DNA from: Verrucomicrobiota bacterium
GTDB taxonomy: Bacteria > Verrucomicrobiota > Verrucomicrobiia > Opitutales > Opitutaceae
NCBI GenBank assembly: GCA_016222805.1
Contig: JACRQG010000004.1
Location: 1-64,000 of the forward strand
Length of the DNA stretch: 64,000 nucleotides
Direction of reading: 5' to 3'
Part shown: one piece after another, positions 1 to 64,000 of the stretch
Layout: each line of letters begins with the position of its first letter
Position numbering within the stretch: the stretch's first letter is position 1
The notes under the pieces: model-generated
What the model saw: the letters and a program-made list of their open reading frames with translations, nothing else
Told to the model about the DNA's origin: nothing
Databases searched by the model: none
Program-made: the position numbers and the translations under genes

Positions 1-141
1 CCTATCAGCATTCCACGGAACGCCACGCGGCCTTGCCCACTTGGCTCCAGCGTTACAACTGGCGTCGCCCCCATCGATCGCTACAACGCAAACCACCCGT
101 CTCCAGACTCTACTTGGAGGACAACCTCCTGACGACTCACA
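1..141 (+). mobile_element. Right end of an IS481-type insertion sequence (partial)
   Basis: The left edge of the window is the 3' end of an insertion sequence, recognised from the transposase C-terminus it encodes. The likely terminus is the ACA at 139-141; read from the other strand the element would begin TGTGAGTCGTCAGG, consistent with the TGT...ACA ends of the IS481 group. The next six bases (142-147, GTTAGG; CCTAAC on the other strand) resemble the NCTAGN target remembered for IS481. The rest of the element and the second target copy lie outside the window, so the boundary is inferred. Confidence 0.6.
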
Positions 142-146
142 GTTAG
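3..146 (+). CDS. IS481-family transposase, C-terminal 47 residues
   Basis: This open frame enters from the window edge and stops at TAG 144-146. It reads as the tail of a DDE integrase-type transposase: a QHSTERHAALPTWLQRYN segment, then WRRPHRSL, which is the typical region after the catalytic glutamate in IS481/IS3-like transposases, then a DNLL..HS ending common in IS481 proteins. Only the C-terminus is visible, so activity cannot be judged. If the element ends at 141, the TAG stop lies in the target-site duplication rather than in the element. Confidence 0.7.
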   Translation, partial: YQHSTERHAALPTWLQRYNWRRPHRSLQRKPPVSRLYLEDNLLTTHS

Positions 147-353
147 GGGGCAACTTCCCCGGTTGAACGCGAGGACGACGATTTCGCCGGCGATGATGGC
201 GGCGAGCCAAGCCGCGAGGCGATGGTGGCCCAGCCACGAGGCAACGGGAATGGCGACGACGCAGCTGCCGAGCAGGGCCCAGATGAGGGTGTGAACCACC
301 CTGATGGCGACCAGGGCGCGGGCGGCAGCGGGGCGTTGGAGCGGGTCGGGCAC
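142..353 (-). pseudogene. Small membrane protein gene interrupted by the IS element
   Basis: Reading leftward from a possible GTG at 353-351, the frame encodes two hydrophobic helices (around IRVVHTLIWALLGSCVVAIP and WLAAIIAGEIVVLAF), then NRGSCPLT, and then runs directly into antisense IS sequence, ending at a stop at 81-83. A conserved Cys-Pro-Leu-Thr right after the second helix suggests the normal protein continues well beyond this point, so about half the gene appears displaced by the insertion. The start codon is uncertain because no clear ribosome binding site is present. The family is not named here. Confidence 0.5.
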
Positions 354-445
354 GTGGACTTGGCGAAAGCGGCGATTCTGGGAGTTGCCGGGGCGTTCGA
401 CAAGGGGAGCTTCCGGGCCTTGAATGGCGCCGACCCATTTGCCCC

Positions 446-1273
446 ATGTGTTCACAGAGTCCGGTGCACCTTCAGCCAAATTCCGTTTCGTCCAAAGGCC
501 TTCGTTCAGCCGATCGGAGGGAACAGGGCCTGCGTCACCTGTGCTGGCTCGGACGAGGGGCGGCGCTGGCGGTCTGGGTCGGGGCGAGCGCGGTGGCCCA
601 GCCGGAGGTTGAAACCAGCCGCCCACCGGAGGCGCGTTACGAGTCGGGCCGGCGTACGCGCGACGGCATCGGAAGGTACTACTTCGGGCGCGAAATCGCC
701 CAGGTCATGGGTCACCAGGGCGCGGGCTGGCTGGAGCGGCCGGAGCGCGAGGTCGAGGAACGGACGGATCTCCTGTTGACGGCGCTGCAGCTGAAGCCTG
801 GCGATGCGGTGGCCGACGTGGGGGCGGGCAGCGGGTATTTCAGCTGGAGGATGGCCCAGCGCGTGGGGCCCTCGGGGCGGGTCTACGCGGTGGACATCCA
901 GCAGCCCATGCTCGCCCTGCTCATGGCCAACATGCGGCGCCGCGGCGTGGCGGGGCAGGTGCAGCCAGTGCTGGGCACCGTGCAGGATCCGCGACTTCCG
1001 GACGCGAGCTGCGATCTCATCCTCTTGGTCGACGTGTACCACGAGTTCGATCACCCGTTCGAAATGGCGCGGGCGATGGTGCGGGCCCTCAAGCCCGGCG
1101 GGCGGCTCGTGCTGGTGGAGTATCGCGGGGAGGACCCGGAGGTGCCGATCAAACCCCTGCACAAGATGACCGCAGCGCAGGTGCGCCGGGAAATGGCGGT
1201 GCATCCGGTGCGGTTCGAGGAAAACCTCCCCGTGCTGCCTCGGCAGCACATCCTGGTCTTTCGGAAGGAGTGA
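446..1273 (+). CDS. Class I SAM-dependent methyltransferase, probably exported
   Basis: The protein has the glycine-rich SAM-binding motif VADVGAGSGYF, followed by the acidic loop YAVDIQ and a DLILLVDVYHEF motif IV, so it is a Rossmann-fold methyltransferase. The tail KPLHKMTAAQV...LPRQHILVF is typical of a family often annotated simply as class I methyltransferase. Before the domain is a hydrophobic stretch ending ASAVAQ that looks like a signal peptide, preceded by an unlikely polar extension. A CTG at 530, nine bases after GGAGG at 516-520, would begin directly at the signal peptide; ATG 446 is given as the conventional start. The substrate is unknown. Confidence 0.8.
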   Translation: MCSQSPVHLQPNSVSSKGLRSADRREQGLRHLCWLGRGAALAVWVGASAVAQPEVETSRPPEARYESGRRTRDGIGRYYFGREIAQVMGHQGAGWLERPEREVEERTDLLLTALQLKPGDAVADVGAGSGYFSWRMAQRVGPSGRVYAVDIQQPMLALLMANMRRRGVAGQVQPVLGTVQDPRLPDASCDLILLVDVYHEFDHPFEMARAMVRALKPGGRLVLVEYRGEDPEVPIKPLHKMTAAQVRREMAVHPVRFEENLPVLPRQHILVFRKE

Positions 1274-1301
1274 ACCGTCTGGCGCGGGTCGGTCGCCGCG
1301 C

Positions 1302-2072
1302 CTACTTCATCATCGCGGTCAGGGTCGGCAGCATCGCCTCGGCCCAGAGCTGGTAGCCGGCGGCATTGGGGTGGAGCTGATCCGGCATGATCGAGAAGGG
1401 AATCTTGCCGTCCTGACCGAGGAAGACCGCGTTGATGTCGAGGAAGCGCACGCTGGCGCCGTCATCGAGCTTGGCGAGCTGGGGATTGAGGGCGGCGATG
1501 ACGGCCTGGCGTTTCGCGGCCTCGGCGGCGACGTCGGGCTTGACCGAGCCGTCCTTATCCTTGCGCGGTCCGCGGGGGAAGACGGCGAGCACGAGCACCT
1601 TGGTCTGCGGGAGCTTGGCGCGAATCAGCCCGACGATCTTCCGGTTGGCGGCGGCGATTTCATCCGCGGAGTGGGCGCCGGTGTTGTTGGTGCCGAGCAT
1701 GAGAACGACGACCTTCGGGTTGATGCCCTCGAGTTCGCCATTCTCGATGCGCCAGATCACGTGCTGGGTCTGATCGCCGCCGATGCCGAAGTTGGCCGGC
1801 TGCCACTTGCCGAAGTAGTGCTCCCAGACGTGCGGAGCCTTGGTCCAGCCCTGGGTGATCGAGTCGCCGAGGAAGAGCACGCCGATGGGTCCGGCCTTGG
1901 CGCGCGCGAGGAACGATTCGTGCATCTTGCGGAAGCGTCCGCTGGGATCGTTCTTCTCGATGGCGGCGGAGGCGTCGGGCTTGGACGCCGGCGCGGCCGG
2001 GGTCTGGGCCCCGGCGAGCGCGGTGGCGAGGAGCAGGGTGGCGGAGAGGAGGAGGCGGCGGGGGGTGTTCAT
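1302..2072 (-). CDS. SGNH/GDSL-family lipase or esterase
   Basis: This is a secreted SGNH hydrolase of 256 residues. A signal peptide (MNTPRRLLLSATLLLATALAGA) precedes the four blocks: GDSIT with nucleophile Ser71, GIGGDQT with the oxyanion Gly, GTNN with Asn129, and DQLHP with Asp231 and His234. The order and spacing fit the platelet-activating-factor acetylhydrolase-like group, which removes acetyl or short acyl groups from sugars or lipids. The ATG at 2072 is chosen because the signal peptide begins there; upstream in-frame codons add only a polar tail. The substrate cannot be deduced. Confidence 0.88.
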   Translation of the reverse strand: MNTPRRLLLSATLLLATALAGAQTPAAPASKPDASAAIEKNDPSGRFRKMHESFLARAKAGPIGVLFLGDSITQGWTKAPHVWEHYFGKWQPANFGIGGDQTQHVIWRIENGELEGINPKVVVLMLGTNNTGAHSADEIAAANRKIVGLIRAKLPQTKVLVLAVFPRGPRKDKDGSVKPDVAAEAAKRQAVIAALNPQLAKLDDGASVRFLDINAVFLGQDGKIPFSIMPDQLHPNAAGYQLWAEAMLPTLTAMMK

Positions 2073-2124
2073 GCGTGGAAGGCGGGGAGAATGACGGTGA
2101 ACGGCGGCAAACGTCACCGCAAAG

Positions 2125-3036
2125 TCAGGCGGCGGGGTGGCGTCGCTGGGCGAGCAGGTTATCGGCGGTGTAGAGGGCCAGGGCCGCCCAGATGAAGGCG
2201 AAACTGAACGACCGCGCCCGCGAGAACGGTTCGTGGTACACCCAGATCCCGAGGCCGAGTTGGACGGAAGGAGCGAGATACTGCAGCAGCCCGAGCGTGG
2301 AAAGGCGGATGCGCCGTGCGGCGATCGCGAACAGCAGCAGCGGAACCGCCGTGATGACGCCGGCGCTCAGGATCAAGGCGTGGGTGCCGGCGTCGACCCG
2401 GCCGAGGGCGCCGGTGCCCTGGAGGTGTTGCCAGCCGAGAAAGCCCACCGCGACCGGGGCCAACAGCAGCGTCTCGACGGTCAGCCCAGGCAGCGCTCCG
2501 AGCGGGGATTTCTTTCGCATCAGGCTGTAGCCGCCCCAGGAGCTGGCGAGGGCGAGGGCAATCCATGGGGGTCGGCCAACCTGGAAGATCATCACCGTCA
2601 CTCCGGTCGCGGCGAGGGCGATGGCGATCCATTGGGCGCGGCGCAGGTGCTCGTGCAGGACAAAGCGTCCGACGGCGACATTGACCAGGGGGACGAGGAA
2701 GTAACCCAGGCTGGTTTCGATGACGTGCCCGGTGTTGACGCCCCAGACGTAGACCAGCCAGTTGGCCGTCAGCAGGGCGGCGCTGAGCAGGTGCCGGGCC
2801 ACGGAGGCGCCCGTGCTGAGCGCGTCGCGTACCGCGGGCAGTCCTCCCCTGGTCCCGATGAGGATCACCAGAAATCCCAGCGACCAGACATGCCGGTGGG
2901 CGATCAGCTCGACCGGGTTGATGGCGGCGAGCCGGGTCCAATAGAGGGGTACGAGCCCCCAAAGGAGATGGCAGACAATCCCGGCGACCGCGCCGAGACG
3001 GGCCTCGCGCCCAGGGCTCGCGGTGGCGGCAGTCAC
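2125..3036 (-). CDS. rarD: RarD-type drug/metabolite permease
   Basis: This 303-residue inner-membrane protein has about ten hydrophobic helices of the EamA/DMT superfamily. The opening GIVCHLLWGLVPLYW and the central GVNTGHVIETSLGYFLVPLVNV match RarD (chloramphenicol-sensitive protein) well, including the glycine/histidine-rich loop after helix four. The start is a GTG at 3036. It is co-directional with the SGNH hydrolase (52-bp gap) and the lipoprotein upstream (24-bp gap), so the three may be cotranscribed. The transported compound is not known for the family. Confidence 0.85.
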   Translation of the reverse strand: MTAATASPGREARLGAVAGIVCHLLWGLVPLYWTRLAAINPVELIAHRHVWSLGFLVILIGTRGGLPAVRDALSTGASVARHLLSAALLTANWLVYVWGVNTGHVIETSLGYFLVPLVNVAVGRFVLHEHLRRAQWIAIALAATGVTVMIFQVGRPPWIALALASSWGGYSLMRKKSPLGALPGLTVETLLLAPVAVGFLGWQHLQGTGALGRVDAGTHALILSAGVITAVPLLLFAIAARRIRLSTLGLLQYLAPSVQLGLGIWVYHEPFSRARSFSFAFIWAALALYTADNLLAQRRHPAA

Positions 3037-3060
3037 GCGGCGGCGGGAATCGTCCTTCCG

Positions 3061-3318
3061 CTATTTCTTGGGCTTCTGGTCGAAGCCAAAGCGATCACGA
3101 AACTCCTGCTCGGCCTGGGTGCGGGCGGCCGGGGCGGCGACTCCCTGGGCGGTCAGCTCGGCGATTCGTTTGTCGAGCCAGCGCTGGCGGAAGGTCGCCT
3201 CGACTTCACTCGAAATGGCGGAGCTTTCCTTCGGGCGGTTCGATTTCCGGAAGAGGGAGCATCCGGTCGTGGCGACGAGTGCGGCAACGATGGCCACGGT
3301 GAGGAAGGACTTGGTCAT
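3061..3318 (-). CDS. Small lipoprotein of unknown function
   Basis: The 85-residue product starts with a lipoprotein signal, MTKSFLTVAIVAALVATTGC, with the lipobox ATTGC placing the acylated cysteine near residue 20. The mature part is short, charged and helical, with no known domain (a KRIAELTAQG segment and a DRFGFDQKPKK tail). It lies just upstream of the RarD gene on the same strand. The family was not recognised. Confidence 0.65.
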   Translation of the reverse strand: MTKSFLTVAIVAALVATTGCSLFRKSNRPKESSAISSEVEATFRQRWLDKRIAELTAQGVAAPAARTQAEQEFRDRFGFDQKPKK

Positions 3319-3585
3319 GGGAAGGTCGAGGATCCAACGTGGGGATGTCTCCGGCTGACCGCGAGGGAAACTTTTTGCTCCCGCCGGATTCAGGCGCCGT
3401 CCTTTCGTGGGTGGTGGTCGACCCGAATCCGCCGGGATGGCAAACGCGGTCCGGCCTCACTGCGGCCGGTTGCAACCACCCTGTGGCAGTGATCTCCGGC
3501 GAATTTGGGTTCACTTCGTGGGTACGCAGGGGGAAGGGGTGATTTTGATTTCGCGCTCAGGGCTTTTTTCGCTTTGGTGGCGGTC

Positions 3586-5100
3586 ATGAGTGACGAGCAA
3601 AAGCCGCCGCCCACCCTGCGACTCAAGCCCCGCTTGGTCCCGGCGCCGCCACCCGCCACTCCCGCTGAACCGCCGGCCTCAGAGGTCCCACCGCCCGCTC
3701 CGCCGGCCGCAGCCCCCGTGGCCCCGGCAACGACCGACGGAACGCCGGCGGCCCCCAAGATCCGGTTCAAGCCTCGTCTGATCGCCGAGCCGGCGGCCCA
3801 ACCCGCCGCCGAAGCCACCCCCGCCCCGGCACCCGCTCCCGAGCCCGAAGGTCCAGCGCCGGCTCCGGCACCGGTTCTCCCCGCCCCGCCTCCCGTAGTC
3901 TCCGCGACGCCCCCTGCGGCAGAGCCCGCCCCGGCGCCTGAGCCGGCGGCCCCGGCGCCGGGTCTCATCCGGCTGAAGCCGCGGGTACTCGTTCCCGCCA
4001 CCCCTCCCGCAGCACCGTCGGAAACTCCGCCGCCACCGGCGGAAGCGCCGCCAGCCGCCGTGCCGCCACCACCCCCGGCGGCAGCTGCCGCGTCGGGAGG
4101 GGCGCCCGCCGCAGACGCCCCAGGGAAGTTCAAACTGAAGCCCAAGGTGGCCGCGCCTCCCCCGCCGGCAGCCATTCCTGGCGCCGTGCCACCCCCTCCC
4201 TCGCCACCCCCACCTCCTCCGCCTCCCCCGGCGGCGACCGCGACGGGTGCGCCTCCTCCCCCGGTGCCACCGCCTCCGCCCATTGAGGCAGCGAAGATTC
4301 CGCCGCCGTTTCCGGTGATGGCGCCGCCCAAGTCCGGCAAGTCCGCGCCGCCGATTCCCCATGTCAGTGTGAAAGCCGAGCTGCCGGAAGCGACCGCAGA
4401 GGCGGTGCCCGGGGTTCCCGGTGCCATCGCCAAGAAGAAGCGGCTCGTGATGATTGGCGCCGGGGCCGTCGGGGTCCTCGTGTTGGGAGGGGTCGCGTTC
4501 TTCGCGTACACCACGTTTTTTTCGGCGCCTCCCCCTCCTCCGCCCCCGGCCGTTAAGAAGAAGGCGGAACCCGTGGCCGCCAAGGCGCCACCGGCGGCAG
4601 CACCCACCGCTCCCGCCCCGGCGGCGGCGGGGAAGCTCTCCGAGACCCAGAGTGCCCTCGCGCACGCTCCGGCAAAGGCGATTGGCAAGGCACAGGACGC
4701 CGTGGCCGCGCGCCAGGCAAGCGGTCAGGGCAACGTCGCCGACGCGCTCGCCACAGAGGAACTCGCCAACCGCCCGGCTGTGGGAGAACCCGTGGCGAAG
4801 GCTCCCGCGCCCAAGGCCGCGACGGCCAAACAGTCGGTGACCCGCGGGGTTTCGGCCACCACCGAACTGGAAGTCGCGGCGGTCGAGGCCAGCATGGAGT
4901 TCCGCACCTACGTGGCGAATGCGAAGGTGAGCGGCGTGTTCCAGGGCAGTCCGGCGCGGGCGATGATCAATGGCCGCCTCGTCCGCACCGGCGAAACGGT
5001 GGATGCCGGCCTCGGAATCCTGTTTGAAGGGGTGGATCCGGTGAAGCGCCAGCTGTTCTTCAAGGACCGCACTGGCGCCATCGTGGCGCGGAAGTACTAG
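3586..5100 (+). CDS. Proline/alanine-rich membrane-anchored protein with four LKPR repeats
   Basis: This 504-residue protein has three parts. Residues 1 to about 280 are low-complexity Pro/Ala with four near-identical basic motifs: LRLKPRL (about 11), IRFKPRL (59), IRLKPRV (128) and FKLKPKV (182). A single transmembrane helix follows at about 286-312 after KKKR, suggesting the repeats are cytoplasmic. A Pro/Ala linker leads to a compact domain (about 426-504) containing RAMINGRLVRTGETVD and a GVDPVKRQLFFKDRTGAIV end, reminiscent of small beta domains in type II secretion or pilus assembly proteins (GspB/PilP-like). The start MSDEQKPP is chosen over an upstream ATG because it begins the repeat region. 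Function unknown. Confidence 0.75.
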   Translation: MSDEQKPPPTLRLKPRLVPAPPPATPAEPPASEVPPPAPPAAAPVAPATTDGTPAAPKIRFKPRLIAEPAAQPAAEATPAPAPAPEPEGPAPAPAPVLPAPPPVVSATPPAAEPAPAPEPAAPAPGLIRLKPRVLVPATPPAAPSETPPPPAEAPPAAVPPPPPAAAAASGGAPAADAPGKFKLKPKVAAPPPPAAIPGAVPPPPSPPPPPPPPPAATATGAPPPPVPPPPPIEAAKIPPPFPVMAPPKSGKSAPPIPHVSVKAELPEATAEAVPGVPGAIAKKKRLVMIGAGAVGVLVLGGVAFFAYTTFFSAPPPPPPPAVKKKAEPVAAKAPPAAAPTAPAPAAAGKLSETQSALAHAPAKAIGKAQDAVAARQASGQGNVADALATEELANRPAVGEPVAKAPAPKAATAKQSVTRGVSATTELEVAAVEASMEFRTYVANAKVSGVFQGSPARAMINGRLVRTGETVDAGLGILFEGVDPVKRQLFFKDRTGAIVARKY

Positions 5101-5328
5101 GCTGCGATCCCTTCGCACCGTTCCGCGACGCCTTCACGTCGGAGGTCGGGCGCGGATTCCGCTCCGCGCGGTGTCGGCCGCCGGGTTGGCCGCGCCGTGC
5201 CGAGGGCCGGAAATGAGAGCAGGTAGGCGCGGGACGGGGTCTTCCTGCCCCCAGGCTGACCTGGAGCGATCCCGGGAGGCGACCGCGACTGTCGACCGTG
5301 GTTTCCGGCGATTGCGTCCCCTCCCGAC

Positions 5329-6669
5329 TCAGGCGGTCCAGTTGGCGCGGGCGACGCGAAGGGTGTTTTCGCCGAGAATCTTTCGGATCGTCTCGTCGCT
5401 GTGGCCACGTTGCACCAGGCCGACCGTGAACAGCGGCCAGTTGGTCCACGCGAGGGTTTGTTCCGCCTGCGGTTTGGGCCGGAAGTTGTCGACCGGCCAG
5501 AGTTGCTCCCACCGCGGACCGGCGGTCGGAATCGCCGGGCGGCCGTCGGCGCGGCGCCGCAGTTTCGCGCGCTCGGTGGCATCGTGACGCGAGACGTACG
5601 AAATGTCGGGACCGATGGCCACGTGGTCCGCGCCGAATTTCTTCACCGCATAATCGAGGTGATCGAGAAAGACCCGGATGTCGCCGGCGCCGCCGAGGAA
5701 CCGCGAGATGCAACAGATGCCGACGAGCCCGCCCGTGTCGCAGATCGCGCGGATGACCTCGTCGGGCTTGCCGCGGAAATGGGTGTAGACCCCGCAGCAG
5801 GAAGTGTGGCTCGCGACCATCGGCCGCTTCGAGGCCCGGGCGGCCTCCAGGCTAGTGCGCCACCCCGAGTGCGCCACGTCGACAATCACGCCCAGGCGGT
5901 TCAGCTCCGCCACGACGGCGTGCCCAAAATCACTGAGCCCGCCGTCGTTCGGCTCGCCGACCCCGTCGCCGATCGGATTGCGGCGGTTGTAGGTCAGGTG
6001 CATCATTCGCACGCCGAGCTGGTGGAAGAGACGGATCAGGCGCAGTTCGTCCCGGACGCTTTCCCACTGCTGGCGCAGAGGCACGCCGTTGGTCGTGAAG
6101 GCGAGACAGTGGCGCCCCTGACGCTTGGCGGTGACCACGTCGTCCGGCCGGACCACCTTGGGGCAGATGTCGGCGGCGAGGTCGGTCGCATACGTGAAGC
6201 GCGAGAGGCGCTTGATCAGCCGCAGCGGATCGCTGCCCTCCTCGCCGGTGTTCTGAAACACGCAGGTCACCCCGGCGGCCCGCATCGCGGCGAGGAACTC
6301 CTTTTTTTCGACGGAGTCGCTGGCCCAGCGCGTCATCGACATCTCCTCGCGCAGATCGGTGAGTTCCGCGTCAGAGGCGCCGGCGTCGATTTCGGCCTGG
6401 AACTTCGCGGCGTCGAGCGCGGCGCGCGGGGCGAAGCCGTAGGATTCGAAGACCAGGGACTCCGCATGGAGGCGGAGCCCGTGCTCGAGATCGCGGGCCG
6501 ACGGCTGGAGGACGGCGAGGGCGGCCTGACGGTCGCGGTTCAGGCGATCCTCGCCGGGAACGAGGCCGCTGGCGGCACCGGCGGCGCGCACGAGAACCTG
6601 GCCGGCGCCGATTAGCGGCAGCGTGGCCAGGGCCTTCACAACGGAGCGACGGGTGAGAGGGCGGGGCAC
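5329..6669 (-). CDS. M19 (membrane dipeptidase-like) protein with incomplete metal site
   Basis: The protein has a twin-arginine signal (TRRSVVKALATLPLIGAG) followed by a renal-dipeptidase-like barrel. Recognisable residues are DVAHSG (His near 267), VASHTSC (His near 288), FRGKPDEV (the substrate Arg), GPDIS (Asp near 355) and the GENTLRVA C-terminal signature. The N-terminal HxD pair is absent (the region reads LVFESYGF), and the bridging glutamate of the IEGG motif is replaced in LAFTTNG. Half of the canonical binuclear zinc site is therefore missing. The GTG at 6669 is preferred over a TTG at 6705 that would overlap the preceding gene. It may be catalytically altered. Confidence 0.82.
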   Translation of the reverse strand: MPRPLTRRSVVKALATLPLIGAGQVLVRAAGAASGLVPGEDRLNRDRQAALAVLQPSARDLEHGLRLHAESLVFESYGFAPRAALDAAKFQAEIDAGASDAELTDLREEMSMTRWASDSVEKKEFLAAMRAAGVTCVFQNTGEEGSDPLRLIKRLSRFTYATDLAADICPKVVRPDDVVTAKRQGRHCLAFTTNGVPLRQQWESVRDELRLIRLFHQLGVRMMHLTYNRRNPIGDGVGEPNDGGLSDFGHAVVAELNRLGVIVDVAHSGWRTSLEAARASKRPMVASHTSCCGVYTHFRGKPDEVIRAICDTGGLVGICCISRFLGGAGDIRVFLDHLDYAVKKFGADHVAIGPDISYVSRHDATERAKLRRRADGRPAIPTAGPRWEQLWPVDNFRPKPQAEQTLAWTNWPLFTVGLVQRGHSDETIRKILGENTLRVARANWTA

Positions 6670-6682
6670 GGCGGAGGAGGAG

Positions 6683-7105
6683 TTATTCCTTTTTCGGCGG
6701 GGCAAACTTCACGTCCTTGGTCGCCTCGGCCATTTCCTTCAGGGCCTTGTCGAGCGCCTCCTGATCCTTGCCGAATCCCTTCACCATCGGAGCGCCGGTG
6801 GAGAAGTCGATCGTCACGCCATCCTGAATCGGCACGGTTTGCGGGCCGGGCACGGGGTCGTTGCGGGGGGCCACCACCGGCAGCGGGCGGCTGGGCGGCG
6901 GGGCGAGTTTCGGGGTCGCAATCACGACTTCGGGCAGCGGGGGCGGAGGAATGGGGGGCGGCTTGAAGTTGGCGCGGAATTCGCGGTCGAGCTTGTGGCG
7001 GTTGATCCGCTCGGGAGGACCCTGCAAGGCCGGGCGGATCGTGACGAAGTAGAAGCCGGTCGCGACGGCGGCCACGAGGACGATCCAGAGCAGGCGGGAT
7101 TTCAT
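6683..7105 (-). CDS. Membrane-anchored proline-rich protein, unknown
   Basis: The 140-residue product starts with a single hydrophobic helix (SRLLWIVLVAAVATGFYFV) that acts as an uncleaved anchor or signal. A proline-rich stretch with PPPIPPPPLPE follows, then a charged helical tail ending APPKKE. Its stop lies 13 bp before the GTG of the dipeptidase homologue on the same strand, so the two probably share a transcript. No domain was recognised. Confidence 0.6.
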   Translation of the reverse strand: MKSRLLWIVLVAAVATGFYFVTIRPALQGPPERINRHKLDREFRANFKPPPIPPPPLPEVVIATPKLAPPPSRPLPVVAPRNDPVPGPQTVPIQDGVTIDFSTGAPMVKGFGKDQEALDKALKEMAEATKDVKFAPPKKE

Positions 7106-7190
7106 GCGGGGCGGTGGAGCCGGACCCCAGCATGCCCACCGACCAGCGCAGGGGCGAGCGTGAAGGTGAGCACCGGGTTCCGCCGCCGCG

Positions 7191-9593
7191 CTACTTCTTC
7201 AGGTGCGTGCCGAGCCACGTTTCCATCTCCCAGAGCAGGTGGAGCAGGCTCTCGCGGGCACGGTAGCTGTGGCTTTCGTGCGGGAGCACGACGTAGCGGG
7301 CGGTGGCCCCATGGCCCTTCAACGCCGCGTAGAACCGCTCGCTCTGGATGGGAAACGTGCCGGCGTTGTTGTCGGCGGCGCCGTGGATCAGCAGGATCGG
7401 GGTCTTCACCTGGTGAGCGAAATTGAAGGGCGACATGGCGGCGTACACCTGCGGCGCCTGCCAGAACCAGCGCTGTTCGCTCTGGAACCCGAAGGGCGTG
7501 AGGGTGCGGTTGTACGCGCCGCTCCGGGCGATGCCCGCGCGGAAGAGCTTTGAATGGGCCAGCAGGTTGGCCGTCATGAAAGCACCGTAGCTGTGCCCGC
7601 CCACCGCGATCCGGTCCTTGTCGGCCACGCCGCGGCGGACGAGTTCGTCGATCGCCGCCTGGGCGTTGGCCACGAGTTGCTCGATGTAGGTGTCGTTGGG
7701 CTTCTGCCCCTTCCGGGCGATGATGGGCATGGCGGGGTCATTGAGGACGGCGTAACCGGCGAGGAGAAACGGCAGCGGTCCGGTGGCGCTGACCCGGGTG
7801 AAGCGCTCCGGAGTGGCTTTGATCTGGGCGGCGTTCTCGGCGTCGAGAAACTCGCGCGGGTAGGCCCAGAGCAGGGTGGGCAGGGGACCGCGCTCCGGGT
7901 TCCAGCCGGGCGGCAGGTACAGGGTGCCGGACAGCGCCACGCCGTCGGCGCGCTGGTAGCGGATGACCTCCTGCCGGACGCCGGCGAAGGAGGGGAGGGG
8001 GTTGGGGAAACGGGTCAGCGCCTGAAATTCACTGGTGGCGTAATTGCGCACCCCGAAGTGGGTCGGTTCGGTGGCGGACTCCCGGGCGACGAAGGCGCGC
8101 GTGAGGGTGTCGTCGAGGAAGGAAACGAAGTCCTCGTAGTAGGGCGGGGCGGAGCGCCAGAGGCGGCGGGACCGGCGGCTGGCCAGGTCGAATTCGTCCA
8201 GAAACGGGCGATCCCCTTCGGGCGAAGCCCCGGCGCCGTGGAGGTAGATCTTTCCGCCGTCGGCGCTGCGCGCCAGAACGAGACGGCCGAGGGCGTTGCG
8301 GCGGGTCGCGGCGCGGCCCGGATCCCCGTAGCGATCCTCGCTCTGGCGCTCGAAGAGCAGCGTCCGCGCGCTGCCCGGTTTCCCTGGCTCCACCCGCCAG
8401 GTGCGCACCAGCCGGGTGTTGGACCAGGACTCGGTGACGAGGGCGAGGTCGTTCGCCCCCCACTGGATGCCCGCGATGCGGTACTCGAAGCGCTGCTGCT
8501 CGACGGGCTTGCCCGTGAACGGGGCGGCGAGGGTGAACCAGGCGTCGCGGGCGGTCCGCTGGTCCCGGGTGCGGGCGCCGCGGCCGAGGTCCTGGGACCA
8601 GCTGAGGGTGGCGGGGGCGTCGGCCCGCCAGGTGAGGTTGCGGGGTCCCGGGCGGACGGCGGTGGTGGCGGTGCCCTCGTTGAGCGGCAGCTCCGCGACC
8701 CGGTGGACCCGCCGGCCGGTGCGATCGAAGAGGTCGATCGTCACCGGGAAACGCCCGGAAGGCACGAGGTAGGAGTACGGGCGGCGGAGGGTCTCGACCA
8801 GGATGTACTTGCCGTCTGGAGACGGGTTGGCCGTGGTGAGGAGCCCGCGGATCGGCAGGGACTGGAGTGCGCCGTCGAGGGTGACCAGGGCGAGTTCGCA
8901 GTCGCCATAGAAGTCGAAGAGCGCCTCGTCGTGGGGACTGGCGAGCAGGCCGTCGTAGGTGCGGGCGCCGGCGCGTTGCCCGCGGTTTTCCTGCACGATG
9001 GGGCCGGAGGGCACGGCGGGAGCGAGCGGGGCGGGTCCCCGGCCGGCGGGAACCCGGCGGATGAGGAGGGTGGCATCGTCGAGCCAGATGATCGGCTCGC
9101 CGAACACGGCGTTGAGGATTGGGTCGGTGAGCCGCCGGGCGCGGGCGGTGCCGACGTCGACCAGCCAGAGCGCGATGCCACGATCCAGCACGAGGGTGAT
9201 CGCCAGATGCCGGCCGTCCCGGCTCCACTCGTAGTCGCCGATGCGGACTCCGGCCGGCAGTCCGGTGACCCGTTGGGCCGGGCCTCCGGCGAGCGGCTGC
9301 AGGGCGAGACCGGTGTAAACGAATTCGCGACTGCGGCCGTTGGTCGCGGGGTTGATCCGCAGGCCGGCGAGCTTGAGTTCGGGCTGCGCGAGTTCGGCGA
9401 TGCCGGGCGCCTCGGGTCGGTCGAGCAGGAGCAGGCGCTGACGGTCGGGACTCAGCACCGCGGTGGGCGGCGTCGGGGCGTCGACGACCGCCGCGAGGGC
9501 GGCGGATGGCATGCGGTAGGCGGGCGGCTCTTCGGCGGCCGCGGGAACCAGCTGGACCAACATGGCCAGCCAGAGCGGAAAGCGACGCAACAT
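7191..9593 (-). CDS. S9-family serine peptidase (prolyl oligopeptidase/glutamyl endopeptidase type)
   Basis: This 800-residue secreted peptidase has a signal peptide (LRRFPLWLAMLVQLVPAAA), a long N-terminal beta-propeller region with WD-like blades (for example DYEWSRDGRHLAI), and a C-terminal alpha/beta-hydrolase domain. The triad is visible as GGHSYGAF (Ser about 668), HGAADNN (Asp about 741) and PHESHSY (His about 775). The spacing and the LLWAYPRE segment at the domain entry resemble glutamyl endopeptidases of the S9 clan. The ATG at 9593 is chosen for its signal peptide; an upstream ATG would overlap the divergent MATE gene. The 154-bp divergent interval should hold both promoters. Confidence 0.88.
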   Translation of the reverse strand: MLRRFPLWLAMLVQLVPAAAEEPPAYRMPSAALAAVVDAPTPPTAVLSPDRQRLLLLDRPEAPGIAELAQPELKLAGLRINPATNGRSREFVYTGLALQPLAGGPAQRVTGLPAGVRIGDYEWSRDGRHLAITLVLDRGIALWLVDVGTARARRLTDPILNAVFGEPIIWLDDATLLIRRVPAGRGPAPLAPAVPSGPIVQENRGQRAGARTYDGLLASPHDEALFDFYGDCELALVTLDGALQSLPIRGLLTTANPSPDGKYILVETLRRPYSYLVPSGRFPVTIDLFDRTGRRVHRVAELPLNEGTATTAVRPGPRNLTWRADAPATLSWSQDLGRGARTRDQRTARDAWFTLAAPFTGKPVEQQRFEYRIAGIQWGANDLALVTESWSNTRLVRTWRVEPGKPGSARTLLFERQSEDRYGDPGRAATRRNALGRLVLARSADGGKIYLHGAGASPEGDRPFLDEFDLASRRSRRLWRSAPPYYEDFVSFLDDTLTRAFVARESATEPTHFGVRNYATSEFQALTRFPNPLPSFAGVRQEVIRYQRADGVALSGTLYLPPGWNPERGPLPTLLWAYPREFLDAENAAQIKATPERFTRVSATGPLPFLLAGYAVLNDPAMPIIARKGQKPNDTYIEQLVANAQAAIDELVRRGVADKDRIAVGGHSYGAFMTANLLAHSKLFRAGIARSGAYNRTLTPFGFQSEQRWFWQAPQVYAAMSPFNFAHQVKTPILLIHGAADNNAGTFPIQSERFYAALKGHGATARYVVLPHESHSYRARESLLHLLWEMETWLGTHLKK

Positions 9594-9747
9594 GGGGGCG
9601 AAGTTGATCCGCCGTTCCACGGCTGGCAACCGCTGCGAGGGGGCGAAGCCGCCGGCACACTCGCCGTCGTTGCAAGTGCGCGGCTGATCCCGCGGCCCCG
9701 GGACGGGGCTGGACTGGCGCCGGGGTGGCGCTTCTGCTTCGGCTGCC

Positions 9748-11076
9748 ATGGCCCGCCCTCCCTACCTCGCCGAACTGCGTCCAACGCTGACGCTGGCGGC
9801 GCCGATCGTGATCGGCCAGGTCAGCCAGATGCTGATGGGAGTGACCGACAGCGCGATGATCGGTCACGCCGGCACGGTGCCGCTGGCGGCGTCTGCCTTC
9901 GGGAGCAACATCTTCAACATCTTTTATGTGTTCGGGATTGGCTTGATGATTCCGGTCTCGATCTTCGTCGCGCGTGCCCGGGGTGCCCAACGGCCGGAAG
10001 AAGCGGCGGAATACCTGCGGCACGGCCTGACGGCGGCCCTCGTGGCGGGGGCGGCAGAGATGCTCGTGATGGCCGCGCTGGCCACCCAACTCCACCGGTT
10101 CGGCCAGCCCCCGGAAGTGCTGGCGATTGTGACGCCGTTTTACCTCCTGTTTGCGGCCTCGATTGCGCCGGTCCTGGTGTACCTCGTCCTGCGGCAGTAT
10201 GCGGAGGCGATGGGCCACCCGTGGGTGCCGATGTTCATCATGCTGGGCGGCGTCGGCCTGAACGCGCTGCTCAACTGGGTCTTCATCTACGGCCACCTGG
10301 GAGTGCCGGCGCTCGGGTTGACCGGTGCGGGAATCTCGACGCTGACTTCACGGACGCTGGGCGCCCTGGTGATCTTCCTTTGGTTGCGGCGCTACCCGGC
10401 GGTCCGGGAGTCGTGGCCGCGGCACTGGTGGGGCGGTTATTCGGCGGCACGCTTCCGGGAGATGCTCCACGTGGGGGCGCCGGCCGGCGGCATGCTGCTG
10501 TTCGAGGTCACGGCGTTCGCCTTCTCCGGCATCATGATCGGCTGGCTTGGAGCCGTGCCGCTGGCGGCGCACCAGATCGCGATGACCTGCGCGTCGTTCG
10601 CGTTCATGTTCCCGCTCGGCCTCTCCACGGCGGCCGGCATGCGCGTCAGCCACGCGGTGGGCGCCGGGGAGCGCGGGCGGCTGCGGCCGATCGCCTTCGG
10701 GGCGATTGGACTCGGACTGGCGGTGATGACGTTTTTCGCCGTGGCGTTTGCCGTCGGTGGACGGATGATTGCCTCGTGGTTCGTGCCGGATCCGGCGGTG
10801 ATCGCGCTGGCGGCCCAGCTGCTGATCGTGGCGGCGGTGTTTCAACTCGCCGACGGCGTGCAGGTGATCGCAGCGGCGGTGCTCCGCGGAGTGACCGACG
10901 TGCGGCTGCCCGCGGTCATCACGCTCATCGCCTACTGGGTGATCGCGCTGCCGCTCGGCTACGGCCTGGGCATTTCCGGACCACTGGGCGCCGCCGGCGT
11001 CTGGGTGGGAATCGCCGGCGGGCTGGCCTTCGCGGCGATCTTCCTGACGGTGCGTTTTGCGCGGCTCACGCGGTGA
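9748..11076 (+). CDS. MATE-family multidrug/cation antiporter
   Basis: The 442-residue integral membrane protein has about twelve helices in two similar halves, as in MATE exporters. The N-terminal half carries APIVIGQVSQMLMGVTDSAMIGH, the family's signature region in NorM-like proteins, and the second half repeats the pattern near GAPAGGMLLFE and QIAMTCASFAF. It probably exports cationic or planar compounds using a sodium or proton gradient. It is divergent from the S9 peptidase and ends 12 bp before the convergent beta-barrel gene. Confidence 0.88.
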   Translation: MARPPYLAELRPTLTLAAPIVIGQVSQMLMGVTDSAMIGHAGTVPLAASAFGSNIFNIFYVFGIGLMIPVSIFVARARGAQRPEEAAEYLRHGLTAALVAGAAEMLVMAALATQLHRFGQPPEVLAIVTPFYLLFAASIAPVLVYLVLRQYAEAMGHPWVPMFIMLGGVGLNALLNWVFIYGHLGVPALGLTGAGISTLTSRTLGALVIFLWLRRYPAVRESWPRHWWGGYSAARFREMLHVGAPAGGMLLFEVTAFAFSGIMIGWLGAVPLAAHQIAMTCASFAFMFPLGLSTAAGMRVSHAVGAGERGRLRPIAFGAIGLGLAVMTFFAVAFAVGGRMIASWFVPDPAVIALAAQLLIVAAVFQLADGVQVIAAAVLRGVTDVRLPAVITLIAYWVIALPLGYGLGISGPLGAAGVWVGIAGGLAFAAIFLTVRFARLTR

Positions 11077-11088
11077 GCGGACCGGCTG

Positions 11089-12018
11089 TCAGAATTTCCA
11101 ATCGAGTTCGAGGCTGGCGAAGCCGGCGGTACCGTCGGAGCGCAGGCGGTAGTCACGGCTTTCGTATTCGGCTTCGAGCACCGGCACGATGCCCGCGCCG
11201 AGGCGCACGCGCCACGCCGGAGCCATCTGCCACGTCAGCGCCGGGCCGACCCGCACCGCCTGATACTCGAGGCGCGAGCGGTTGAGCGCCGGCTTGTTGC
11301 GGCCGGCGGGCAGCGGGTCATCGGCCACGGCATAGGACCCGAAGTCCATTTCGGCGACGAATTCGGCGGAGACTTCCGGCGAGATCGTCCACGACACCCC
11401 GGTGCGGGGGAAACCCAGGAAGGCGCGCCAGCCCGGGGCCGGCGACCAGTCGAACGTCGCGATCGGCAGCAGGCGGGTGCTGCCGCGGGCCAGGGAATCA
11501 TAGCGCAGGCCAAATCCCGCGCTCACGTCGGCGCTGAACTTGCGGGTGGCGAGGGCCATCACCCCCACACCGAAACCGCGTTCCGTGAAACCGCCGCCGG
11601 CGTTGCCGTATCCCGGGCTGATGCTGCCGAAGAGGCTCCAGTCCGGAGAGAGGCTGCCACGGGCGTTGAGCGAAAGCGACAGGCTGCGCAGGGTGTCGGG
11701 CACGGGAGTGCCGGGATCCCGATCGAGGTCGTGCTGGCGGTACCGGACGCCGATCGACGGAAACCACCGCTGGTCCACGGCCGGCAGCGGCACCGACAGT
11801 CGCGCGCCGTATTGCGCGACCGCCATACCGCCGGCGGGGGCCCCGCGGGCCTCGACCCCGACGTTGCCCGTGAAGGCGCCCTCGAGAAGCAGCGACGGTT
11901 GGTTCATGGGCGTGCGACCCGGTCCTTGGGCGCCAGCGGCCCAGGTAGGAGCGAGCAAGGCGAAGAAGCACGAAAGCACCCAGATGGAACGATGAAGGCG
12001 GAGGGAGGTGGGAGGCAT
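11089..12018 (-). CDS. Outer-membrane beta-barrel protein (DUF6268-like)
   Basis: A signal peptide (WVLSCFFALLAPTWAAGA) is followed by alternating hydrophobic and polar strands rich in Tyr, Trp, Arg and Gly, such as FPSIGVRYRQHDLD, LFGSISPGYGNAGG and GFASLELDWKF. The final residue is Phe, as in proteins recognised by the BAM machinery. This points to a 309-residue outer-membrane barrel; the pattern is close to DUF6268 barrels common in Verrucomicrobiota. No transport partner is adjacent. The function is unknown. Confidence 0.65.
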   Translation of the reverse strand: MPPTSLRLHRSIWVLSCFFALLAPTWAAGAQGPGRTPMNQPSLLLEGAFTGNVGVEARGAPAGGMAVAQYGARLSVPLPAVDQRWFPSIGVRYRQHDLDRDPGTPVPDTLRSLSLSLNARGSLSPDWSLFGSISPGYGNAGGGFTERGFGVGVMALATRKFSADVSAGFGLRYDSLARGSTRLLPIATFDWSPAPGWRAFLGFPRTGVSWTISPEVSAEFVAEMDFGSYAVADDPLPAGRNKPALNRSRLEYQAVRVGPALTWQMAPAWRVRLGAGIVPVLEAEYESRDYRLRSDGTAGFASLELDWKF

Positions 12019-12045
12019 GGCGCAGTGTTACGGGTCAGGGCCGGT

Positions 12046-12318
12046 TCAGGATGCAGGAAAGCGCCGACGGATGTCTGCCAGCGAGAGGCCATCGATCCGG
12101 ACGATCTTCTGCCGGGAGGTGTCGCCGCGTTGAACCGTGACGGCACGCCGGGGCAGGCCGAGGGTTTCGGCGAGGAACTCACACAGGGCTTCATTGGCCC
12201 GGCCCTCGACCGGCGGGGCGTGGACCTTGACTTTCAGGGCATCACCCAGCCATCCCACGACCTCGTGTCGGGGGGCGTTGGGAATGGCCTTGATGGCCAG
12301 CAGGCAGTGGGACGACAT
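12046..12318 (-). CDS. DUF167 (YggU) family protein
   Basis: This 90-residue protein carries the DUF167 signature KVHAPPVEGRANEALCEFLAETLGL-type core (APPVEGRANEAL), followed by VTVQRGDTSRQKIVRI. The family is a small conserved fold of unclear function found in bacteria, archaea and eukaryotes. The ATG at 12318 is chosen because the conserved first strand (CLLAIKAIPNA) starts directly after it. It sits 13 bp after the PLP enzyme gene on the same strand, so the two are probably cotranscribed. Confidence 0.85.
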   Translation of the reverse strand: MSSHCLLAIKAIPNAPRHEVVGWLGDALKVKVHAPPVEGRANEALCEFLAETLGLPRRAVTVQRGDTSRQKIVRIDGLSLADIRRRFPAS

Positions 12319-12331
12319 GCGGAGCCCCCTC

Positions 12332-13843
12332 TCAGTCCAGGGCCTCGGCCAGGGTGGCGATAATCTCCTCGGCCGGTTCAGTGCCACAGCACAAACGGAG
12401 CAGATCGGGATCGAGCTGGCTGGCGGCCAGTTCGGCCAGTCCCGCGGGAGTCGACACCAGGTCGAAGTGCGCGAGGTACATGAAGGGGCAGATCAGGGTC
12501 GTCTTCATCCCGAAGCTGGGTCCCTTGGGCAGTCGCAGCCGATCGTAGAAAGACTCCAGGGCGCCAATCCGCTTCAACGTGAAGGTGATCATCCCCCCGG
12601 TGGCGTCCGGCCGGCGGGCGAGCCGGCGGAAATTGGCGGCGGCGGCCGGATGCAGGGCCCAGAACACTTCACCCACGGAGGGATGGGCGGCCAGGAAGGC
12701 GGCCACGCGGGCCGTGTTGGCGTGGATTTGCGCCAGCACGGATTCGGTCTCGCCAATCTCGACGGCGAGCCGGGCGAGGTCGCGCGGATACGTCGGCTCC
12801 AGGGCGGCGGTCAGGCGCGGGCGCAGGTCGGCCGCGGCGGGACTCGCGGGGTTGAAGGCGATCAGGCCGGCCGTGAGGTCGCCGTCGCTGGCGGTGTACT
12901 TGGTGAGGCTGGTGACGACCACGTCGGCGTGCGGCAGGACATCGAGGCAGTAGACCGAGGCGATGGAAGGATCGGCGATCAACAACGCGTCATGGCGACG
13001 GCAGAGGGCGGCGAGCGCGGGAAGGTCCGGCGTCTGGATCAGGGGATTGGTGGGGACCTCGGCGACCACACCGGCGATGCGGGCCCCGTGCTGGGCGAAG
13101 ATCCGCTCCAAGGCGGCGAAGTCGAAGACGTCGCGCAGGTAAACGTAGTCGGCGGGCGAGGCCGTGAACTTCTGGAGGATCGCAATCGTGTCGAGGTAGA
13201 GCCAGCCGAGTTGCAGCCAGACCGTGCGCCCGCGGGACGCCTGCAACTCCTGCGCGGCGCGGAACGCGGCCCAGATCGCATTCATCCCGCTCGGGGCGAT
13301 GTGCAGATCCGAGGCGGCGGTGCCGGGCAGCACCCGTTGCAGTTGGCGGCGGATCTCGCCCGCGGCGTCGCCGGAGAAACTCGCCTCGGCAAACGGGGCC
13401 GGGCGCAGGCCGAGGCGGACCAGGTGATCCTCGGCCGCCCGCGACGACAGGAAGCCGCCCAGGTGTTGCAGGAAGAGCTTCGCCGCGCGGAAGGTCTCCG
13501 CCGACTCCGGATGGGAAACTCCGTGCAGGCCTTGATGGGAGAACACGGCTGCACCCCGCGCCTGGCCGAGGTGGGCGGCGGCGGCCGCGGCCATGCGCTC
13601 CGAGGTGACGAGCCACAAGGTGCGCCCTTCCAGGCCCGGGATCGTTGCTCCAAAATGAGCGGCCAGTTCGCGGGCGAAAGGATGGACCACGAAGCGGGGA
13701 TACCCGGAGGTCAGGTGGCGGGTGACGTCAGGGTCCTTTTCCTCGTAGCCGCGCACCGTGCGCATCGTCGGCAGGCTGAACGACACGGAATGCGGACTGC
13801 CGGGAATGCGCTGGCCAAGGGGACGGTGGGCAAAGGGAGACAT
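12332..13843 (-). CDS. Cys/Met-metabolism PLP enzyme, cystathionine gamma-synthase-like
   Basis: The protein is a fold-type I PLP enzyme of the Cys/Met-metabolism family. The Schiff-base lysine lies in VVTSLTKYTASDGD, the cofactor Asp in ALLIADPSIA, and the substrate loop in EVPTNPLIQ. It is about 503 residues, roughly 100 longer than MetB, because of an extra N-terminal domain (SLPTMRTVRGYEEKDP...YPRFVVHP). That architecture is seen in a bacterial subgroup often annotated as cystathionine gamma-synthase, so the exact substrate is unsure. The ATG at 13843 is preferred; a GTG at 13912 would add 23 residues. Confidence 0.8.
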   Translation of the reverse strand: MSPFAHRPLGQRIPGSPHSVSFSLPTMRTVRGYEEKDPDVTRHLTSGYPRFVVHPFARELAAHFGATIPGLEGRTLWLVTSERMAAAAAAHLGQARGAAVFSHQGLHGVSHPESAETFRAAKLFLQHLGGFLSSRAAEDHLVRLGLRPAPFAEASFSGDAAGEIRRQLQRVLPGTAASDLHIAPSGMNAIWAAFRAAQELQASRGRTVWLQLGWLYLDTIAILQKFTASPADYVYLRDVFDFAALERIFAQHGARIAGVVAEVPTNPLIQTPDLPALAALCRRHDALLIADPSIASVYCLDVLPHADVVVTSLTKYTASDGDLTAGLIAFNPASPAAADLRPRLTAALEPTYPRDLARLAVEIGETESVLAQIHANTARVAAFLAAHPSVGEVFWALHPAAAANFRRLARRPDATGGMITFTLKRIGALESFYDRLRLPKGPSFGMKTTLICPFMYLAHFDLVSTPAGLAELAASQLDPDLLRLCCGTEPAEEIIATLAEALD

Positions 13844-13980
13844 CGGAAGGTCGCGGAGGCGATCGGCGAGAGTTGGGCCTGCCGGGCGGGTGGCAACATC
13901 GGTGTGTGTCACCGGGAGGCTTGCGGCCGGCGGAAAACGGATTGCGGACCGGGCGGCGGCACCTGCTACCTTGGCCAGCG

Positions 13981-14736
13981 ATGAAACTTGTATCCTGGAA
14001 CGTGAATGGGGTGCGGGCCGCCCTCGGCAAGGGCCTGCTCGACTGGATGCAGTCGTCGAAGGCCGACGTGATCTGCCTGCAGGAGGTCAAGGCGGCGGAG
14101 GGCGACGTGCAGCACGTCACCTGGCCGAAGGGATACGAGAAGGTGTGGAATCCGGCGCAGAAGAAGGGTTACAGCGGGACGGCGATGTTCCTGCGCCGCC
14201 GGCCGCTGAGCGTGCGGCTGGGGCTGGGCTCGCCAGAACACGATGCGGAGGGGCGCGCGATCACGGCGGAGCTGGAGGACTGCTTCGTCATCGGCGTGTA
14301 CGTGCCGAACGCCCAACCGGAGTTGGCACGGCTCGATTTCCGGCAGGCCTGGGATCGCGCCCTGCTCGCCTACGCCCGAAAGCTGGAGAAACGGAAACCC
14401 GTGTTGTTCTGCGGGGACCTCAATGTGGCCCACGAGGAGATCGATCTGGCCCGGCCGAAGGAAAACGTGGGCAACCCGGGCTTCTCGGACGAGGAGCGCG
14501 AGGGCTTCCGTAACTATCTCGGGGCGGGGTTTGTCGACACGTTTCGGGAGTTCGAGAAAGGACCGGGGCACTACAGCTGGTGGACCTATCGTGCGGGGGC
14601 CCGGGCGCGGAACATCGGTTGGAGGATCGACTACGTGATGGCAAGCGGGGCGCTGCGGCCGCGCCTCAAGCGGGCATGGATCGAGCCGGAGGTCACGGGC
14701 AGCGATCACTGTCCGGTCGGGGTGGAACTGCGCTAG
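13981..14736 (+). CDS. xthA: Exodeoxyribonuclease III
   Basis: This 251-residue enzyme is an AP endonuclease/3'-exonuclease of the ExoIII family for base-excision repair. It shows SWNVNGVRA at the start, ICLQEVK with the metal-binding Glu, GDLNVAHEEIDLARP with the catalytic Asp/Asn, WWTYR, IDYVMAS and the C-terminal GSDHCPV with the catalytic His. The length matches the family. The start ATG at 13981 gives the standard MKLVSWN beginning. It is divergent from the PLP enzyme gene. Confidence 0.95.
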   Translation: MKLVSWNVNGVRAALGKGLLDWMQSSKADVICLQEVKAAEGDVQHVTWPKGYEKVWNPAQKKGYSGTAMFLRRRPLSVRLGLGSPEHDAEGRAITAELEDCFVIGVYVPNAQPELARLDFRQAWDRALLAYARKLEKRKPVLFCGDLNVAHEEIDLARPKENVGNPGFSDEEREGFRNYLGAGFVDTFREFEKGPGHYSWWTYRAGARARNIGWRIDYVMASGALRPRLKRAWIEPEVTGSDHCPVGVELR

Positions 14737-14822
14737 TCAGGCGCGACGGGAGGAGGCGCGTACCTGGCCCGGGTGAGGCGCCACGTGACATTCGTCGCTT
14801 TTCGAGTGCCTTTGGAGGCCCG

Positions 14823-15383
14823 ATGAACATCGTGCGCGGACCCCACATGAAAACCCTCCTTCGCATTCTCGCCGGATTAGTGGCCCTGATCCTTCTGCTC
14901 GTCGGTGTCGCCTTCTTCCTACCGTCAACGTATCGCGTCGAACGTTCCACGGTCATCCAGGCTCCGCCGGAAGCGGTGTTTTCCAGGGTCGGGGACTTGC
15001 GGCGCTGGAAGGAATGGGGTGCCTGGCATGAGCGCGACCCCGCCATGAAATTGACCTACTCCGAGCAGTCGAATGCGGTCGGCTCCTGGAGTGCCTGGGA
15101 AAGCGCCAGCCAGGGCAACGGCCGGATGACCATCACCCGGCTTGAGGCACCGGGCCGGTTGGTCTACAAGCTGGAGTTTCCCGACATGGGCACCTCCTCT
15201 GAAGGCACGATGACGCTGGTTCCAGCCGGAGGTGGCGTGAAGGTGATCTGGGTCGACCAGGGCAACCTTGGGCTGAGCCCCCTCTTTCGCTGGTTTGGCC
15301 TGTTCATCGACCGGATGATCGGGCCGGATTTCGAACAGGGATTGGCGAAACTGAAGCGTCTCGCCGAGGCGTCACCAAAGTGA
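14823..15383 (+). CDS. SRPBCC (polyketide cyclase/START-like) family protein
   Basis: After a single N-terminal membrane helix (LLRILAGLVALILLLVGVAFF), the protein has the START-like fold opening YRVERSTVIQAPPEAVFSRVGDLRRWKEW, typical of the polyketide cyclase/SRPBCC superfamily that binds hydrophobic ligands. A good ribosome binding site, GGAGG at 14814-14818, favours ATG 14823 over the second ATG at 14847. Its TGA overlaps the GTG start of the CinA-type gene (15380), indicating translational coupling. The ligand is unknown. Confidence 0.82.
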   Translation: MNIVRGPHMKTLLRILAGLVALILLLVGVAFFLPSTYRVERSTVIQAPPEAVFSRVGDLRRWKEWGAWHERDPAMKLTYSEQSNAVGSWSAWESASQGNGRMTITRLEAPGRLVYKLEFPDMGTSSEGTMTLVPAGGGVKVIWVDQGNLGLSPLFRWFGLFIDRMIGPDFEQGLAKLKRLAEASPK

Positions 15384-15880
15384 ATTCGGCGGCGGAGTTG
15401 AAGTCCCTGGTCGGGCGGAGGCAACCGCCGTGGACGATCGCGGCCGCCGAGAGTCTGACCGGCGGCCGCGTGCAGGCGCGCATCTGCGAGGTGTCGGGGG
15501 CCTCCGCCTATTTCCGGGGCGGGGTGACCGCCTATTCACTCGATCGGAAAGTCGCGCTGCTGGGCGTGGATCCCGTGCACGCGGCGGCGGTGAACTGCGT
15601 GTCGGAGCAGGTGGCAGGCGAGATGGCCATCGGGGCCTGCCGGTTGTTTGCGGCGGACTGGGCGGTGGCCACGACGGGCTACGCGGAGCCGGCGCCGGCC
15701 GCGGGGGTGGCGGTGCCGTTTGCGTGGGTGGCGGTCGCCGGGAGTGGTGGCGCGGCGCCGCGCGTGCAGGTGGTCCGCCGAATCGAGTGTCCGGCTGCCG
15801 GTCGCACCGACGTGCAATCCCGGGTGGCCGACGCGGCGGTTCAGCTGCTCGCCGACACGCTGCGCACGACGAAGACCTAG
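15380..15880 (+). CDS. pncC: CinA C-terminal domain protein, nicotinamide-nucleotide amidase
   Basis: The 166-residue protein is a stand-alone CinA C-terminal domain. Motifs include AAAESLTGGRVQARICEVSGAS, FRGGVTAYS, the KVALLGVD turn, VSEQVAGEMA and ATTGYAEP. In characterised members this domain deamidates nicotinamide mononucleotide in NAD recycling. The GTG start sits inside the stop of the preceding SRPBCC gene. The glycine-rich end around AGSGGAAPRV is slightly longer than usual. Confidence 0.87.
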   Translation: MNSAAELKSLVGRRQPPWTIAAAESLTGGRVQARICEVSGASAYFRGGVTAYSLDRKVALLGVDPVHAAAVNCVSEQVAGEMAIGACRLFAADWAVATTGYAEPAPAAGVAVPFAWVAVAGSGGAAPRVQVVRRIECPAAGRTDVQSRVADAAVQLLADTLRTTKT

Positions 15881-16000
15881 GGCCGGGGATCAGCCGCGGG
15901 AGTGGGTCGCGCGGACCGGCGACGCAAGATCGTCCGCCATCCGCGAAACCCCTCTGGCCTCAATGGCTCCGAGTCCGTCCGGCAACAGGGCGGCGCCGTT

Positions 16001-16678
16001 TCAGGGCGCCAGGCGCTGCACCAAATCCATCAGCGGTCGCACCTCGAGCGGAGGCTGGATCCAGTCGCTGAAGAGCAGTTCCGGCATCGTGTACCGCGTG
16101 TTGTAGAGCGAGAAGTTGGCCTTGTCGTTGCGGGAGACGTGGCCGGCTTTCACCGTGGCGCCGGCGTAAAGGCCGACCGATTTGGTATAGGCCAGCATCG
16201 GAGTGCGCAGCAGGGTCTCGTTGACCCGCTCGGCTTCGGCAGCCTTGGGGCCGGCGACGGCCTTGGCATCGACTCCGATGTTAAACCGCTGGGTGAACAA
16301 CAGCCGCGAGGTGGCGTCGTCCGTGATGACGAAGATGCTCTCGACGGACTTGGCTCCGAGTTGGAAACCGAGGCTGGCTTCGCCGGCATTGATGAGCACG
16401 GGAAGGCTCCAGCGACCGCCCGGCTTCTTCACCATGATGACGCCGTAGCCATCCTGGACGCCGATCAGAAAACCGGCCTTGAACTGGTTGAGAATCAGGA
16501 TGGCACGCGCACGTTGCCACACCTGCGGCGGAATGGCGAGTTGGGGCCGCTTCTGGAACTCCTGGAGGATCGCCTCGCACGATTCGACACGGGCCACGAG
16601 ATCGGCGCGGGAGGGTTCGGCGCGAAGCACGGCGGCGCCAACGAGCGCGAGGAGTGGCAGGAGCAGGAATTTCTTCAT
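16001..16678 (-). CDS. SYLF-domain (YSC84-like) lipid-binding protein
   Basis: This secreted 225-residue protein has a signal peptide (MKKFLLLPLLALVGAAVLRA) and a SYLF domain: RARAILILNQFKAGFLIG, then YGVIMVKKPGGRWSLPV, GEASLGFQLGAKSVESIFVI and GVDAKAVAGP. Eukaryotic relatives bind phosphoinositides; the bacterial periplasmic forms are of unknown role. The ATG at 16678 starts the signal peptide. It is a single gene, oriented like the following ABC operon but separated from it by 145 bp. Confidence 0.85.
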   Translation of the reverse strand: MKKFLLLPLLALVGAAVLRAEPSRADLVARVESCEAILQEFQKRPQLAIPPQVWQRARAILILNQFKAGFLIGVQDGYGVIMVKKPGGRWSLPVLINAGEASLGFQLGAKSVESIFVITDDATSRLLFTQRFNIGVDAKAVAGPKAAEAERVNETLLRTPMLAYTKSVGLYAGATVKAGHVSRNDKANFSLYNTRYTMPELLFSDWIQPPLEVRPLMDLVQRLAP

Positions 16679-16823
16679 GACGGAGCGGTGGATCAAGAGG
16701 CGCAGCCAATCTAGGCACGCGCCGACGGGATTGGAAAGCGCGGAGTGGGCCGGGTTCCGGGCGAAGGCGCCAGCGCCGTCCGGGGGTCGCACCGTACCTC
16801 GCGCCCTGCGCCGGAGGGCGCTC

Positions 16824-17195
16824 TTATTCCAGGCCGCGGGCGGCGACCTCATCCTCGTCCCAACCGAGGAAGTGCCCGAGTTCGTGCAGGTAGGTAAGGC
16901 GCACCTCCTGCCGGTAGGTCTCAATGTCCTGTTCGGCAAACTCCCAGAGACTCTCGAGGTAGAGGAGGATCTGCGGCGGGGCGGGATTGTCTTGGTTGAG
17001 TTCCTGCCCGTGGGGATTGCCCGTGAACAGGCCGAGGATGTCGGGTTCGAAGCCGGCCGCGATCACGTCGGCAGCGGGCCGGCGCTCATAGTGGACCACC
17101 ACGCCGCGAGCCAGGGTCCGCAGCTCCGGTGGCAGTTGCCGCTGGGCTCCGCCGACGGCATCGGCGGCCAGTTGGGTGAGACGGGCGAAGTCCAT
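16824..17195 (-). CDS. Small zinc metallopeptidase-like protein (Zincin_1 type)
   Basis: The 123-residue protein carries a zincin motif, TYLHELGHFLGWDEDEV, with HExxH plus downstream acidic residues, matching the short Zincin_1 (possible zinc metallopeptidase) family. No signal peptide or membrane helix is present. It is the last gene of an ABC exporter operon; its start is 8 bp after the permease stop. Family members are widespread but their proteolytic activity has mostly not been shown. Confidence 0.83.
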   Translation of the reverse strand: MDFARLTQLAADAVGGAQRQLPPELRTLARGVVVHYERRPAADVIAAGFEPDILGLFTGNPHGQELNQDNPAPPQILLYLESLWEFAEQDIETYRQEVRLTYLHELGHFLGWDEDEVAARGLE

Positions 17196-17203
17196 GCAGG
17201 GGA

Positions 17204-18988
17204 TCAGGCGGAAGGAGGAGGTTCGGCGGAAAGATCGAGTCGCTCGAAGCGGGTGCCCAGGAACCAGACGCCGCCCCCCACCTCGCCGACCAGCAGCACA
17301 AGTGTGCCCACGCTGGCGAAACCGACCGCCACGGCCGTACCCCACAGCCACTGGCCGACCGCAATGATCACGGCGGCCAGGGCTGCGGCCGGCAGGAGCG
17401 CAAGTGCCATCGCGACGATCTGCGCGAACACGAAGATCATGCGCTGGCCTACGACCTCCGGCCCGCCGCCCCGTGAACGCGTGGCCTGGAACCAGGCCGG
17501 AAACAGGAGCGCTGCGGCGTTGGGCACCAGCAGCTGCAGGGCGACCAGGGCCGGGGTGATCAGGGCGAGGCCCAGCGACGCCGTCACCCGCACCGGCAGC
17601 GACAACCACGGGGCGGAGGTGGTGCTCGGCCAGAAACACAGGGCGCCGACCAGCAGCGTCAGCCAGACCACAGCGGTCAGGATGCAGACCGGCGTGAGGA
17701 GCTCGCCGAGGATGATCTGCCAGCCGCGCAGGGGATACACTCGCAGGACATCCGCATGCCCGAGATCGCTGCGGATGTCCTGGCGCGCGAACTGCGGCCC
17801 AAGGATCAGGAGATAGGCGCCGAGGGAGACCGCCAGGACTCCGACTCCGGCGAGGAACGGCGCTGCCGTCGGCTGGCGGTGCAGCCACACACAGCCGGCG
17901 GTGAGGATCGCCGCGGCGACCAGGAATACCCGCAGGCGAAAGTAGGGCCAGGTCGAGAGCAGGTTCTTCCAGAGAAACGCGAGCTCCGGCCGTCCGGTCG
18001 CGGCGAGGGCAAAGGGATCCCTCCGGCTCCGGGTGGTCGCGGTCCGCCGGCTTCGCCCTTCGCGCCAGGCGGCCAGGCGGGCGCTGCGTTGCTGCGCCTG
18101 CGCGATCGCGGAGTCCTCGAAGGCCACCGCCGACCGCACGACCCACAGGTAATGCAGGATCACGACGCCGAGGGCCGGACCCAGCGCGAGCAGGAAGTGC
18201 CTGGTGTCGATTGCCAGGAAGGGCCCCAGCACCGCGTGGACCGGCACGAGCAGCCACGCGAGCGGGGCCGTTTCCGCCAGGGTCACCACCCAGGCCGTGA
18301 TGGCCCGGAGATCGCCCGGGGCGTGCGATTCCGAAGCGGCGGCCTCCGGGGGCAGGCGATGGATGGACACCGCCACCACGGTGGCGAACGCGGCGAAGAC
18401 CAGCAGGCGACGACGCCAGACGGACCATCCGAGGTCGGCCAGCCGCGTCAGCGTGAAGCTGGCGCCGCTGAAGTGCAGGTTCAGCGAGGAAAAGATGAAC
18501 CACCAGCCAATCGCATGCGTGACGGCGTTGCCGCCGAGCACGGCCCAGCGGTTCGAGAACAGCATCATCACGGCCGCGCCGACGAGACTGCGCAGCTGGC
18601 TGCTCAGAAGGCGAAAATGGATCAGCGCCCGGCGGGTGATGGGGGCGGGAAACAGGAAGGCGATTTCCGCCTCGGTGAAACCGAGCGCGGCGCGCTGCGA
18701 AGGCACGAGCCAGATCAACGCCAGGAGGATCAGGAAGCCGACGGCGCCGAGCGCGGTGGTCACCGGCAGCCACTCGGTGGGCAGGGCGGCGTGAGTCGCA
18801 TCCAGCACCGCGCCGTCAGGGAGCCGCCGCGTGGGCTGGCGGCCGAGGTGCCGGAAGAAAAAGAAGTAGAAGTAAGCGCAGCCGACAATGGCCCCGACGA
18901 GGTACTTCGGCTGGCGCAACCGGCGCAGGCGCGATTTCGCCCAGTTGCGGGCGGAGGTCAGGCGGAGATAGAGCAGGGCGCCGAGCAT
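17204..18988 (-). CDS. ABC exporter permease subunit
   Basis: The 594-residue integral membrane protein has many hydrophobic helices and a basic N-terminus (RLTSARNWAKSRLRRLRQPKYLVGA), the layout of the large putative ABC exporter permeases found in Verrucomicrobiota and other bacteria. The segment AEIAFLFPAPITRRALIHFRLL is the conserved cytoplasmic coupling loop of this group (FLFPAPIT). It lies 33 bp downstream of its probable ATPase and directly upstream of the zincin gene. The transported molecule is unknown. Confidence 0.78.
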   Translation of the reverse strand: MLGALLYLRLTSARNWAKSRLRRLRQPKYLVGAIVGCAYFYFFFFRHLGRQPTRRLPDGAVLDATHAALPTEWLPVTTALGAVGFLILLALIWLVPSQRAALGFTEAEIAFLFPAPITRRALIHFRLLSSQLRSLVGAAVMMLFSNRWAVLGGNAVTHAIGWWFIFSSLNLHFSGASFTLTRLADLGWSVWRRRLLVFAAFATVVAVSIHRLPPEAAASESHAPGDLRAITAWVVTLAETAPLAWLLVPVHAVLGPFLAIDTRHFLLALGPALGVVILHYLWVVRSAVAFEDSAIAQAQQRSARLAAWREGRSRRTATTRSRRDPFALAATGRPELAFLWKNLLSTWPYFRLRVFLVAAAILTAGCVWLHRQPTAAPFLAGVGVLAVSLGAYLLILGPQFARQDIRSDLGHADVLRVYPLRGWQIILGELLTPVCILTAVVWLTLLVGALCFWPSTTSAPWLSLPVRVTASLGLALITPALVALQLLVPNAAALLFPAWFQATRSRGGGPEVVGQRMIFVFAQIVAMALALLPAAALAAVIIAVGQWLWGTAVAVGFASVGTLVLLVGEVGGGVWFLGTRFERLDLSAEPPPSA

Positions 18989-19021
18989 CGGGTGGTACGG
19001 TTTGTTCCGGAATCCGCGCGA

Positions 19022-19753
19022 CTAATCTTCCGAGCCACCTGTGGCCCGGAGGAAGATCTCCTCGAGGTTGACGCCGGACTCCCCGTTGCTGAATCGCTGG
19101 GCGACCTCGGCCAGGGTTCCGTCGGCGATCTTCTCGCCCTTCTTGAGAATCAGGACGTGCGTGCAGACCTCCTCCAGCAGATGGAGCAGATGGGAACTCA
19201 GCACGATGGTGGCGCCGGCGCGGGCGCGCCGGATGATGGAGTTTTTCATCCGGCGAATGCCCAGGGGATCGAGCCCGGTCAGCGGCTCGTCGAAGAACAA
19301 CACCTGCGGCTGGTGGAGGAGCCCGCACGCGATCGCCAGTTTCTGTTTCATGCCGCGCGAAAGCTCACCGGGGAGCTGGTCCGCCTTGTCGAGGATCTCG
19401 AATTCCTCGAGCAGCGGGCGGGCGATCGTCTCGTGGTCCCGCACGCCGTAAATCCGCGCGACGAAGTTCAGATGCTGGCGGACGGTGAGGTATTCGAAGA
19501 GACGCGGTTCGTCAGGGAAGAACGCCAGGGCGCGCTTGGCGGAGACAGGATCGATCGCCAGTTCATGGCCGGCGATGCGGATGGTCCCGTCGCTGGCGGG
19601 AATGATGCCCGCGAGGCAGCGCAGCGTGCTGGTCTTGCCGGCGCCATTCGGCCCCACCAGGCCGAGAACTTCACCCGGGCGCACCGCGAACGAGAGTTCG
19701 CGCACCGCCGGGAAGTCGCCATAGCGCTTCGTCAGGCCTTGCACCTCAATCAT
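19022..19753 (-). CDS. ABC transporter ATP-binding protein
   Basis: The 243-residue nucleotide-binding domain shows Walker A GPNGAGKTS, a LSRGMKQKLAI signature (LSRGM rather than LSGGQ, usual in ABC-2 type exporters), Walker B VLFFDEPLTGLDP and the switch His in LSSHLLH. It heads the operon with the permease and zincin genes on the minus strand and probably energises that exporter. Confidence 0.92.
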   Translation of the reverse strand: MIEVQGLTKRYGDFPAVRELSFAVRPGEVLGLVGPNGAGKTSTLRCLAGIIPASDGTIRIAGHELAIDPVSAKRALAFFPDEPRLFEYLTVRQHLNFVARIYGVRDHETIARPLLEEFEILDKADQLPGELSRGMKQKLAIACGLLHQPQVLFFDEPLTGLDPLGIRRMKNSIIRRARAGATIVLSSHLLHLLEEVCTHVLILKKGEKIADGTLAEVAQRFSNGESGVNLEEIFLRATGGSED

Positions 19754-19901
19754 GGCTCGCGACGGTGCGGCGCCGGCGGGACTCCCGCAAGCCCGCGAAA
19801 AAAAACAGCAACTCCTTTCTCCATGGTCCGTCTAGCACGCGGTCCGGCTCAACTTTCCGAGCGGGCCACAGCAAACCTCAAATCCAAAGCAATTGATTTC
19901 C

Positions 19902-20282
19902 ATGAAGATCCGTAAGCTCCTCCTTTGCGCCGTCGCCGTGGGAGCGATGGCGTCGGTTCCCCTCCTCAACGCGCAGGAACAGAAGAAAGGCCGCGGAATG
20001 ATGACGGCCGAACAGCGCATCGAGCAGATTGAACAGGCGGTCGGCACACTGACGGCGGATCAGAAGGCGAAGATCAAGGACATCTACGCCAAGATGGCGG
20101 AGAAGATGCAGTCGATCCCGCAGGAGGAACGCCGGGAGAAGATGGGTGAGATCATGCAGGCGACCCGCAAGGAAGTCCGCGCCGTGCTGACGCCCGAGCA
20201 GCAGAAGAAGTACGACGAGATGCCGCAACCCGGCCGCGGTGGCAGCGGCGGCGGTGGTGGTGGCCGCAAGAAGAACAACTGA
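19902..20282 (+). CDS. Secreted LTXXQ/Spy-like helical protein
   Basis: The 126-residue product has a cleavable signal (LLLCAVAVGAMASVPLLNAQ) and a helical, Met/Glu/Lys-rich mature part with LTADQKAKI and VLTPEQQKKYDEM, which are LTxxQ-like motifs of the Spy/CpxP type periplasmic chaperone and metal-stress proteins. The C-terminus is Gly-rich and basic. ATG 19902 is chosen over a codon three residues upstream. It is monocistronic, followed by a strong terminator. Confidence 0.7.
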   Translation: MKIRKLLLCAVAVGAMASVPLLNAQEQKKGRGMMTAEQRIEQIEQAVGTLTADQKAKIKDIYAKMAEKMQSIPQEERREKMGEIMQATRKEVRAVLTPEQQKKYDEMPQPGRGGSGGGGGGRKKNN

Positions 20283-20308
20283 GAATTTGTCAGGGGTTGG
20301 TGTTATCA

Positions 20309-20345
20309 GCCGCCGCGGATCGCAGCCCGCGGCGGCCTTTTTTTT
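20309..20345 (+). terminator. Rho-independent terminator after the LTXXQ gene
   Basis: A perfect 10-bp GC-rich stem (GCCGCCGCGG at 20309-20318 with its complement at 20327-20336) and an 8-base loop are followed by eight T residues (20338-20345). It lies 26 bp after the stop codon. Confidence 0.92.
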
Positions 20346-20429
20346 GCCCGGCGCTAGCGGTCGATCGGAGCGGGGAGGGGCGAGCAGGTTTCCCTTTCCC
20401 TGTGCGGCGCGAAGCCGCAGGCTGCGACG

Positions 20430-21680
20430 ATGGCTGAGTTGACACGGGTGATCATCGCGGGCGGTGGGGCGGCAGGTTTCTTTGCCGCGATCGCGTGTGC
20501 CGAGCGACTCGGTCCGGCCGGAACGGTGACCCTGTACGAAGCCACGGCCCATCCCCTCGCCAAGGTTCGGATCTCCGGGGGAGGCAGGTGCAACGTCACT
20601 CACGCCTGTTATGATCCCCGGGAGCTATCGCGCCGCTATCCCCGCGGGGGGCGCGAATTGATCGGGGCCTTTCACCGCTGGCAGCCGCGCGACATGATCG
20701 CCTGGTTGGTGGACCGCGGCGTGGAGACGAAGACGGAGGAAGACGGACGCGTTTTCCCCGCGACGGATGAGTCCGAGACAATTGTCGACTGCCTGCGGCA
20801 GGCCGCGTTGAAGGCGGGAGTGAGGCTGGAAACCTGTCGAGGCCTGCGCCACGCGGAGGCCACGGGTCCGGGCTCTTTCTGGGTCACCCTCACCGATGGC
20901 TCCGCCCTGCGGGCGGAGCGGTTGCTGCTGGCGACCGGAGGCAACCGCTCCTCCGCCGGATTCGAGATCGCGCGGGCCCTCGGGCACGGCATCGAGCCGC
21001 TGGTGCCATCGCTGTTCACCTTTCATCTCGATGACGCCCGCCTGGTCGGCCTGTCGGGGGTGGCGGTCGAGGACGTGACCGTGGCAGTGCCGGGCACGAA
21101 ACTGCGCGAGGGCGGGGCCTTGCTCGTCACGCACTGGGGCCTGAGCGGTCCGGCGATCCTGCGGCTGTCGGCCTGGGGCGCGCGGGAATTGGCCGGCCGG
21201 AATTACGAGTTTCCGCTCACGGTCAACTTCTACCCGGCCCACCGTCCGGAATCGCTTCTGACGGAACTCACGTCGGTGCGGGCCCGGAATCCCCGGAAGC
21301 AGCTCGGCACCTGGAGTCCGGTGCCGGTGCCCCAGCGGTTGTGGGAGCGCCTGGTGGCGGCCGCAGGCATCGCCCCGACGGCGCCTTGGACGGCAGTGGG
21401 CAACGCCCCGCTGGCGGCGCTGGCCCGGCAGGTGACGGCGGCGGAGTTTCGCGTCGTCGGCAAGAGTCTGTTCAAGGACGAGTTTGTCACCTGCGGTGGC
21501 GTGCGCCTGAACGAGGTGGACTTTCGCACGATGGAGAGCCGGCTGCGACCTGGGCTGCATTTCGCGGGGGAGATCCTCGACATCGATGGCGTGACCGGGG
21601 GCTTCAACTTCCAGGCGGCGTGGACGACCGGCTGGCTGGCCGGTCAGGCGATGGCGGAAAGGGGCGCAGGGCCCGGTTGA
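20430..21680 (+). CDS. HI0933/BaiN-family NAD(P)/FAD-dependent oxidoreductase
   Basis: The 416-residue flavoprotein begins with a dinucleotide-binding motif (VIIAGGGAAGFFAAIAC) and the family's SGGGRCNVTHA signature. It continues with LATGGNRSS, a THWGLSGPAILRLS segment and the C-terminal FAD motif GEILDIDGVTGGFNFQAAWTTG. These are diagnostic of the HI0933-type oxidoreductases. Their physiological substrate is mostly unknown; the family name BaiN reflects a bile-acid proposal not relevant here. Confidence 0.92.
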   Translation: MAELTRVIIAGGGAAGFFAAIACAERLGPAGTVTLYEATAHPLAKVRISGGGRCNVTHACYDPRELSRRYPRGGRELIGAFHRWQPRDMIAWLVDRGVETKTEEDGRVFPATDESETIVDCLRQAALKAGVRLETCRGLRHAEATGPGSFWVTLTDGSALRAERLLLATGGNRSSAGFEIARALGHGIEPLVPSLFTFHLDDARLVGLSGVAVEDVTVAVPGTKLREGGALLVTHWGLSGPAILRLSAWGARELAGRNYEFPLTVNFYPAHRPESLLTELTSVRARNPRKQLGTWSPVPVPQRLWERLVAAAGIAPTAPWTAVGNAPLAALARQVTAAEFRVVGKSLFKDEFVTCGGVRLNEVDFRTMESRLRPGLHFAGEILDIDGVTGGFNFQAAWTTGWLAGQAMAERGAGPG

Positions 21681-21704
21681 GGGGGGGGCGGCGGGTGGGT
21701 CGCG

Positions 21705-22706
21705 GTGTCGGCCCGATCTTGTGCCCTACGCCCGGGTCCCTCATTCCGTCTCCTCCGTATTCCCTCGTATCTCCAACTTCTGCTGCTGGTGCTCCCGGTC
21801 TTCGGCGTCATCGCCGTGGGGGTGATAGTGCGGCGTGTGCACTGGATTGAGGGCGAGGCGGAGACGAGCCTCATCCGGCTCGTGGTCAACGTCTGTTATC
21901 CCTGCCTGATCTTCGAATCGGTCGCCGGCAACCCGGCGCTGCGGGAGCCCGGCAACCTGCTGCTCGCGCCGCTGCTGGGGTTCGGGGTGACGTGGTTTGG
22001 CATCCAGGCGGGTCTGCTAGTGGCGCGGGCGGTCGGGCTGCACGTGGGCACCGGACTGCGCACGTTTGCCCTCGCGGTCGGCATCGCCAACTACGGCTTC
22101 CTGCCGATTCCGATCATGGAAGGCATGTGGGGACCGGACAGCCGGGGATTGCTGTTGGTGCACAACGTGGGGGTCGAGGTGGCGATTTGGACCGTGGGAG
22201 TGCTGGTCTTGAGCGGCCAATCCCTGCGCGAAGGCTGGCGCAAGCTGGGCAGCCCGATCGTGATCACGCTCGGGGTGGCGGTGGCCTGCAACCTCGGTGG
22301 GCTCACGCCTCACCTGCCCAAGGTGCTGCTCGACGTGGTGCACTCGCTCGCGTTGTGCGGCATCCCTCTCGGCCTGCTGATGACGGGTGTCAGTCTCGCC
22401 GCCCAGCTGGGGACGGCGAGCGCCTGGTTCGAAGCCCGGGTGTCGACGGCTGCACTGGCGCTGCGGCTGGGGGTGTTGCCCGTCGTCATCCTCCTTCTCG
22501 CGCGTTACCTGCCCTGCTCGGTGGAGCTGAAGCGGGTGCTGATCGTGCAGGCCGCGATGCCAGCCGCGATGGTCTCGGTGATCATCGCACGGCTCTACGG
22601 CGGGCAGCCGCGCACCGCGATGCAGATTGTGCTGGGGACCACCGTCCTCGGAGTGTTTGTCATTCCGCTTTGGTTGAAGGCGGGACTCGCGTGGCTGGGC
22701 GTTTGA
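21705..22706 (+). CDS. AEC-family transporter
   Basis: This membrane protein of about 333 residues has some ten helices with the auxin-efflux-carrier-like pattern: GVIAVGVIVRRV near the N-terminus, NVCYPCLIFE, the two broken helices around GIANYGFLPIP and MPAAMVSVIIARLYGG, and a LMTGVSLA central turn. AEC proteins export or take up organic anions. The GTG at 21705 is nominal, since the first helix (LQLLLLVLPVFGVI) starts about 20 residues later; the true start may be downstream. Confidence 0.85.
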   Translation: MSARSCALRPGPSFRLLRIPSYLQLLLLVLPVFGVIAVGVIVRRVHWIEGEAETSLIRLVVNVCYPCLIFESVAGNPALREPGNLLLAPLLGFGVTWFGIQAGLLVARAVGLHVGTGLRTFALAVGIANYGFLPIPIMEGMWGPDSRGLLLVHNVGVEVAIWTVGVLVLSGQSLREGWRKLGSPIVITLGVAVACNLGGLTPHLPKVLLDVVHSLALCGIPLGLLMTGVSLAAQLGTASAWFEARVSTAALALRLGVLPVVILLLARYLPCSVELKRVLIVQAAMPAAMVSVIIARLYGGQPRTAMQIVLGTTVLGVFVIPLWLKAGLAWLGV

Positions 22707-22778
22707 GGTGCCCGGAGGCAAACCGGGTGGCCCGCTTGACGCATCGATGCGGCCGGGCCTAGATCCCTGACCCTGCGC

Positions 22779-23405
22779 ATGCTGTCCCGCTCCCTGCCGA
22801 TCATTGCCGCGGCGCTCGCGGTCGGGTTTTCCGGCCTGCGGCCCGTGGCGTGGGCGCAGGTGGCGGCACGTTCGCCGTTCCTGCCGCCGACGGGCGCGAG
22901 CGCGGCGGCACCCACTGTCGGGGCGGCGCTGGAGTTCCGGGCTTACGTCGACCTGGGCGACGGCATGCAGTTTCGGCTCCACGATCCGGCCCGGAAGTCC
23001 GGCGTGTGGGTACGCTTGAACGAGCGCAATGCGGAGTTCGACGTGGTGGCGCGCCAGCACGACGAACTGCAGAAGACGCTCACCGTCGAGCATCAGGGGA
23101 AGACCCTGACCCTCGCCATGCGCGAGCCCAAGGTGGTCTCGGCCGGCAACGCCGGCGCGATGCCCGCGCCGCCCCCAGTTCCGGCACCGGTACCGACCCC
23201 CAACGTCCTGCCGGCCGTTACCCAGAGCGTGGTCCTGAATCCGACCGCCGCCGATGAGCAACGGCGCCTCGAGGCCGTCGCCGCGGAAGTGGCGCGGCGT
23301 CGCGCGTTGCGGGAACAGGCCACCCTCCAGGTGGGCCAGGGGACCCCGGCGTCTCCCAGCCCCGTGGTGGTTCCGCCCGTCGTGTCGCCCAAGCAGGCCC
23401 GCTGA
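22779..23405 (+). CDS. Secreted proline-rich protein, unknown
   Basis: The 208-residue protein has a signal peptide (LPIIAAALAVGFSGLRPVAWA), a small beta-like domain containing LEFRAYVDLGDGMQFRLHD and KTLTVEHQGKTLTLAMREPK, then a proline-rich stretch and a helical, charged C-terminus. The beginning of the domain (xEFRxYV) resembles the C-terminal domain of the LKPR-repeat protein at 3586-5100, but the match is short. No function is assigned. The following exporter is 98 bp downstream. Confidence 0.6.
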   Translation: MLSRSLPIIAAALAVGFSGLRPVAWAQVAARSPFLPPTGASAAAPTVGAALEFRAYVDLGDGMQFRLHDPARKSGVWVRLNERNAEFDVVARQHDELQKTLTVEHQGKTLTLAMREPKVVSAGNAGAMPAPPPVPAPVPTPNVLPAVTQSVVLNPTAADEQRRLEAVAAEVARRRALREQATLQVGQGTPASPSPVVVPPVVSPKQAR

Positions 23406-23503
23406 GCCGGGAGGGACCGGCATGAAGCAGGTGAAACCCGGGGAAATCCCGACCGCACTCCCGGCCACGCTGGCGCCTCGTGCAAGCGCCGCCGCCTCCG
23501 CGG

Positions 23504-25399
23504 ATGCAGGCTAGCCCGCCGGCCGCGATGTCGCCTGTCATTCCCGCGCCATCCGGCGCCGGGCCGACCAACGGGGCGCTGGTCCGGCGGCTGTTTGCGC
23601 TCGCCTGGCGCTACCGCGTCCACTGCCTGCAGGTCCTCGCGCTGCAGCTGGCCCTGCTGACGATGGGGCTCAGCGGACTGAGCCTCACGGGCGTGGGCAT
23701 CGACTACATCAAGCACCAGGTCGACGGCACGCCGCTGGCCTCCTCCCCGCTGACGCTCCTGCTGCCTACCACCTGGACGCCGGCGCAGGTGCTGGGCCTG
23801 CTGGCGGCGCTGATCCTGGCCCTGGCCGGCGCCCGGGCGTACCTGAATTTCACCTACGCGGTGTCCGTCAACCGGCTGGTGCAGCAACGGCTGGTGGTCG
23901 ACCTGCGGGGGGAGGTGTATGACCGGCTGCAGCGGCTGAGTTTCCGCTTCTTCGACGCCAACAACACCAGCTCCATCATCACCCGGGTGACGAGCGACGT
24001 GCAAAGCGTCCGCATGTTCGTCGACCAGGTGATGATCCAGAGCGTGATCATGGTGGTGTCGCTCTCGGTGTACGTGATCTACATGGTGAACCTCAGTCCG
24101 GCGCTCACGGTGGCGTGCCTGGCGACGACGCCCGTGCTCTGGGCGCTGTCGGTCTGGCACACGCGGCGAACCCAGCCGGAGTACGCGCAGAACCGCACGC
24201 TGGTGGAACGGATGGTGCAGGTCTTCGTCGAGAGCCTGCAGGGCATCGCGGTGACCAAGGCGTTCGGGCGCGAAGCCGAGGATCGGGCCCGCTTCGAGGC
24301 CGCCAACCAGGCCGTGTTGGCCCAGCAGCAGGTGATTTTTTGGCGGGTGAGCCTCTTTTCGCCGGCGATCGGTTTCCTCACCCGGATCAACATGATGGTG
24401 CTGCTGGGCTACGGCGGCTGGCTCGTGATCCAGGGGCGCCTGCCGCTCGGCACCGGGCTGGTGGTGTTTGCCGGGCTGCTCGAACAGTTCTCCGGCCAGG
24501 TCAACAACGTCGCCACCATCATCAACTCGGTGCAGCAGTCGCTCATCGGGGCGAAACGGGTCTTTGAAATCCTCGATGCGCCCGAGGAGGTGCGGAGCCT
24601 CCCGGTGGCGATCCGGTGCCCGCGGCTGCGGGGCGAGGTGAGCTTCGAACGCGTCTCGTTCGCCTACCAGGGCGGTCAGCCCGTCCTGCACGACATCGAT
24701 CTGCACGTGCCGGCCGGCTGCTGTGTCGCAATCCTGGGCGCCACCGGTGCGGGCAAGAGCACCCTGATGAGCCTGGTGCCGCGCTTTTTTGATCCCACCG
24801 CCGGGACGGTGCGCCTCGACGGCGTGGATGCACGCGAGCTGCACCTCGACGATCTGCGCCGCAACATCGGCGTCGTCTTCCAGGAGAGTTTTCTCTTCTC
24901 GAACACCGTCGCCGCGAACATCGCCTTCGGGCACCCGGAGGCGACCCGGGCGCAGGTCGAGCGGGCGGCGCGCATCGCGGCGGCCCACGAGTTCATCGTG
25001 CAGCTGCCCCGGGGCTACGACACGGTCCTGGGCGAGAGCGGCAACAGCCTCTCCGGCGGCCAGCGCCAGCGCCTGGCCATCGCCCGGGCCGTCCTGCTCG
25101 AACCGGCCATCCTGCTGCTCGATGATCCCACCGCGGCGATCGACAGCGAGACCGAGCAGGAGATCTTCACGGCGCTCGACCGGGCGATCGCGGGCCGGAC
25201 CACCTTCATCGTCGCGCACCGGTTGAGCACGTTGCGGCGGGCCGACTTCATCGTCGTGCTGGAGAACGGCCGGATCGTCCAGCGGGGCACCCACGATCAG
25301 CTGATGCGCGAACCCGGGCCTTACCTGCATGTCGCGAGCCTGCAACTGGTCGACAACCGCGAGCTGCAGCAACTGGAGCTGGGGGAGGGGCGGCCATGA
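23504..25399 (+). CDS. ABC exporter half-transporter 1 (degenerate Walker B)
   Basis: The 631-residue protein is a fused six-helix transmembrane domain and nucleotide-binding domain of the MsbA/MDR type. The ATPase domain has Walker A GATGAGKST, signature LSGGQ and the switch His in VAHRLS, but Walker B reads LLLDDP, with Asp where the catalytic Glu is expected. Its TGA overlaps the ATG of the next gene (25396), so the two are surely coupled and probably form a heterodimer. ATG 23504 is selected; a GTG at 23480 and ATG at 23528 are alternatives. Confidence 0.9.
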   Translation: MQASPPAAMSPVIPAPSGAGPTNGALVRRLFALAWRYRVHCLQVLALQLALLTMGLSGLSLTGVGIDYIKHQVDGTPLASSPLTLLLPTTWTPAQVLGLLAALILALAGARAYLNFTYAVSVNRLVQQRLVVDLRGEVYDRLQRLSFRFFDANNTSSIITRVTSDVQSVRMFVDQVMIQSVIMVVSLSVYVIYMVNLSPALTVACLATTPVLWALSVWHTRRTQPEYAQNRTLVERMVQVFVESLQGIAVTKAFGREAEDRARFEAANQAVLAQQQVIFWRVSLFSPAIGFLTRINMMVLLGYGGWLVIQGRLPLGTGLVVFAGLLEQFSGQVNNVATIINSVQQSLIGAKRVFEILDAPEEVRSLPVAIRCPRLRGEVSFERVSFAYQGGQPVLHDIDLHVPAGCCVAILGATGAGKSTLMSLVPRFFDPTAGTVRLDGVDARELHLDDLRRNIGVVFQESFLFSNTVAANIAFGHPEATRAQVERAARIAAAHEFIVQLPRGYDTVLGESGNSLSGGQRQRLAIARAVLLEPAILLLDDPTAAIDSETEQEIFTALDRAIAGRTTFIVAHRLSTLRRADFIVVLENGRIVQRGTHDQLMREPGPYLHVASLQLVDNRELQQLELGEGRP

Positions 25400-27360
25400 G
25401 CGGATCGCTGCCGCCCCTGCGGGACGTCGGCCTGGTGCGGCGGTCGGGCGACGACGACGAGCCGGAGGAGTTGCAGCGGCCACTCGAGTGGTCGCTGATC
25501 CGCCGGCTGTTCACCTACGCCGGGCCAGTCCGCGGGAAAGTGACCGCGCTCGGCGTGCTGACCGCCATCCGCGCCGCCCAGCTTCCCGCGCTGGTCTGGA
25601 TCACCTCGCTCATCATCACCGGGCCGGTCGCGCGCGGCGACTCCGCGGCGCTTCTCCTCGGGGTGGCCGGTTACGCGGTTCTCGCCCTCACCACTGACGG
25701 GTTGTTTCACTTCCGCCAGCGCTACGCCCTCGAAATCGGCGAAACGGTGGTCAATGGTCTGCGCGCGGAGATCTTCGCGCGCGTGCAACGACAGCCGATG
25801 AGCTTCTTTCACCGGGTGAAGCTCGGGCGCATCATCGGGCGCGTCACCAGCGACGTCGAGGCGCTGCGGGTGGGCATTCAGGACGTGCTCTTTGTCAGCG
25901 CGATCCAGGGTGGCCAGATGGTGTTTGCCGCCGTGGTGATGGCGTGGTCCGACGCGGTGTTGTTCCTCGTGGTCCTCGGGCTCGCCCCCGTCCTGTGGCT
26001 GATCAACCGGCATTTCCGCGGGCGCCTGAGCCAGTACTCGCGGGCGGCCAGCGACAGTTTCAGCCGCGTCACCGCGACCCTGGCGGAGTCGGTCAACGGT
26101 ATCCGGGTGACGCAGGGTTTCGTCCGGCAGGAGACCAACGCGGGCCTCTTCCGGCAGCTGCTCGCCGACCATTCGCGCTTCAGCATCGCGCTGGCCCGCA
26201 CCTCGGCGATCCTCACGCCGCTGCTGGAGCTCAACAGCCAGTTCTTTGTCGCGGTGCTGCTGCTGTTCGGAGGCTGGCGCGTCTTCCACGGGGCGATGGG
26301 GGTCGCCGACCTGATCACCTTCCTGCTCCTCGCCAATCAGTTTTTCGCGCCGATCGCGGTGATCGGCAACCAGTACAACCAGGCGCTCGTCGCGATGGCC
26401 GGCGCGGAGCGGGTCTTCCGGCTGATCGACACCAAGCCGGACTGGGAGGACGCTCCCGAGGCGAGCGACCTGGCGGATCCGCGGGCGCGGCCGGTTCCGG
26501 GGGAGGAAGCGGATCCAAGGCCGGGAAGCACGCCCGCGTCGCCGCCGCCGGTCGCCCGCGGCCTGCGGGTGGAGTTCCGCCAGGTTTCGTTCGGCTACGA
26601 CCCGGCGCGCCCCGTGCTCCACGACGTCACCTTCACCGCGGAGCCGGGCCAGTGCATCGCCCTGGTCGGGCACACGGGCAGCGGCAAGAGCTCGCTCCTG
26701 AACCTCGTGACGAAGTTCTACCTTCCGACCGCGGGCGAACTGCTCCTCGACGGCCAAGAGATTCGCACGATCACCAGCGGCTCGCTGCACCACCAGACCG
26801 GGATTGTCCCGCAGCAGAACTTCCTCTTCACGGGCACCGTGCTCGCCAACCTGCGCCTTGCGCGCCCGGAGGCGACCCGCGATGAGGTCCGGGCGGCGGC
26901 CGCGCGGCTCGACTGCCTCGACCTGCTCGAGGCGCTGCCTCGGGGGCTGGACACCGAGGTGGGCGAGCGGGGCGCCGCCCTGTCCGTGGGCGAACGGCAG
27001 ATCGTCTGCTTCACGCGGGCGCTGCTGGCGGATCCGCGTCTGCTGATCCTCGACGAGGCCACCAGCGCGATCGACGCGCTCACCGAGGCGCGCCTGCAGC
27101 GGGCGCTGGTCTCGCTCCTGCAGGGGCGCACCAGCTTCGTCGTGGCGCACCGGCTGAGCACGATCCGGCACGCCGATTGCGTCCTCGTGCTCGATCGCGG
27201 TCGCGTGATCGAGCGGGGCACGCACGCCGGATTGTTGTCACAGGGCGGGCACTACGCGGCTCTGCACCGTCAGTTTGTGCAGGTCGACGAGCCGGGCCGG
27301 GAGGGCGGAGAACCCCCGCGCCGCGGGGGCCAGCGGGCGGATGTCCCCGGCGAGCGGTGA
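25396..27360 (+). CDS. ABC exporter half-transporter 2 (degenerate signature)
   Basis: The 654-residue partner of the preceding gene has the same exporter layout. Walker A GHTGSGKSS and Walker B LLILDEATSAID are intact including the catalytic Glu, but the signature is LSVGE instead of LSGGQ. Combined with the first subunit, one composite ATP site would be consensus and one degenerate, as in heterodimeric exporters such as TM287/288 and BmrCD. The transmembrane part starts after an acidic N-terminal tail and a Pro-rich linker precedes the ATPase. The substrate is unknown; lipids or drugs are typical. Confidence 0.9.
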   Translation: MSGSLPPLRDVGLVRRSGDDDEPEELQRPLEWSLIRRLFTYAGPVRGKVTALGVLTAIRAAQLPALVWITSLIITGPVARGDSAALLLGVAGYAVLALTTDGLFHFRQRYALEIGETVVNGLRAEIFARVQRQPMSFFHRVKLGRIIGRVTSDVEALRVGIQDVLFVSAIQGGQMVFAAVVMAWSDAVLFLVVLGLAPVLWLINRHFRGRLSQYSRAASDSFSRVTATLAESVNGIRVTQGFVRQETNAGLFRQLLADHSRFSIALARTSAILTPLLELNSQFFVAVLLLFGGWRVFHGAMGVADLITFLLLANQFFAPIAVIGNQYNQALVAMAGAERVFRLIDTKPDWEDAPEASDLADPRARPVPGEEADPRPGSTPASPPPVARGLRVEFRQVSFGYDPARPVLHDVTFTAEPGQCIALVGHTGSGKSSLLNLVTKFYLPTAGELLLDGQEIRTITSGSLHHQTGIVPQQNFLFTGTVLANLRLARPEATRDEVRAAAARLDCLDLLEALPRGLDTEVGERGAALSVGERQIVCFTRALLADPRLLILDEATSAIDALTEARLQRALVSLLQGRTSFVVAHRLSTIRHADCVLVLDRGRVIERGTHAGLLSQGGHYAALHRQFVQVDEPGREGGEPPRRGGQRADVPGER

Positions 27361-27386
27361 AGATTTTCCTATGCAAGAGTGGAAAT

Positions 27387-27419
27387 TTCCCTCTAGAAGT
27401 GGCCCTGTCCCAGAGGGAA
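27387..27419 (+). other. Leader hairpin before the SWIB gene
   Basis: TTCCCTCT at 27387-27394 pairs exactly with AGAGGGAA at 27412-27419 across a 17-base loop, in the 83-bp interval between the ABC exporter and the SWIB gene. There is no T-run after it, so it is not a standard terminator. It could be a leader structure or chance. Confidence 0.3.
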
Positions 27420-27443
27420 CTCACCAAAACCCAAAAAATCACC

Positions 27444-27713
27444 ATGGCTAAAAAAGCTGCTCGTAAACCGAACGCTGCGTTCATGAAACCGGTCACTCCC
27501 AACGAAAAGCTCGCTGCTGTCGTTGGCGCGGCCCCCCTTCCCCGCACGGAGCTCACCAAGAAGCTCTGGGCCTACATCAAGAAGAACGGCCTGCAGGACA
27601 AGAAGGTGAAGACCCAGATCAACGCCGACGACAAGCTGAAGGCCGTCTTCGGTGGCAAGGCTGCGGTTTCGATGTTCGAGATGACCAAGCTGGTCTCGAA
27701 GAACCTCAAGTAA
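27444..27713 (+). CDS. SWIB/MDM2-domain protein
   Basis: The 89-residue basic protein consists of a Lys/Ala-rich N-terminus (MAKKAARKPNAAFMKPVTP) and a single SWIB domain: LAAVVGAAPLPRTELTKKLWAYIKKNGLQD, then INADDKLKAVFGG and a MFEMTKLVSKNL end. SWIB domains are mainly eukaryotic chromatin modules; stand-alone bacterial versions occur in Chlamydiae and Verrucomicrobiota and are suspected of DNA or nucleoid association. It is monocistronic with a terminator after it. Confidence 0.9.
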   Translation: MAKKAARKPNAAFMKPVTPNEKLAAVVGAAPLPRTELTKKLWAYIKKNGLQDKKVKTQINADDKLKAVFGGKAAVSMFEMTKLVSKNLK

Positions 27714-27735
27714 GATCGCCCTGTTCGTTTTCCCG

Positions 27736-27767
27736 CCGCCGCGGTTCACGCCGCGGCGGTTTTTTTT
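27736..27767 (+). terminator. Rho-independent terminator after the SWIB gene
   Basis: A 9-bp stem (CCGCCGCGG at 27736-27744 with CCGCGGCGG at 27751-27759), a six-base loop and eight T residues follow the SWIB stop by 22 bp. Confidence 0.92.
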
Positions 27768-27777
27768 GCCTTGACTG

Positions 27778-27805
27778 GCTAGCAAAGTGATATCACTTAG
27801 CTAGC
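27778..27805 (+). promoter_or_regulatory. 28-bp palindromic operator upstream of the SPFH operon
   Basis: GCTAGC arms flank a central AAGTGATATCACTT, giving an inverted repeat with 13 of 14 half-site positions matched. It lies between a TTGACT -35-like box (27771-27776) and the start codon at 27818. An Arc-type ribbon-helix-helix protein is encoded in the same gene cluster, so this is the likely site for autoregulation. Its position would overlap RNA polymerase binding. The binding protein is inferred. Confidence 0.6.
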
Positions 27806-27817
27806 AGAATACCGAAC

Positions 27818-28720
27818 ATGAATGCCTCGTCCTCCTCCTCGCAGAATCGCAGCCAGGAACGCGTCGCGCCGCCGATGAGCGGCTGGGTGATGTTGGGGGT
27901 GAACCTGCTGCTGTACGCCGGGGCGATTGCGATGCTGGTGGCCGGAATCCGTGCCCATCTGGGCGGCGGTTTCGCCCTGGGCGTCGTGGCGCTTTTCCTC
28001 CTCGCGGGGCTGACCTCGTGCGGCTTCTTCACCCTGCAGCCGAACGAGGCGGCCGTGCTGATCCTCTTTGGCGCCTACCAGGGAACCGTCCGCCAGAGCG
28101 GCTTCTTCTTCACGAATCCCTTCAACAAGCGGCTCAAGGTCTCGCTGCGGGCCCGGAACCTCAACGGGGAACGGCTCAAGGTGAACGAAAAACGGGGCAA
28201 CCCGATCGAGATTGCCGCGGTGGTGGTCTGGCGGGTGCAGGACACCGCCCAGGCCGTGTTCGACGTCGATAGCTACGAAAACTACGTAAAAATCCAAAGC
28301 GAGTCCGCCGTGCGCCATGTGGCCAGCAGCTATGCCTACGATGACGGCGAGCCCAACGAGGTCACCCTGCGGGGCGGCGCCGACGAGGTGTCGGCGGCTC
28401 TCACGCGGGAACTGCAGGAGCGGTTGTCCAAGGCGGGCGTGCAGATCGAGGAGGCGCGCCTGACGCACCTCGCCTATGCGCCCGAGATTGCGCAGGCCAT
28501 GTTGCGCCGGCAGCAGGCCGAGGCCGTGATCGCCGCCCGCCAGAAAATCGTGCATGGGGCGGTCAGCATGGTCGAGATGGCCCTGAACGAACTCTCCGCC
28601 AAGCGCGTCGTGTCCCTGGACGAGGAACGCAAGGCCGCGATGGTCTCCAACCTGCTCGTCGTGCTGTGCGGCGAGTCCGAGGCCCATCCGGTCATCAACA
28701 CGGGCACCCTGTACAACTAA
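27818..28720 (+). CDS. SPFH/Band-7 domain membrane protein
   Basis: The 300-residue protein has two N-terminal hydrophobic helices (about 22-42 and 50-68) and an SPFH (stomatin/prohibitin) domain: [45 protein letters not shown], then [31 protein letters not shown] and a coiled [16 protein letters not shown] segment. SPFH proteins oligomerise on membranes and organise microdomains or protease complexes. It is the first gene of a cluster with a DUF1737-like protein, a small membrane protein and an Arc-type regulator, a linkage likely to be meaningful. Confidence 0.87.
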
Positions 28721-28759
28721 TCCCGCCGCCTCCCGCGAGACCCGGAGGAATTTCCCAAC

Positions 28760-28954
28760 ATGGACTACCAGGTCATTGTGATGAAGTGCTGCGGTGCCTT
28801 CGGCACCGACTTTCCCGCCGCGGTGGAGCAGCTCGCCGCCAAGGTCCGCGAGCAGATCTCCCATGGTTGGGAGCCGCTGGGCGGCGTGGCGGTGGGGGAA
28901 ACGGGCGGGTTGAAGACCCCGCACCTCTTCCAGGCGATGATCAAGCGCCGCTAG
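28760..28954 (+). CDS. DUF1737-like small protein
   Basis: The 64-residue protein starts MDYQVIVMKC and carries VEQLAAKVREQISHGWEPLGGVAVGE-type sequence; the GWEPLGG turn with a preceding helix is the hallmark of DUF1737 and related short proteins. It begins after a good ribosome binding site (GGAGG at 28744-28748) and 39 bp after the SPFH stop. Function unknown; its conserved place beside SPFH suggests a joint role. Confidence 0.65.
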   Translation: MDYQVIVMKCCGAFGTDFPAAVEQLAAKVREQISHGWEPLGGVAVGETGGLKTPHLFQAMIKRR

Positions 28955-28963
28955 GAAATCCCG

Positions 28964-29167
28964 ATGTTCGTGGTGATTCCATCGATACGCCAGGCCCGCG
29001 GCGCCCTCCCGCTGCTGACGGTGCTGGTGGTCGCCGCCCTCGCCGCCGCGGCGGGGCAGGGAGGGGCGGCGGCGATCGCGTCCGTCCCGCCCCTGGCGCT
29101 GCACTGGCTGTGGCCGGGACCGCCGGTGGTCCGCGGCACCGCGTCCGGGCAGCCGTTGCCGGGTTGA
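28964..29167 (+). CDS. Small hydrophobic protein in the SPFH operon
   Basis: This frame of 67 codons starts 9 bp after the DUF1737-like stop and ends 4 bp before the Arc-type gene. It encodes a hydrophobic helix (LPLLTVLVVAALAAAAG) and a second weakly hydrophobic part ending in Pro/Gly. The tight spacing supports translation, but GC-rich sequence makes chance frames common. No family is recognised. Confidence 0.42.
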   Translation: MFVVIPSIRQARGALPLLTVLVVAALAAAAGQGGAAAIASVPPLALHWLWPGPPVVRGTASGQPLPG

Positions 29168-29171
29168 CGCC

Positions 29172-29357
29172 ATGGCCTCGGAAGAGCGCAAGTCCTTTCT
29201 CCTGCGAATCGACCCCGAACTGTGGAAGGAGTTGGGGGCGTGGGCCGCCGACGATCTGCGCAGTGTCAATGGCCAGGTGGAGTACCTGCTGCGCCAGGCG
29301 GTCCAGAAGCGTCGCAAGGCCCGGGCGGCGGAAGCCGCGGCCGACGACGAGGCGTGA
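29172..29357 (+). CDS. Arc-type ribbon-helix-helix DNA-binding protein
   Basis: The 61-residue protein has the ribbon-helix-helix pattern KSFLLRIDPELWKELGAWA, with a short strand (SFLLRI) that would contact the major groove, followed by a second helix SVNGQVEYLLRQAVQKRR. It closely resembles Arc/HicB-like small regulators. As the last gene of the SPFH cluster it is the best candidate to bind the palindrome at 27778-27805. No toxin partner is visible beside it. Confidence 0.78.
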   Translation: MASEERKSFLLRIDPELWKELGAWAADDLRSVNGQVEYLLRQAVQKRRKARAAEAAADDEA

Positions 29358-29435
29358 GCGGCGCGGCGGGTTCGTGGTTGCGCGCCGTGCCGGTGGCCGG
29401 TGGAGTGGGCGGGTCGGCGGACGCACGGACACACC

Positions 29436-32027
29436 ATGGGCCTCCTCTTTTCACGTCACCTGAAAGTCGCGGCCGGGTGGTTCGTCATCGGGGTGATCGG
29501 CCTGGCGGCCGGCTGGCTGGCGGCGCGCAGTCTCGGGACGGTCCGGCTCGAGGAACTGACGGACCACGCCGAGTTCTGCGCCGCGGGCCTGGACGAAGCG
29601 GAACTCGGCCGCCTGGCCGGCACGCGGGCCGACCTCGGCACGCCCGGATACCTGTCGCTGAAGGAAAAGCTCCGGCGGCTCCAGGCGGTCGATGCCCGCG
29701 TCCGGTTCGCGTATGTCTTTCGCCGGCGGCCGGAGGACGGGCACATCGTGTTCCTGGCGGATTCGGCGCCGCCGGGATCGCGCGATGAGTCGCTGCCGGG
29801 TGACGAGTATCGCCATGCGGCGGTGTCGCCCGGTCTGCAGGCGGCGTTCCAGACCAACCGGCCGGCCACGGAGGGTCCGCTGGCCGACGACTTTGGTACC
29901 TGGATGACGGCCTACGCTCCGGTCGGGACCTGGCGACCCGAGACGGGAGGCATCCGGCACCTGGTCGGTCTGGATGTGGACGCCGCCGACTGGGCCCGCG
30001 ACGGTTGGCTCATGGGGGTGGAGCGCATGGTGATGGTGTGGATCCTCCTCGGGATCCCGCTGGGCACCTGGCTGGTCTTTCGCCGGCAGCGCGAACAGAA
30101 CGAAGTCATCCGCAACCTCTCGGAGGCGATGGAGCAGAGTCACTCGGCGATCCTGATCACGGATCCCGAGGGACGGATCGAGTACGTCAACCGCGGCCTG
30201 TGCCGGCAGAGTGGATTCTCGCGGCGTCAGCTGCTGGGCCACGGCTGGCGCCACCTCCTGGCGACGGACGCCGGGGAACTGGCGGGGGCGGAGATCGCCG
30301 CGAGCCTGCGCGCGGGGCGGGCGTGGGAAGGAGAGTGGACCTGCCGGCGCGGGGACGGAGGCTCGTTTCCCGTGCGCGGCGGCTTCACCCCGGTGCGGCG
30401 CCGGGACGGGGCAATCGCCGGGTTTGTGGCCATCTTCGACGATGTCACGGAGGTGCGCCGGCGGGAGACCGAATTGCGGGAGGCGACGGAGCTGGCGCAG
30501 GCCGCCGATCGGGCGAAGGGCCAGTTTCTCGCCACGATGAGCCACGAAGTGCGGACACCGTTGAACGGCATCGTCGGCTTCACCACGCTGCTGCTGGAGA
30601 CGCCGCTGACGCCGGAGCAGGCCGAGTATGTCCGGACGATTCGCGTGAGCACGGAGGCGCTGAACCAGCTCACCGGCGACATCCTCGACTTTGCGCGGAT
30701 CGAATCCGGCCGGGTGAAGCTCGATCCGTCCCCGTGCAATCCGCGCGAATGCGTGGAGGAGACCCTGGATCTCGTCGCGGCCAGGGCGGACGAAAAGCAC
30801 CTGGACCTGCTGCATCGGGTCGAGTCCGCGGTGCCGGCGGCGATCCTGATCGACGGGGGCCGGCTGCGCCAGGTCCTGCTCAATCTGGTCGGCAACGCGA
30901 TCAAGTTCACCGAGCGCGGCGAAGTGGAGGTGACTGTGGCACTTGAGCAAAGGGAACCGGCCCCCGGAAAGACGGAGGAGGGCTGCCGGTTGCGTTTCAC
31001 GGTGCGTGACACGGGCATCGGGATTCCACCCGAGCACCATGCGAAGTTGTTCCGGGCCTTTTCCCAGGTCGATGACTCGACGACGCGGCGCCATGGGGGG
31101 TCGGGGCTCGGGCTGGCGATCAGCCGCAACCTCGTCGGCCTGATGGGCGGCTCCATCCGCGTGGAGAGCGCCGTCGGGGCGGGTTCGACCTTTGAATTCA
31201 CCGTGCAGGCGGGAGTCTGCGCCGATCCTCCTCCGCCCGGCGACCTGGGCGGCAAGCGCATCCTGCTCGTCGCCGCGCCCGGCGCGCTCCGGCGGGAATG
31301 GGCGGCCCGGTTGCGGGAGTGGAACGCCGCGGTCGGGGAAGTCGACGATCTCGCCACACCCCTGAACGGCGAATGGGACATCGCGCTCGTCGACATCGTG
31401 CCGGCCGTGGTGCCTGAAGGGACGGAGCCGGTGGATTCCCCCGGGGCAACCTCGGTGGCCAGGTACGTCGGTTTGGTGCCCATCGCGACCTCCGCCGAAA
31501 AAAGGGCGGCCTGGCGACGACGGTTTCATCAACTCGTGAACAAGCCGGTGCACTACGAGGCGTTGTACGCGGTGCTCGCCGGTACCCCGGCCCGGCGGTT
31601 GGCACCGGGCGGTCTCCCGCGGAAGTTCGACCTGCGCGTCCTCGTGGTCGAGGACCACCCGGTCAACCGGCGGCTGGCCGAGCGCGTGTTGCAGAACCTG
31701 GGATGCACGCCCGCGCTGGTGACCGACGGACAGGAGGCGCTGCGGCTGCTTACCGAACGCGCAGAGGCGTTCGACGTGATCCTGCTCGACCTGCACATGC
31801 CGGAGATGGATGGACTTTCCCTGCTCGCGGCGTTGCGGGCCGGAAAGGCGGGTGCCCGCGCCCAGGGGCTCTGGGTGATTGCGCTGACGGCGGACGCCCG
31901 GGATGAGCAGCGGAGAGAGGCCCTGGCGGCGGGCCTCAACGATTATTTGACGAAACCGCTGCAACCGGGGGCGCTGGAGGCCGCGTTGCAGCGCTACCAG
32001 GAAGAGCGCTCCCGGCCGCGTGGGTGA
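29436..32027 (+). CDS. Hybrid sensor histidine kinase with PAS, kinase and two receiver domains
   Basis: The 863-residue protein is anchored by helices at about 12-30 and 196-215 that bracket a periplasmic sensor domain. A PAS domain (about 228-340) and the kinase follow: phosphoacceptor His near 370 in MSHEVRTPLNG, N box NLVGNAIKF, DTGIGIP and GSGLGLAIS. The first receiver (about 606-718) lacks the paired acidic residues at its start (LLVAAPG) and looks like a pseudo-receiver; the last one is complete with VVEDHPVNRR, phosphoacceptor Asp near 785 in LLDLHMPEMDG, and LTKP. No separate response regulator is adjacent. The signal is unknown. Confidence 0.92.
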   Translation: MGLLFSRHLKVAAGWFVIGVIGLAAGWLAARSLGTVRLEELTDHAEFCAAGLDEAELGRLAGTRADLGTPGYLSLKEKLRRLQAVDARVRFAYVFRRRPEDGHIVFLADSAPPGSRDESLPGDEYRHAAVSPGLQAAFQTNRPATEGPLADDFGTWMTAYAPVGTWRPETGGIRHLVGLDVDAADWARDGWLMGVERMVMVWILLGIPLGTWLVFRRQREQNEVIRNLSEAMEQSHSAILITDPEGRIEYVNRGLCRQSGFSRRQLLGHGWRHLLATDAGELAGAEIAASLRAGRAWEGEWTCRRGDGGSFPVRGGFTPVRRRDGAIAGFVAIFDDVTEVRRRETELREATELAQAADRAKGQFLATMSHEVRTPLNGIVGFTTLLLETPLTPEQAEYVRTIRVSTEALNQLTGDILDFARIESGRVKLDPSPCNPRECVEETLDLVAARADEKHLDLLHRVESAVPAAILIDGGRLRQVLLNLVGNAIKFTERGEVEVTVALEQREPAPGKTEEGCRLRFTVRDTGIGIPPEHHAKLFRAFSQVDDSTTRRHGGSGLGLAISRNLVGLMGGSIRVESAVGAGSTFEFTVQAGVCADPPPPGDLGGKRILLVAAPGALRREWAARLREWNAAVGEVDDLATPLNGEWDIALVDIVPAVVPEGTEPVDSPGATSVARYVGLVPIATSAEKRAAWRRRFHQLVNKPVHYEALYAVLAGTPARRLAPGGLPRKFDLRVLVVEDHPVNRRLAERVLQNLGCTPALVTDGQEALRLLTERAEAFDVILLDLHMPEMDGLSLLAALRAGKAGARAQGLWVIALTADARDEQRREALAAGLNDYLTKPLQPGALEAALQRYQEERSRPRG

Positions 32028-32105
32028 GCCGTTGCGGGCGGCGGGACCCGGCGTCGGCTTTTGTGTCGCGGCTGGAACGCGACTCCACAGCCTGCGAGGT
32101 CTGTG

Positions 32106-33074
32106 ATGAAGCCGACTCCTTCCGCCGAGCATGTGCGCGCCCTGCTGATGCTCCTGCTCGCCAATTTCTTCTGGGGCCTGAGCTTCCCGCTGATCAAGGC
32201 GATCACCTTGTTGCATGCCCAGTTGCTGCCGGGGGCGGGCACCTGGTTTTCGGCCGTCTACACGGTGGCGCCGCGCTTCCTGCTGGCGGTGGTCATCCTG
32301 CTGGTCCTGCGTCCCCGCGACGCGTGGCGGGCGACGGCGTCGGAATGGCGCCAGGGAATCATGCTGGGCTTGTTCGCCGCCGGCGGGATGCTGCTGCAGA
32401 ATGACGGCCTGCAGTTCACCGCCGCGAGCACGTCGGCGTTCCTGACGCAGTTCTACGCCATCCTGATTCCCATCTGGGTGGCGGTGCGGGCCCGCCGCAA
32501 CCCTGGCGGGCGCATCTGGGTGGCTTGCGGAATGGTGCTCGCCGGTGTGGCGATCCTGGGCCGTTTCGACTGGCACGAACTGCGGCTGGGCCGGGGCGAG
32601 GCGGAAACGCTGTTGAGTTCGTTGTTTTTCATGGGGCAGATCCTGGCGCTCGAGCGGCCGGAGTTCCGGGGCAACCGGCCCGACCGGATCACCTTGGTGA
32701 TGTTTGCCACCGAGGCGTTGATCTTCTGGGCGATGGCGGGACTGACCGCGCCGCAACCGGAGGCGTTGCTCGTGCCCTGGAGTTCGCCCGCGTGGCTGGG
32801 GTTCACCGTGGCCCTGGCGGTCTTCTGCACCCTTGGGGCCTTCTCCCTGATGAACACCTGGCAGCCGAAGATCACCGCCACCGAGGCCGGGCTCATCTAC
32901 TGCATCGAACCGATCTTTGGGTCGGCGATGGCGCTGGTGTTGCCGGCGTGGTTCTCCCGCTGGGCCGCCATCGACTACCCCAACGAAAGCGCGACATGGA
33001 CCCTGCTGGCCGGAGGCGGACTAATCACCGCTGCCAACGTGGTGGTGCAACTCAAACCCCCGGCGCGCGACTGA
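32106..33074 (+). CDS. EamA-family (DMT) permease
   Basis: The 322-residue membrane protein has about ten helices in two EamA repeats: NFFWGLSFPLIKAITL at the N-terminus, LQFTAASTSAFLTQFYAILIPI at the end of repeat one, and ITATEAGLIYCIEPIFGSAMA in repeat two. These are standard drug/metabolite transporter features. The ATG at 32106 starts the first helix region. It is one of four EamA-type permeases in this window. The substrate is unknown. Confidence 0.87.
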   Translation: MKPTPSAEHVRALLMLLLANFFWGLSFPLIKAITLLHAQLLPGAGTWFSAVYTVAPRFLLAVVILLVLRPRDAWRATASEWRQGIMLGLFAAGGMLLQNDGLQFTAASTSAFLTQFYAILIPIWVAVRARRNPGGRIWVACGMVLAGVAILGRFDWHELRLGRGEAETLLSSLFFMGQILALERPEFRGNRPDRITLVMFATEALIFWAMAGLTAPQPEALLVPWSSPAWLGFTVALAVFCTLGAFSLMNTWQPKITATEAGLIYCIEPIFGSAMALVLPAWFSRWAAIDYPNESATWTLLAGGGLITAANVVVQLKPPARD

Positions 33075-33092
33075 TCCGCGCCGGGCGGGACC

Positions 33093-34571
33093 TCACTTCG
33101 GCGGGGCAGGCGGCGGCGATGGCGGGGCGACGATGATCGTCCGCTGCCCGCCGGGGGTTTCGACGACGGCAGGAGCGGGACCCTCCGTGGTGGAAGTGGT
33201 GAAGGTCATCACCTGCACGTTGTCCCGAACCACGGGTCCGGTTCCTCCGAGATGAACGTCGCGGGCGGCGGCGCCGTCGGTCGTCAGCGTGGCGCCGGTG
33301 ACGACCATTTGCCGCGTGCCACCGGCCCCGCCGGCTCCGGCAGGCATGACGGGATAAACGCTCTGCCCGCCGATGACCCCGAGACCGGGGGAATTCGCGG
33401 GCGGCGTGGTCGAATAGGCGAGGCCACTCTGCAGGATCCCAACCCAAGGGGAACGCTGGGAGTAGGCGTCGGCGGCCTCCGAGCCGAGCGCCTGCTGCAA
33501 TTCGGCGCGGGCGCGGGTGCCCAACTCCTGGATCTGGGCGCGCCGCTGTGGCAGAGGCACGGACGCGTCGGCGTTGATCCGCTGGGACTCGGCGGCGAGG
33601 TTCTCCCGCAGGGTCGCGACGCGGTCGGTGGTGCCGGCGGCGAGGTTGAGCCGGCTGGCCAGCGCCTCGACGGTGCGCAGGTCACCGTCGCTGGCGCGGC
33701 GCAGGTTGGCGTACGCGGTATCCCCGAGGGCGGCGCGGATATCGTCCTGGAGCTGCCGCTGCGCATCGTTGCGGGCGCGGAGGGTCTCCGGATTAATCCG
33801 TCCGCTCATCGCCTCGGTCGGGAACTTCTCCTCGAACGCCTTCTGTAGGGCGTAGATCTTGCGGAAGTCCTCCTCGGTTTCGATGCCGTCGCCGTAGCGG
33901 GCCCGAATCAGGCCCGCGATTGGGGAGGTCCGGAGCTCGAACTGCAGCTGTTCCTCCGGCGTGAGCACGGCGGCGATGTCGCGGTCGCGCTCGGCGCGCA
34001 GGAGTTTCAGTTTTTCCCGGTCGGACGGCAGCTGGATGCCACTTCCGCCAAACTTGGCCATCATCTCCTCGTAGTCCTGGTTGATCCGCCGAAGCGCCTC
34101 CCGTTTCGCGGGTGAGAGGAAAGCGAGGTACCCAGGGTCGCCGCCGCCGAGCAGGCCGGCATCCTCCCCGAAGGCCGCCACCAGGGCATCCGACATCTCG
34201 CGCCGCAACTGCAGTTGCTGTTCGCGTGAAGGCGTGGAGCCGGGGTTGGAACGCCACCAGCGCTTGTCGGCCGGCGCGGACTTGTCGGCGCGGTACTTGG
34301 CCACCAGCCGGGACAGGGATCGTCCCAAGGCCAGTTCGCGGGCGAGGTCAGCGGGCAGGCCGGCGGCCTCGAGTTCCCGGGCATTGCCGGCGAGCAGGGC
34401 CGCGCGCAACGCCTCCGAGGGGGCGCGGCCTTCGGCACTCGCGCGGGCCCCCGAGGAGGCGGAGGCGGCGGGAGCGGCCGGCGGCGGCGAAGAGGGGCGG
34501 GTGGCCAGCACCGCCACGAGGGCCAGGTTGGCGAGAAGCGAGGCGAACAGGAGGAGGGTCGCGGGTTTCAC
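33093..34571 (-). CDS. Anchored helical protein of unknown function, long paralogue
   Basis: The 492-residue protein (GTG start) has an N-terminal hydrophobic anchor (LLLFASLLANLALVAVLA), an Ala/Pro linker, then a helical region: LSPAKREALRRINQDYEEM, RAERDRDIAAVLTPEEQLQFELRTSPIAGLIR, EDFRKIYALQKAFEEKF and RNDAQRQLQDDIRAALGD. The C-terminal 120 residues are Gly/Pro/Thr-rich and poorly ordered. The helical blocks recur in the same order in the protein at 35799-36707, so the two are paralogues. No known domain was recognised; the gene is convergent with the EamA permease at 32106. Confidence 0.72.
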   Translation of the reverse strand: MKPATLLLFASLLANLALVAVLATRPSSPPPAAPAASASSGARASAEGRAPSEALRAALLAGNARELEAAGLPADLARELALGRSLSRLVAKYRADKSAPADKRWWRSNPGSTPSREQQLQLRREMSDALVAAFGEDAGLLGGGDPGYLAFLSPAKREALRRINQDYEEMMAKFGGSGIQLPSDREKLKLLRAERDRDIAAVLTPEEQLQFELRTSPIAGLIRARYGDGIETEEDFRKIYALQKAFEEKFPTEAMSGRINPETLRARNDAQRQLQDDIRAALGDTAYANLRRASDGDLRTVEALASRLNLAAGTTDRVATLRENLAAESQRINADASVPLPQRRAQIQELGTRARAELQQALGSEAADAYSQRSPWVGILQSGLAYSTTPPANSPGLGVIGGQSVYPVMPAGAGGAGGTRQMVVTGATLTTDGAAARDVHLGGTGPVVRDNVQVMTFTTSTTEGPAPAVVETPGGQRTIIVAPPSPPPAPPK

Positions 34572-34652
34572 GGGAAGAGAGTCTCCACAGGAGGTCCAAG
34601 GAAGCGCCGCCGGGGGCGAAAATTGTCTGGAAGGGCGGAGCTCCGGATGGCG

Positions 34653-35516
34653 TCAGCCGGTGCCTGACTGGGACCGACTGCGCTGGCGCACGGCGACCGC
34701 GGCGCGCAGGGTCACGGCTCCGACCACGATGAAGCCGCCGGCAAGGGCCCAGCGGGTGGGCTGTTCGCCGACGAAAAGCAGCACCCAGATCGGATTCAGC
34801 ACCGGTTCGATGACGGGGATGAGGACCGCTTCGAGGGCGGTCACGTGCTTGATCGCCCGGGCGTAGAGCCAGTACGACATTCCAAGCTGGACCACGCCGA
34901 GCGTCAGGAGAGCGGCCCAACCGGAAGCCGGCAGCGCCGGCGCCGGGAGGATCCACGGCAGGCCGATGAGGAACGCCAGCACGTTGCCGAGGATGATCGA
35001 CTCGACCGGCGAGCCGTCCTTCTGGCGGCGCATGGCCACCGCCATCGCCCCGAAGCTGATGCCGCTCAACAGCGCGAGGGCATCGCCGGCGATGTGCCCC
35101 AGGGCCAGGCTGTCCTTGAAGAACAGCGCCATGCCTCCCAGGGCGACGGCGATGGTGATCCAGTCCGCCCGGGTGGCCCGCTCCCCGAGCAGCGAGGCGG
35201 AAAAGAGCGCCACCCACACCGGCGCCGTGTACTGGATCAGAATCGCGTTGGCTGCACTGGTCATGGTCGTCGCGGTGCAGAAGGTGACCGTGCACGCCGC
35301 ATAGCCGATGGCGCCGATGAGCTGGTCCCGGGAGAACGTAAACTTCAGCCCGCGATTCGTCAGGACCAGGAACACGGCCGCGATCGCGCCCCGCCCTCCG
35401 GACACCGCCATTCCCGGCCAGGTGGTGGCGACGGCCTTGATCAGCACGCCGGCCAGGCTCCAGCAGAGCGCGGCGCCGACGAGTTGAAGGACGGAGCGGG
35501 AGTGATCAGCGTTCAC
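34653..35516 (-). CDS. EamA-family (DMT) permease
   Basis: This protein of about 287 residues has ten predicted helices and two EamA repeats: VLQLVGAALCWSLAGVLIK at the start, TTMTSAANAILIQYTAPVWVALF at the end of repeat one, and KHVTALEAVLIPVIEPVLNPIW in repeat two. The GTG at 35516 is chosen because it begins just before the first helix. It lies between the two paralogous helical-protein genes. The transported metabolite is unknown. Confidence 0.86.
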   Translation of the reverse strand: MNADHSRSVLQLVGAALCWSLAGVLIKAVATTWPGMAVSGGRGAIAAVFLVLTNRGLKFTFSRDQLIGAIGYAACTVTFCTATTMTSAANAILIQYTAPVWVALFSASLLGERATRADWITIAVALGGMALFFKDSLALGHIAGDALALLSGISFGAMAVAMRRQKDGSPVESIILGNVLAFLIGLPWILPAPALPASGWAALLTLGVVQLGMSYWLYARAIKHVTALEAVLIPVIEPVLNPIWVLLFVGEQPTRWALAGGFIVVGAVTLRAAVAVRQRSRSQSGTG

Positions 35517-35798
35517 AAGGCGAACCGGTGAATTGCGGCCGGGGCGGGTGCGGGGCAACGAGAAAGGGGACGGCCCGGCGGTGGAGGCGGCTGGCCTAGG
35601 CGGAGCGTACCGGTGGCGACGGACGAGGTTCGGCGGGGCGTGGAGGTGGCAAAACAAGCGTTGGCGTGGCGCCGCCCGGAGTTCAGGCTGCATCGCCATG
35701 AAGCGCACCCCCGCCTCGGTCCCCCTGGTGCCGGCAGTTCCGGGGATCGGCGGGGAGATCTCGACTGCGTGCCGCCAGCGGCGCGGGAGGAGGCACGC

Positions 35799-36707
35799 GT
35801 GAAGAGTGCCGTCTGGCGGCGGAGCCTGGTGGCGGCGGTGGCGGCGGCCTTTGCCGCGTTGGGCTACTGGCTTGCCCCCCGCAACGTGCCTCCGCCTCCA
35901 CTTGTGGAGACGCGCCCGCCGCGACTGGAACCTCCCTCCGCCCCCGGGGAGCGGGGCAAGGGCGAAACCTCCCCGGCCGACTACGCCGCCGCGGCCCTCT
36001 GGCTGTCGAACGAAAAGGCAAACCGGGTGGACAAGATCCGCCGGGACTACGAGCAACTGCAGATGAAGGCGGCGGCCGACTATGCTGCGGCGGGACGGGA
36101 TTTCCCGGGCGGGCTCAACGGTTTCCTGCGCCAGCTCGCGCTGTTGGAGCGGGAGAAGCGCGCGGACCTCGCCACCGTCCTCACGGTCCGCGAACTCGAG
36201 GATCAGGAGTTGTTCGATTCCCTCACCGGTCGCGCCGTCCAGCGTCGCCTGGGGGAAACGTCCGCCACGGAAGCCCAACGGCGCGAGGTCTTCCGGCGGC
36301 AGCGGGATTTCGACGATCGGTTTGCGCTGAGCCTTGAGGTGACGCCGACGGCCCTCTGGGAGCGGGAGGCGGCACGGCAGCGGCTGCAGGAGGAGATTCG
36401 GGGTGTGCTCGGCGACGAGTTGTTTGCGACCTGGCTGCGGGGCGAAGGGTCGGATTTCGTGGTCATGGCGGATCTGGTGGCCCGGCAGCGATTGCCGCTG
36501 GCGACGAGCCTCGAACTCTGGCGGGCGCGCATGGACTACCTGGTGCGGCGCCTGGCCATCCTCGCGACCGAGGGATCTGAGATGCAACGGCGGGCTGCGC
36601 TGACCGAACTCGCCCGCCGGACCGAAATCAGGGTGATCGGACTCCTCGGCGCCGGGACGGTGGAGCTGTACCGCGACAGCGCCTTGCCCTGGTTGCCGCG
36701 GTCGTAG
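35799..36707 (+). CDS. Anchored helical protein of unknown function, short paralogue
   Basis: The 302-residue protein has an N-terminal signal or anchor (RRSLVAAVAAAFAALGYWLA), a Pro-rich linker, and helical blocks NRVDKIRRDYEQLQ, LEREKRADLATVLTVRELEDQELFDSLTGRAVQ-type sequence, REVFRRQRDFDDRF and REAARQRLQEEIRGVLGD. These correspond in order to blocks of the 33093-34571 protein, but the disordered C-terminal tail is missing. The GTG start has a strong ribosome binding site (GGAGGAGG at 35786-35793). Function unknown. Confidence 0.72.
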   Translation: MKSAVWRRSLVAAVAAAFAALGYWLAPRNVPPPPLVETRPPRLEPPSAPGERGKGETSPADYAAAALWLSNEKANRVDKIRRDYEQLQMKAAADYAAAGRDFPGGLNGFLRQLALLEREKRADLATVLTVRELEDQELFDSLTGRAVQRRLGETSATEAQRREVFRRQRDFDDRFALSLEVTPTALWEREAARQRLQEEIRGVLGDELFATWLRGEGSDFVVMADLVARQRLPLATSLELWRARMDYLVRRLAILATEGSEMQRRAALTELARRTEIRVIGLLGAGTVELYRDSALPWLPRS

Positions 36708-36718
36708 GCTCGGAAGGC

Positions 36719-38821
36719 CTACCGATTTCCCCCGGGGCTCCCGGCGCGACCCGGCGGGGCCGGGCGGGGGTTGCGCAGCACGCTGTGGTTGACGGGCCGC
36801 CGCTGGTCCGCCGTGAGCGGGGGGAGATCCGGCAGCGAATCCGCCCGCACCTCGCGCAACCAGTGGCGGGCCAGGGCCCGGAAGGCGTCCCACCGTTCGG
36901 CGATGAAATGATCGCGCGCCGTCATCGCCTGCCCGTCACCCCGCAATGGCTCGGCCGCGGCCGCCTGTCGCAGCAGGCTGCGCCATTCGGTCAGGAGCCG
37001 GTCGATGTCGCCGCGCCCCGCGGTTTCGACCTGATCCAGGACCTCGCGGGTCCGCGCCCCTTCGGCCACGAGAGCGCGCACCGATTCGCCGGCGCCGGAA
37101 CCATACTGCACCGGCACGCCTTCGTGGAGCCAGCCTTCGATCGAGAGTCGCCGGTAGGCGCGGCGGCAGGCTTCCGCGAGCCGGCCGAGCCACCGCGGGT
37201 TTGTGCCGGAGAAGCGGTCACCGGCAAACAGGTTGGCGGCGTCGAACACCAGGTCGTCGAGCGGATAGCGGTGATCCTCGAGCGCCGCCGCCAGGGCCAG
37301 CCCTTCCGGGCCGAGGAAGAACGAGACGATTTCGCCGCGCCCCGTCAGTTGCAGCTGCCGGTCGAGCACCCCGGTGCGCTGCCACTGCCACAGCAGCGTG
37401 GGCGTGGGCGGGAGCGCAAGGCAGGCGCTGCGCTGGGGGCAGCCGCGGCAACCCGCGAAGGCGTTGCGCTCGCGCCGGACCAGGCGGGCGCGCCCGGTGT
37501 CGGTCCGCTCGCCGCAGGGCAGCGCGGCAGCGAGATCCGGGGGCGTCTCCTCGAGCCCGAGGGCGAGGCGTTCCTCGGTGAAGAAGCGTCCGGCCTCGAC
37601 ACCGGCCAGTTCCGCGGCGGGCCGGCCGGCGCGGAGCTGGCGGAGCAGCAGCGCCCAGGGTAGCGGAGTGGCCCGCTTCAGCCGGAGCGGTTCGGCCCGG
37701 CGCAACCGCGGGGTGCTGCTGCTCACCAGCACGAACCCCATTTCGTCCAGACCGCGGCGTCCCGCCCGGCCCACCATCTGCAGCAGGTCGTGCGGCGCGA
37801 TCTCCCGCTCGAAGTGATCGTGGCGGAAACTGCCCGCGGTGATCAGCACCGAGCGGAGGGAGAAATTGATGCCGGCGCTCAGTCCGAGGGTCGCGACCAC
37901 GGCGCGCAGCTGCCCGGCCTTGGCCAGGGGCTCGATCAACCCGGCGCGCTGGGCATAGCTCAAGCCGCTGTGGTGGTAGGCCACGCGGGCGCGCAGCAAC
38001 TTGGCGAGGTGCGGGCCGCAGAGTTGCTCCTGCTCGGGCGTGAGGGTGAGCGGCTCCGCCAGCGGCAGTTCGCGCGCAAACTGCCGCGCCAGGCGTTCGG
38101 CGTCCGCCCGGTGCGGGGCAAACACCAGCACCGGGCCCAGCCCCTCCCGCAGCGCTCCCGCCACCCGCCGCGACCAGAAGCCCTCGATGCAGCGCGGCAG
38201 CCCGTGCACTAAATCGTCGACCTCGACCTCCTCCAGCTTCACCGGCCGTTCCCGGTGCTGGATCACCTCGCTCGCCCGGCCCAGGCGGCGCAGCCAGGCC
38301 GCGACATCTTCCGGGTTGGCCACCGCCCCCGAGAGCAGCAGCAACTGCAGTTCGCGCGGGGCGAAGAGCAGCACGCCCTCGTAGTGGTTTCCGCGGTGGG
38401 CGTCGGCGAGCCAGTGATACTCGTCCACCACCAGGAGCTGGAAGGGCGCGTCCGGCGCCGCTCCCGGCGCCGCGATTCCCGGGCGGTTTACCACCAGCCC
38501 CTGCACCGCCTCAAGGGTGGCCACCACCACGGGAGCGTCGGGGTTGACGCACAGATCGCCGGTCATGATGCCGACGTTCCAGTCGCGGGCCCGCCATTCC
38601 GCGAACTTGTCGTTGGCCAGCGCCCGCGTCGGGACGGTGAAGAGCGCGCGCCGGGTGAAGTTGGTCTGCTCGGCCCAGCGTTCGAAGATGTAGGTCTTTC
38701 CCGCCCCGGTGGGGGCGTCGATGATCACGTCGCGACCGCTGCGCAACGCCGCCAATGCCAGCGCCTGCCACCGGTCGGGCAGCAGAAGTTTCTGGAGGCC
38801 GGCAAACGCGTCGGACAGCAC
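36719..38821 (-). CDS. Ski2-like DExH helicase
   Basis: The 700-residue protein is a superfamily 2 helicase. Walker A is DAPTGAGKTY, motif II VVDEYHWL (DEYH), followed by LLSGAVAN, then the second RecA domain with LVFAPHRADAERLA, HHSGLS and GRAGRRGLDEMG, motif VI of the Ski2/Mtr4/Hel308 group. A Cys-rich piece (CGERTDTG followed by GCRGCPQRSAC) in the middle of the C-terminal half may bind zinc or an Fe-S cluster. The start is a GTG at 38821. It probably unwinds RNA or DNA; which is not determined. It is divergent from the hydrogenase operon. Confidence 0.82.
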   Translation of the reverse strand: MLSDAFAGLQKLLLPDRWQALALAALRSGRDVIIDAPTGAGKTYIFERWAEQTNFTRRALFTVPTRALANDKFAEWRARDWNVGIMTGDLCVNPDAPVVVATLEAVQGLVVNRPGIAAPGAAPDAPFQLLVVDEYHWLADAHRGNHYEGVLLFAPRELQLLLLSGAVANPEDVAAWLRRLGRASEVIQHRERPVKLEEVEVDDLVHGLPRCIEGFWSRRVAGALREGLGPVLVFAPHRADAERLARQFARELPLAEPLTLTPEQEQLCGPHLAKLLRARVAYHHSGLSYAQRAGLIEPLAKAGQLRAVVATLGLSAGINFSLRSVLITAGSFRHDHFEREIAPHDLLQMVGRAGRRGLDEMGFVLVSSSTPRLRRAEPLRLKRATPLPWALLLRQLRAGRPAAELAGVEAGRFFTEERLALGLEETPPDLAAALPCGERTDTGRARLVRRERNAFAGCRGCPQRSACLALPPTPTLLWQWQRTGVLDRQLQLTGRGEIVSFFLGPEGLALAAALEDHRYPLDDLVFDAANLFAGDRFSGTNPRWLGRLAEACRRAYRRLSIEGWLHEGVPVQYGSGAGESVRALVAEGARTREVLDQVETAGRGDIDRLLTEWRSLLRQAAAAEPLRGDGQAMTARDHFIAERWDAFRALARHWLREVRADSLPDLPPLTADQRRPVNHSVLRNPRPAPPGRAGSPGGNR

Positions 38822-39011
38822 GGCTTCAGCGTGTCAATCGGGCCGGCGGCGTCAAACGGGAGCGCGGGCCGTTCGTCCGCGCCCGGGAGACTGGGCTTTT
38901 TTTGACCGCAGGGTGCCGCCGCCTGCGCATGGGTTGCCCGGCGGGCCGGCGCCAATAGGTGCGTACCATTCGCCAACCCTCGCGCCGCTGGGGCGACGGG
39001 GCTTTGTTAGC

Positions 39012-39683
39012 ATGATAAGTGCCATGAAATCCGCGGCCCCTGCGTCCCCTGTCGGGCATGTCTCGCATGATGAATCGGCGCTCCTCGATCTGTTGGAAAG
39101 TCTCAAGCAGCGTCACGGCTTTGTGCCCCGGGAGGTCTCCGACGAGGTCTCCCGGTTGGTGGAGGTGAAGCTCGAGCGCCTCCGCCGCATCCAAAGCCAG
39201 CTGGACACCACGATCCGGCGCGACGTGCAGCAGCACGTCGCGCACTGGCGCGAGGAGGAGGGCAACCTGATCATGATCCTCCACGCGATCCAGAACCAGC
39301 ACGGCTACGTGCCGCGGGAGGTCGCGATGGAGCTGTCGCGGGAGCTCGGGGTGAAGCTGGCGCGCATCTACGAGGTCATCACCTTCTATCACTACTTCAA
39401 GCTGCAGCCACCCGGCGCGCACACCGTCACGGTCTGCAACGGGACGGCCTGCTACCTGAAGGGAAGCGGCGAGTTGCTGAACGAGCTGCGCTCGCAGCTC
39501 GGCATCGCCGAGGGGCAGACCACGCCCGACCGGCAGATCCACCTTGATACCGTGCGGTGCATCGGCTGCTGCGGCATGGCACCGGCCATCGTCGTCGACG
39601 GCAAGACCTGCGGACACGTGAAATCCTCCGAGATCGCCGGCCATCTCGCCGGTCTCCGGGCCAAGAAGGAGGCGGTCGCATGA
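39012..39683 (+). CDS. hydC: [FeFe] hydrogenase subunit HydC (NuoE-like), duplicated N-terminus
   Basis: The 223-residue protein is a NuoE-type thioredoxin-like [2Fe-2S] ferredoxin. The cluster ligands are CNGTAC (Cys142, Cys147) and CIGCC (Cys183, Cys187). Before that lies the usual helical domain (about 83-127, NQHGYVPREVAMELS), but a second copy precedes it (about 21-66, KQRHGFVPREVSDEVS), so the N-terminus looks duplicated. In HydABC enzymes HydC is a small electron-transfer subunit next to HydB. The stop overlaps the HydB ATG at 39680, confirming an operon. Two ATGs (39012, 39024) are possible. Confidence 0.9.
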   Translation: MISAMKSAAPASPVGHVSHDESALLDLLESLKQRHGFVPREVSDEVSRLVEVKLERLRRIQSQLDTTIRRDVQQHVAHWREEEGNLIMILHAIQNQHGYVPREVAMELSRELGVKLARIYEVITFYHYFKLQPPGAHTVTVCNGTACYLKGSGELLNELRSQLGIAEGQTTPDRQIHLDTVRCIGCCGMAPAIVVDGKTCGHVKSSEIAGHLAGLRAKKEAVA

Positions 39684-41686
39684 AGACGCTCACCCGCCAG
39701 GAACTCGAGGACTTTGCGGCCAATCCCCCCGCCAATCCGCCGGAGTGGATCCGGGTGCAACTCGACACCGGTGGCATCGCCGCCGGGGCCGAGGCCGTGC
39801 ACGCGGCGTTGGCGCACGAACGCGAGGAGCGCAAGCTGCTGTTCTCCCTGCAGCGCGCCGGTTCCATCGGTTATTCCTTCGCCGACCCGGTAATCGAGGT
39901 GCAGGCGCCGGGCATGCCGCGGATCCACTACGGGCACGTCACCCCGGAGCTCGTGGGGCAGGTGATCGAGGATCACCTCCGCGACCGCCGGCTGATCGAC
40001 GACCACGTCATCGCCACCCGCCAGCGCGCCGTCACGCTCGACGGTCCGGTGACGCACCTCCTCGTGCGCGACACCGGCCCCGAGACCGGAAGCAAGACGG
40101 AGTTCTTCCAGTTCTCGTTCACCGAGGAGCTCAAGCGTCGTGGATTGGCCGAGCGGGTGCAGGTCGTGCGTGCGCTCGACATCGGCGTCTACGAGGAGGG
40201 CGCGGTCATCCAGTTGCTGCCCTCCGGCGTCACTTACGCCAATGTGCTGGCCCCCGACGTCGCCCGCATCGTGGCCGAGTCGATTGAGGGCGGGCGGGTC
40301 ATCGATGACCTGCTCTGGAAGACCCCGGATCGCCAGGTGCGCATCGTGCTGCGCAACTGCGGCGACGTCGATCCCGACAGCCTCGACGACTACCTCCGGC
40401 GCGCCTCCGGCTACCAGGGGTTGCGACGGGCGCTCTTCGAGTCGAACCCCGAGCAGGTCATCGCCGAGCTCAAGGCCAGCGGCCTCCGCGGCCGGGGCGG
40501 GGCCGGTTTTCCGACCTGGATGAAATGGCAGCTGACGCGGGCCCAACCCGCGCCGCAGCGGTATGTCATCTGCAACGGCGACGAGGGGGATCCGGGTGCC
40601 TTCATGGATCGCAGCGTGCTCGAGAGTGATCCGCATTCGGTGCTCGAGGGCATGATGATCGCGGCTTACGCGATGGGCGCGTCCAAGGGCTACTTCTACA
40701 TCCGCGCCGAGTATCCCAAGGCGGTGGAGCGGATCGAGCGCGCCATCCGCCAGGCGCGCGAGCAGGGCCTCCTGGGCAAGAACATCCTCGGCAGCACCTT
40801 CTCCTTCGAGGCCAAGGTCCGCCTCGGGGCCGGCGCCTTCGTCTGCGGCGAGGAAACCGCGCTCATCGCCTCGATCGAGGGCCGGCGCGGCAGCCCGAGC
40901 CCGCGACCGCCCTACCCGTCGGTGCGCGGCCTGTGGGGCATGCCGACTGCCATCAACAACGTGGAGACCCTCGCCTGCGTCCCGGCCATCCTCACCCGGG
41001 GAGGCGCCTGGTTTGCCGGCTTCGGCACCGAGACGTCGAAGGGCACGAAGGTCTTCGCGGTCACCGGCAAGGTGCGCAACGCCCAGCTCGTGGAGGTGCC
41101 GATGGGGACCACCCTGCGTGAGATCATCTACGAAGTCTGCGGGGGCGTCCTCGACGGCCGGGAGATCAAGGCCGTCCAGACGGGCGGGCCCTCCGGCGGC
41201 GTGATTCCGGTCCAGCACCTCGATACCCGCGTCAGCTACGAAAGCCTGCAGCAGCTGGGCTCCATCATGGGTTCCGGCGGCATGCTGGTGATGGACAAGA
41301 CGGACTCCATGGTCGAGGTGGCGAAGTTCTACCTCAAGTTCTGCGTCGACGAATCGTGCGGCAAGTGCGCCCCCTGCCGCATCGGGGGTTACCAGCTCCT
41401 GCAGATCCTCGACCGCATCTCGCGCGGGCGCGGTTCCGCCGGCGACCTCGCGCTGATCCAGCGCATCTGCCAGGCGATGCAGCGGGCCTCGCTCTGCGGG
41501 CTCGGGCAGACCGCCCCCAACCCGGTGCTGTCGACCCTGCGGTACTTCGGCGAGGAGTACCAGGCCTTCATCGAGGGCGGTCCCAGCTACGCTCGTAAGG
41601 TCAGCCGCGGCTCGGCCTCCCCGGCCAAGGCCCCGGAGCGAACCGGCACGACCCCGCCGGTCAACCCCACGCCTTCGAACCGCTAA
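39680..41686 (+). CDS. hydB: [FeFe] hydrogenase subunit HydB (NuoF-like)
   Basis: The 668-residue flavoprotein has the NuoF core: FMN/NADH motifs GRGGAGFP (271-278) and NGDEGDPGAF (299-308), the SLBB-like region, and the [4Fe-4S] site CGKCAPC (560-566) with Cys606. It passes electrons between NAD(H) and HydA. Two oddities stand out: the N-terminal domain has thioredoxin-like ferredoxin-half sequences twice (about 72-110 and 175-213) with no cysteines, and no 2x[4Fe-4S] tail follows residue 610. Characterised bifurcating HydB proteins have both. A GGAGG at 39668-39672 supports the start. Confidence 0.92.
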   Translation: MKTLTRQELEDFAANPPANPPEWIRVQLDTGGIAAGAEAVHAALAHEREERKLLFSLQRAGSIGYSFADPVIEVQAPGMPRIHYGHVTPELVGQVIEDHLRDRRLIDDHVIATRQRAVTLDGPVTHLLVRDTGPETGSKTEFFQFSFTEELKRRGLAERVQVVRALDIGVYEEGAVIQLLPSGVTYANVLAPDVARIVAESIEGGRVIDDLLWKTPDRQVRIVLRNCGDVDPDSLDDYLRRASGYQGLRRALFESNPEQVIAELKASGLRGRGGAGFPTWMKWQLTRAQPAPQRYVICNGDEGDPGAFMDRSVLESDPHSVLEGMMIAAYAMGASKGYFYIRAEYPKAVERIERAIRQAREQGLLGKNILGSTFSFEAKVRLGAGAFVCGEETALIASIEGRRGSPSPRPPYPSVRGLWGMPTAINNVETLACVPAILTRGGAWFAGFGTETSKGTKVFAVTGKVRNAQLVEVPMGTTLREIIYEVCGGVLDGREIKAVQTGGPSGGVIPVQHLDTRVSYESLQQLGSIMGSGGMLVMDKTDSMVEVAKFYLKFCVDESCGKCAPCRIGGYQLLQILDRISRGRGSAGDLALIQRICQAMQRASLCGLGQTAPNPVLSTLRYFGEEYQAFIEGGPSYARKVSRGSASPAKAPERTGTTPPVNPTPSNR

Positions 41687-41700
41687 CCCGGACCCCGCCA

Positions 41701-43445
41701 TGATCAAAGCGCGCATCAATCACATCGACGTCGAGGTTCCCGAGGGGACCAGCATCCTCGATGCCGCCCGGCAGGTGCAGGTGAAGATTCCGGTGCTCTG
41801 CAAGCACAAGGATCTGCACGCCACCGCCGCCTGCGGCATCTGCATCGTGCGCAACAAGGGCGGCAACCGCCTCATTCGCGCCTGCTGCACGCCCCTCGAG
41901 AACAACATGGAGATCACGACGCACGATCGCGAAATCGTCGAGGTTCGCCGTTCCACGCTCGAGCTCATCCTCTCCAACCATCCCCAGGCCTGCTTGAACT
42001 GCGGGCGCAACGGCGAATGCGAGCTCCAGACGCTCGCCGCGGACTTCAACATCCCGCAGGAGTCGATCAAGCGGTACGTGAAGGACGTCGCCCCGGACAC
42101 CTCCACCGGCTCGATCATCCTCGAGTTCGAGAAGTGCATCAAGTGCGGCCGCTGCATCCAGGTCTGCCAGGAAATGCAGAACGTCTGGGCGCTGTCGTTC
42201 CTCGACCGCGGGATCAACACCCGCATGGCCCCGGCCGGCGACATCACCCTCGCGGAGTCGCCCTGCGTGAAGTGCGGCCAGTGCTCTGCGCACTGCCCCA
42301 CCGGCGCCATCGTCGAGAACGACGAGACCCCCGAGGTCTGGAAGGCGCTCCACGACCCCGATCGCATCTGCGTCGTGCAGATCGCGCCTTCGGTGCGCGT
42401 GACGGTCGGCGAGGCCTTCGGCCTGCCTCCGGGCACGAACCTGACCAAGAAGCTCTACGCGGTGCTGCGCCGGCTCGGCTTCCGCGCGGTCTTCGACACC
42501 AACTTCTCGGCGGACGTCACCATCGTCGAGGAGGCGAGCGAGTTCATCGAGCGGTTCGTCAACAAGCGCGGCTCCCTGCCGCTCATCACCTCGTGCTGCC
42601 CCTCCTGGACGGATCACATGGAGAAGCGGCACTACGACTTCATCGACAACTTCTCCACCGCGAAGTCGCCGCAGCAGATGCTGGGCGTGCTGGCCAAGAC
42701 CTACTACGCGCAGAAGCTCGGCTTCGATCCGGCGAAGATGTTCGTCGTCTCGATCATGCCGTGCACGGCGAAGAAGTACGAGCTGTCGCGCACCGAGGAG
42801 ATGTACGCCTCCGGCTACAAGGACATCGATGTCGCGCTCACCACCCGCGAACTGGCGCGCATGATCAAGCAGTCGGGCGTGGATTTCCTCAACCTGCCCG
42901 ACGGGGCGCCGGATTCGATTCTCGGCGACTATTCCGGCGCCGGCACGATCTTCGGGGCCACCGGCGGCGTGATGGAGGCGGCCGTGCGCACGGCTCACTT
43001 CTACGCCACCGGCAAGAAGCTGGAGAAGGTCGAGGTCGAGGCCGTGCGCGGCCTGCAGGGAGTCAAGGAGGGCACGCTCAACATCGGCGGCACCCAGGTC
43101 CGGGTGGCCGTCGCCCACGGCCTCGCCAATGTCGAGGAGGTGCTGGAGCGGGTGCGCACCGCCCGCCGGACCGGGACGGAGACGCCCTATCACTTCATCG
43201 AGGTGATGGCCTGCCCGGGCGGTTGCATCGGCGGCGGCGGTCAGCCCTATGGGGTCGACAACGAGCGGCGCCGCCTGCGCATCGCGGGGCTCTACCAGGA
43301 TGACCGCGACTGCGCCGTGCGGCATTCGCACGAAAACCCGGAAGTCCTGCGCGTGTACGATGATTTCCTGGGCAAGCCGCTGGGCGCCCGGGCCCACGAA
43401 TTGCTGCACACGCGGTACACGGCACGTCCCCTGTACAAACGCTGA
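41701..43445 (+). CDS. hydA: [FeFe] hydrogenase catalytic subunit HydA
   Basis: The 581-residue enzyme makes or oxidises H2. Its cluster sites run in the usual order: N-terminal [2Fe-2S] (Cys34, 45, 48, 62), His94-Cys98-Cys101-Cys107, two [4Fe-4S] ferredoxin sites (146-156 and 189-199), then H-cluster motifs L1 TSCCPSW (297-303), L2 MPCTAKK (353-359) and L3 MACPGGC (503-509). Cys299 should be the proton-relay cysteine. L1 has Ser where many enzymes have Gly. The gene follows hydB by 14 bp. The maturases HydE, HydF and HydG are not in this window. Confidence 0.95.
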
Positions 43446-43500
43446 ACCTCCCTTCATGGTGCGGGACGATGCCTGCCCTCCGGTCGACATCCTCCCGCCC

Positions 43501-45606
43501 ATGAAGCCGCCCGCTCCCGGTCGGGCCCGCTGGCGCGGGCCCGGCGCCCGGAGCCTCGGGCTGGCCGCGGCGCTCGTGCTGGTGGCGTTCGTGCCGGCCC
43601 GGGCGGAGGCCCCGTTGCTGCTGCCGCCGTGGGTGATCGCGGAGGCGGCGTTGCGCGCGCCGCCGACCGCGCGGGAGGACTGGTTCGCCGCCACCCTGGG
43701 GTCGACGACGGCGCTCGCCGCGACCGACTGGTCGGGCCGGACGGTGGGCACCCTGAGTGAGGCCCTGCGCCGGATCCCGGGCCTCTTGCTGCAGGAGAGC
43801 TTCGGCGGATTCGAGCCGCCCCGGCTCTCGGTGCGCGGGTCCGGGCTCGACAGCGCGCCCAGTGCCCGCGGGGTGGCGTTGCTGGTGGACGGTCTGCCCC
43901 TGGCGCGGGCGGACGGCTCCTTTCACAGCGGGCTCTTCGATCCCCTGCTCTTTGCGCGGCTCGAGGTCTATCGCGGCTCGCTGCACGCGGCCCTGACCCC
44001 GGCGGTGCTGGGTGGGGTGATCAACGCGGCGACCCTCGCGCCGACTGCCGCGTCCACCTCCTCGCTCCGGCTCGAAGGGGGCGATTTCGGCTGGTGGCGG
44101 GCGCAGGCTGGGACGGCCACGCCGGCGCTCGGGGTCGAGGCGTCGTTCGTCTCGGCCGATGGCTGGCGGGAGCACAGCCGCCAGCAGCGCGGTGCCCTCG
44201 TGGCCTCGGCCCGGCGCGAACTCCGCCCTGGCCTCCAGGCGGAAGCCGCGGCGTACCTGGGACAGGCCGACTATGAAGTGCCCGGCCCCCTGACGCTCGC
44301 CGAGGTCCAGTCCAGCCCCCGGTCGATCTCCCCGGCCGCGCGCCGCGATCTGCCGGAGCGCGACTCGTCGGTCGTGCGGGTTTCCGGGCAAATCAAGGCG
44401 GCGGCGGCCGGTGGCACGAACCGGGCCGCCGGCATGGCTTGGACGAGGCTGCGCGACACATTTCGGCAACTGCAGCCCAACGGGGAGACGGCAGCCCTCA
44501 GCGACGATTTCGCCGCCCATGCGACGGCCGCCTGGCGGCCAGTCGTGGCCGGCCAGGATCATCATGCGCTGGTCCGGACGACCATCTCGAGCGGCCGCCT
44601 CGCGGTCGATCGGTTCCGCAACGACAGCGCCCGGCGGGGCCCGCGCTTCGGTGCGTATACGGGCCGGGCGGAGACGGCGGCGGTGAGCGTCGAGGATTTG
44701 GCCTGGCTCCGCCCGGATCTCGCGGTCGGGGCGGGAGGGACCGCCTTGCGGGCCCGCCGGCGGATCGAGGACCGGTTCACGCCGACGAGTCCCGCGGTGC
44801 CCCTCTCGCGCCGCGTGGAGGTGACGGAGATCTCGCCCCGGGCGGGTGTGGCCTGGCACGGTCCGCGGGAGGTGACCTGGCGCGCCGCCGTTTCGCGGGG
44901 CGCCGAGCCGCCGGCCTTCGACGACCTGGTGGCCGTGCAGGGGGCGTATCCGAATCTTGGACTCCGCAGCCGGGACTTGTCGGGGCAGCGGGCCACCACC
45001 TGGGAGCTGGGGGTTGCGGGCGGCGGGCGGAGGCTGGCGTGGAGCAGCACCGCCTACCTCGGGCGGTGGCGCCAGGAGATCCTCCGGCTGGCGGATGCAA
45101 ACGGCCTGCCCCGGGGCGCCGTCAACGCCGGGCCGACTCGCCATCAGGGGATCGAGTCCACGCTGCGCTGGCAGGTGGTGGAAGGGCCGGACGACCTGGT
45201 GCTGGCCGTGACCTCGACGCTGGGACGGTTCACCTTCGAATCGGACCCCGTGTATGGCAGCAACCGGATCGCCGGGGCACCGCCGCACGTCGGCGCGGCC
45301 GAGCTGGCGTACGCGCAACGCCGCGGATTCTTCGCGGCCGCGGAGGCGACGTGGCTGGCGGGGCGCACGCAGGTGGATCACGCCGGTCGCCTCGCCTATG
45401 GAGGCCACACCCTCCTGCACCTCCGCGCCGGGTGGCGGTGGGGGCGCACGTGGCAGGTCTATGCCGCGGTCCGCAACCTCGGCGATCACGCGCACGTGGC
45501 GAGCACGACCGGGGTGCTCGATTTGGCCCGGGCGCCGGCGGCGACGTCGATCTTTCTTCCCGGGGCTGGCCGGACCTTCACCGTGGGCTGCGAATGGAAG
45601 CGCTGA
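43501..45606 (+). CDS. TonB-dependent outer-membrane receptor
   Basis: After a signal peptide (SLGLAAALVLVAFVPARA), the protein has a TonB-receptor plug (GTLSEALRRIPGLLLQESFGGFEPPRLSVRGSG-like, with VALLVDGLPLARADGSF) followed by about 550 residues of barrel. The final segment ends with GCEWKR, so the terminal aromatic is not quite last. It is about 701 residues, the size of vitamin B12 or siderophore receptors. No substrate can be read from the sequence. ATG 43456 is an alternative start. An EamA permease follows. Confidence 0.83.
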   Translation: MKPPAPGRARWRGPGARSLGLAAALVLVAFVPARAEAPLLLPPWVIAEAALRAPPTAREDWFAATLGSTTALAATDWSGRTVGTLSEALRRIPGLLLQESFGGFEPPRLSVRGSGLDSAPSARGVALLVDGLPLARADGSFHSGLFDPLLFARLEVYRGSLHAALTPAVLGGVINAATLAPTAASTSSLRLEGGDFGWWRAQAGTATPALGVEASFVSADGWREHSRQQRGALVASARRELRPGLQAEAAAYLGQADYEVPGPLTLAEVQSSPRSISPAARRDLPERDSSVVRVSGQIKAAAAGGTNRAAGMAWTRLRDTFRQLQPNGETAALSDDFAAHATAAWRPVVAGQDHHALVRTTISSGRLAVDRFRNDSARRGPRFGAYTGRAETAAVSVEDLAWLRPDLAVGAGGTALRARRRIEDRFTPTSPAVPLSRRVEVTEISPRAGVAWHGPREVTWRAAVSRGAEPPAFDDLVAVQGAYPNLGLRSRDLSGQRATTWELGVAGGGRRLAWSSTAYLGRWRQEILRLADANGLPRGAVNAGPTRHQGIESTLRWQVVEGPDDLVLAVTSTLGRFTFESDPVYGSNRIAGAPPHVGAAELAYAQRRGFFAAAEATWLAGRTQVDHAGRLAYGGHTLLHLRAGWRWGRTWQVYAAVRNLGDHAHVASTTGVLDLARAPAATSIFLPGAGRTFTVGCEWKR

Positions 45607-45688
45607 ACCCATACCCGCGGGAGAAGCCTGCCGCCCGCCCGGGCGGTCCAACCGGTCGCGACGGCGCGAGCCAAAGGGGGGCGCGGGC

Positions 45689-46570
45689 ATGATCGCGGCC
45701 CTGGGGACCTTGTTGTTCTTTGCCGCGACGCCGGTGTTTGCCAACCGGGCGGCCCATCGGCTGGGCAGCCTGCATGCCAATTGCTATCGGCTGGCGGTGG
45801 CGGTCTTGCTTCTCGGGGCCTGGGCCCACCTGGCGGGCCGCGGCTGGGGTGGCGCGGCGCTGGGGTGGTTTCTGCTCGGCGGGGTGGTGGGATTTGGGAT
45901 CGGCGGCGTGGCGATGTTTCAGTCTCTGCCGCGGCTCGGATCCAATCTCTCGACGCTGATCGTGCAGTGCCTGTCCGCGATGGTGGCGGCGGCGGTGGAG
46001 TGGGCGTGGTTGGGCACCCGACTGACGCCACTGCAGGTGGCGGCCGCCGCGGCCACGCTGGCCGGGGTCGCGGTGGGGCTGATGCCGAAGAGTCTCCCGC
46101 GGGTTTCGCCGGGGGAATGGGCGGTCGGCCTGGTGTGGGCGATGATTTCGGCCTTGGGGCAGGGGATCGGCGCCGTCATCAGCCGCAAGGCTTTCGCCGT
46201 GGTGGCGGCCGCGCAGGAGCGCATGGACCCCGGGACGGCGGCCTACCAGCGCGCGATCGGCGGACTGCTCGTGGCGGCCCTGGTCCTGGGGGTGGCGGAG
46301 CGTTGGTGGCCGGAGCGGCGCCGCGAGACCGGGCGCGCCTGGCCCTGGGTGCTGGCCAATGCCCTGACCGGTCCGGTGCTCGGCGTGGCCTTCTACCAGT
46401 GGGCCCTGCGCACGACCCCGGCCGGCGTCGTGCAGCCGATTGTGGCCGCCGCACCGCTGCTGACGATCCCGCTGGCGGCCTGGCTGGAAGGCACCCGACC
46501 GCGGGGGCTCTATTACGCCGGTGCGGTTCTGGCGGTGATCGGGGTGACAGGATTGCTGGTCGGAAGATAG
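45689..46570 (+). CDS. EamA-family (DMT) permease
   Basis: The 293-residue protein has ten predicted helices: GTLLFFAATPVFANRAAHRL at the start, a GGVAMFQSLPRLGSNLSTLI stretch and a second repeat ending RTTPAGVVQPIVAAAPLLTIPLAAWLEG-type sequence. These are EamA features, although the first repeat is less canonical than the other three in the window. Its start (ATG 45689) is 82 bp after the receptor gene on the same strand. Confidence 0.82.
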   Translation: MIAALGTLLFFAATPVFANRAAHRLGSLHANCYRLAVAVLLLGAWAHLAGRGWGGAALGWFLLGGVVGFGIGGVAMFQSLPRLGSNLSTLIVQCLSAMVAAAVEWAWLGTRLTPLQVAAAAATLAGVAVGLMPKSLPRVSPGEWAVGLVWAMISALGQGIGAVISRKAFAVVAAAQERMDPGTAAYQRAIGGLLVAALVLGVAERWWPERRRETGRAWPWVLANALTGPVLGVAFYQWALRTTPAGVVQPIVAAAPLLTIPLAAWLEGTRPRGLYYAGAVLAVIGVTGLLVGR

Positions 46571-46633
46571 GCGACCTGCGGCGACGGGCGATTGCGCTTG
46601 CGGGCCCGCGGGGCGGCTGCTGGAATTATAATT

Positions 46634-49600
46634 ATGAACTACCCTGCCCCTGCCACCGCCGGTTGGTCGTTCCGGTCTCCGGTGTCCGTCGTTTCCGCCC
46701 GTGTCCTCCGTTGCCTGGGTGCGGCGCTGCTGGCCGCCGGTCTGTGGGCCGGAGGTGCGGCCACGGCTGCGCCCGCGACCGGGACCGGCGCGGTGCAGGG
46801 CCGGGTCTACAACCCCGCCACCCAGCAGTACGTGCGCAACGCGGAGGTCCGGCTTGAGGGCACGGCCCAGCAGGCGGTGACCGAGGGTGATGGTTCTTTC
46901 CAGTTCCTGCAGGTGCCGGCCGGCCGCACCACCTTGAGCGTGAGCTATACCGGTTATCCAACCGTTCGCGACACCTTCGAGGTGCCGGCCGGGCAGACGG
47001 CCGTGCGGGAAATCAACCTCACGGCCGCGCCGGCATCCGGCGACAGCGTGGTGCAGCTGTCCGCCTTCACGGTCACCTCGGAACGCGAGGGCAACGCCAA
47101 GGCGATCATGGAGCAGCGGCGCAGCATGGACATCACAACCTCCGTCGCCTCGGACATCTTCGGTGACGTCACGGACGGCAACGTCGGCGAGTTCCTCAAG
47201 TTCTTGCCCGGAGTCGACGTCGACTATGTCGAGTCGGAGACGCGCGGGCCGCGGCTGGGCGGCATGGATGCGCAGTACGTGGGGGTGTCGTTCGACGGCG
47301 TGCGGGTGGCCAGCGCCGACGCCAACCGCACCGGCGACCTGGGCCGCGCCACGAGTTTCGAGGCCTTCTCCATCAGCTCCATCGAGTCGATCGAGATCAA
47401 CCGGACGACCAGCCCCGACACGAGCGCAGACTCCCCGGCGGGGACGATCAACATGAAGACCCGCCGCGCCTTTGACCGGAAGGGGCGGCGGATCAGCTAC
47501 AATTTCAGCGTGAACCTGAACTCCGAGGAGTTTCACCTCCAGCGCACCTTTGGACCCGGCGGCAAGGCCGAGTACAAGGCCCGTCCGAACTGGAGCCTGG
47601 AGTATTCCGACGTGTTCCTCGGCCAGCGTCTCGGCGTGGTGGCAAGTTTCAGCCATGTCGACTCCTACACGGAGCAGTACCGGCACAACCTCACCTACAA
47701 CCTGAGTCCGACCGCGGCGGATCCGCGCCCGATGGTCACGACGGCGCTGAACTTCAAGGACGGGCCCAAGAACATCGCCAAGGACACCTATACCCTCACC
47801 GCCGACTACAAGGCGTCGTCGCGGCTCGTGCTGTCGGGCACGCTCATCTACAACTACTCGCTTGGGCAGTCGTTCAACCGCGAGGTGACCTTCAATGCGG
47901 CGACGAACAACAGCAACGCCAACACTGGCCGCGCCAACGTGCTGGGCGACGGTCTGACCACGGTGCGAACCAACGGGCTCGCGACCAACACCTCGCGCAA
48001 CTCCGCCCTCGGCGGGGGCGGCCAGAGCAAGTACACCTATACGGTGACGGCGGCGCCGAAGTTCGAATACCGGCTGGGCGCCCTGACGGTCGACGGCCAG
48101 GCGACTTATTCCCGGGCCGACAACAACTACGACGGACTGGAGCGCGGGCACACGCGCCTGACCGACGTGAACTCGATCACCAGCGACTTTGTCGCCACGC
48201 GCTCCTCCCCGACGTCGCACGAATGGACGATCCAGCAGTTGTCGGGCGCCGACTGGTTCAACCTTTCGAACCGCACCAATCCGCGGCTGGGCAACGAGGC
48301 CCGCTACGCCCGCACGGAGGAGTACACCGGCACACTCAACGCCCGGTGGAGCGCCCGGCTCGGCCCGCTGCCCGTGGTCCTGAAAGTCGGCGGGAAGTGG
48401 AACGAGGAGAACCGCAAGAACGGCAACGAATCCAGCTACTACACCTACTCATACATCGGCCCCGGCGGCAATGTGCTCAACCCCGCCACCGGGGCGATTG
48501 CCACGGTCGGCAGCTGGGGGGCGTATCCAAACCGTAACTTCTGGGACACCGGCACCACCAACATCCTCACCTTGAAGGACCTCACCGGCCAGGTGCGGCC
48601 GGAGTTCATCCCGCGGCCGGATGACCACGCCCTCGGCGCGTTGTTCAAGCTGCATCCCGAGTATTTCGTGAACATCGCCTCGGCGGACAATTACTACAAC
48701 GCCTTCATCGCCCCCCGGCGCAACCTGGTGCAGACCATCTCCGCCGCCTACGGCATGGCGGACGTGCGGCTCGCCCCGCATGTCACCCTGCGCACGGGCC
48801 TGCGCTGGGAGAAGACCGAGAACGTGACGCGCGACTTTGATCCCCTGACGAATCGCGAAGTCGCCGCGGCGGGTTTCCCGGTGAACACCGCCGCACGGCC
48901 CACCACCATCGCCGGTTACCAGTACCAGTACTTCACCCGTCCGCTCATCTCGCGCCGCAAGGCCTACGACAACTTCTTCCCGATGGTCAGCGTGAAGTAC
49001 AACCTGCGCCCCAGCCTGCAATTTCACGCCGGCTACAACCAGGCGATTTCGCGTCCACCGCCCGATTCGTTGTCCGGGGCCTGGCTGATCAACGAGGACG
49101 CCCAGTTGATCACCTCGCCGAATCCCAACCTGCTGCCCGAATACTCGAAGAACTACGTGGCGCGGCTGGCCTACTACTTCGAACCGGCGGGACAACTCTC
49201 GGTCACCGTCACGCAAAACGATATCCGCAACCTGCGGCTGACGCGGCGCGGCACGGCGGAGGAGTTCGGCTTGGGGGATGACCCCGAATACGGCAGCTAC
49301 GAGTTCCAGGCGCCCTTCAATGTTCAGGGGTCGCGCCGCCATCGTGGTCTGGAAATTGGCTACAGCCAGTCGCTGCCGTTCCGCCAGGAGTGGCTGCGCG
49401 GTCTGACGCTCAACTCCGCCTACACCCGCAGTTACTCGAATGCGCGCCGCGGCAACCTGCTGCCGCACCGTGTCACGTCCAGCGTCGGCTACGCCTACCG
49501 CCGCCTGCGCCTCCGGGTCGGGGTGGTGTGGCGCGATGATACGCCGGAAAGCACCTACGGGCGCTTTCGCCGTCACGACGCCAAGCTGGATCTCGGCGGG

Positions 49601-49774
49601 GAGTTCAAACTTGGCCGCAACTCGGCCCTGTTTTTCCAGGGCCGCAATATCTTCAACGGCGGGCAGACGTGGTTGGAGACCCCGGCCGGCGCGGTGGAGG
49701 GCCAGGGCGCCGCGGTCCGGCTGTACGAAAACTACGGCGCCAACTGGAATTTCGGGGTGAAGGGGACGTTTTAG
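46634..49774 (+). CDS. TonB-dependent receptor with carboxypeptidase-like N-terminal domain
   Basis: The 1046-residue protein has a signal peptide (VLRCLGAALLAAGLWAGGAA), a carboxypeptidase-regulatory-like beta-sandwich (GAVQGRVYNPATQQYVRNAEV, EGDGSFQFLQVPAG), a QLSAFTVTSEREG linker and then a TonB plug and barrel ending in GVKGTF with a terminal Phe. This layout is typical of the expanded receptors of Opitutaceae and Bacteroidetes that import glycans or metal complexes. Barrel strands are rich in aromatic and acidic residues. It is flanked by a permease and an esterase, which does not settle the substrate. Confidence 0.88.
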   Translation: MNYPAPATAGWSFRSPVSVVSARVLRCLGAALLAAGLWAGGAATAAPATGTGAVQGRVYNPATQQYVRNAEVRLEGTAQQAVTEGDGSFQFLQVPAGRTTLSVSYTGYPTVRDTFEVPAGQTAVREINLTAAPASGDSVVQLSAFTVTSEREGNAKAIMEQRRSMDITTSVASDIFGDVTDGNVGEFLKFLPGVDVDYVESETRGPRLGGMDAQYVGVSFDGVRVASADANRTGDLGRATSFEAFSISSIESIEINRTTSPDTSADSPAGTINMKTRRAFDRKGRRISYNFSVNLNSEEFHLQRTFGPGGKAEYKARPNWSLEYSDVFLGQRLGVVASFSHVDSYTEQYRHNLTYNLSPTAADPRPMVTTALNFKDGPKNIAKDTYTLTADYKASSRLVLSGTLIYNYSLGQSFNREVTFNAATNNSNANTGRANVLGDGLTTVRTNGLATNTSRNSALGGGGQSKYTYTVTAAPKFEYRLGALTVDGQATYSRADNNYDGLERGHTRLTDVNSITSDFVATRSSPTSHEWTIQQLSGADWFNLSNRTNPRLGNEARYARTEEYTGTLNARWSARLGPLPVVLKVGGKWNEENRKNGNESSYYTYSYIGPGGNVLNPATGAIATVGSWGAYPNRNFWDTGTTNILTLKDLTGQVRPEFIPRPDDHALGALFKLHPEYFVNIASADNYYNAFIAPRRNLVQTISAAYGMADVRLAPHVTLRTGLRWEKTENVTRDFDPLTNREVAAAGFPVNTAARPTTIAGYQYQYFTRPLISRRKAYDNFFPMVSVKYNLRPSLQFHAGYNQAISRPPPDSLSGAWLINEDAQLITSPNPNLLPEYSKNYVARLAYYFEPAGQLSVTVTQNDIRNLRLTRRGTAEEFGLGDDPEYGSYEFQAPFNVQGSRRHRGLEIGYSQSLPFRQEWLRGLTLNSAYTRSYSNARRGNLLPHRVTSSVGYAYRRLRLRVGVVWRDDTPESTYGRFRRHDAKLDLGGEFKLGRNSALFFQGRNIFNGGQTWLETPAGAVEGQGAAVRLYENYGANWNFGVKGTF

Positions 49775-49886
49775 GGTACCCGCCCGTCTTCCGCCACCGC
49801 GCGTTGGGCCAGCGCCGAAAGCGTGGCCGCGCGTGGCCCGCGTTGCCGCTTGCCCGCCGCGGCGACTCGGCTCCAACGCGGCTCCG

Positions 49887-50693
49887 CTAGTTCCGTCGGT
49901 GCTGGAGCATCCAGGTGTAAAGGTCGGGGTTGGCGTACGATTCCGTCCAGGAATCGTGCAGCGCTTCTGGATACACGGTGAACCGCAGTTCCTTGACTCC
50001 GCCCTTACGCAGCCCCTCGACCAGGCGTTCGGACTCATTCAGCAAAACCACGGGGTCCTTGGCGCCGTGGAATACCCAGAAACCCAAGCTTTGGGTCGCG
50101 GCCTTGTGTTCGCGCAGGCCGAAGATCAAATCAATGGCCAGTCCTCCCCCGCAGATGGGGGCGACGGCCGCGAACTTTGCCGGATGTTTGAGCGCCAGGC
50201 TCCACGTACCGAATCCGCCCATGCTGAGGCCGGTGAGGTAGAGGCGCTGACGATCCACGCGGTGCCGCGTGGAGACTTCTTCGATGAGCGCGAGCACCGC
50301 TTCGTCATCCCACTTCTGGCCGGTTGAGCACTGGGGAGAAATGACGATGAACTCGGTGGCCAGCAGCCGCGCTGCCGTCGCGCGCCGGGCCGCGGCCTCG
50401 GCGGTTTCCCCCTTGCTCGCGGGTGAATCGGAGCGGAGCAGCTTGGGCGGGCCGTGTTTGGCGACGAGCCAGGGATCGGCCCCCCGCTCGCCCGCACCGT
50501 GGAGGAAGACCAGCAGCGGCCACGCGCGCCCGGACTGCGCCTCGTAGCCCTGCGGCAGGTGCAGCAGATAGCGGTAGCCGATGGTGCGGGAAACCGTGCG
50601 TTCAAACGCCTGCACGGTTTGGGCCTCGGTGGCGAACAGGAGCGGCGCGGCGGTGAGGGCGGCGAGGAGAAGGAGCAGCGGGAGGCGGGACAT
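49887..50693 (-). CDS. Secreted alpha/beta hydrolase (esterase/poly-hydroxyalkanoate-depolymerase-like)
   Basis: The 268-residue secreted protein has a signal peptide (LPLLLLLAALTAAPLLFA) and an alpha/beta-hydrolase fold: oxyanion HGAGERG, nucleophile in GLSMGG (Ser157), acid Asp213 in GAKDPV and His246 in ALHDSWT. The architecture is of the LpqC/feruloyl-esterase type often called prolyl oligopeptidase family. It may release acyl groups from plant or microbial polymers, but the substrate is not determinable. It is convergent with the upstream TonB receptor. Confidence 0.85.
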   Translation of the reverse strand: MSRLPLLLLLAALTAAPLLFATEAQTVQAFERTVSRTIGYRYLLHLPQGYEAQSGRAWPLLVFLHGAGERGADPWLVAKHGPPKLLRSDSPASKGETAEAAARRATAARLLATEFIVISPQCSTGQKWDDEAVLALIEEVSTRHRVDRQRLYLTGLSMGGFGTWSLALKHPAKFAAVAPICGGGLAIDLIFGLREHKAATQSLGFWVFHGAKDPVVLLNESERLVEGLRKGGVKELRFTVYPEALHDSWTESYANPDLYTWMLQHRRN

Positions 50694-50714
50694 GGCGCAA
50701 AGAAGTCTGCCGGA

Positions 50715-51335
50715 TCAGGTGCCGTACAACCGGTCGCCGAAATCCCCGAGACCGGGGAGGATGTACTTGCGGTCGTCCAGGCCACGATCGAGCGCGGCGG
50801 TATGAATCACCGTACCCGGGTGATGTTTCTCCACCTCGGCCACCCCCTCCGGCGCGCTCACGATGCAGATCAGCCGGGTGTCCGTGGCTCCGTGCGACTT
50901 GACCACATCGAGGGCCTGGACCGCGGAGCCGCCGGTCGCGAGCATGGGATCCACGATGAAGACGTGGCGTCCGGGCAGCGGCGGCAGTTTGCAGTAGTAG
51001 CTGCGGGCGCGGGCGGTCTGGTGGTCTCTTTCCAGGCCGATGTACCCGACGCTCACATCCGGGAACAGGTCGGTGAACGGCTGCACCATGCCGAGCCCGG
51101 CCCGCAGGATGGGCACGATCACCAGGGGTTGGCGCACGAGCACCTGGCCGGTGGTGCGTTCGAGTGGGGTTTCGATCGGTTTGTCCTCAATCTCGAGATC
51201 CCCCGTCGCTTCAATGGCGAGGAGCATGCTCAGTTGGTGCGCCAGAGTCCGGAAGGTCGCGGGCTTGGTCGACTTGTCACGCAGATGGGTGATCAGGTGC
51301 GAGGCGAGCGGGTGGTCGAGGACGTGCAGCGGCAT
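50715..51335 (-). CDS. upp: Uracil phosphoribosyltransferase
   Basis: The 206-residue enzyme salvages uracil to UMP with PRPP. It shows the conserved PILRAGLGM, the PRPP loop VDPMLATGGSA and the C-terminal uracil-binding YILPGLGDFGDRLYGT. The ATG at 51335 fits the family's length of about 207; longer in-frame extensions upstream are unlike the family. It lies 97 bp downstream of the penicillin-acylase relative on the same strand. Confidence 0.95.
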   Translation of the reverse strand: MPLHVLDHPLASHLITHLRDKSTKPATFRTLAHQLSMLLAIEATGDLEIEDKPIETPLERTTGQVLVRQPLVIVPILRAGLGMVQPFTDLFPDVSVGYIGLERDHQTARARSYYCKLPPLPGRHVFIVDPMLATGGSAVQALDVVKSHGATDTRLICIVSAPEGVAEVEKHHPGTVIHTAALDRGLDDRKYILPGLGDFGDRLYGT

Positions 51336-51432
51336 GGCAGGAAGGGAGGGGGCAGGAGAATGGCAGGAGGGAGCAGGGTCGGGAAGAGCGCGTTCGGGTG
51401 GCGGCGGGGGGCGCGCCGCCCCGCCCCGCGGG

Positions 51433-53874
51433 TCACGGGTCGAGAGTGAGGTGATGCATGGCCGCCCCCGGCAGGAGCGGCGAGGGTTCGCCCCGCACCC
51501 AGGCGGCATGGCCGGCGCGATAGTAAGGCGACAGGGGGTGGCCGCTTTGGCCGCCGGGCATGTGGTAGATTCCCTCCGCTTCGTGGCCCGGGGAAACCAC
51601 CAGGCGCTCGCTGGCGCCATGCGTCGGTGTCTGCACCCGCGGCATGTCGCTGTCGCCGGGGAGCGGATCGGCGGGGAGATCGAGCCAGCGTGCGAGGAAC
51701 GGAAACGCTCCGCTGAACGGATGGCGGATGCGGGCGCGATTGCGTTCGCCCCAGGTGCCCTGCGGCAAGGGGAGCTTGGACTTTTCGATGGCCGCGATCG
51801 TGTCGTCGACGGCGGCGGTGAGGAGCGCCTCCCAGTTGGCGTGTTCCGGCGCGAGGAGATGGCTGGGGCGCTCGCGCACCAACGCCCAGAGGGCCGGCTC
51901 GAGGTTGAGCCGGCGCCAGTCGAAGTCCGGCATGGTCTCGAGACACGGGGCAAAGATCGCGGAGAACACCCGGACGCGGACGGCCTGGCGGAATTCGCGC
52001 ACGATCCGATAGCTCACCGCCTCGACGCTGGCGCGGCCCTCCCACGTTTCCGCCAGGCGGCGCAGCCGGGCGCGCGCCTCCTGTGCCGCGGTGACGGTGG
52101 GAGAAAGCGTTTCGAGCAACAACCGGTGCCAGGGGGCAAGGAAGAGCGCCCGGTTGTCCAACTGGATCGCGAGCAGGTCCCGGGGGGTGGCCTGGGTCAG
52201 CGTTGCAAGTCCGTCGCGGATCTGCGCGCCGCGGGCAGCCTGGGCGTAAGCGCTGTCGCCGAGGCGTCCCAGGGCGTCGCCGCCAATCTGGCGCTGGTTG
52301 GCGGACCAGATCCGACCCGGCAGCTTCGAGTCGGCGCCACGAACGACCGGAACCTCGGACGAACCGAGGTAACCATCCCACTTGCGATCTCCGTAGCTCC
52401 AGCTGACAGGCAGACGGCCGTCATAACCCACCCGGCGCGGCAGTTGCCCGGCGAGCGTCCACGCGACTTCGCCCGCCCGGTCGGCGACGACCAGGTTGAC
52501 CGGGGTGATGCCGCTGCGGTGGGCGACGGCGATCGCGTCGCCGGTGGTACGGGCACTTTCCAGATCCAGGAGCCGTAGGTTCATCGACGCGGGATCGTGG
52601 GCTGTCCAGCGGAGGGCGAGCGGTCGTTTTCGATCGTTGGTGCCGATGAGGGGGCCCCACAGGGTCCATTGGTATTCGACGGTTTCGGGTTTCTCGCCCT
52701 TCACCTGGAGGATCTCCGTCCGGGTCTCGATTTGGAGAAAATCGGCATGGCCGGGGGCCTTGTAGAGCGTGGGGGCAATCGAGTTCGTCTCCACGACCAC
52801 GAGGTCGCTCACGTCGACGCAGGCGTTGGTGAAGCCCCAGGCGATCTGGCCGTTGCTGCCCGCGACCACGAACGGGGCCCCGGGGAGGGTGGCCCCCACA
52901 ATGCGGCGACCTTCGTGTTCAAACATCGCCCGGTACCAGATGTTGGGCACCGCATGCCCGAGGTGCATGTCGTTCGCGAGCAAACCGGCGCCGCTGGCGG
53001 TGAGAGCGCCGGCGAGCGCTAACGCGTTGGAGCCCGGAACGGCCTCGGGATCGCGTGGCGCGAAGGGGAACTCCGCCTCGGGCGCCGCCGCGCGGGCTGC
53101 GGCCAGTCCCCGGGACGCCGGCGCGGTCCATCCCACCTTGGTAGCGCGGAGGTTGATCACACCCGGCCCTGGAATCGCCGCCTGGGGCGCGGTGGATCCG
53201 TCGAGGGCGGCATCCGCCGGAGTCAGCAAAGGAGCGAAGAACCCCAGCGACTCCGCGCCGTAGGTGTCGCGGAGGGTCATGAGCGTTCGTTCGTAGCGAC
53301 CGGAGGCATCCTGGAGGTCCAGCGCCATCGCATAGCTGACGAGCACGCAGTCCTCGGCGCGCCACGGCTGGGGATCCGTGCGCAGCAGGAGGTACTCGAA
53401 GGGCGGAGCCCCGAGCGTGCCGAGGCCGGCGTTGACCCCCGCGGCGTAAGCTTCGACGACCGTGCGTTCCGTGGCGGGAAGCTGTGCCAGGAGCTTGCGG
53501 GAGAGGGCCCGGAATCCATGCATCCGGGTCGCCCGGTCGCGCGGCAGGGCCTTGCGCCCGAAGAGCTCCGCCAGCTCGCCAGCGGCCGAGCGGCGGAGCA
53601 GGTCCATCTGAAAGAACCGATCCTGGGCGTGGAGCCATCCGAGGGCGCGGGCCACGTCCGCGCGACTGGTGCCGCGGATCGTGGGCGCGCCAAGCGCGTC
53701 GCGTTCCACCGTGACGGGAGCTCCCAGGCCGGCCACGCGCGCCGACCCGGCAAGTTGCGGCAGACTGGCGCGGATGCGCGCGTAGACCCAGCCACTGGCG
53801 ATCAAGATCAGGACGCAAAGTACACCGCAGCCCAAGGCGGCGAGACGTAGGCGGCGGGCGGCAACCGGACTCAT
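51433..53874 (-). CDS. Penicillin acylase-family Ntn hydrolase
   Basis: The 813-residue precursor has one N-terminal hydrophobic helix (AALGCGVLCVLILIASGW) and the alpha-chain motifs RDALGAPTIRGTSRADVARALGWLHAQDRFFQMDLLR, characteristic of penicillin acylases. Self-cleavage should occur before Ser282 (VPGSNALAL), which becomes the N-terminal nucleophile of the beta chain. The AHNDMHL-like site is LANDMHLGH. Relatives cleave amides such as penicillins or N-acyl homoserine lactones; the substrate cannot be chosen from sequence. The start is ATG 53874. Confidence 0.9.
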   Translation of the reverse strand: MSPVAARRLRLAALGCGVLCVLILIASGWVYARIRASLPQLAGSARVAGLGAPVTVERDALGAPTIRGTSRADVARALGWLHAQDRFFQMDLLRRSAAGELAELFGRKALPRDRATRMHGFRALSRKLLAQLPATERTVVEAYAAGVNAGLGTLGAPPFEYLLLRTDPQPWRAEDCVLVSYAMALDLQDASGRYERTLMTLRDTYGAESLGFFAPLLTPADAALDGSTAPQAAIPGPGVINLRATKVGWTAPASRGLAAARAAAPEAEFPFAPRDPEAVPGSNALALAGALTASGAGLLANDMHLGHAVPNIWYRAMFEHEGRRIVGATLPGAPFVVAGSNGQIAWGFTNACVDVSDLVVVETNSIAPTLYKAPGHADFLQIETRTEILQVKGEKPETVEYQWTLWGPLIGTNDRKRPLALRWTAHDPASMNLRLLDLESARTTGDAIAVAHRSGITPVNLVVADRAGEVAWTLAGQLPRRVGYDGRLPVSWSYGDRKWDGYLGSSEVPVVRGADSKLPGRIWSANQRQIGGDALGRLGDSAYAQAARGAQIRDGLATLTQATPRDLLAIQLDNRALFLAPWHRLLLETLSPTVTAAQEARARLRRLAETWEGRASVEAVSYRIVREFRQAVRVRVFSAIFAPCLETMPDFDWRRLNLEPALWALVRERPSHLLAPEHANWEALLTAAVDDTIAAIEKSKLPLPQGTWGERNRARIRHPFSGAFPFLARWLDLPADPLPGDSDMPRVQTPTHGASERLVVSPGHEAEGIYHMPGGQSGHPLSPYYRAGHAAWVRGEPSPLLPGAAMHHLTLDP

Positions 53875-53906
53875 GGTACGGACGCTAGCCGGGATTTTTC
53901 TCCGAG

Positions 53907-53921
53907 AAGAAACAGTTTCTT
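53907..53921 (-). promoter_or_regulatory. AT-rich inverted repeat upstream of the acylase gene
   Basis: AAGAAAC and GTTTCTT form a 15-base inverted repeat with a one-base centre, followed by a run of nine A residues (53922-53930). It lies about 33 bp upstream of the penicillin-acylase start in otherwise GC-rich DNA, so it may be a promoter or operator region. No protein is known to bind it. Confidence 0.3.
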
Positions 53922-54061
53922 AAAAAAAAAGAAAACACTCCTCCCTCCCCTGGTGTCACTCCTGCCGGATCAGGCCGAAGCCCAGGCGAAGCGGGGAAGG
54001 CAGGATCTCGCGCCTGGCGCCTGGGAGAGTGTTGGGCCGGGGAAAGGGTGGGGAACGCAGG

Positions 54062-54352
54062 CTACGCCCGCTGCCACAGGCGGCCGTAGTAGATCCCGGT
54101 GGCGAGGGTGCCGAGCAGCCAGGTCGGGAAGTTGATCCACAAGGAGTGAAAAGGGATCGGGTAGTGCCGGCAGGCCCACAGGATGAAACCGTGCTTGGCG
54201 GCAATCAGGAGCCAGCAAGTGAGGATCAGTCGTTCGACCCGGGGCTCCCGGCGCGGGGCGTGGTCGACATGTACCTCCTGAACGAAGGCGTACTGGATGG
54301 CCTCAGGGGTGGGCGCCCGGCCGTAAACCAAGTGCAGGAGATGGGTGATCAT
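54062..54352 (-). CDS. Small two-helix membrane protein, unknown
   Basis: The 96-residue protein starts with MITHLLHLVYGRAPTPEAIQYAF and continues with two hydrophobic helices (LILTCWLLIAAKHGFILWAC and LWINFPTWLLGTLATGIYYG). No signal peptide or domain was recognised. It lies alone between the acylase and the divergent DUF3016 gene. The stretch 53875-54061 before it holds no other frame of note. Confidence 0.6.
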   Translation of the reverse strand: MITHLLHLVYGRAPTPEAIQYAFVQEVHVDHAPRREPRVERLILTCWLLIAAKHGFILWACRHYPIPFHSLWINFPTWLLGTLATGIYYGRLWQRA

Positions 54353-54402
54353 GGGGTGCCGGGAAGGGAGCAGGATCGCGCGTGATTGCAACTGGTGGCG
54401 CG

Positions 54403-54425
54403 GGAACCTTTTTGTGCTAGGTTCC
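54403..54425 (+). promoter_or_regulatory. Inverted repeat upstream of the DUF3016 gene
   Basis: GGAACCT (54403-54409) and AGGTTCC (54419-54425) are exact inverted repeats around a 9-base AT-rich centre. The pair lies 16 bp before the ATG at 54441 in the 88-bp divergent interval, where a regulator could block transcription. The role is unproved. Confidence 0.3.
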
Positions 54426-54440
54426 GTCTCAATCCTCATC

Positions 54441-54965
54441 ATGAACACCTCATCGCTCTCCTTGATTTCGGCCCTCGCCCTGATGCCGGTGGCGCTGCTG
54501 GCGGGGGCGGAGGGGCGCGTCGTTGCGCGCGCCAACGTCGAGTTCTTCGAACCCAACAAGTTCACCGATGTGAAGGACAGTTATCTGGGAGACGCGACCC
54601 GCACCACGTACTTGGACCAGCTGCGCGACCACCTCCTCCAGCGCGCGAAGTACTACGTGCCGGATGGCCATACCTTGAGCGTGACCTTCACCGACATCGA
54701 CATGGCGGGTGACTTCGAGCCGTGGCTGGGGCCGCGCTGGACCGACGTGCGCATCGTCAAGGACATCTACCCGCCGCGCATCGATCTGACGTTCCGTCTG
54801 ACCGATGCCGAGGGAAACGTCGTCAAGGAGGGGCGGCGTGAGTTGCGGGACCTGGCGTTCCTGATGAAGATCACGTCGGCCTTTCGCGATGACCCGGTGC
54901 GGCATGAGAAGGCCCTGCTCGACGACTGGTTGAGCCGCGAATTCCCCCGGGCGCGAAAAAGCTGA
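54441..54965 (+). CDS. DUF3016-family secreted protein
   Basis: The 174-residue protein has a signal peptide (LISALALMPVALLAGA) and a DUF3016 domain: VEFFEPNKFTDVKDSY, VTFTDIDMAGDFEPW, and a basic tail ELRDLAFLMKITSAFRDDPVRHEK. The family is periplasmic and uncharacterised, mostly found in Gammaproteobacteria. It may stand alone as a transcript; the S4-domain gene follows after 63 bp. Confidence 0.82.
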   Translation: MNTSSLSLISALALMPVALLAGAEGRVVARANVEFFEPNKFTDVKDSYLGDATRTTYLDQLRDHLLQRAKYYVPDGHTLSVTFTDIDMAGDFEPWLGPRWTDVRIVKDIYPPRIDLTFRLTDAEGNVVKEGRRELRDLAFLMKITSAFRDDPVRHEKALLDDWLSREFPRARKS

Positions 54966-55028
54966 AGAGACGTTGGCCCGGATACCACCGGGTTTGACAT
55001 GACCTGAGGCGGTTCTTGTCTGGCGCCG

Positions 55029-55421
55029 GTGCAAACGCCGTCTCCTGCCCCTGCCGCCCACCGCCTCGACAAGTGGCTGTGGGCGGTGCGGATCTTTCGC
55101 ACCCGGAGCCTGGCCAGTGATGCGTGTCGTGCCGGCAGCGTGACGGTGAACGACCTGCCGGCCAAACCCGCCAGGGACGTGCGGGCGGGCGAAGTCGTCG
55201 CCGTCCGCTTCGGCCTGATGGTGCGGACGTTGCGGGTGGTGGCAGTGCCGCGGTCGCGGGTGGGTGCCAAGGGGGTAGCGGAGTTTTGTACGGACCTGAC
55301 TCCCCCGGAGGAGTGGGAGAAGGCGCGGGAGCGAAGTGTGCAGCAGACGCTGTTGCGGGAGAAAGGCACCGGCCGGCCCACAAAGAGGGACCGCCGCCTC
55401 CTGGACCGGCTCTTCGACTAA
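55029..55421 (+). CDS. S4-domain RNA-binding protein (Hsp15-like)
   Basis: The 130-residue basic protein has an S4 domain (HRLDKWLWAVRIFRTRSLASDACRAGSVTVND, then AGEVVAV) of the Hsp15/HslR type, which recycles stalled 50S subunits carrying nascent tRNA. The C-terminal part GRPTKRDRRLLDRLFD is strongly basic as in HslR. The start is GTG 55029. The neighbouring thioesterase gene starts 62 bp later. Confidence 0.87.
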   Translation: MQTPSPAPAAHRLDKWLWAVRIFRTRSLASDACRAGSVTVNDLPAKPARDVRAGEVVAVRFGLMVRTLRVVAVPRSRVGAKGVAEFCTDLTPPEEWEKARERSVQQTLLREKGTGRPTKRDRRLLDRLFD

Positions 55422-55483
55422 CCCGCGGCGATGCGGGAATTGCGTCGCCCCGCGGTGCCGGGACCTGATGTGCTCGGCGCGTG

Positions 55484-55897
55484 ATGAACGTCTTTTCGAA
55501 GTTCGAAACCGAACTGGCCGTCCGGCCGGATGACATCGACCTGTACCAGCATGTGCACAGCACTCGGTATCTGGACTACGTGCTGGCGGCCCGCTTCGAG
55601 CAGATGGAGAAGCACTACGGGATGTCCATGCCGGCTTTTGCGGCGCGCGGGCTCGGGTGGTGGATGAAGACCGCCAACGTGCACTTCAAGCGACCGCTTG
55701 GCCTTGGGGATCGAATGGTGGTGCGGTGCTGGATCGACCACTTTACCGAAACCGGTTGTCGCGTGTGCTTTGAAATCGACAAGCTCCCAACCGGAAAGCG
55801 GGTTTGCGACGGCCATTGCGACTACACGCTCGTTACCCTGGCGACGGGCCGAGCCACGCCGTTGCCGGAGGACGTCAAGGCCAAGTACTCGATCTAG
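55484..55897 (+). CDS. Acyl-CoA thioesterase, 4HBT hotdog fold
   Basis: The 137-residue protein has the 4-hydroxybenzoyl-CoA-thioesterase signature VRPDDIDLYQHVHSTRYLDYVLAARFEQM, with the catalytic Asp in the DIDLYQH stretch and His/Thr/Tyr following, then a VHFKRPLGLGDRMVV strand. Such enzymes hydrolyse acyl-CoA esters. ATG 55484 follows a GTG one codon earlier. It is co-directional with the S4 gene. Confidence 0.87.
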   Translation: MNVFSKFETELAVRPDDIDLYQHVHSTRYLDYVLAARFEQMEKHYGMSMPAFAARGLGWWMKTANVHFKRPLGLGDRMVVRCWIDHFTETGCRVCFEIDKLPTGKRVCDGHCDYTLVTLATGRATPLPEDVKAKYSI

Positions 55898-56221
55898 CCT
55901 GCCTAGCTGCGGGCGCGGCTGGGGACGAAAAGGGCCGAAAGGGACGAGGGTGTCACCCTTCGGTTCCTCGACGAGGCTGGCGGCGGGAGACCTCAAGGGG
56001 CGGGAGGCAGTCGACCCGCCCTGAAACGCGTCTGACCGGGGGGGCGCGAATTCCCTTGCTTCGGGACGAAGCTCAGGCAGGGTCATCAGGCTTCGTTAGA
56101 GAACACGTTAGATGACAGTTTCTGGTGAGTCGTTGGCTGAGCGTTTGGCTTAAGTGATGATTTCGAAACCCACTGGTGGGAACGGACTGGCAGCGGACGG
56201 GCAATCTACGAGACATCACAG
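55898..56221. other. 324-bp intergenic region before the RRM gene
   Basis: No plausible coding frame or RNA gene was found here. It contains small hairpins (for example GGGTG/CACCC near 55948 and CCCAC/GTGGG near 56170) and probably the promoter and a long 5' leader of the RRM gene. No canonical promoter pair could be fixed by eye. Confidence 0.45.
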
Positions 56222-56578
56222 ATGAGTAACTCAAAGCTATACGTCGGCAACCTGTCGTTCAAAACCACCGAGGAAGAGCTCCGCTCAACCTTTGGTCAGT
56301 TCGGCTCGGTGACCGATGTTTATGTTGCCATGGATCGCATGACGGGCCGCCCGCGCGGTTTCGCCTTCGTGACCATGGGCACCCCCGAGGAGGCCAAGGT
56401 GGCCGCGGAAAAGATGAACGGCGTCGATCTTGGCGGCCGTCAGTTGACGGTCAATGAAGCCCGCCCGAAGGAAGAGCGTCCGGGTGGCGGCTTCGGCGGC
56501 GGCGGCGGTGGCCGCGGCTTCGGCGGCGGTGGCGGCCGGGGTGGTTTCGGTGGCCGCGATCGCGGCGACCGTCGCTAA
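56222..56578 (+). CDS. RRM-domain RNA-binding protein with glycine-rich tail
   Basis: The 118-residue protein has one RNA recognition motif: RNP2 LYVGNL (6-11) and RNP1 RGFAFVTM (45-52), followed by an Arg/Gly-rich tail (88-118). This is the layout of cyanobacterial and verrucomicrobial glycine-rich RNA-binding proteins, which are often cold- or stress-induced. It has a long upstream leader and its own terminator. An RNA helicase gene lies just after it. Confidence 0.93.
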
Positions 56579-56612
56579 CCAGGCGTCGGCTACACCGACC
56601 CAACGTTTTCGA

Positions 56613-56652
56613 GGACGAGGCTTCGAATGAAGCCTCGTCCTTTTCTTTTTTC
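56613..56652 (+). terminator. Rho-independent terminator after the RRM gene
   Basis: A 12-bp stem (GGACGAGGCTTC at 56613-56624 with GAAGCCTCGTCC at 56629-56640), a four-base loop and a T-rich tail (56641-56652) lie 34 bp past the RRM stop. Confidence 0.93.
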
Positions 56653-56767
56653 CTAGGCGGAACAGCGGGGCGCTTTTCCGCCGGCGTTCCCGGCCAGATG
56701 GGTCGTGGTGAACGCCCCTGCTCGTGCCTTCCCGGATTCGGGGCGGCACCGCCCCGTTTCTACTGAC

Positions 56768-57994
56768 ATGCCTTTCAAGACGCTCCAACTTTCCGACGCA
56801 GTCCTGCGCGGAGTCCACGCCGCCGGCTACAAGGACCCCACTCCGATTCAATTGCGGGCGATTCCTGTCGTGCTCGGTGGCGGTGACCTCATCGGCTCCG
56901 CCCAGACGGGCACCGGCAAGACCGCGGCCTTTGCCCTTCCCATTCTGTCCAGGCTTGCCGCGCATGCCCACGGCCGGGGCGCACGAGTGTTGGTGCTGGA
57001 ACCGACCCGGGAACTCGCCGCGCAGGTGGAGACGGCGTTTCGCGACTTCGCCCGCTTCACAGATCTCCGGGCGGTCGCCGTCTTTGGCGGTGTCGGCTAT
57101 GGCAATCAGCGCGCCGAACTTCGGCGGGGGGTCGACATCATCGTCGCCACGCCGGGGCGGTTGATGGATTACCTGAAGGATGGCACGGTGTCGCTGCGGG
57201 ACATCTCGGTCCTCGTGCTCGATGAGGTCGACCGGATGCTCGACTTGGGGTTTCTGCCAGTGGTCAAGGACATCATTGGGCGCTGCCCGAAGCAGCGGCA
57301 GACCCTGTTCTTCTCCGCCACCGTACCCCCGGAAATCCAGGCGGTGGCGGCGTTTGCCCTGCGCCAGCCGACGCGGGTCGAGGTCGGGGCCAATCGATCC
57401 GTCAGTCAGTCGGTCAACCATGCGGTCTTTCCGGTGGGGTTTGGGCAGAAGTTTGAGCTGCTGCTGGCGCTGCTGGCGAAGGAGAACTTCGACAGCGTGC
57501 TGGTGTTTTCCCGGACGAAACACGGGGCGGACAAGATCGCGCGCCGGCTGAAGGCGGCCAACCACAGTGTCGCGGTGCTGCACGCCAACCGGTCGCAGAA
57601 CCAGCGCATGGAGGCGCTCGCCGGCTTCAAGAGCGGCAAGTACGAGATCATGGTGGCGACCGACATCGCGGCGCGTGGGATCGACGTCGCAGGTGTCACC
57701 CACGTCATCAACTACGATGTTCCGGAGAACCCTGAGGATTACGTGCACCGCATCGGCCGCACCGGACGGGCGCAGGCCGTGGGCGACGCCTTTACGCTGG
57801 TGACCCCGGAAGACGCCGGCGACGTCCGCGACATCGAGCGTTTCATTGGACAGAAGATCCCGGAGATGCGGCTCGAGGGCTTCGACTACCAGGCAATGGC
57901 TCCCCGACCACCGCAACCTCCCCGGCCCCAGGGCCAGCGGCCCGGGACGATCCAGCCGCGCGGGGGATTCCGGCGCTTCCGGAGCCGGCGGTAG
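56768..57994 (+). CDS. RhlE-type DEAD-box RNA helicase with DEVD motif
   Basis: The 408-residue ATP-dependent RNA helicase shows the Q motif PTPIQLRAIP, Walker A AQTGTGKT (45-52), PTRELAAQ, TPGRLMD, motif II DEVD (152-155) rather than DEAD, SAT, then ATDIAARGIDV and HRIGRTGRA. A Pro/Arg/Gly-rich tail follows, fitting the RhlE group. Val for Ala in motif II is a conservative change. ATG 56768 begins the usual N-terminus; an upstream GTG at 56705 is possible. It follows the RRM gene on the same strand. Confidence 0.92.
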   Translation: MPFKTLQLSDAVLRGVHAAGYKDPTPIQLRAIPVVLGGGDLIGSAQTGTGKTAAFALPILSRLAAHAHGRGARVLVLEPTRELAAQVETAFRDFARFTDLRAVAVFGGVGYGNQRAELRRGVDIIVATPGRLMDYLKDGTVSLRDISVLVLDEVDRMLDLGFLPVVKDIIGRCPKQRQTLFFSATVPPEIQAVAAFALRQPTRVEVGANRSVSQSVNHAVFPVGFGQKFELLLALLAKENFDSVLVFSRTKHGADKIARRLKAANHSVAVLHANRSQNQRMEALAGFKSGKYEIMVATDIAARGIDVAGVTHVINYDVPENPEDYVHRIGRTGRAQAVGDAFTLVTPEDAGDVRDIERFIGQKIPEMRLEGFDYQAMAPRPPQPPRPQGQRPGTIQPRGGFRRFRSRR

Positions 57995-58108
57995 TCGCCG
58001 CCAGCGCGGGCGGTCGTCCGTCGATCGAGTCCCTCTGCCGGATGCGACTGGGCTCGGCGGACGGAGCGTACTTGCCGCGGGGCGGACGGTGACGCCACCT
58101 TCGGCGCC

Positions 58109-58723
58109 ATGCCGACGATTGCCGCCCTGGAGAGACACCTGCAAGCACTGCGGGCCTGCACACGCTGTCCGCGCATGCACAAGCCGGTCGTGGTGGGACG
58201 GCCGACCCCGAGTCGGATTCTGCTCGTGGGCCAGGCCCCCGGGGACAAGGAGCCGAAGCTGGGACGGCCGTTTGCCTGGACGGCGGGCAAGACGCTCTTC
58301 AAGTGGTTCCACGGTGCGCTGGGCTGGACCGAGGACGAAGTGAGGGAACGCGTTTATTTCGCGGCGGTGTGCCGCTGTTTTCCGGGAAAGCGCCCGGAAG
58401 GCGGGGATCGCGTGCCGGCGCCGGAGGAAATCGCGGCCTGCGCCGCGTGGCTGGATCGCGAGTTCGAACTGCTGCAACCGCGGCTGGTCCTGCCGGTGGG
58501 AAAGCTGGCGATCACCCGGTTCCTTGGGGAGCGCCCGCTGATCGAAACCATTGGACGGAGTTTCCCGATCACCGCGGCGGGACGCACGGCGGACTGCATT
58601 CCCCTGCCGCATCCCTCAGGGGCTTCGCCATGGCACCGAATCGAGCCGGGAAAGACGCTGCTGGCCCGGGCCCTGCGCCTGGTGGCCAGGCACGAAGCCG
58701 TGCGGCGGGCGGAACTCAGTTGA
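58109..58723 (+). CDS. Uracil-DNA glycosylase family protein, Fe-S type
   Basis: The 204-residue enzyme is of the UDG superfamily with motifs LLVGQAPGDKE (41-46 core) and CIPLPHPSGAS (His168). Cysteines at 17, 20, 88/90, 111 and 163 include the CxxC N-terminus typical of [4Fe-4S]-containing family 4/5 glycosylases. A GRPFAWTAGKTLFKWF insert is seen in a widely distributed bacterial group. It removes uracil or related bases from DNA. It overlaps the end of the convergent dehydrogenase gene by 8 bp. Confidence 0.87.
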   Translation: MPTIAALERHLQALRACTRCPRMHKPVVVGRPTPSRILLVGQAPGDKEPKLGRPFAWTAGKTLFKWFHGALGWTEDEVRERVYFAAVCRCFPGKRPEGGDRVPAPEEIAACAAWLDREFELLQPRLVLPVGKLAITRFLGERPLIETIGRSFPITAAGRTADCIPLPHPSGASPWHRIEPGKTLLARALRLVARHEAVRRAELS

Positions 58724-59684
58724 CGCGATTCCAGACCGGTTGGCCGAGGACGGCGGCCCGGGCGATGCGAGCCGACGTGCTGCGCATCTCGACCATGCCC
58801 TCGGGACTGCAGAACGCGGCGTGGCAGGTGCAGATGAGGTTGGGCGTCGCGGCTTCCTCCGGCGTGCGGAGCGGCTCATTCTCGACGACGTCGAGCCCGG
58901 CGCCTCCGAGGTGCCCGGAGCGAAGGGCGGCGAACACCGGGGCCTTGCGCACGATGTCGCCGCGGGCAGTGTTGATCAGAAAGGCCCCGGGTTTCATCGC
59001 GGCAATCTCCCGCTCCCCAATCAATCCCCGGGTCTCGGCCGTGAGCGGGCAGTGGATGGAAACGGTGTCGGCCACCGCGAGCAGCTCGGAGAGGGAGTCC
59101 ACCCGCTCGATGCCGACGGCCTTGTGCGTGCCGGGAGGGACGTACGGATCGTGGAAGACGACGCGGAAACCAAAGGCCTTGGCGCGCAGGGCGGTGGCTG
59201 TGCCGATGCGGCCGAGGCCGATGATGCCGAAGGTCTGGTGCCGGAGGCGGCGCATCTTGGGGGCGACGGCGATCTTCCATCCGAGCTGCTTGGCTTCCGC
59301 GTCGAGCGGAAGAATCTGCCGGTACAAGGCGAGGGTGAGGGCCAGGGCATGGTCGGCGACCTCCTCGGTGCCGTAGTCGGGCACGTTGCAGACCGGGATG
59401 CCGGCGCGGGCGGCGGCGGCGGTGTCGACACTGTCGAAACCCACGCCGTTGCGGATGATGGCCCGGCACTGGCGCAGGCGGGCGATGACCGCCGGGGTCA
59501 CCTGCGGGCCGTGCCAGAGGATGAGCGCGTGCGCCTCGAGCACTTCCTCGGGGAAAGGCCGGTCGTAGTCGAGCCAGACGGTGCGCAGTTCGGCCACGTC
59601 GGCCAGGAAGGGACGCTCCACCGAGGCGTCGTGATCGGTGAACTTGAACTCGCGGGGGCAGAGGATGGCAACGAGGGGCAACAT
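58716..59684 (-). CDS. D-isomer-specific 2-hydroxyacid dehydrogenase (CtBP-like)
   Basis: The 322-residue NAD-dependent enzyme has a Rossmann motif GIIGLGRIG, the catalytic Arg in NTARGDIV, Glu in VVENEP and His in TCHAAF, in the standard order. The N-terminal half HGPQVTPAVIARLRQCRAIIRNGVG-type pattern fits the C-terminal-binding-protein-like subgroup. The substrate acid is unknown. ATG 59684 starts at the first strand. It is divergent from the FKBP gene (58-bp gap). Confidence 0.88.
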   Translation of the reverse strand: MLPLVAILCPREFKFTDHDASVERPFLADVAELRTVWLDYDRPFPEEVLEAHALILWHGPQVTPAVIARLRQCRAIIRNGVGFDSVDTAAAARAGIPVCNVPDYGTEEVADHALALTLALYRQILPLDAEAKQLGWKIAVAPKMRRLRHQTFGIIGLGRIGTATALRAKAFGFRVVFHDPYVPPGTHKAVGIERVDSLSELLAVADTVSIHCPLTAETRGLIGEREIAAMKPGAFLINTARGDIVRKAPVFAALRSGHLGGAGLDVVENEPLRTPEEAATPNLICTCHAAFCSPEGMVEMRSTSARIARAAVLGQPVWNRVN

Positions 59685-59742
59685 GGAGAAACGCTTTGAC
59701 CGGGGATTACACGAATGCCACGGATAGCGAAAAGGACCAAAC

Positions 59743-60225
59743 GTGCTTGCTGCAAAATCCGCCCTTCGACTCCTGCTTTGCCTGGGACTGGCCGCCATGG
59801 CGGCCGCGCCGACCCTGCGGGCGCAGCGGGAGAAGCTTCCGCCGGCGGATCTCGAATTTGTCGAGAAGACCTGGCCCGAGGCGAAGAAGACCGTGACGGG
59901 CATCCGCTACCTCGTCCTGCGGGAGGGGCAGGGCGACATGCCGAAGCCCGGCGACAAGGTCAACGTGCTCTACGTCGGCAAGCTCCTGAACGGAACCGTC
60001 TTCGACCAGGCGACCGAACCCGACAAGCCCTTCACCTTCCGGGTACGGCGCGACATGGTAATCGAAGGATGGGATCAGATCCTGCAGTTGATGAAGCGCG
60101 GGGAGAAGCGGCTCGTCATCATCCCGCCGGAGCTCGCCTACGGCACCCGCGGACAGCCCCCGAAGATCGGGCGCAACCAGTCGTTGATTTTCGAGATCGA
60201 ACTCCTGAGCTTCGGCAAGGAGTAG
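59743..60225 (+). CDS. FKBP-type peptidyl-prolyl isomerase, secreted
   Basis: The 160-residue protein has a signal peptide (LRLLLCLGLAAMAAAPTLRA) and an FKBP domain: GDKVNVLYVGKLLNGTVFDQ, EGWDQILQLMKRGEKR and IPPELAYGTRGQPPKIGRNQSLIFEIELLS, with the FK506-pocket tryptophan and tyrosine in place. It accelerates proline isomerisation in the envelope. The start is GTG 59743 after AAAGGA. Confidence 0.9.
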   Translation: MLAAKSALRLLLCLGLAAMAAAPTLRAQREKLPPADLEFVEKTWPEAKKTVTGIRYLVLREGQGDMPKPGDKVNVLYVGKLLNGTVFDQATEPDKPFTFRVRRDMVIEGWDQILQLMKRGEKRLVIIPPELAYGTRGQPPKIGRNQSLIFEIELLSFGKE

Positions 60226-60318
60226 GGGGCCGGTCGCAGGGGTAGCGCCGACGAGAGGGATTGACGGGGCCGGGGCGAGCCCGTTCGCATGGGGTGCGCT
60301 CCTGGTGCGCGTGCCCCC

Positions 60319-61116
60319 ATGAACTCCTCCGCCCCTCGCCTCGCCTCCCTGATTTCGCGGCTGGCCCTCGCCGGCCTCGTCTACGCCCTGCCCGTGCGGG
60401 CCGGCGTCGGGGTGGGGGCGAAGCCGCTGGCCGGGGCCGAGGTGATCTTCGATGGCACGCGCGAGATGCTGGACGCGAAGTGGACCTACTGGGAGGGCCC
60501 GCGTTTCGCCTCCGCGCTGCCGATCAAGTGGAAGATTGTCGAGGATCCCGTGGATCGGGGCACCGTCCTGATGAGCTGGGATCCGGCGGCCCCCAAGGGG
60601 CGCTATGGCGCGGCCGACATCGTGACCAAGAAGGCGTACCGCGACTTCCGGCTGCACGTGGAGTTCCTGGTGATGGCCGAAGGCGGCAACAGCGGGGTGT
60701 ATCTGCAGAATCGCTACGAGATCCAGATCCAGGACGGGGATGGCACCAAGCATGGCATGGGCTCGGTGATCAACGAGACCCCCTCCCCCTACTACCTCTA
60801 CAAGGGGCTGCGCCAGTGGAACTCCTACGACCTCCTGTTCCGCGCCGCGCGCTTCAAGGACGGCAAGCTGCTGGAGAAGGCGCGGGTGACGCTGTACTTC
60901 AACGGCGTGAAGATCCACGCCAACCAGGAGATCAACCAGGTGTGGGGCGGGGCCAATTCGGGACTCGACGGCGGCAACGATGGCGGCAAGGGCATCACCG
61001 ACACGCCGGGCGGCCTCAAGCTGCAGTGCGAAGGGCACGATGTGCGATTCCGCAACATCTGGATCAAGGAAATGGACCTGCCGCGGCCGAACACGAACTT
61101 CCTGCGCGAGGACTGA
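60319..61116 (+). CDS. DUF1080 (3-keto-disaccharide hydrolase-like) secreted protein
   Basis: The 265-residue secreted protein has a signal peptide and the DUF1080 fold: EVIFDGTREMLDAKW, SWDPAAPKGRYGAADIVTKKAYRDFRLHVEF, GGNSGVYLQNRYEIQIQD and a final VRFRNIWIKEMD. DUF1080 proteins are lectin-like concanavalin folds; some cleave 3-keto-disaccharides. They are abundant in Verrucomicrobiota and Planctomycetota. ATG 60319 is chosen for its signal peptide. Its partner receptor follows after 112 bp. Confidence 0.87.
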   Translation: MNSSAPRLASLISRLALAGLVYALPVRAGVGVGAKPLAGAEVIFDGTREMLDAKWTYWEGPRFASALPIKWKIVEDPVDRGTVLMSWDPAAPKGRYGAADIVTKKAYRDFRLHVEFLVMAEGGNSGVYLQNRYEIQIQDGDGTKHGMGSVINETPSPYYLYKGLRQWNSYDLLFRAARFKDGKLLEKARVTLYFNGVKIHANQEINQVWGGANSGLDGGNDGGKGITDTPGGLKLQCEGHDVRFRNIWIKEMDLPRPNTNFLRED

Positions 61117-61228
61117 GGCCGATGCGGTGCCGTCCGCCGGGCGCCACGACGAGAGCACCGGGAAGATCATGACGCCCCGAGTGAATCTCCATTGCGGGCG
61201 GCAGGCTGATTTGCGACGGTGCCGGCCG

Positions 61229-63496
61229 ATGATCGGCGCACTGCGGAGCTTCCTCCTCGTCGGCGGCCTGCTGGCCCTGGGCCTCGCGGCCGGGCCGGCG
61301 CCGGTCCGGGCGCAGGTGAAGCCGCCGGATCCGCCGGCCGCGGTCGTGACCCCGGCCCCGGAGACGCGTCCGGAGCGCGAGACGAAGGAGCGGCCGATGG
61401 TGCTGGAGCGCGTGGATGTGCAAGCGCGCCCCGACGACGAGCATTTCGACGTCACGGGCATGGGTTCGTACGAGGCCCAGGTCCGGGAGGCTCCGTTCTC
61501 GAACGACATGATCAGCGTCGATGCGCTGGAAGATGATCCGGGGACGATGGAGCTGGCGACGGAACTTGGGCTGATCGCGACCCCGGCCGCGGTGGATCTG
61601 GCGACGGGAGACAGCCGCGTGGGCCTGCGGGGTTTTCCCACGCCGCTGTTGAGCAATGGATTCGTTCGCATGGGCGGGATCGATGTCCTGAACGTGGGGC
61701 GCACGGTGATCATCCAGGGGGCGCTGGTGCCGGTGCTGGGCCGCGCGGCCCCCGGGGGCATCCAGGACTACTGGAGCAATCGTCCGCGGGCCACGCGCAG
61801 CCGCACGGTCGCCTACACCCTCGGCACGCTGGAGCGGCAGGCCTTCTCGGCGGAGTTCAACGGTCCGACCGTGCCCCAGAAGGCGTGGCACCGGCTGGCG
61901 GTGGACTGGAACCGCAAAACGGGGCCGGAGACCTTCACGGCGACGGACACGCGGTCGTTCAGCGGCGCGATGACCTGGCGCCACAGCTCGTTTGCGAGCA
62001 CGCTCGTCTCGCTGGATTTCTATCAACTGCGCGGGGCGGTGGCACCGGGCATCCCGGAGTACCGGGTGGCCAGCGGTCAGAAGATCGTGGGGCCTTACCT
62101 GGGATTGGCGGGATTCAACGCCCTGGGCCCCCAGGCCGGCATCCGCCGCCGCAGTGCGGTGGCGAGCGCAATTCTCGACGCGCAGGTGCATCCCAAGGTG
62201 GCGCTGCGGGCCGGGATCGAGGGCTGGTGGCGGCGGATCGAACAGGACCGGTTCACCACCGGGTTGATCAACCTGACCACGGGACGGTTTGAGGGCATCC
62301 GGGAACCGATGCACGCGGAACAGCCGCAGAGCGCCCTGGTGGTGCGGTCGGACATCACCGGGCGGTTTGCGGTCCGGCAGACCGATCACAAGCTGATGCT
62401 CGCCGTCAGCCACACGTTGACCGACTACTATCGCGAGGATCGGGCGCTGTCGCTCGCGTTGCGCAACGCCCTGCCGGTGACCCTGCGGACCTTCAATCCG
62501 GCGGCACCCGACTATTCCCTCTTTCCCTACAGCCAGGAGGCCTACAGCCGCATCCTCACGGATCGTCGGGAGTGGGCCCGGTTCACGGCGATCGAAGCCA
62601 GCGAGCGGATGAGCCTCGCCAAGGGGCGCACGGTCCTGACCGCCGGAATCCGGCAGGACCTGGTCGGCCTGCGCGTGTACGATCGCCGGGTGGGACTGGC
62701 GCCGGCCCTGGCGCGGGTGAAGGACACCGCCGGGCAGCTGACCGGACACTTCGGGGTGAATGTCCAGGCGGTGCCGAGCCGTTTGCTTTTCTTTGGCACG
62801 GCCAGTTCGGCGTTCAACCCCTCGACGCGGGTGGACCAGCGGACGGGCCAGATTCAGGGCAACGAAACCACCCGTGGCGTGGAGGGGGGCGCGAAACTTC
62901 GCCTGGCCGAGGGGGATTTTTCCATCACCGCGTCGGGATTCACGTTCGTCAACCAGGACATCTCGCGCCGCAATCCTCTCTACGGTGACCCGGTGCAGGA
63001 TGCGAACCACACCCAGCCGCAGTTGGTGGCGGCGGGCCAGGAGGAGTATACGGGCGGCAAGATCGAAGGCCGCTGGAGGCCCATCCTTCCGCTTTCGTTC
63101 TCGTTGCTGGGGTCGTATGTCCGCGGCATCACGACCGCATCGCCGGACCTGCCCGAGGAAGTGGGGCGCCGGCTGACCCGCTATCCGCCCTTCAACACGA
63201 GCCTGTCGGCGAGCTATTCCTTCGGTGCGGGCTTCTGGCAGGGCCTGGCCGTCAGCGGCAGCTGGGTGTATGTCTCGGATTTCACCGCCTATTACGAGGA
63301 TCGTCAGCGGTACCGGCTGGATTACCCCGGCCATGGCCTGGTGTACCTGACCGCCAGCTATTCGCGCCGCCTCCGCGACATCACCCACAGCTTCGTCCTG
63401 TCAGTCCGCAATCTCTTCGACCGGGACCTCCTGCGCAGCCTGAATCGCCTCGGGGGCGAACGCGAGTGGGTCCTGACCTACCGCCTCTACTTCTGA
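61229..63496 (+). CDS. TonB-dependent receptor
   Basis: The protein has about 755 residues, with a signal peptide (LLVGGLLALGLAAGPAPVRA), a Pro-rich spacer, and a plug in which DSRVGLRGFPTPLLSNGFVRMGGIDVLNVGR leads to APGGIQDYWSNRP, followed by barrel strands ending in WVLTYRLYF with a terminal Phe. The plug and the aromatic strands are siderophore-receptor-like, but nothing decides the ligand. Alternative start: ATG 61169. It may share a promoter with the DUF1080 gene. Confidence 0.85.
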   Translation: MIGALRSFLLVGGLLALGLAAGPAPVRAQVKPPDPPAAVVTPAPETRPERETKERPMVLERVDVQARPDDEHFDVTGMGSYEAQVREAPFSNDMISVDALEDDPGTMELATELGLIATPAAVDLATGDSRVGLRGFPTPLLSNGFVRMGGIDVLNVGRTVIIQGALVPVLGRAAPGGIQDYWSNRPRATRSRTVAYTLGTLERQAFSAEFNGPTVPQKAWHRLAVDWNRKTGPETFTATDTRSFSGAMTWRHSSFASTLVSLDFYQLRGAVAPGIPEYRVASGQKIVGPYLGLAGFNALGPQAGIRRRSAVASAILDAQVHPKVALRAGIEGWWRRIEQDRFTTGLINLTTGRFEGIREPMHAEQPQSALVVRSDITGRFAVRQTDHKLMLAVSHTLTDYYREDRALSLALRNALPVTLRTFNPAAPDYSLFPYSQEAYSRILTDRREWARFTAIEASERMSLAKGRTVLTAGIRQDLVGLRVYDRRVGLAPALARVKDTAGQLTGHFGVNVQAVPSRLLFFGTASSAFNPSTRVDQRTGQIQGNETTRGVEGGAKLRLAEGDFSITASGFTFVNQDISRRNPLYGDPVQDANHTQPQLVAAGQEEYTGGKIEGRWRPILPLSFSLLGSYVRGITTASPDLPEEVGRRLTRYPPFNTSLSASYSFGAGFWQGLAVSGSWVYVSDFTAYYEDRQRYRLDYPGHGLVYLTASYSRRLRDITHSFVLSVRNLFDRDLLRSLNRLGGEREWVLTYRLYF

Positions 63497-63740
63497 GCGA
63501 CGCCCCAGGGCGGTGGGGCGGGGCCGGCGGGCCTGCAAGGAGCCGTTCGAAGCCGTGCGGCGCGGCGCCGTAACGCGGTGCGGGCTGTGGCGTCTCGCAG
63601 GATCCATTCCCCGGTTTCCGGGCCCTCAGGTCAGGCCCGGAAGCCGTTGATCGAAACCTTTGACCCGTCCCTGATTTCACCTGAACAATTCACCTTGCGG
63701 TGGGCCGGCGCGCCCTTCCGGTCTTCTAACTCCTCTCGTC

Positions 63741-64000
63741 GTGCAGATCCTTCGTTACCCTGCGATTCCCCTCCTGTTCCGGGCCACGCCGGCCGTCGCC
63801 GGCCTCCTGATCGGAGGGTGGGCCGGATGCGGGCGTCCTCCCCCGCCACCGGCTCCGAAGGCGGCCCCCGCTCCGGCGGCGGCTCCCCAGGGGGCCACTG
63901 CGACGGCCGCAGCGACGCCGGCCACCCCGGCGCCAGCCGCGCCGGTGGCCGCCAAGGCCGGGGCGCCAGGGGAGGTGCCGGGCGGGCCGCGGCGGGTGTC
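63741..64000 (+). CDS. Lipoprotein, N-terminal part (runs off the window)
   Basis: A GTG at 63741 opens a frame with a lipoprotein signal: a hydrophobic stretch ending GWAGC, then a long Pro/Ala-rich linker (PPPPPAPKAAPAPAAAP). No stop occurs before the window edge. This is the way many RND-type periplasmic adaptor proteins begin in this group, but the fold-bearing part is not visible, so that is only one possibility. The 244 bp before it hold no clear feature. Confidence 0.5.
   Translation, partial: MQILRYPAIPLLFRATPAVAGLLIGGWAGCGRPPPPPAPKAAPAPAAAPQGATATAAATPATPAPAAPVAAKAGAPGEVPGGPRRV

Follow-up and report, generated by a model that had tools for sequence, protein, structure and literature searches.

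The window, a stretch of 64,000 nucleotides, carries a gene whose product is homologous to M19 peptidases but, judged by its active-site residues, is no canonical dipeptidase of that family. Of the canonical binuclear site, the HxD pair on strand 1, the bridging Glu on strand 3 and H152 are all absent, and the equivalents of H198, H219, R230 and D288 are present. Our preferred reading, held with about even confidence, is a Tat-exported, probably one-metal enzyme of changed chemistry.

The gene lies on the minus strand at 5329–6669 (446 aa, from a GTG at 6669 to a stop at 5329), within an open frame that spans 6705 (TTG) to 5329; the plus-strand translation of 5329–6669 is broken by a stop. The in-frame GTG at 6669 was taken as the start because it falls only 13 nt past the stop of an upstream 140-aa ORF, and because the interval given in the first-pass annotation of this DNA, which named no strand, ends at the same coordinate. 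Residues are numbered as in P0001, with the TTG at 6705 as the first codon. Pfam PF01244 (Peptidase_M19) matched residues 123–453 with an E value of 1.3e-59 (202 bits against a cut-off of 26), and NCBIfam gave no match up to E 0.1. One other M19 match was found in the same genome; it has kept DAHLD and SLEGA and looks canonical.

Ahead of the domain, a twin-arginine motif precedes a hydrophobic stretch, and TatC is encoded in the same genome; both are expected of a Tat substrate. Of 81 loci (the window and 80 relatives), 78 have a loose form of the motif ahead of the domain, and one of the three that lack it (L042) begins at a contig edge. These data uphold the Tat-type signal proposed in the first-pass annotation, and on the strength of the motif the protein is probably exported by Tat, which would make its location periplasmic. 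Tat export is common for proteins that are given their cofactor before export, and a one-metal enzyme would fit this route.

Table 1. Coordinates of the export motif, the active-site positions and the two ORFs upstream of the M19 gene. Residue names in brackets or after "replaces" follow renal dipeptidase.
Feature	Position	Strand	Basis or residue states
S9 peptidase ORF, prolyl-oligopeptidase-type, upstream of M19 gene	7191..9749	minus	PF00326, E 2.5e-24
140-aa ORF, one N-terminal hydrophobic segment and a proline-rich part	6683..7105	minus	ends 13 nt before M19 start
Twin-arginine motif T-R-R-S-V-V-K ahead of hydrophobic stretch, residues 18–24	6634..6654	minus	sequence
Y89, replaces metal ligand H20	6439..6441	minus	Y 84/84 close; F 13, Y 7 of 20 distant; H 26/26 references
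F91, replaces metal ligand D22	6433..6435	minus	F 104/104; D 26/26 references
E156, invariant carboxylate past barrel strand 2 (model strand 148–152)	6238..6240	minus	E 104/104
N206, replaces bridging Glu E125	6088..6090	minus	N 104/104; E 26/26 references; plasmid relatives Q 19, E 4 of 23
Y239, replaces substrate-binding H152	5989..5991	minus	Y 127/127 non-canonical; H 26/26 references
H279 (H198), metal ligand kept	5869..5871	minus	H 153/153
H300 (H219), metal ligand kept	5806..5808	minus	H 153/153
R311 (R230), substrate-carboxylate Arg kept	5773..5775	minus	R 153/153
D367 (D288), catalytic Asp kept	5605..5607	minus	D 153/153

Three sets of proteins were compared. The close members (n=84) are the window protein, L004–L006 of related genomes and L033–L112, the best 80 of 431 relatives in the genome collection. 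The references (n=26) are the paralogue from the same genome and 25 M19 loci found in as many genomes of the window's taxonomic family, and the distant members (n=20) came from a profile search of the phylum and are 35–54% identical over the aligned part. The 80 close loci were found with the patterns MMH[LV]TYN and [LV][AT]WTNWPL, which favour H236, Y239, W420, N422 and W423 by construction; because of this the distant loci were added, which, like L004–L006, are free of the pattern-search bias. The proteins of the distant loci mostly start close to the domain and look cytosolic. The names and roles of the renal dipeptidase residues (H20, D22, E125, H152, H198, H219, R230 and D288) are those we take to be established, and they were matched to our proteins via sequence alignments and motifs.

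In the first alignment, the columns of H20, D22 and H152 held Tyr, Phe and Tyr in 84/84 close members versus His, Asp and His in 26/26 references, and H198, H219, R230 and D288 were identical in all 110 proteins. All 20 distant loci have Phe at D22, Asn at E125 and Tyr at H152, and keep both His, the Arg and the Asp; E156, H236, E251, K313 and D315 are likewise found in 20/20. Across the 104 family members, down to 35% identity, H20 is thus Tyr or Phe, D22 is Phe, E125 is Asn and H152 is Tyr, with no exception. Since the same states are fixed in 104 relatives, the active-site changes are not due to chance. In the first alignment (84 and 26 proteins) the lost Glu stood opposite T205, a position that varies (Glu in 25/26 references), and in two later alignments it stood opposite N206 (Glu in 26/26); neither residue is a carboxylate. 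We prefer the N206 placement, which lets the region that starts at the G-R/K ahead of strand 3 align gap-free.

The first-pass annotation had stated that the HxD pair and the IEGG glutamate are absent and that the later His pair, the Arg and the Asp remain. All of this was borne out: Y89 and F91 stand where 26/26 references have H and D, N206 (or T205) lies opposite the reference Glu, and H279, H300, R311 and D367 are in place. Our analysis adds the replacement of H152 by Tyr (Y239), the family-wide fixation of the changes and the presence of the same altered site in a known structure, 2I5G. Thirty-nine positions are invariant across the 104 family members, among them E156, N206, H236, Y239 and K313, and only nine are invariant in 139 M19 proteins, canonical or not (G261, D276, H279, H300, R311, D315, G358, D367 and N447).

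Structure prediction with AlphaFold2 from 57 sequences gave an eight-strand barrel with a mean pLDDT of 89.5 and a pTM of 0.86; an initial model from four sequences was poor (pLDDT 58.6) and was set aside. The best PDB match of the model in Foldseek was 2I5G (E 2.6e-22). In VIA-align, M19 structures scored Z 31.6–39.5 (17 rows) and the next fold family, represented by a phosphotriesterase, 16.1; the individual values were 39.5 for GliJ, 38.9 for 2I5G, 38.3 for human renal dipeptidase, 38.1 for Sco3058, 37.5 for PvdM and 36.5 for DPEP3. The predicted fold is that of the M19 barrel, and alignment and model together confirm the M19 homology claimed in the first-pass annotation.

The altered site extends beyond the family. 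A tblastn search with the M19 protein matched 364 plasmid records, in which coverage at a single place never reaches 80%, and 23 of the 40 plasmid relatives listed were compared. All 23 have Tyr at H152 and keep both His, the Arg and the Asp. Gln occupies the Glu position in 19/23, none of them with His at H20; the remaining 4/23 carry Glu there, each together with His at H20 and with Tyr already at H152. Over 153 proteins, Glu is kept wherever His is present at H20 (30/30) and is an amide wherever H20 is lost (123/123; Gln in 19, Asn in 104). A tree built without the active-site columns split 33 non-canonical rows from 11 canonical ones (support 94/90), and an earlier tree of 48 rows that included these columns gave the same split (98/97). 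On the tree without active-site columns each of the two traits (H20 and Glu) changes twice, with one well-supported independent pair, and significance was not reached; with so few evolutionary events, a link between the Glu-to-amide change and the loss of H20 is suggestive. All canonical rows were drawn from a single taxonomic family, so that the position of the clade in M19 at large is provisional. The window protein falls with the 2I5G-like clade in having Tyr for H152, no HxD and an amide for the bridging Glu. The neighbours of other non-canonical M19 genes (L113–L121) include ABC transporters of the peptide or other types, D-aminoacylase, M14 or M28 peptidases, agmatinase and FAD oxidoreductases, and they suggest that substrates differ across the clade.

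In canonical M19 enzymes an Arg (R230) holds the substrate carboxylate and H152 holds the dipeptide carbonyl. From the changes above we infer the metal number, the reaction, the substrate and, with the signal motif, the periplasmic location. The clade would have lost the alpha (first) zinc together with the His for the dipeptide carbonyl, and retained the beta (second) site. A single metal would be held by H279 and H300, aided by D367 or water and by the side-chain oxygen of N206, which would stand where the bridging Glu was, and Tyr/Phe 89 and Phe 91 would occupy the space of the lost first site. The substrate carboxylate would be bound by R311, perhaps together with K313; D367 would act as general base, with Y239 in place of H152. 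In place of ordinary dipeptide hydrolysis, the enzyme would probably cleave, by hydrolysis or otherwise, a small amino-acid-like compound that bears a carboxylate. A site with a single metal and no bridge would be expected to show aromatic residues on strand 1 and an amide where the Glu was, and a one-metal enzyme is favoured for this reason.

The first-pass annotation had listed a mononuclear enzyme, a changed reaction or a non-catalytic binding protein. The list was a fair one, but it left the choice open. The conservation of the late His, Arg and Asp, the Glu-to-amide change that accompanies H20 loss and the low dN/dS speak for a site that works, probably with one metal, and against a degenerate one. 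The dN/dS was 0.03–0.13 in the 25 closest pairs and 0.14–0.19 for the window and its four nearest relatives (dS 0.8–1.1), and the M19 family gene is under purifying selection. An alternative is a binding protein or scaffold without catalysis, as with human DPEP3, which would still bind a carboxylate ligand via R311 with no cleavage. Four active-site residues are altered, among them H152, whose replacement by Tyr is presumably the decisive change in DPEP3. DPEP3 (6VGO), reportedly without dipeptidase activity, also matches our model (Z 36.5). However, the late His pair, Arg and Asp are kept in 127/127 non-canonical proteins, for which a mere binder has no obvious need, and more polar residues are fixed in the family; we consider a binding protein unlikely.

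One point against a one-metal enzyme comes from the site itself: two His and an amide make a weak metal site, and the protein could be metal-free. Some members of the amidohydrolase superfamily do work without metal, and here the two His, the Asp and the family residues E156 and K313 would be reused for acid-base chemistry. Three of the five metal ligands are lost, the remaining amide is a poor ligand, and K313 is found in 104/104 family members and 17/23 plasmid relatives versus 0/26 canonical references. The His pair of the second site is nonetheless strictly kept, in 153/153 proteins, and we judge metal-independent catalysis to be quite improbable.

E156 is a candidate substitute ligand or acid/base, and a third possibility is that the enzyme still binds two metals, with E156 (after strand 2), H236 (strand 4) and N206 supplying the lost ligands. 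E156 and H236 are indeed invariant (104/104); the model puts E156 directly after strand 2 and H236 where strand 4 ends. The loop of E156, however, aligns unsteadily to canonical proteins and differs between alignments: the commonest states of its column were R (19) and L (6) in the first alignment, and Glu was found in 11/26 canonical references in the 139-protein alignment, so that E156 may not be a new feature. With aromatic residues at H20 and D22 that would occupy the first site, and Glu in the E156 column in 0/9 of the first plasmid relatives, all of which have Tyr for H152, a two-metal site is the most doubtful of the alternatives.

The one-metal reading gains no partner from the gene neighbourhood. 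No cluster of neighbouring ORFs occurred in more than 12 loci among the 80 related loci and the window, and among the 94 direct neighbours of the target gene in 47 loci (80 minus 3 in which the target frame was not recovered and 30 with short flanks) the commonest Pfam families had six members. In the window, between 1305 and 12018, genes for a GDSL lipase, EamA, S9 peptidase, MatE and DUF6268 were found, along with two without a Pfam match. On the minus strand (6669–9749) the genes for the S9 peptidase, the proline-rich single-pass protein of 140 aa and the M19 protein follow one another closely, with gaps of 85 and then 13 nt, and may form an operon; the 140-aa ORF has no Pfam match at E 0.001, and the arrangement was not seen as a conserved cluster in related loci. 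A 531-aa ORF on the plus strand (3505–5100) is very rich in Pro and Ala, has a central hydrophobic segment and has no Pfam match.

The divergent copies have other neighbours. Ten of 19 such copies, from seven genomes that were chosen after their neighbours had been seen, lie within 2 kb of a right-handed beta-helix match (Pfam Beta_helix, lyase-like), with 0.7 expected (L123–L126, L128, L129, L132–L134 and L136), and for 27 copies in the other 26 genomes there was no beta-helix pair among the matches listed. Genes for GntR/LacI-type regulators and DUF4838 also occur near distant loci. These neighbours hint at a polysaccharide link of the divergent copies; the gene caller recovered 17 of the 20 distant loci, and 29 of their 63 listed neighbours were scanned.

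Of the 288 genomes of the phylum, 33 have a match at E ≤ 1e-100, the copy number in a single genome reaching six, and 69 of 150 genomes of the window's taxonomic family have one at E ≤ 1e-3. By score, five of the matches in that family are window-type (the window and L004–L007), and the 25 loci ranked next that were examined are canonical. L007 (positions 1450–1836, genome G046) is a copy of the window type that has decayed and is in part deleted. By record title, the 80 loci come from Verrucomicrobiota, Planctomycetota, Kiritimatiellae, Latescibacterota and Bryobacterales (Acidobacteriota), and a few are MAGs titled Proteobacteria, Bacteroidales or uncultured bacterium. Window-type genes are carried by MAGs titled Proteobacteria, Akkermansia muciniphila or Bacteroidales (L035, L036, L048, L090 and L096), the labels or binning of which may be wrong.

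More tentatively, a second enzyme class may have arisen from the M19 fold and become widespread, present in bacteria and in at least one archaeon; it would use a one-metal site for non-dipeptidase chemistry. The window gene would be an exported planctomycete/verrucomicrobial branch of it, and substrates of the class might be, for instance, N-methylated amino acids or sugar-acid compounds. The plasmid relatives lack residues on which the dipeptidase reaction depends. If the one-metal reading is true, the "dipeptidase" annotations of such proteins are wrong; "dipeptidase" or "membrane dipeptidase" is the annotation in the 15 of the 23 plasmid relatives that carry one. The amidohydrolase superfamily would then also gain a traceable route from two metals to one, as in four plasmid proteins Tyr already stands for H152 while the His at H20 and the Glu are retained.

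Among known M19 proteins, canonical human renal dipeptidase (1ITQ) and Sco3058 (3ID7) have the same fold as the window protein and, by the numbering we assume, H198, H219, R230 and D288 in common with it, whereas the equivalents of their H20, D22, E125 and H152 are missing from the window protein. GliJ is represented in the PDB by titles that include D38 mutants, D38 being, we presume, the Asp of HxD. Human DPEP3 likewise has the M19 fold in common with the window protein; according to Hayashi et al., this M19 member has no dipeptidase activity. The likeness to PvdM (3B40), another M19 homologue, is one of fold (Z as above). PvdM is grouped in PMC6206403 with the periplasmic pyoverdine enzymes, and of that operon only the first gene is reported to be essential.

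The closest known relative is 2I5G, an "amidohydrolase" of Pseudomonas aeruginosa released in 2006, which we take to be PA5396. It was the best PDB match by sequence (E 1.2e-32; by profile E 2.1e-45), and like the window protein it has no HxD, has Tyr for H152 and keeps the His, His, Arg and Asp. No description of the altered M19 site (2I5G, PA5396 or mononuclear M19) was found in the literature searched, mostly without subscription journals. L115 (323 aa), a close relative of 2I5G (E 5.1e-158), has no leader, and the 2I5G chain has 325 residues; the window protein, in contrast, carries a Tat-type leader. L115 lies in a cluster with dgcA/dgcB-like (dimethylglycine demethylase) genes, in the order serine hydroxymethyltransferase, dipeptidase, DUF5943, NADH:flavin oxidoreductase, Fe-S protein and ETF. 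L148 has the first three genes of this order, and the M19 gene of L118 comes after sarcosine oxidase subunits. The window M19 gene is not in such a cluster, no dimethylglycine or sarcosine gene linkage being found within 1305–12018, and the linkage is seen in some 2I5G-like members only and does not strictly define them. In Vibrio natriegens, according to PMC12093977, dgcAB-fixAB is preceded by pepD, which is predicted to encode a dipeptidase, and by a hypothetical gene, with the same place in P. aeruginosa. PMC10963909 assigns to the RoxR regulon both dgcA (PP_0310) and the dipeptidase PP_0308 of P. putida KT2440, which is probably of this clade. The dgcAB-linked relatives offer a direct route to a substrate in common laboratory bacteria. 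We conclude that the altered site has been in the PDB since 2006, in 2I5G, as a form for which we found no published description, and that the window family, with Asn where 2I5G has Gln at the bridging-Glu site, is the Asn variant of it.
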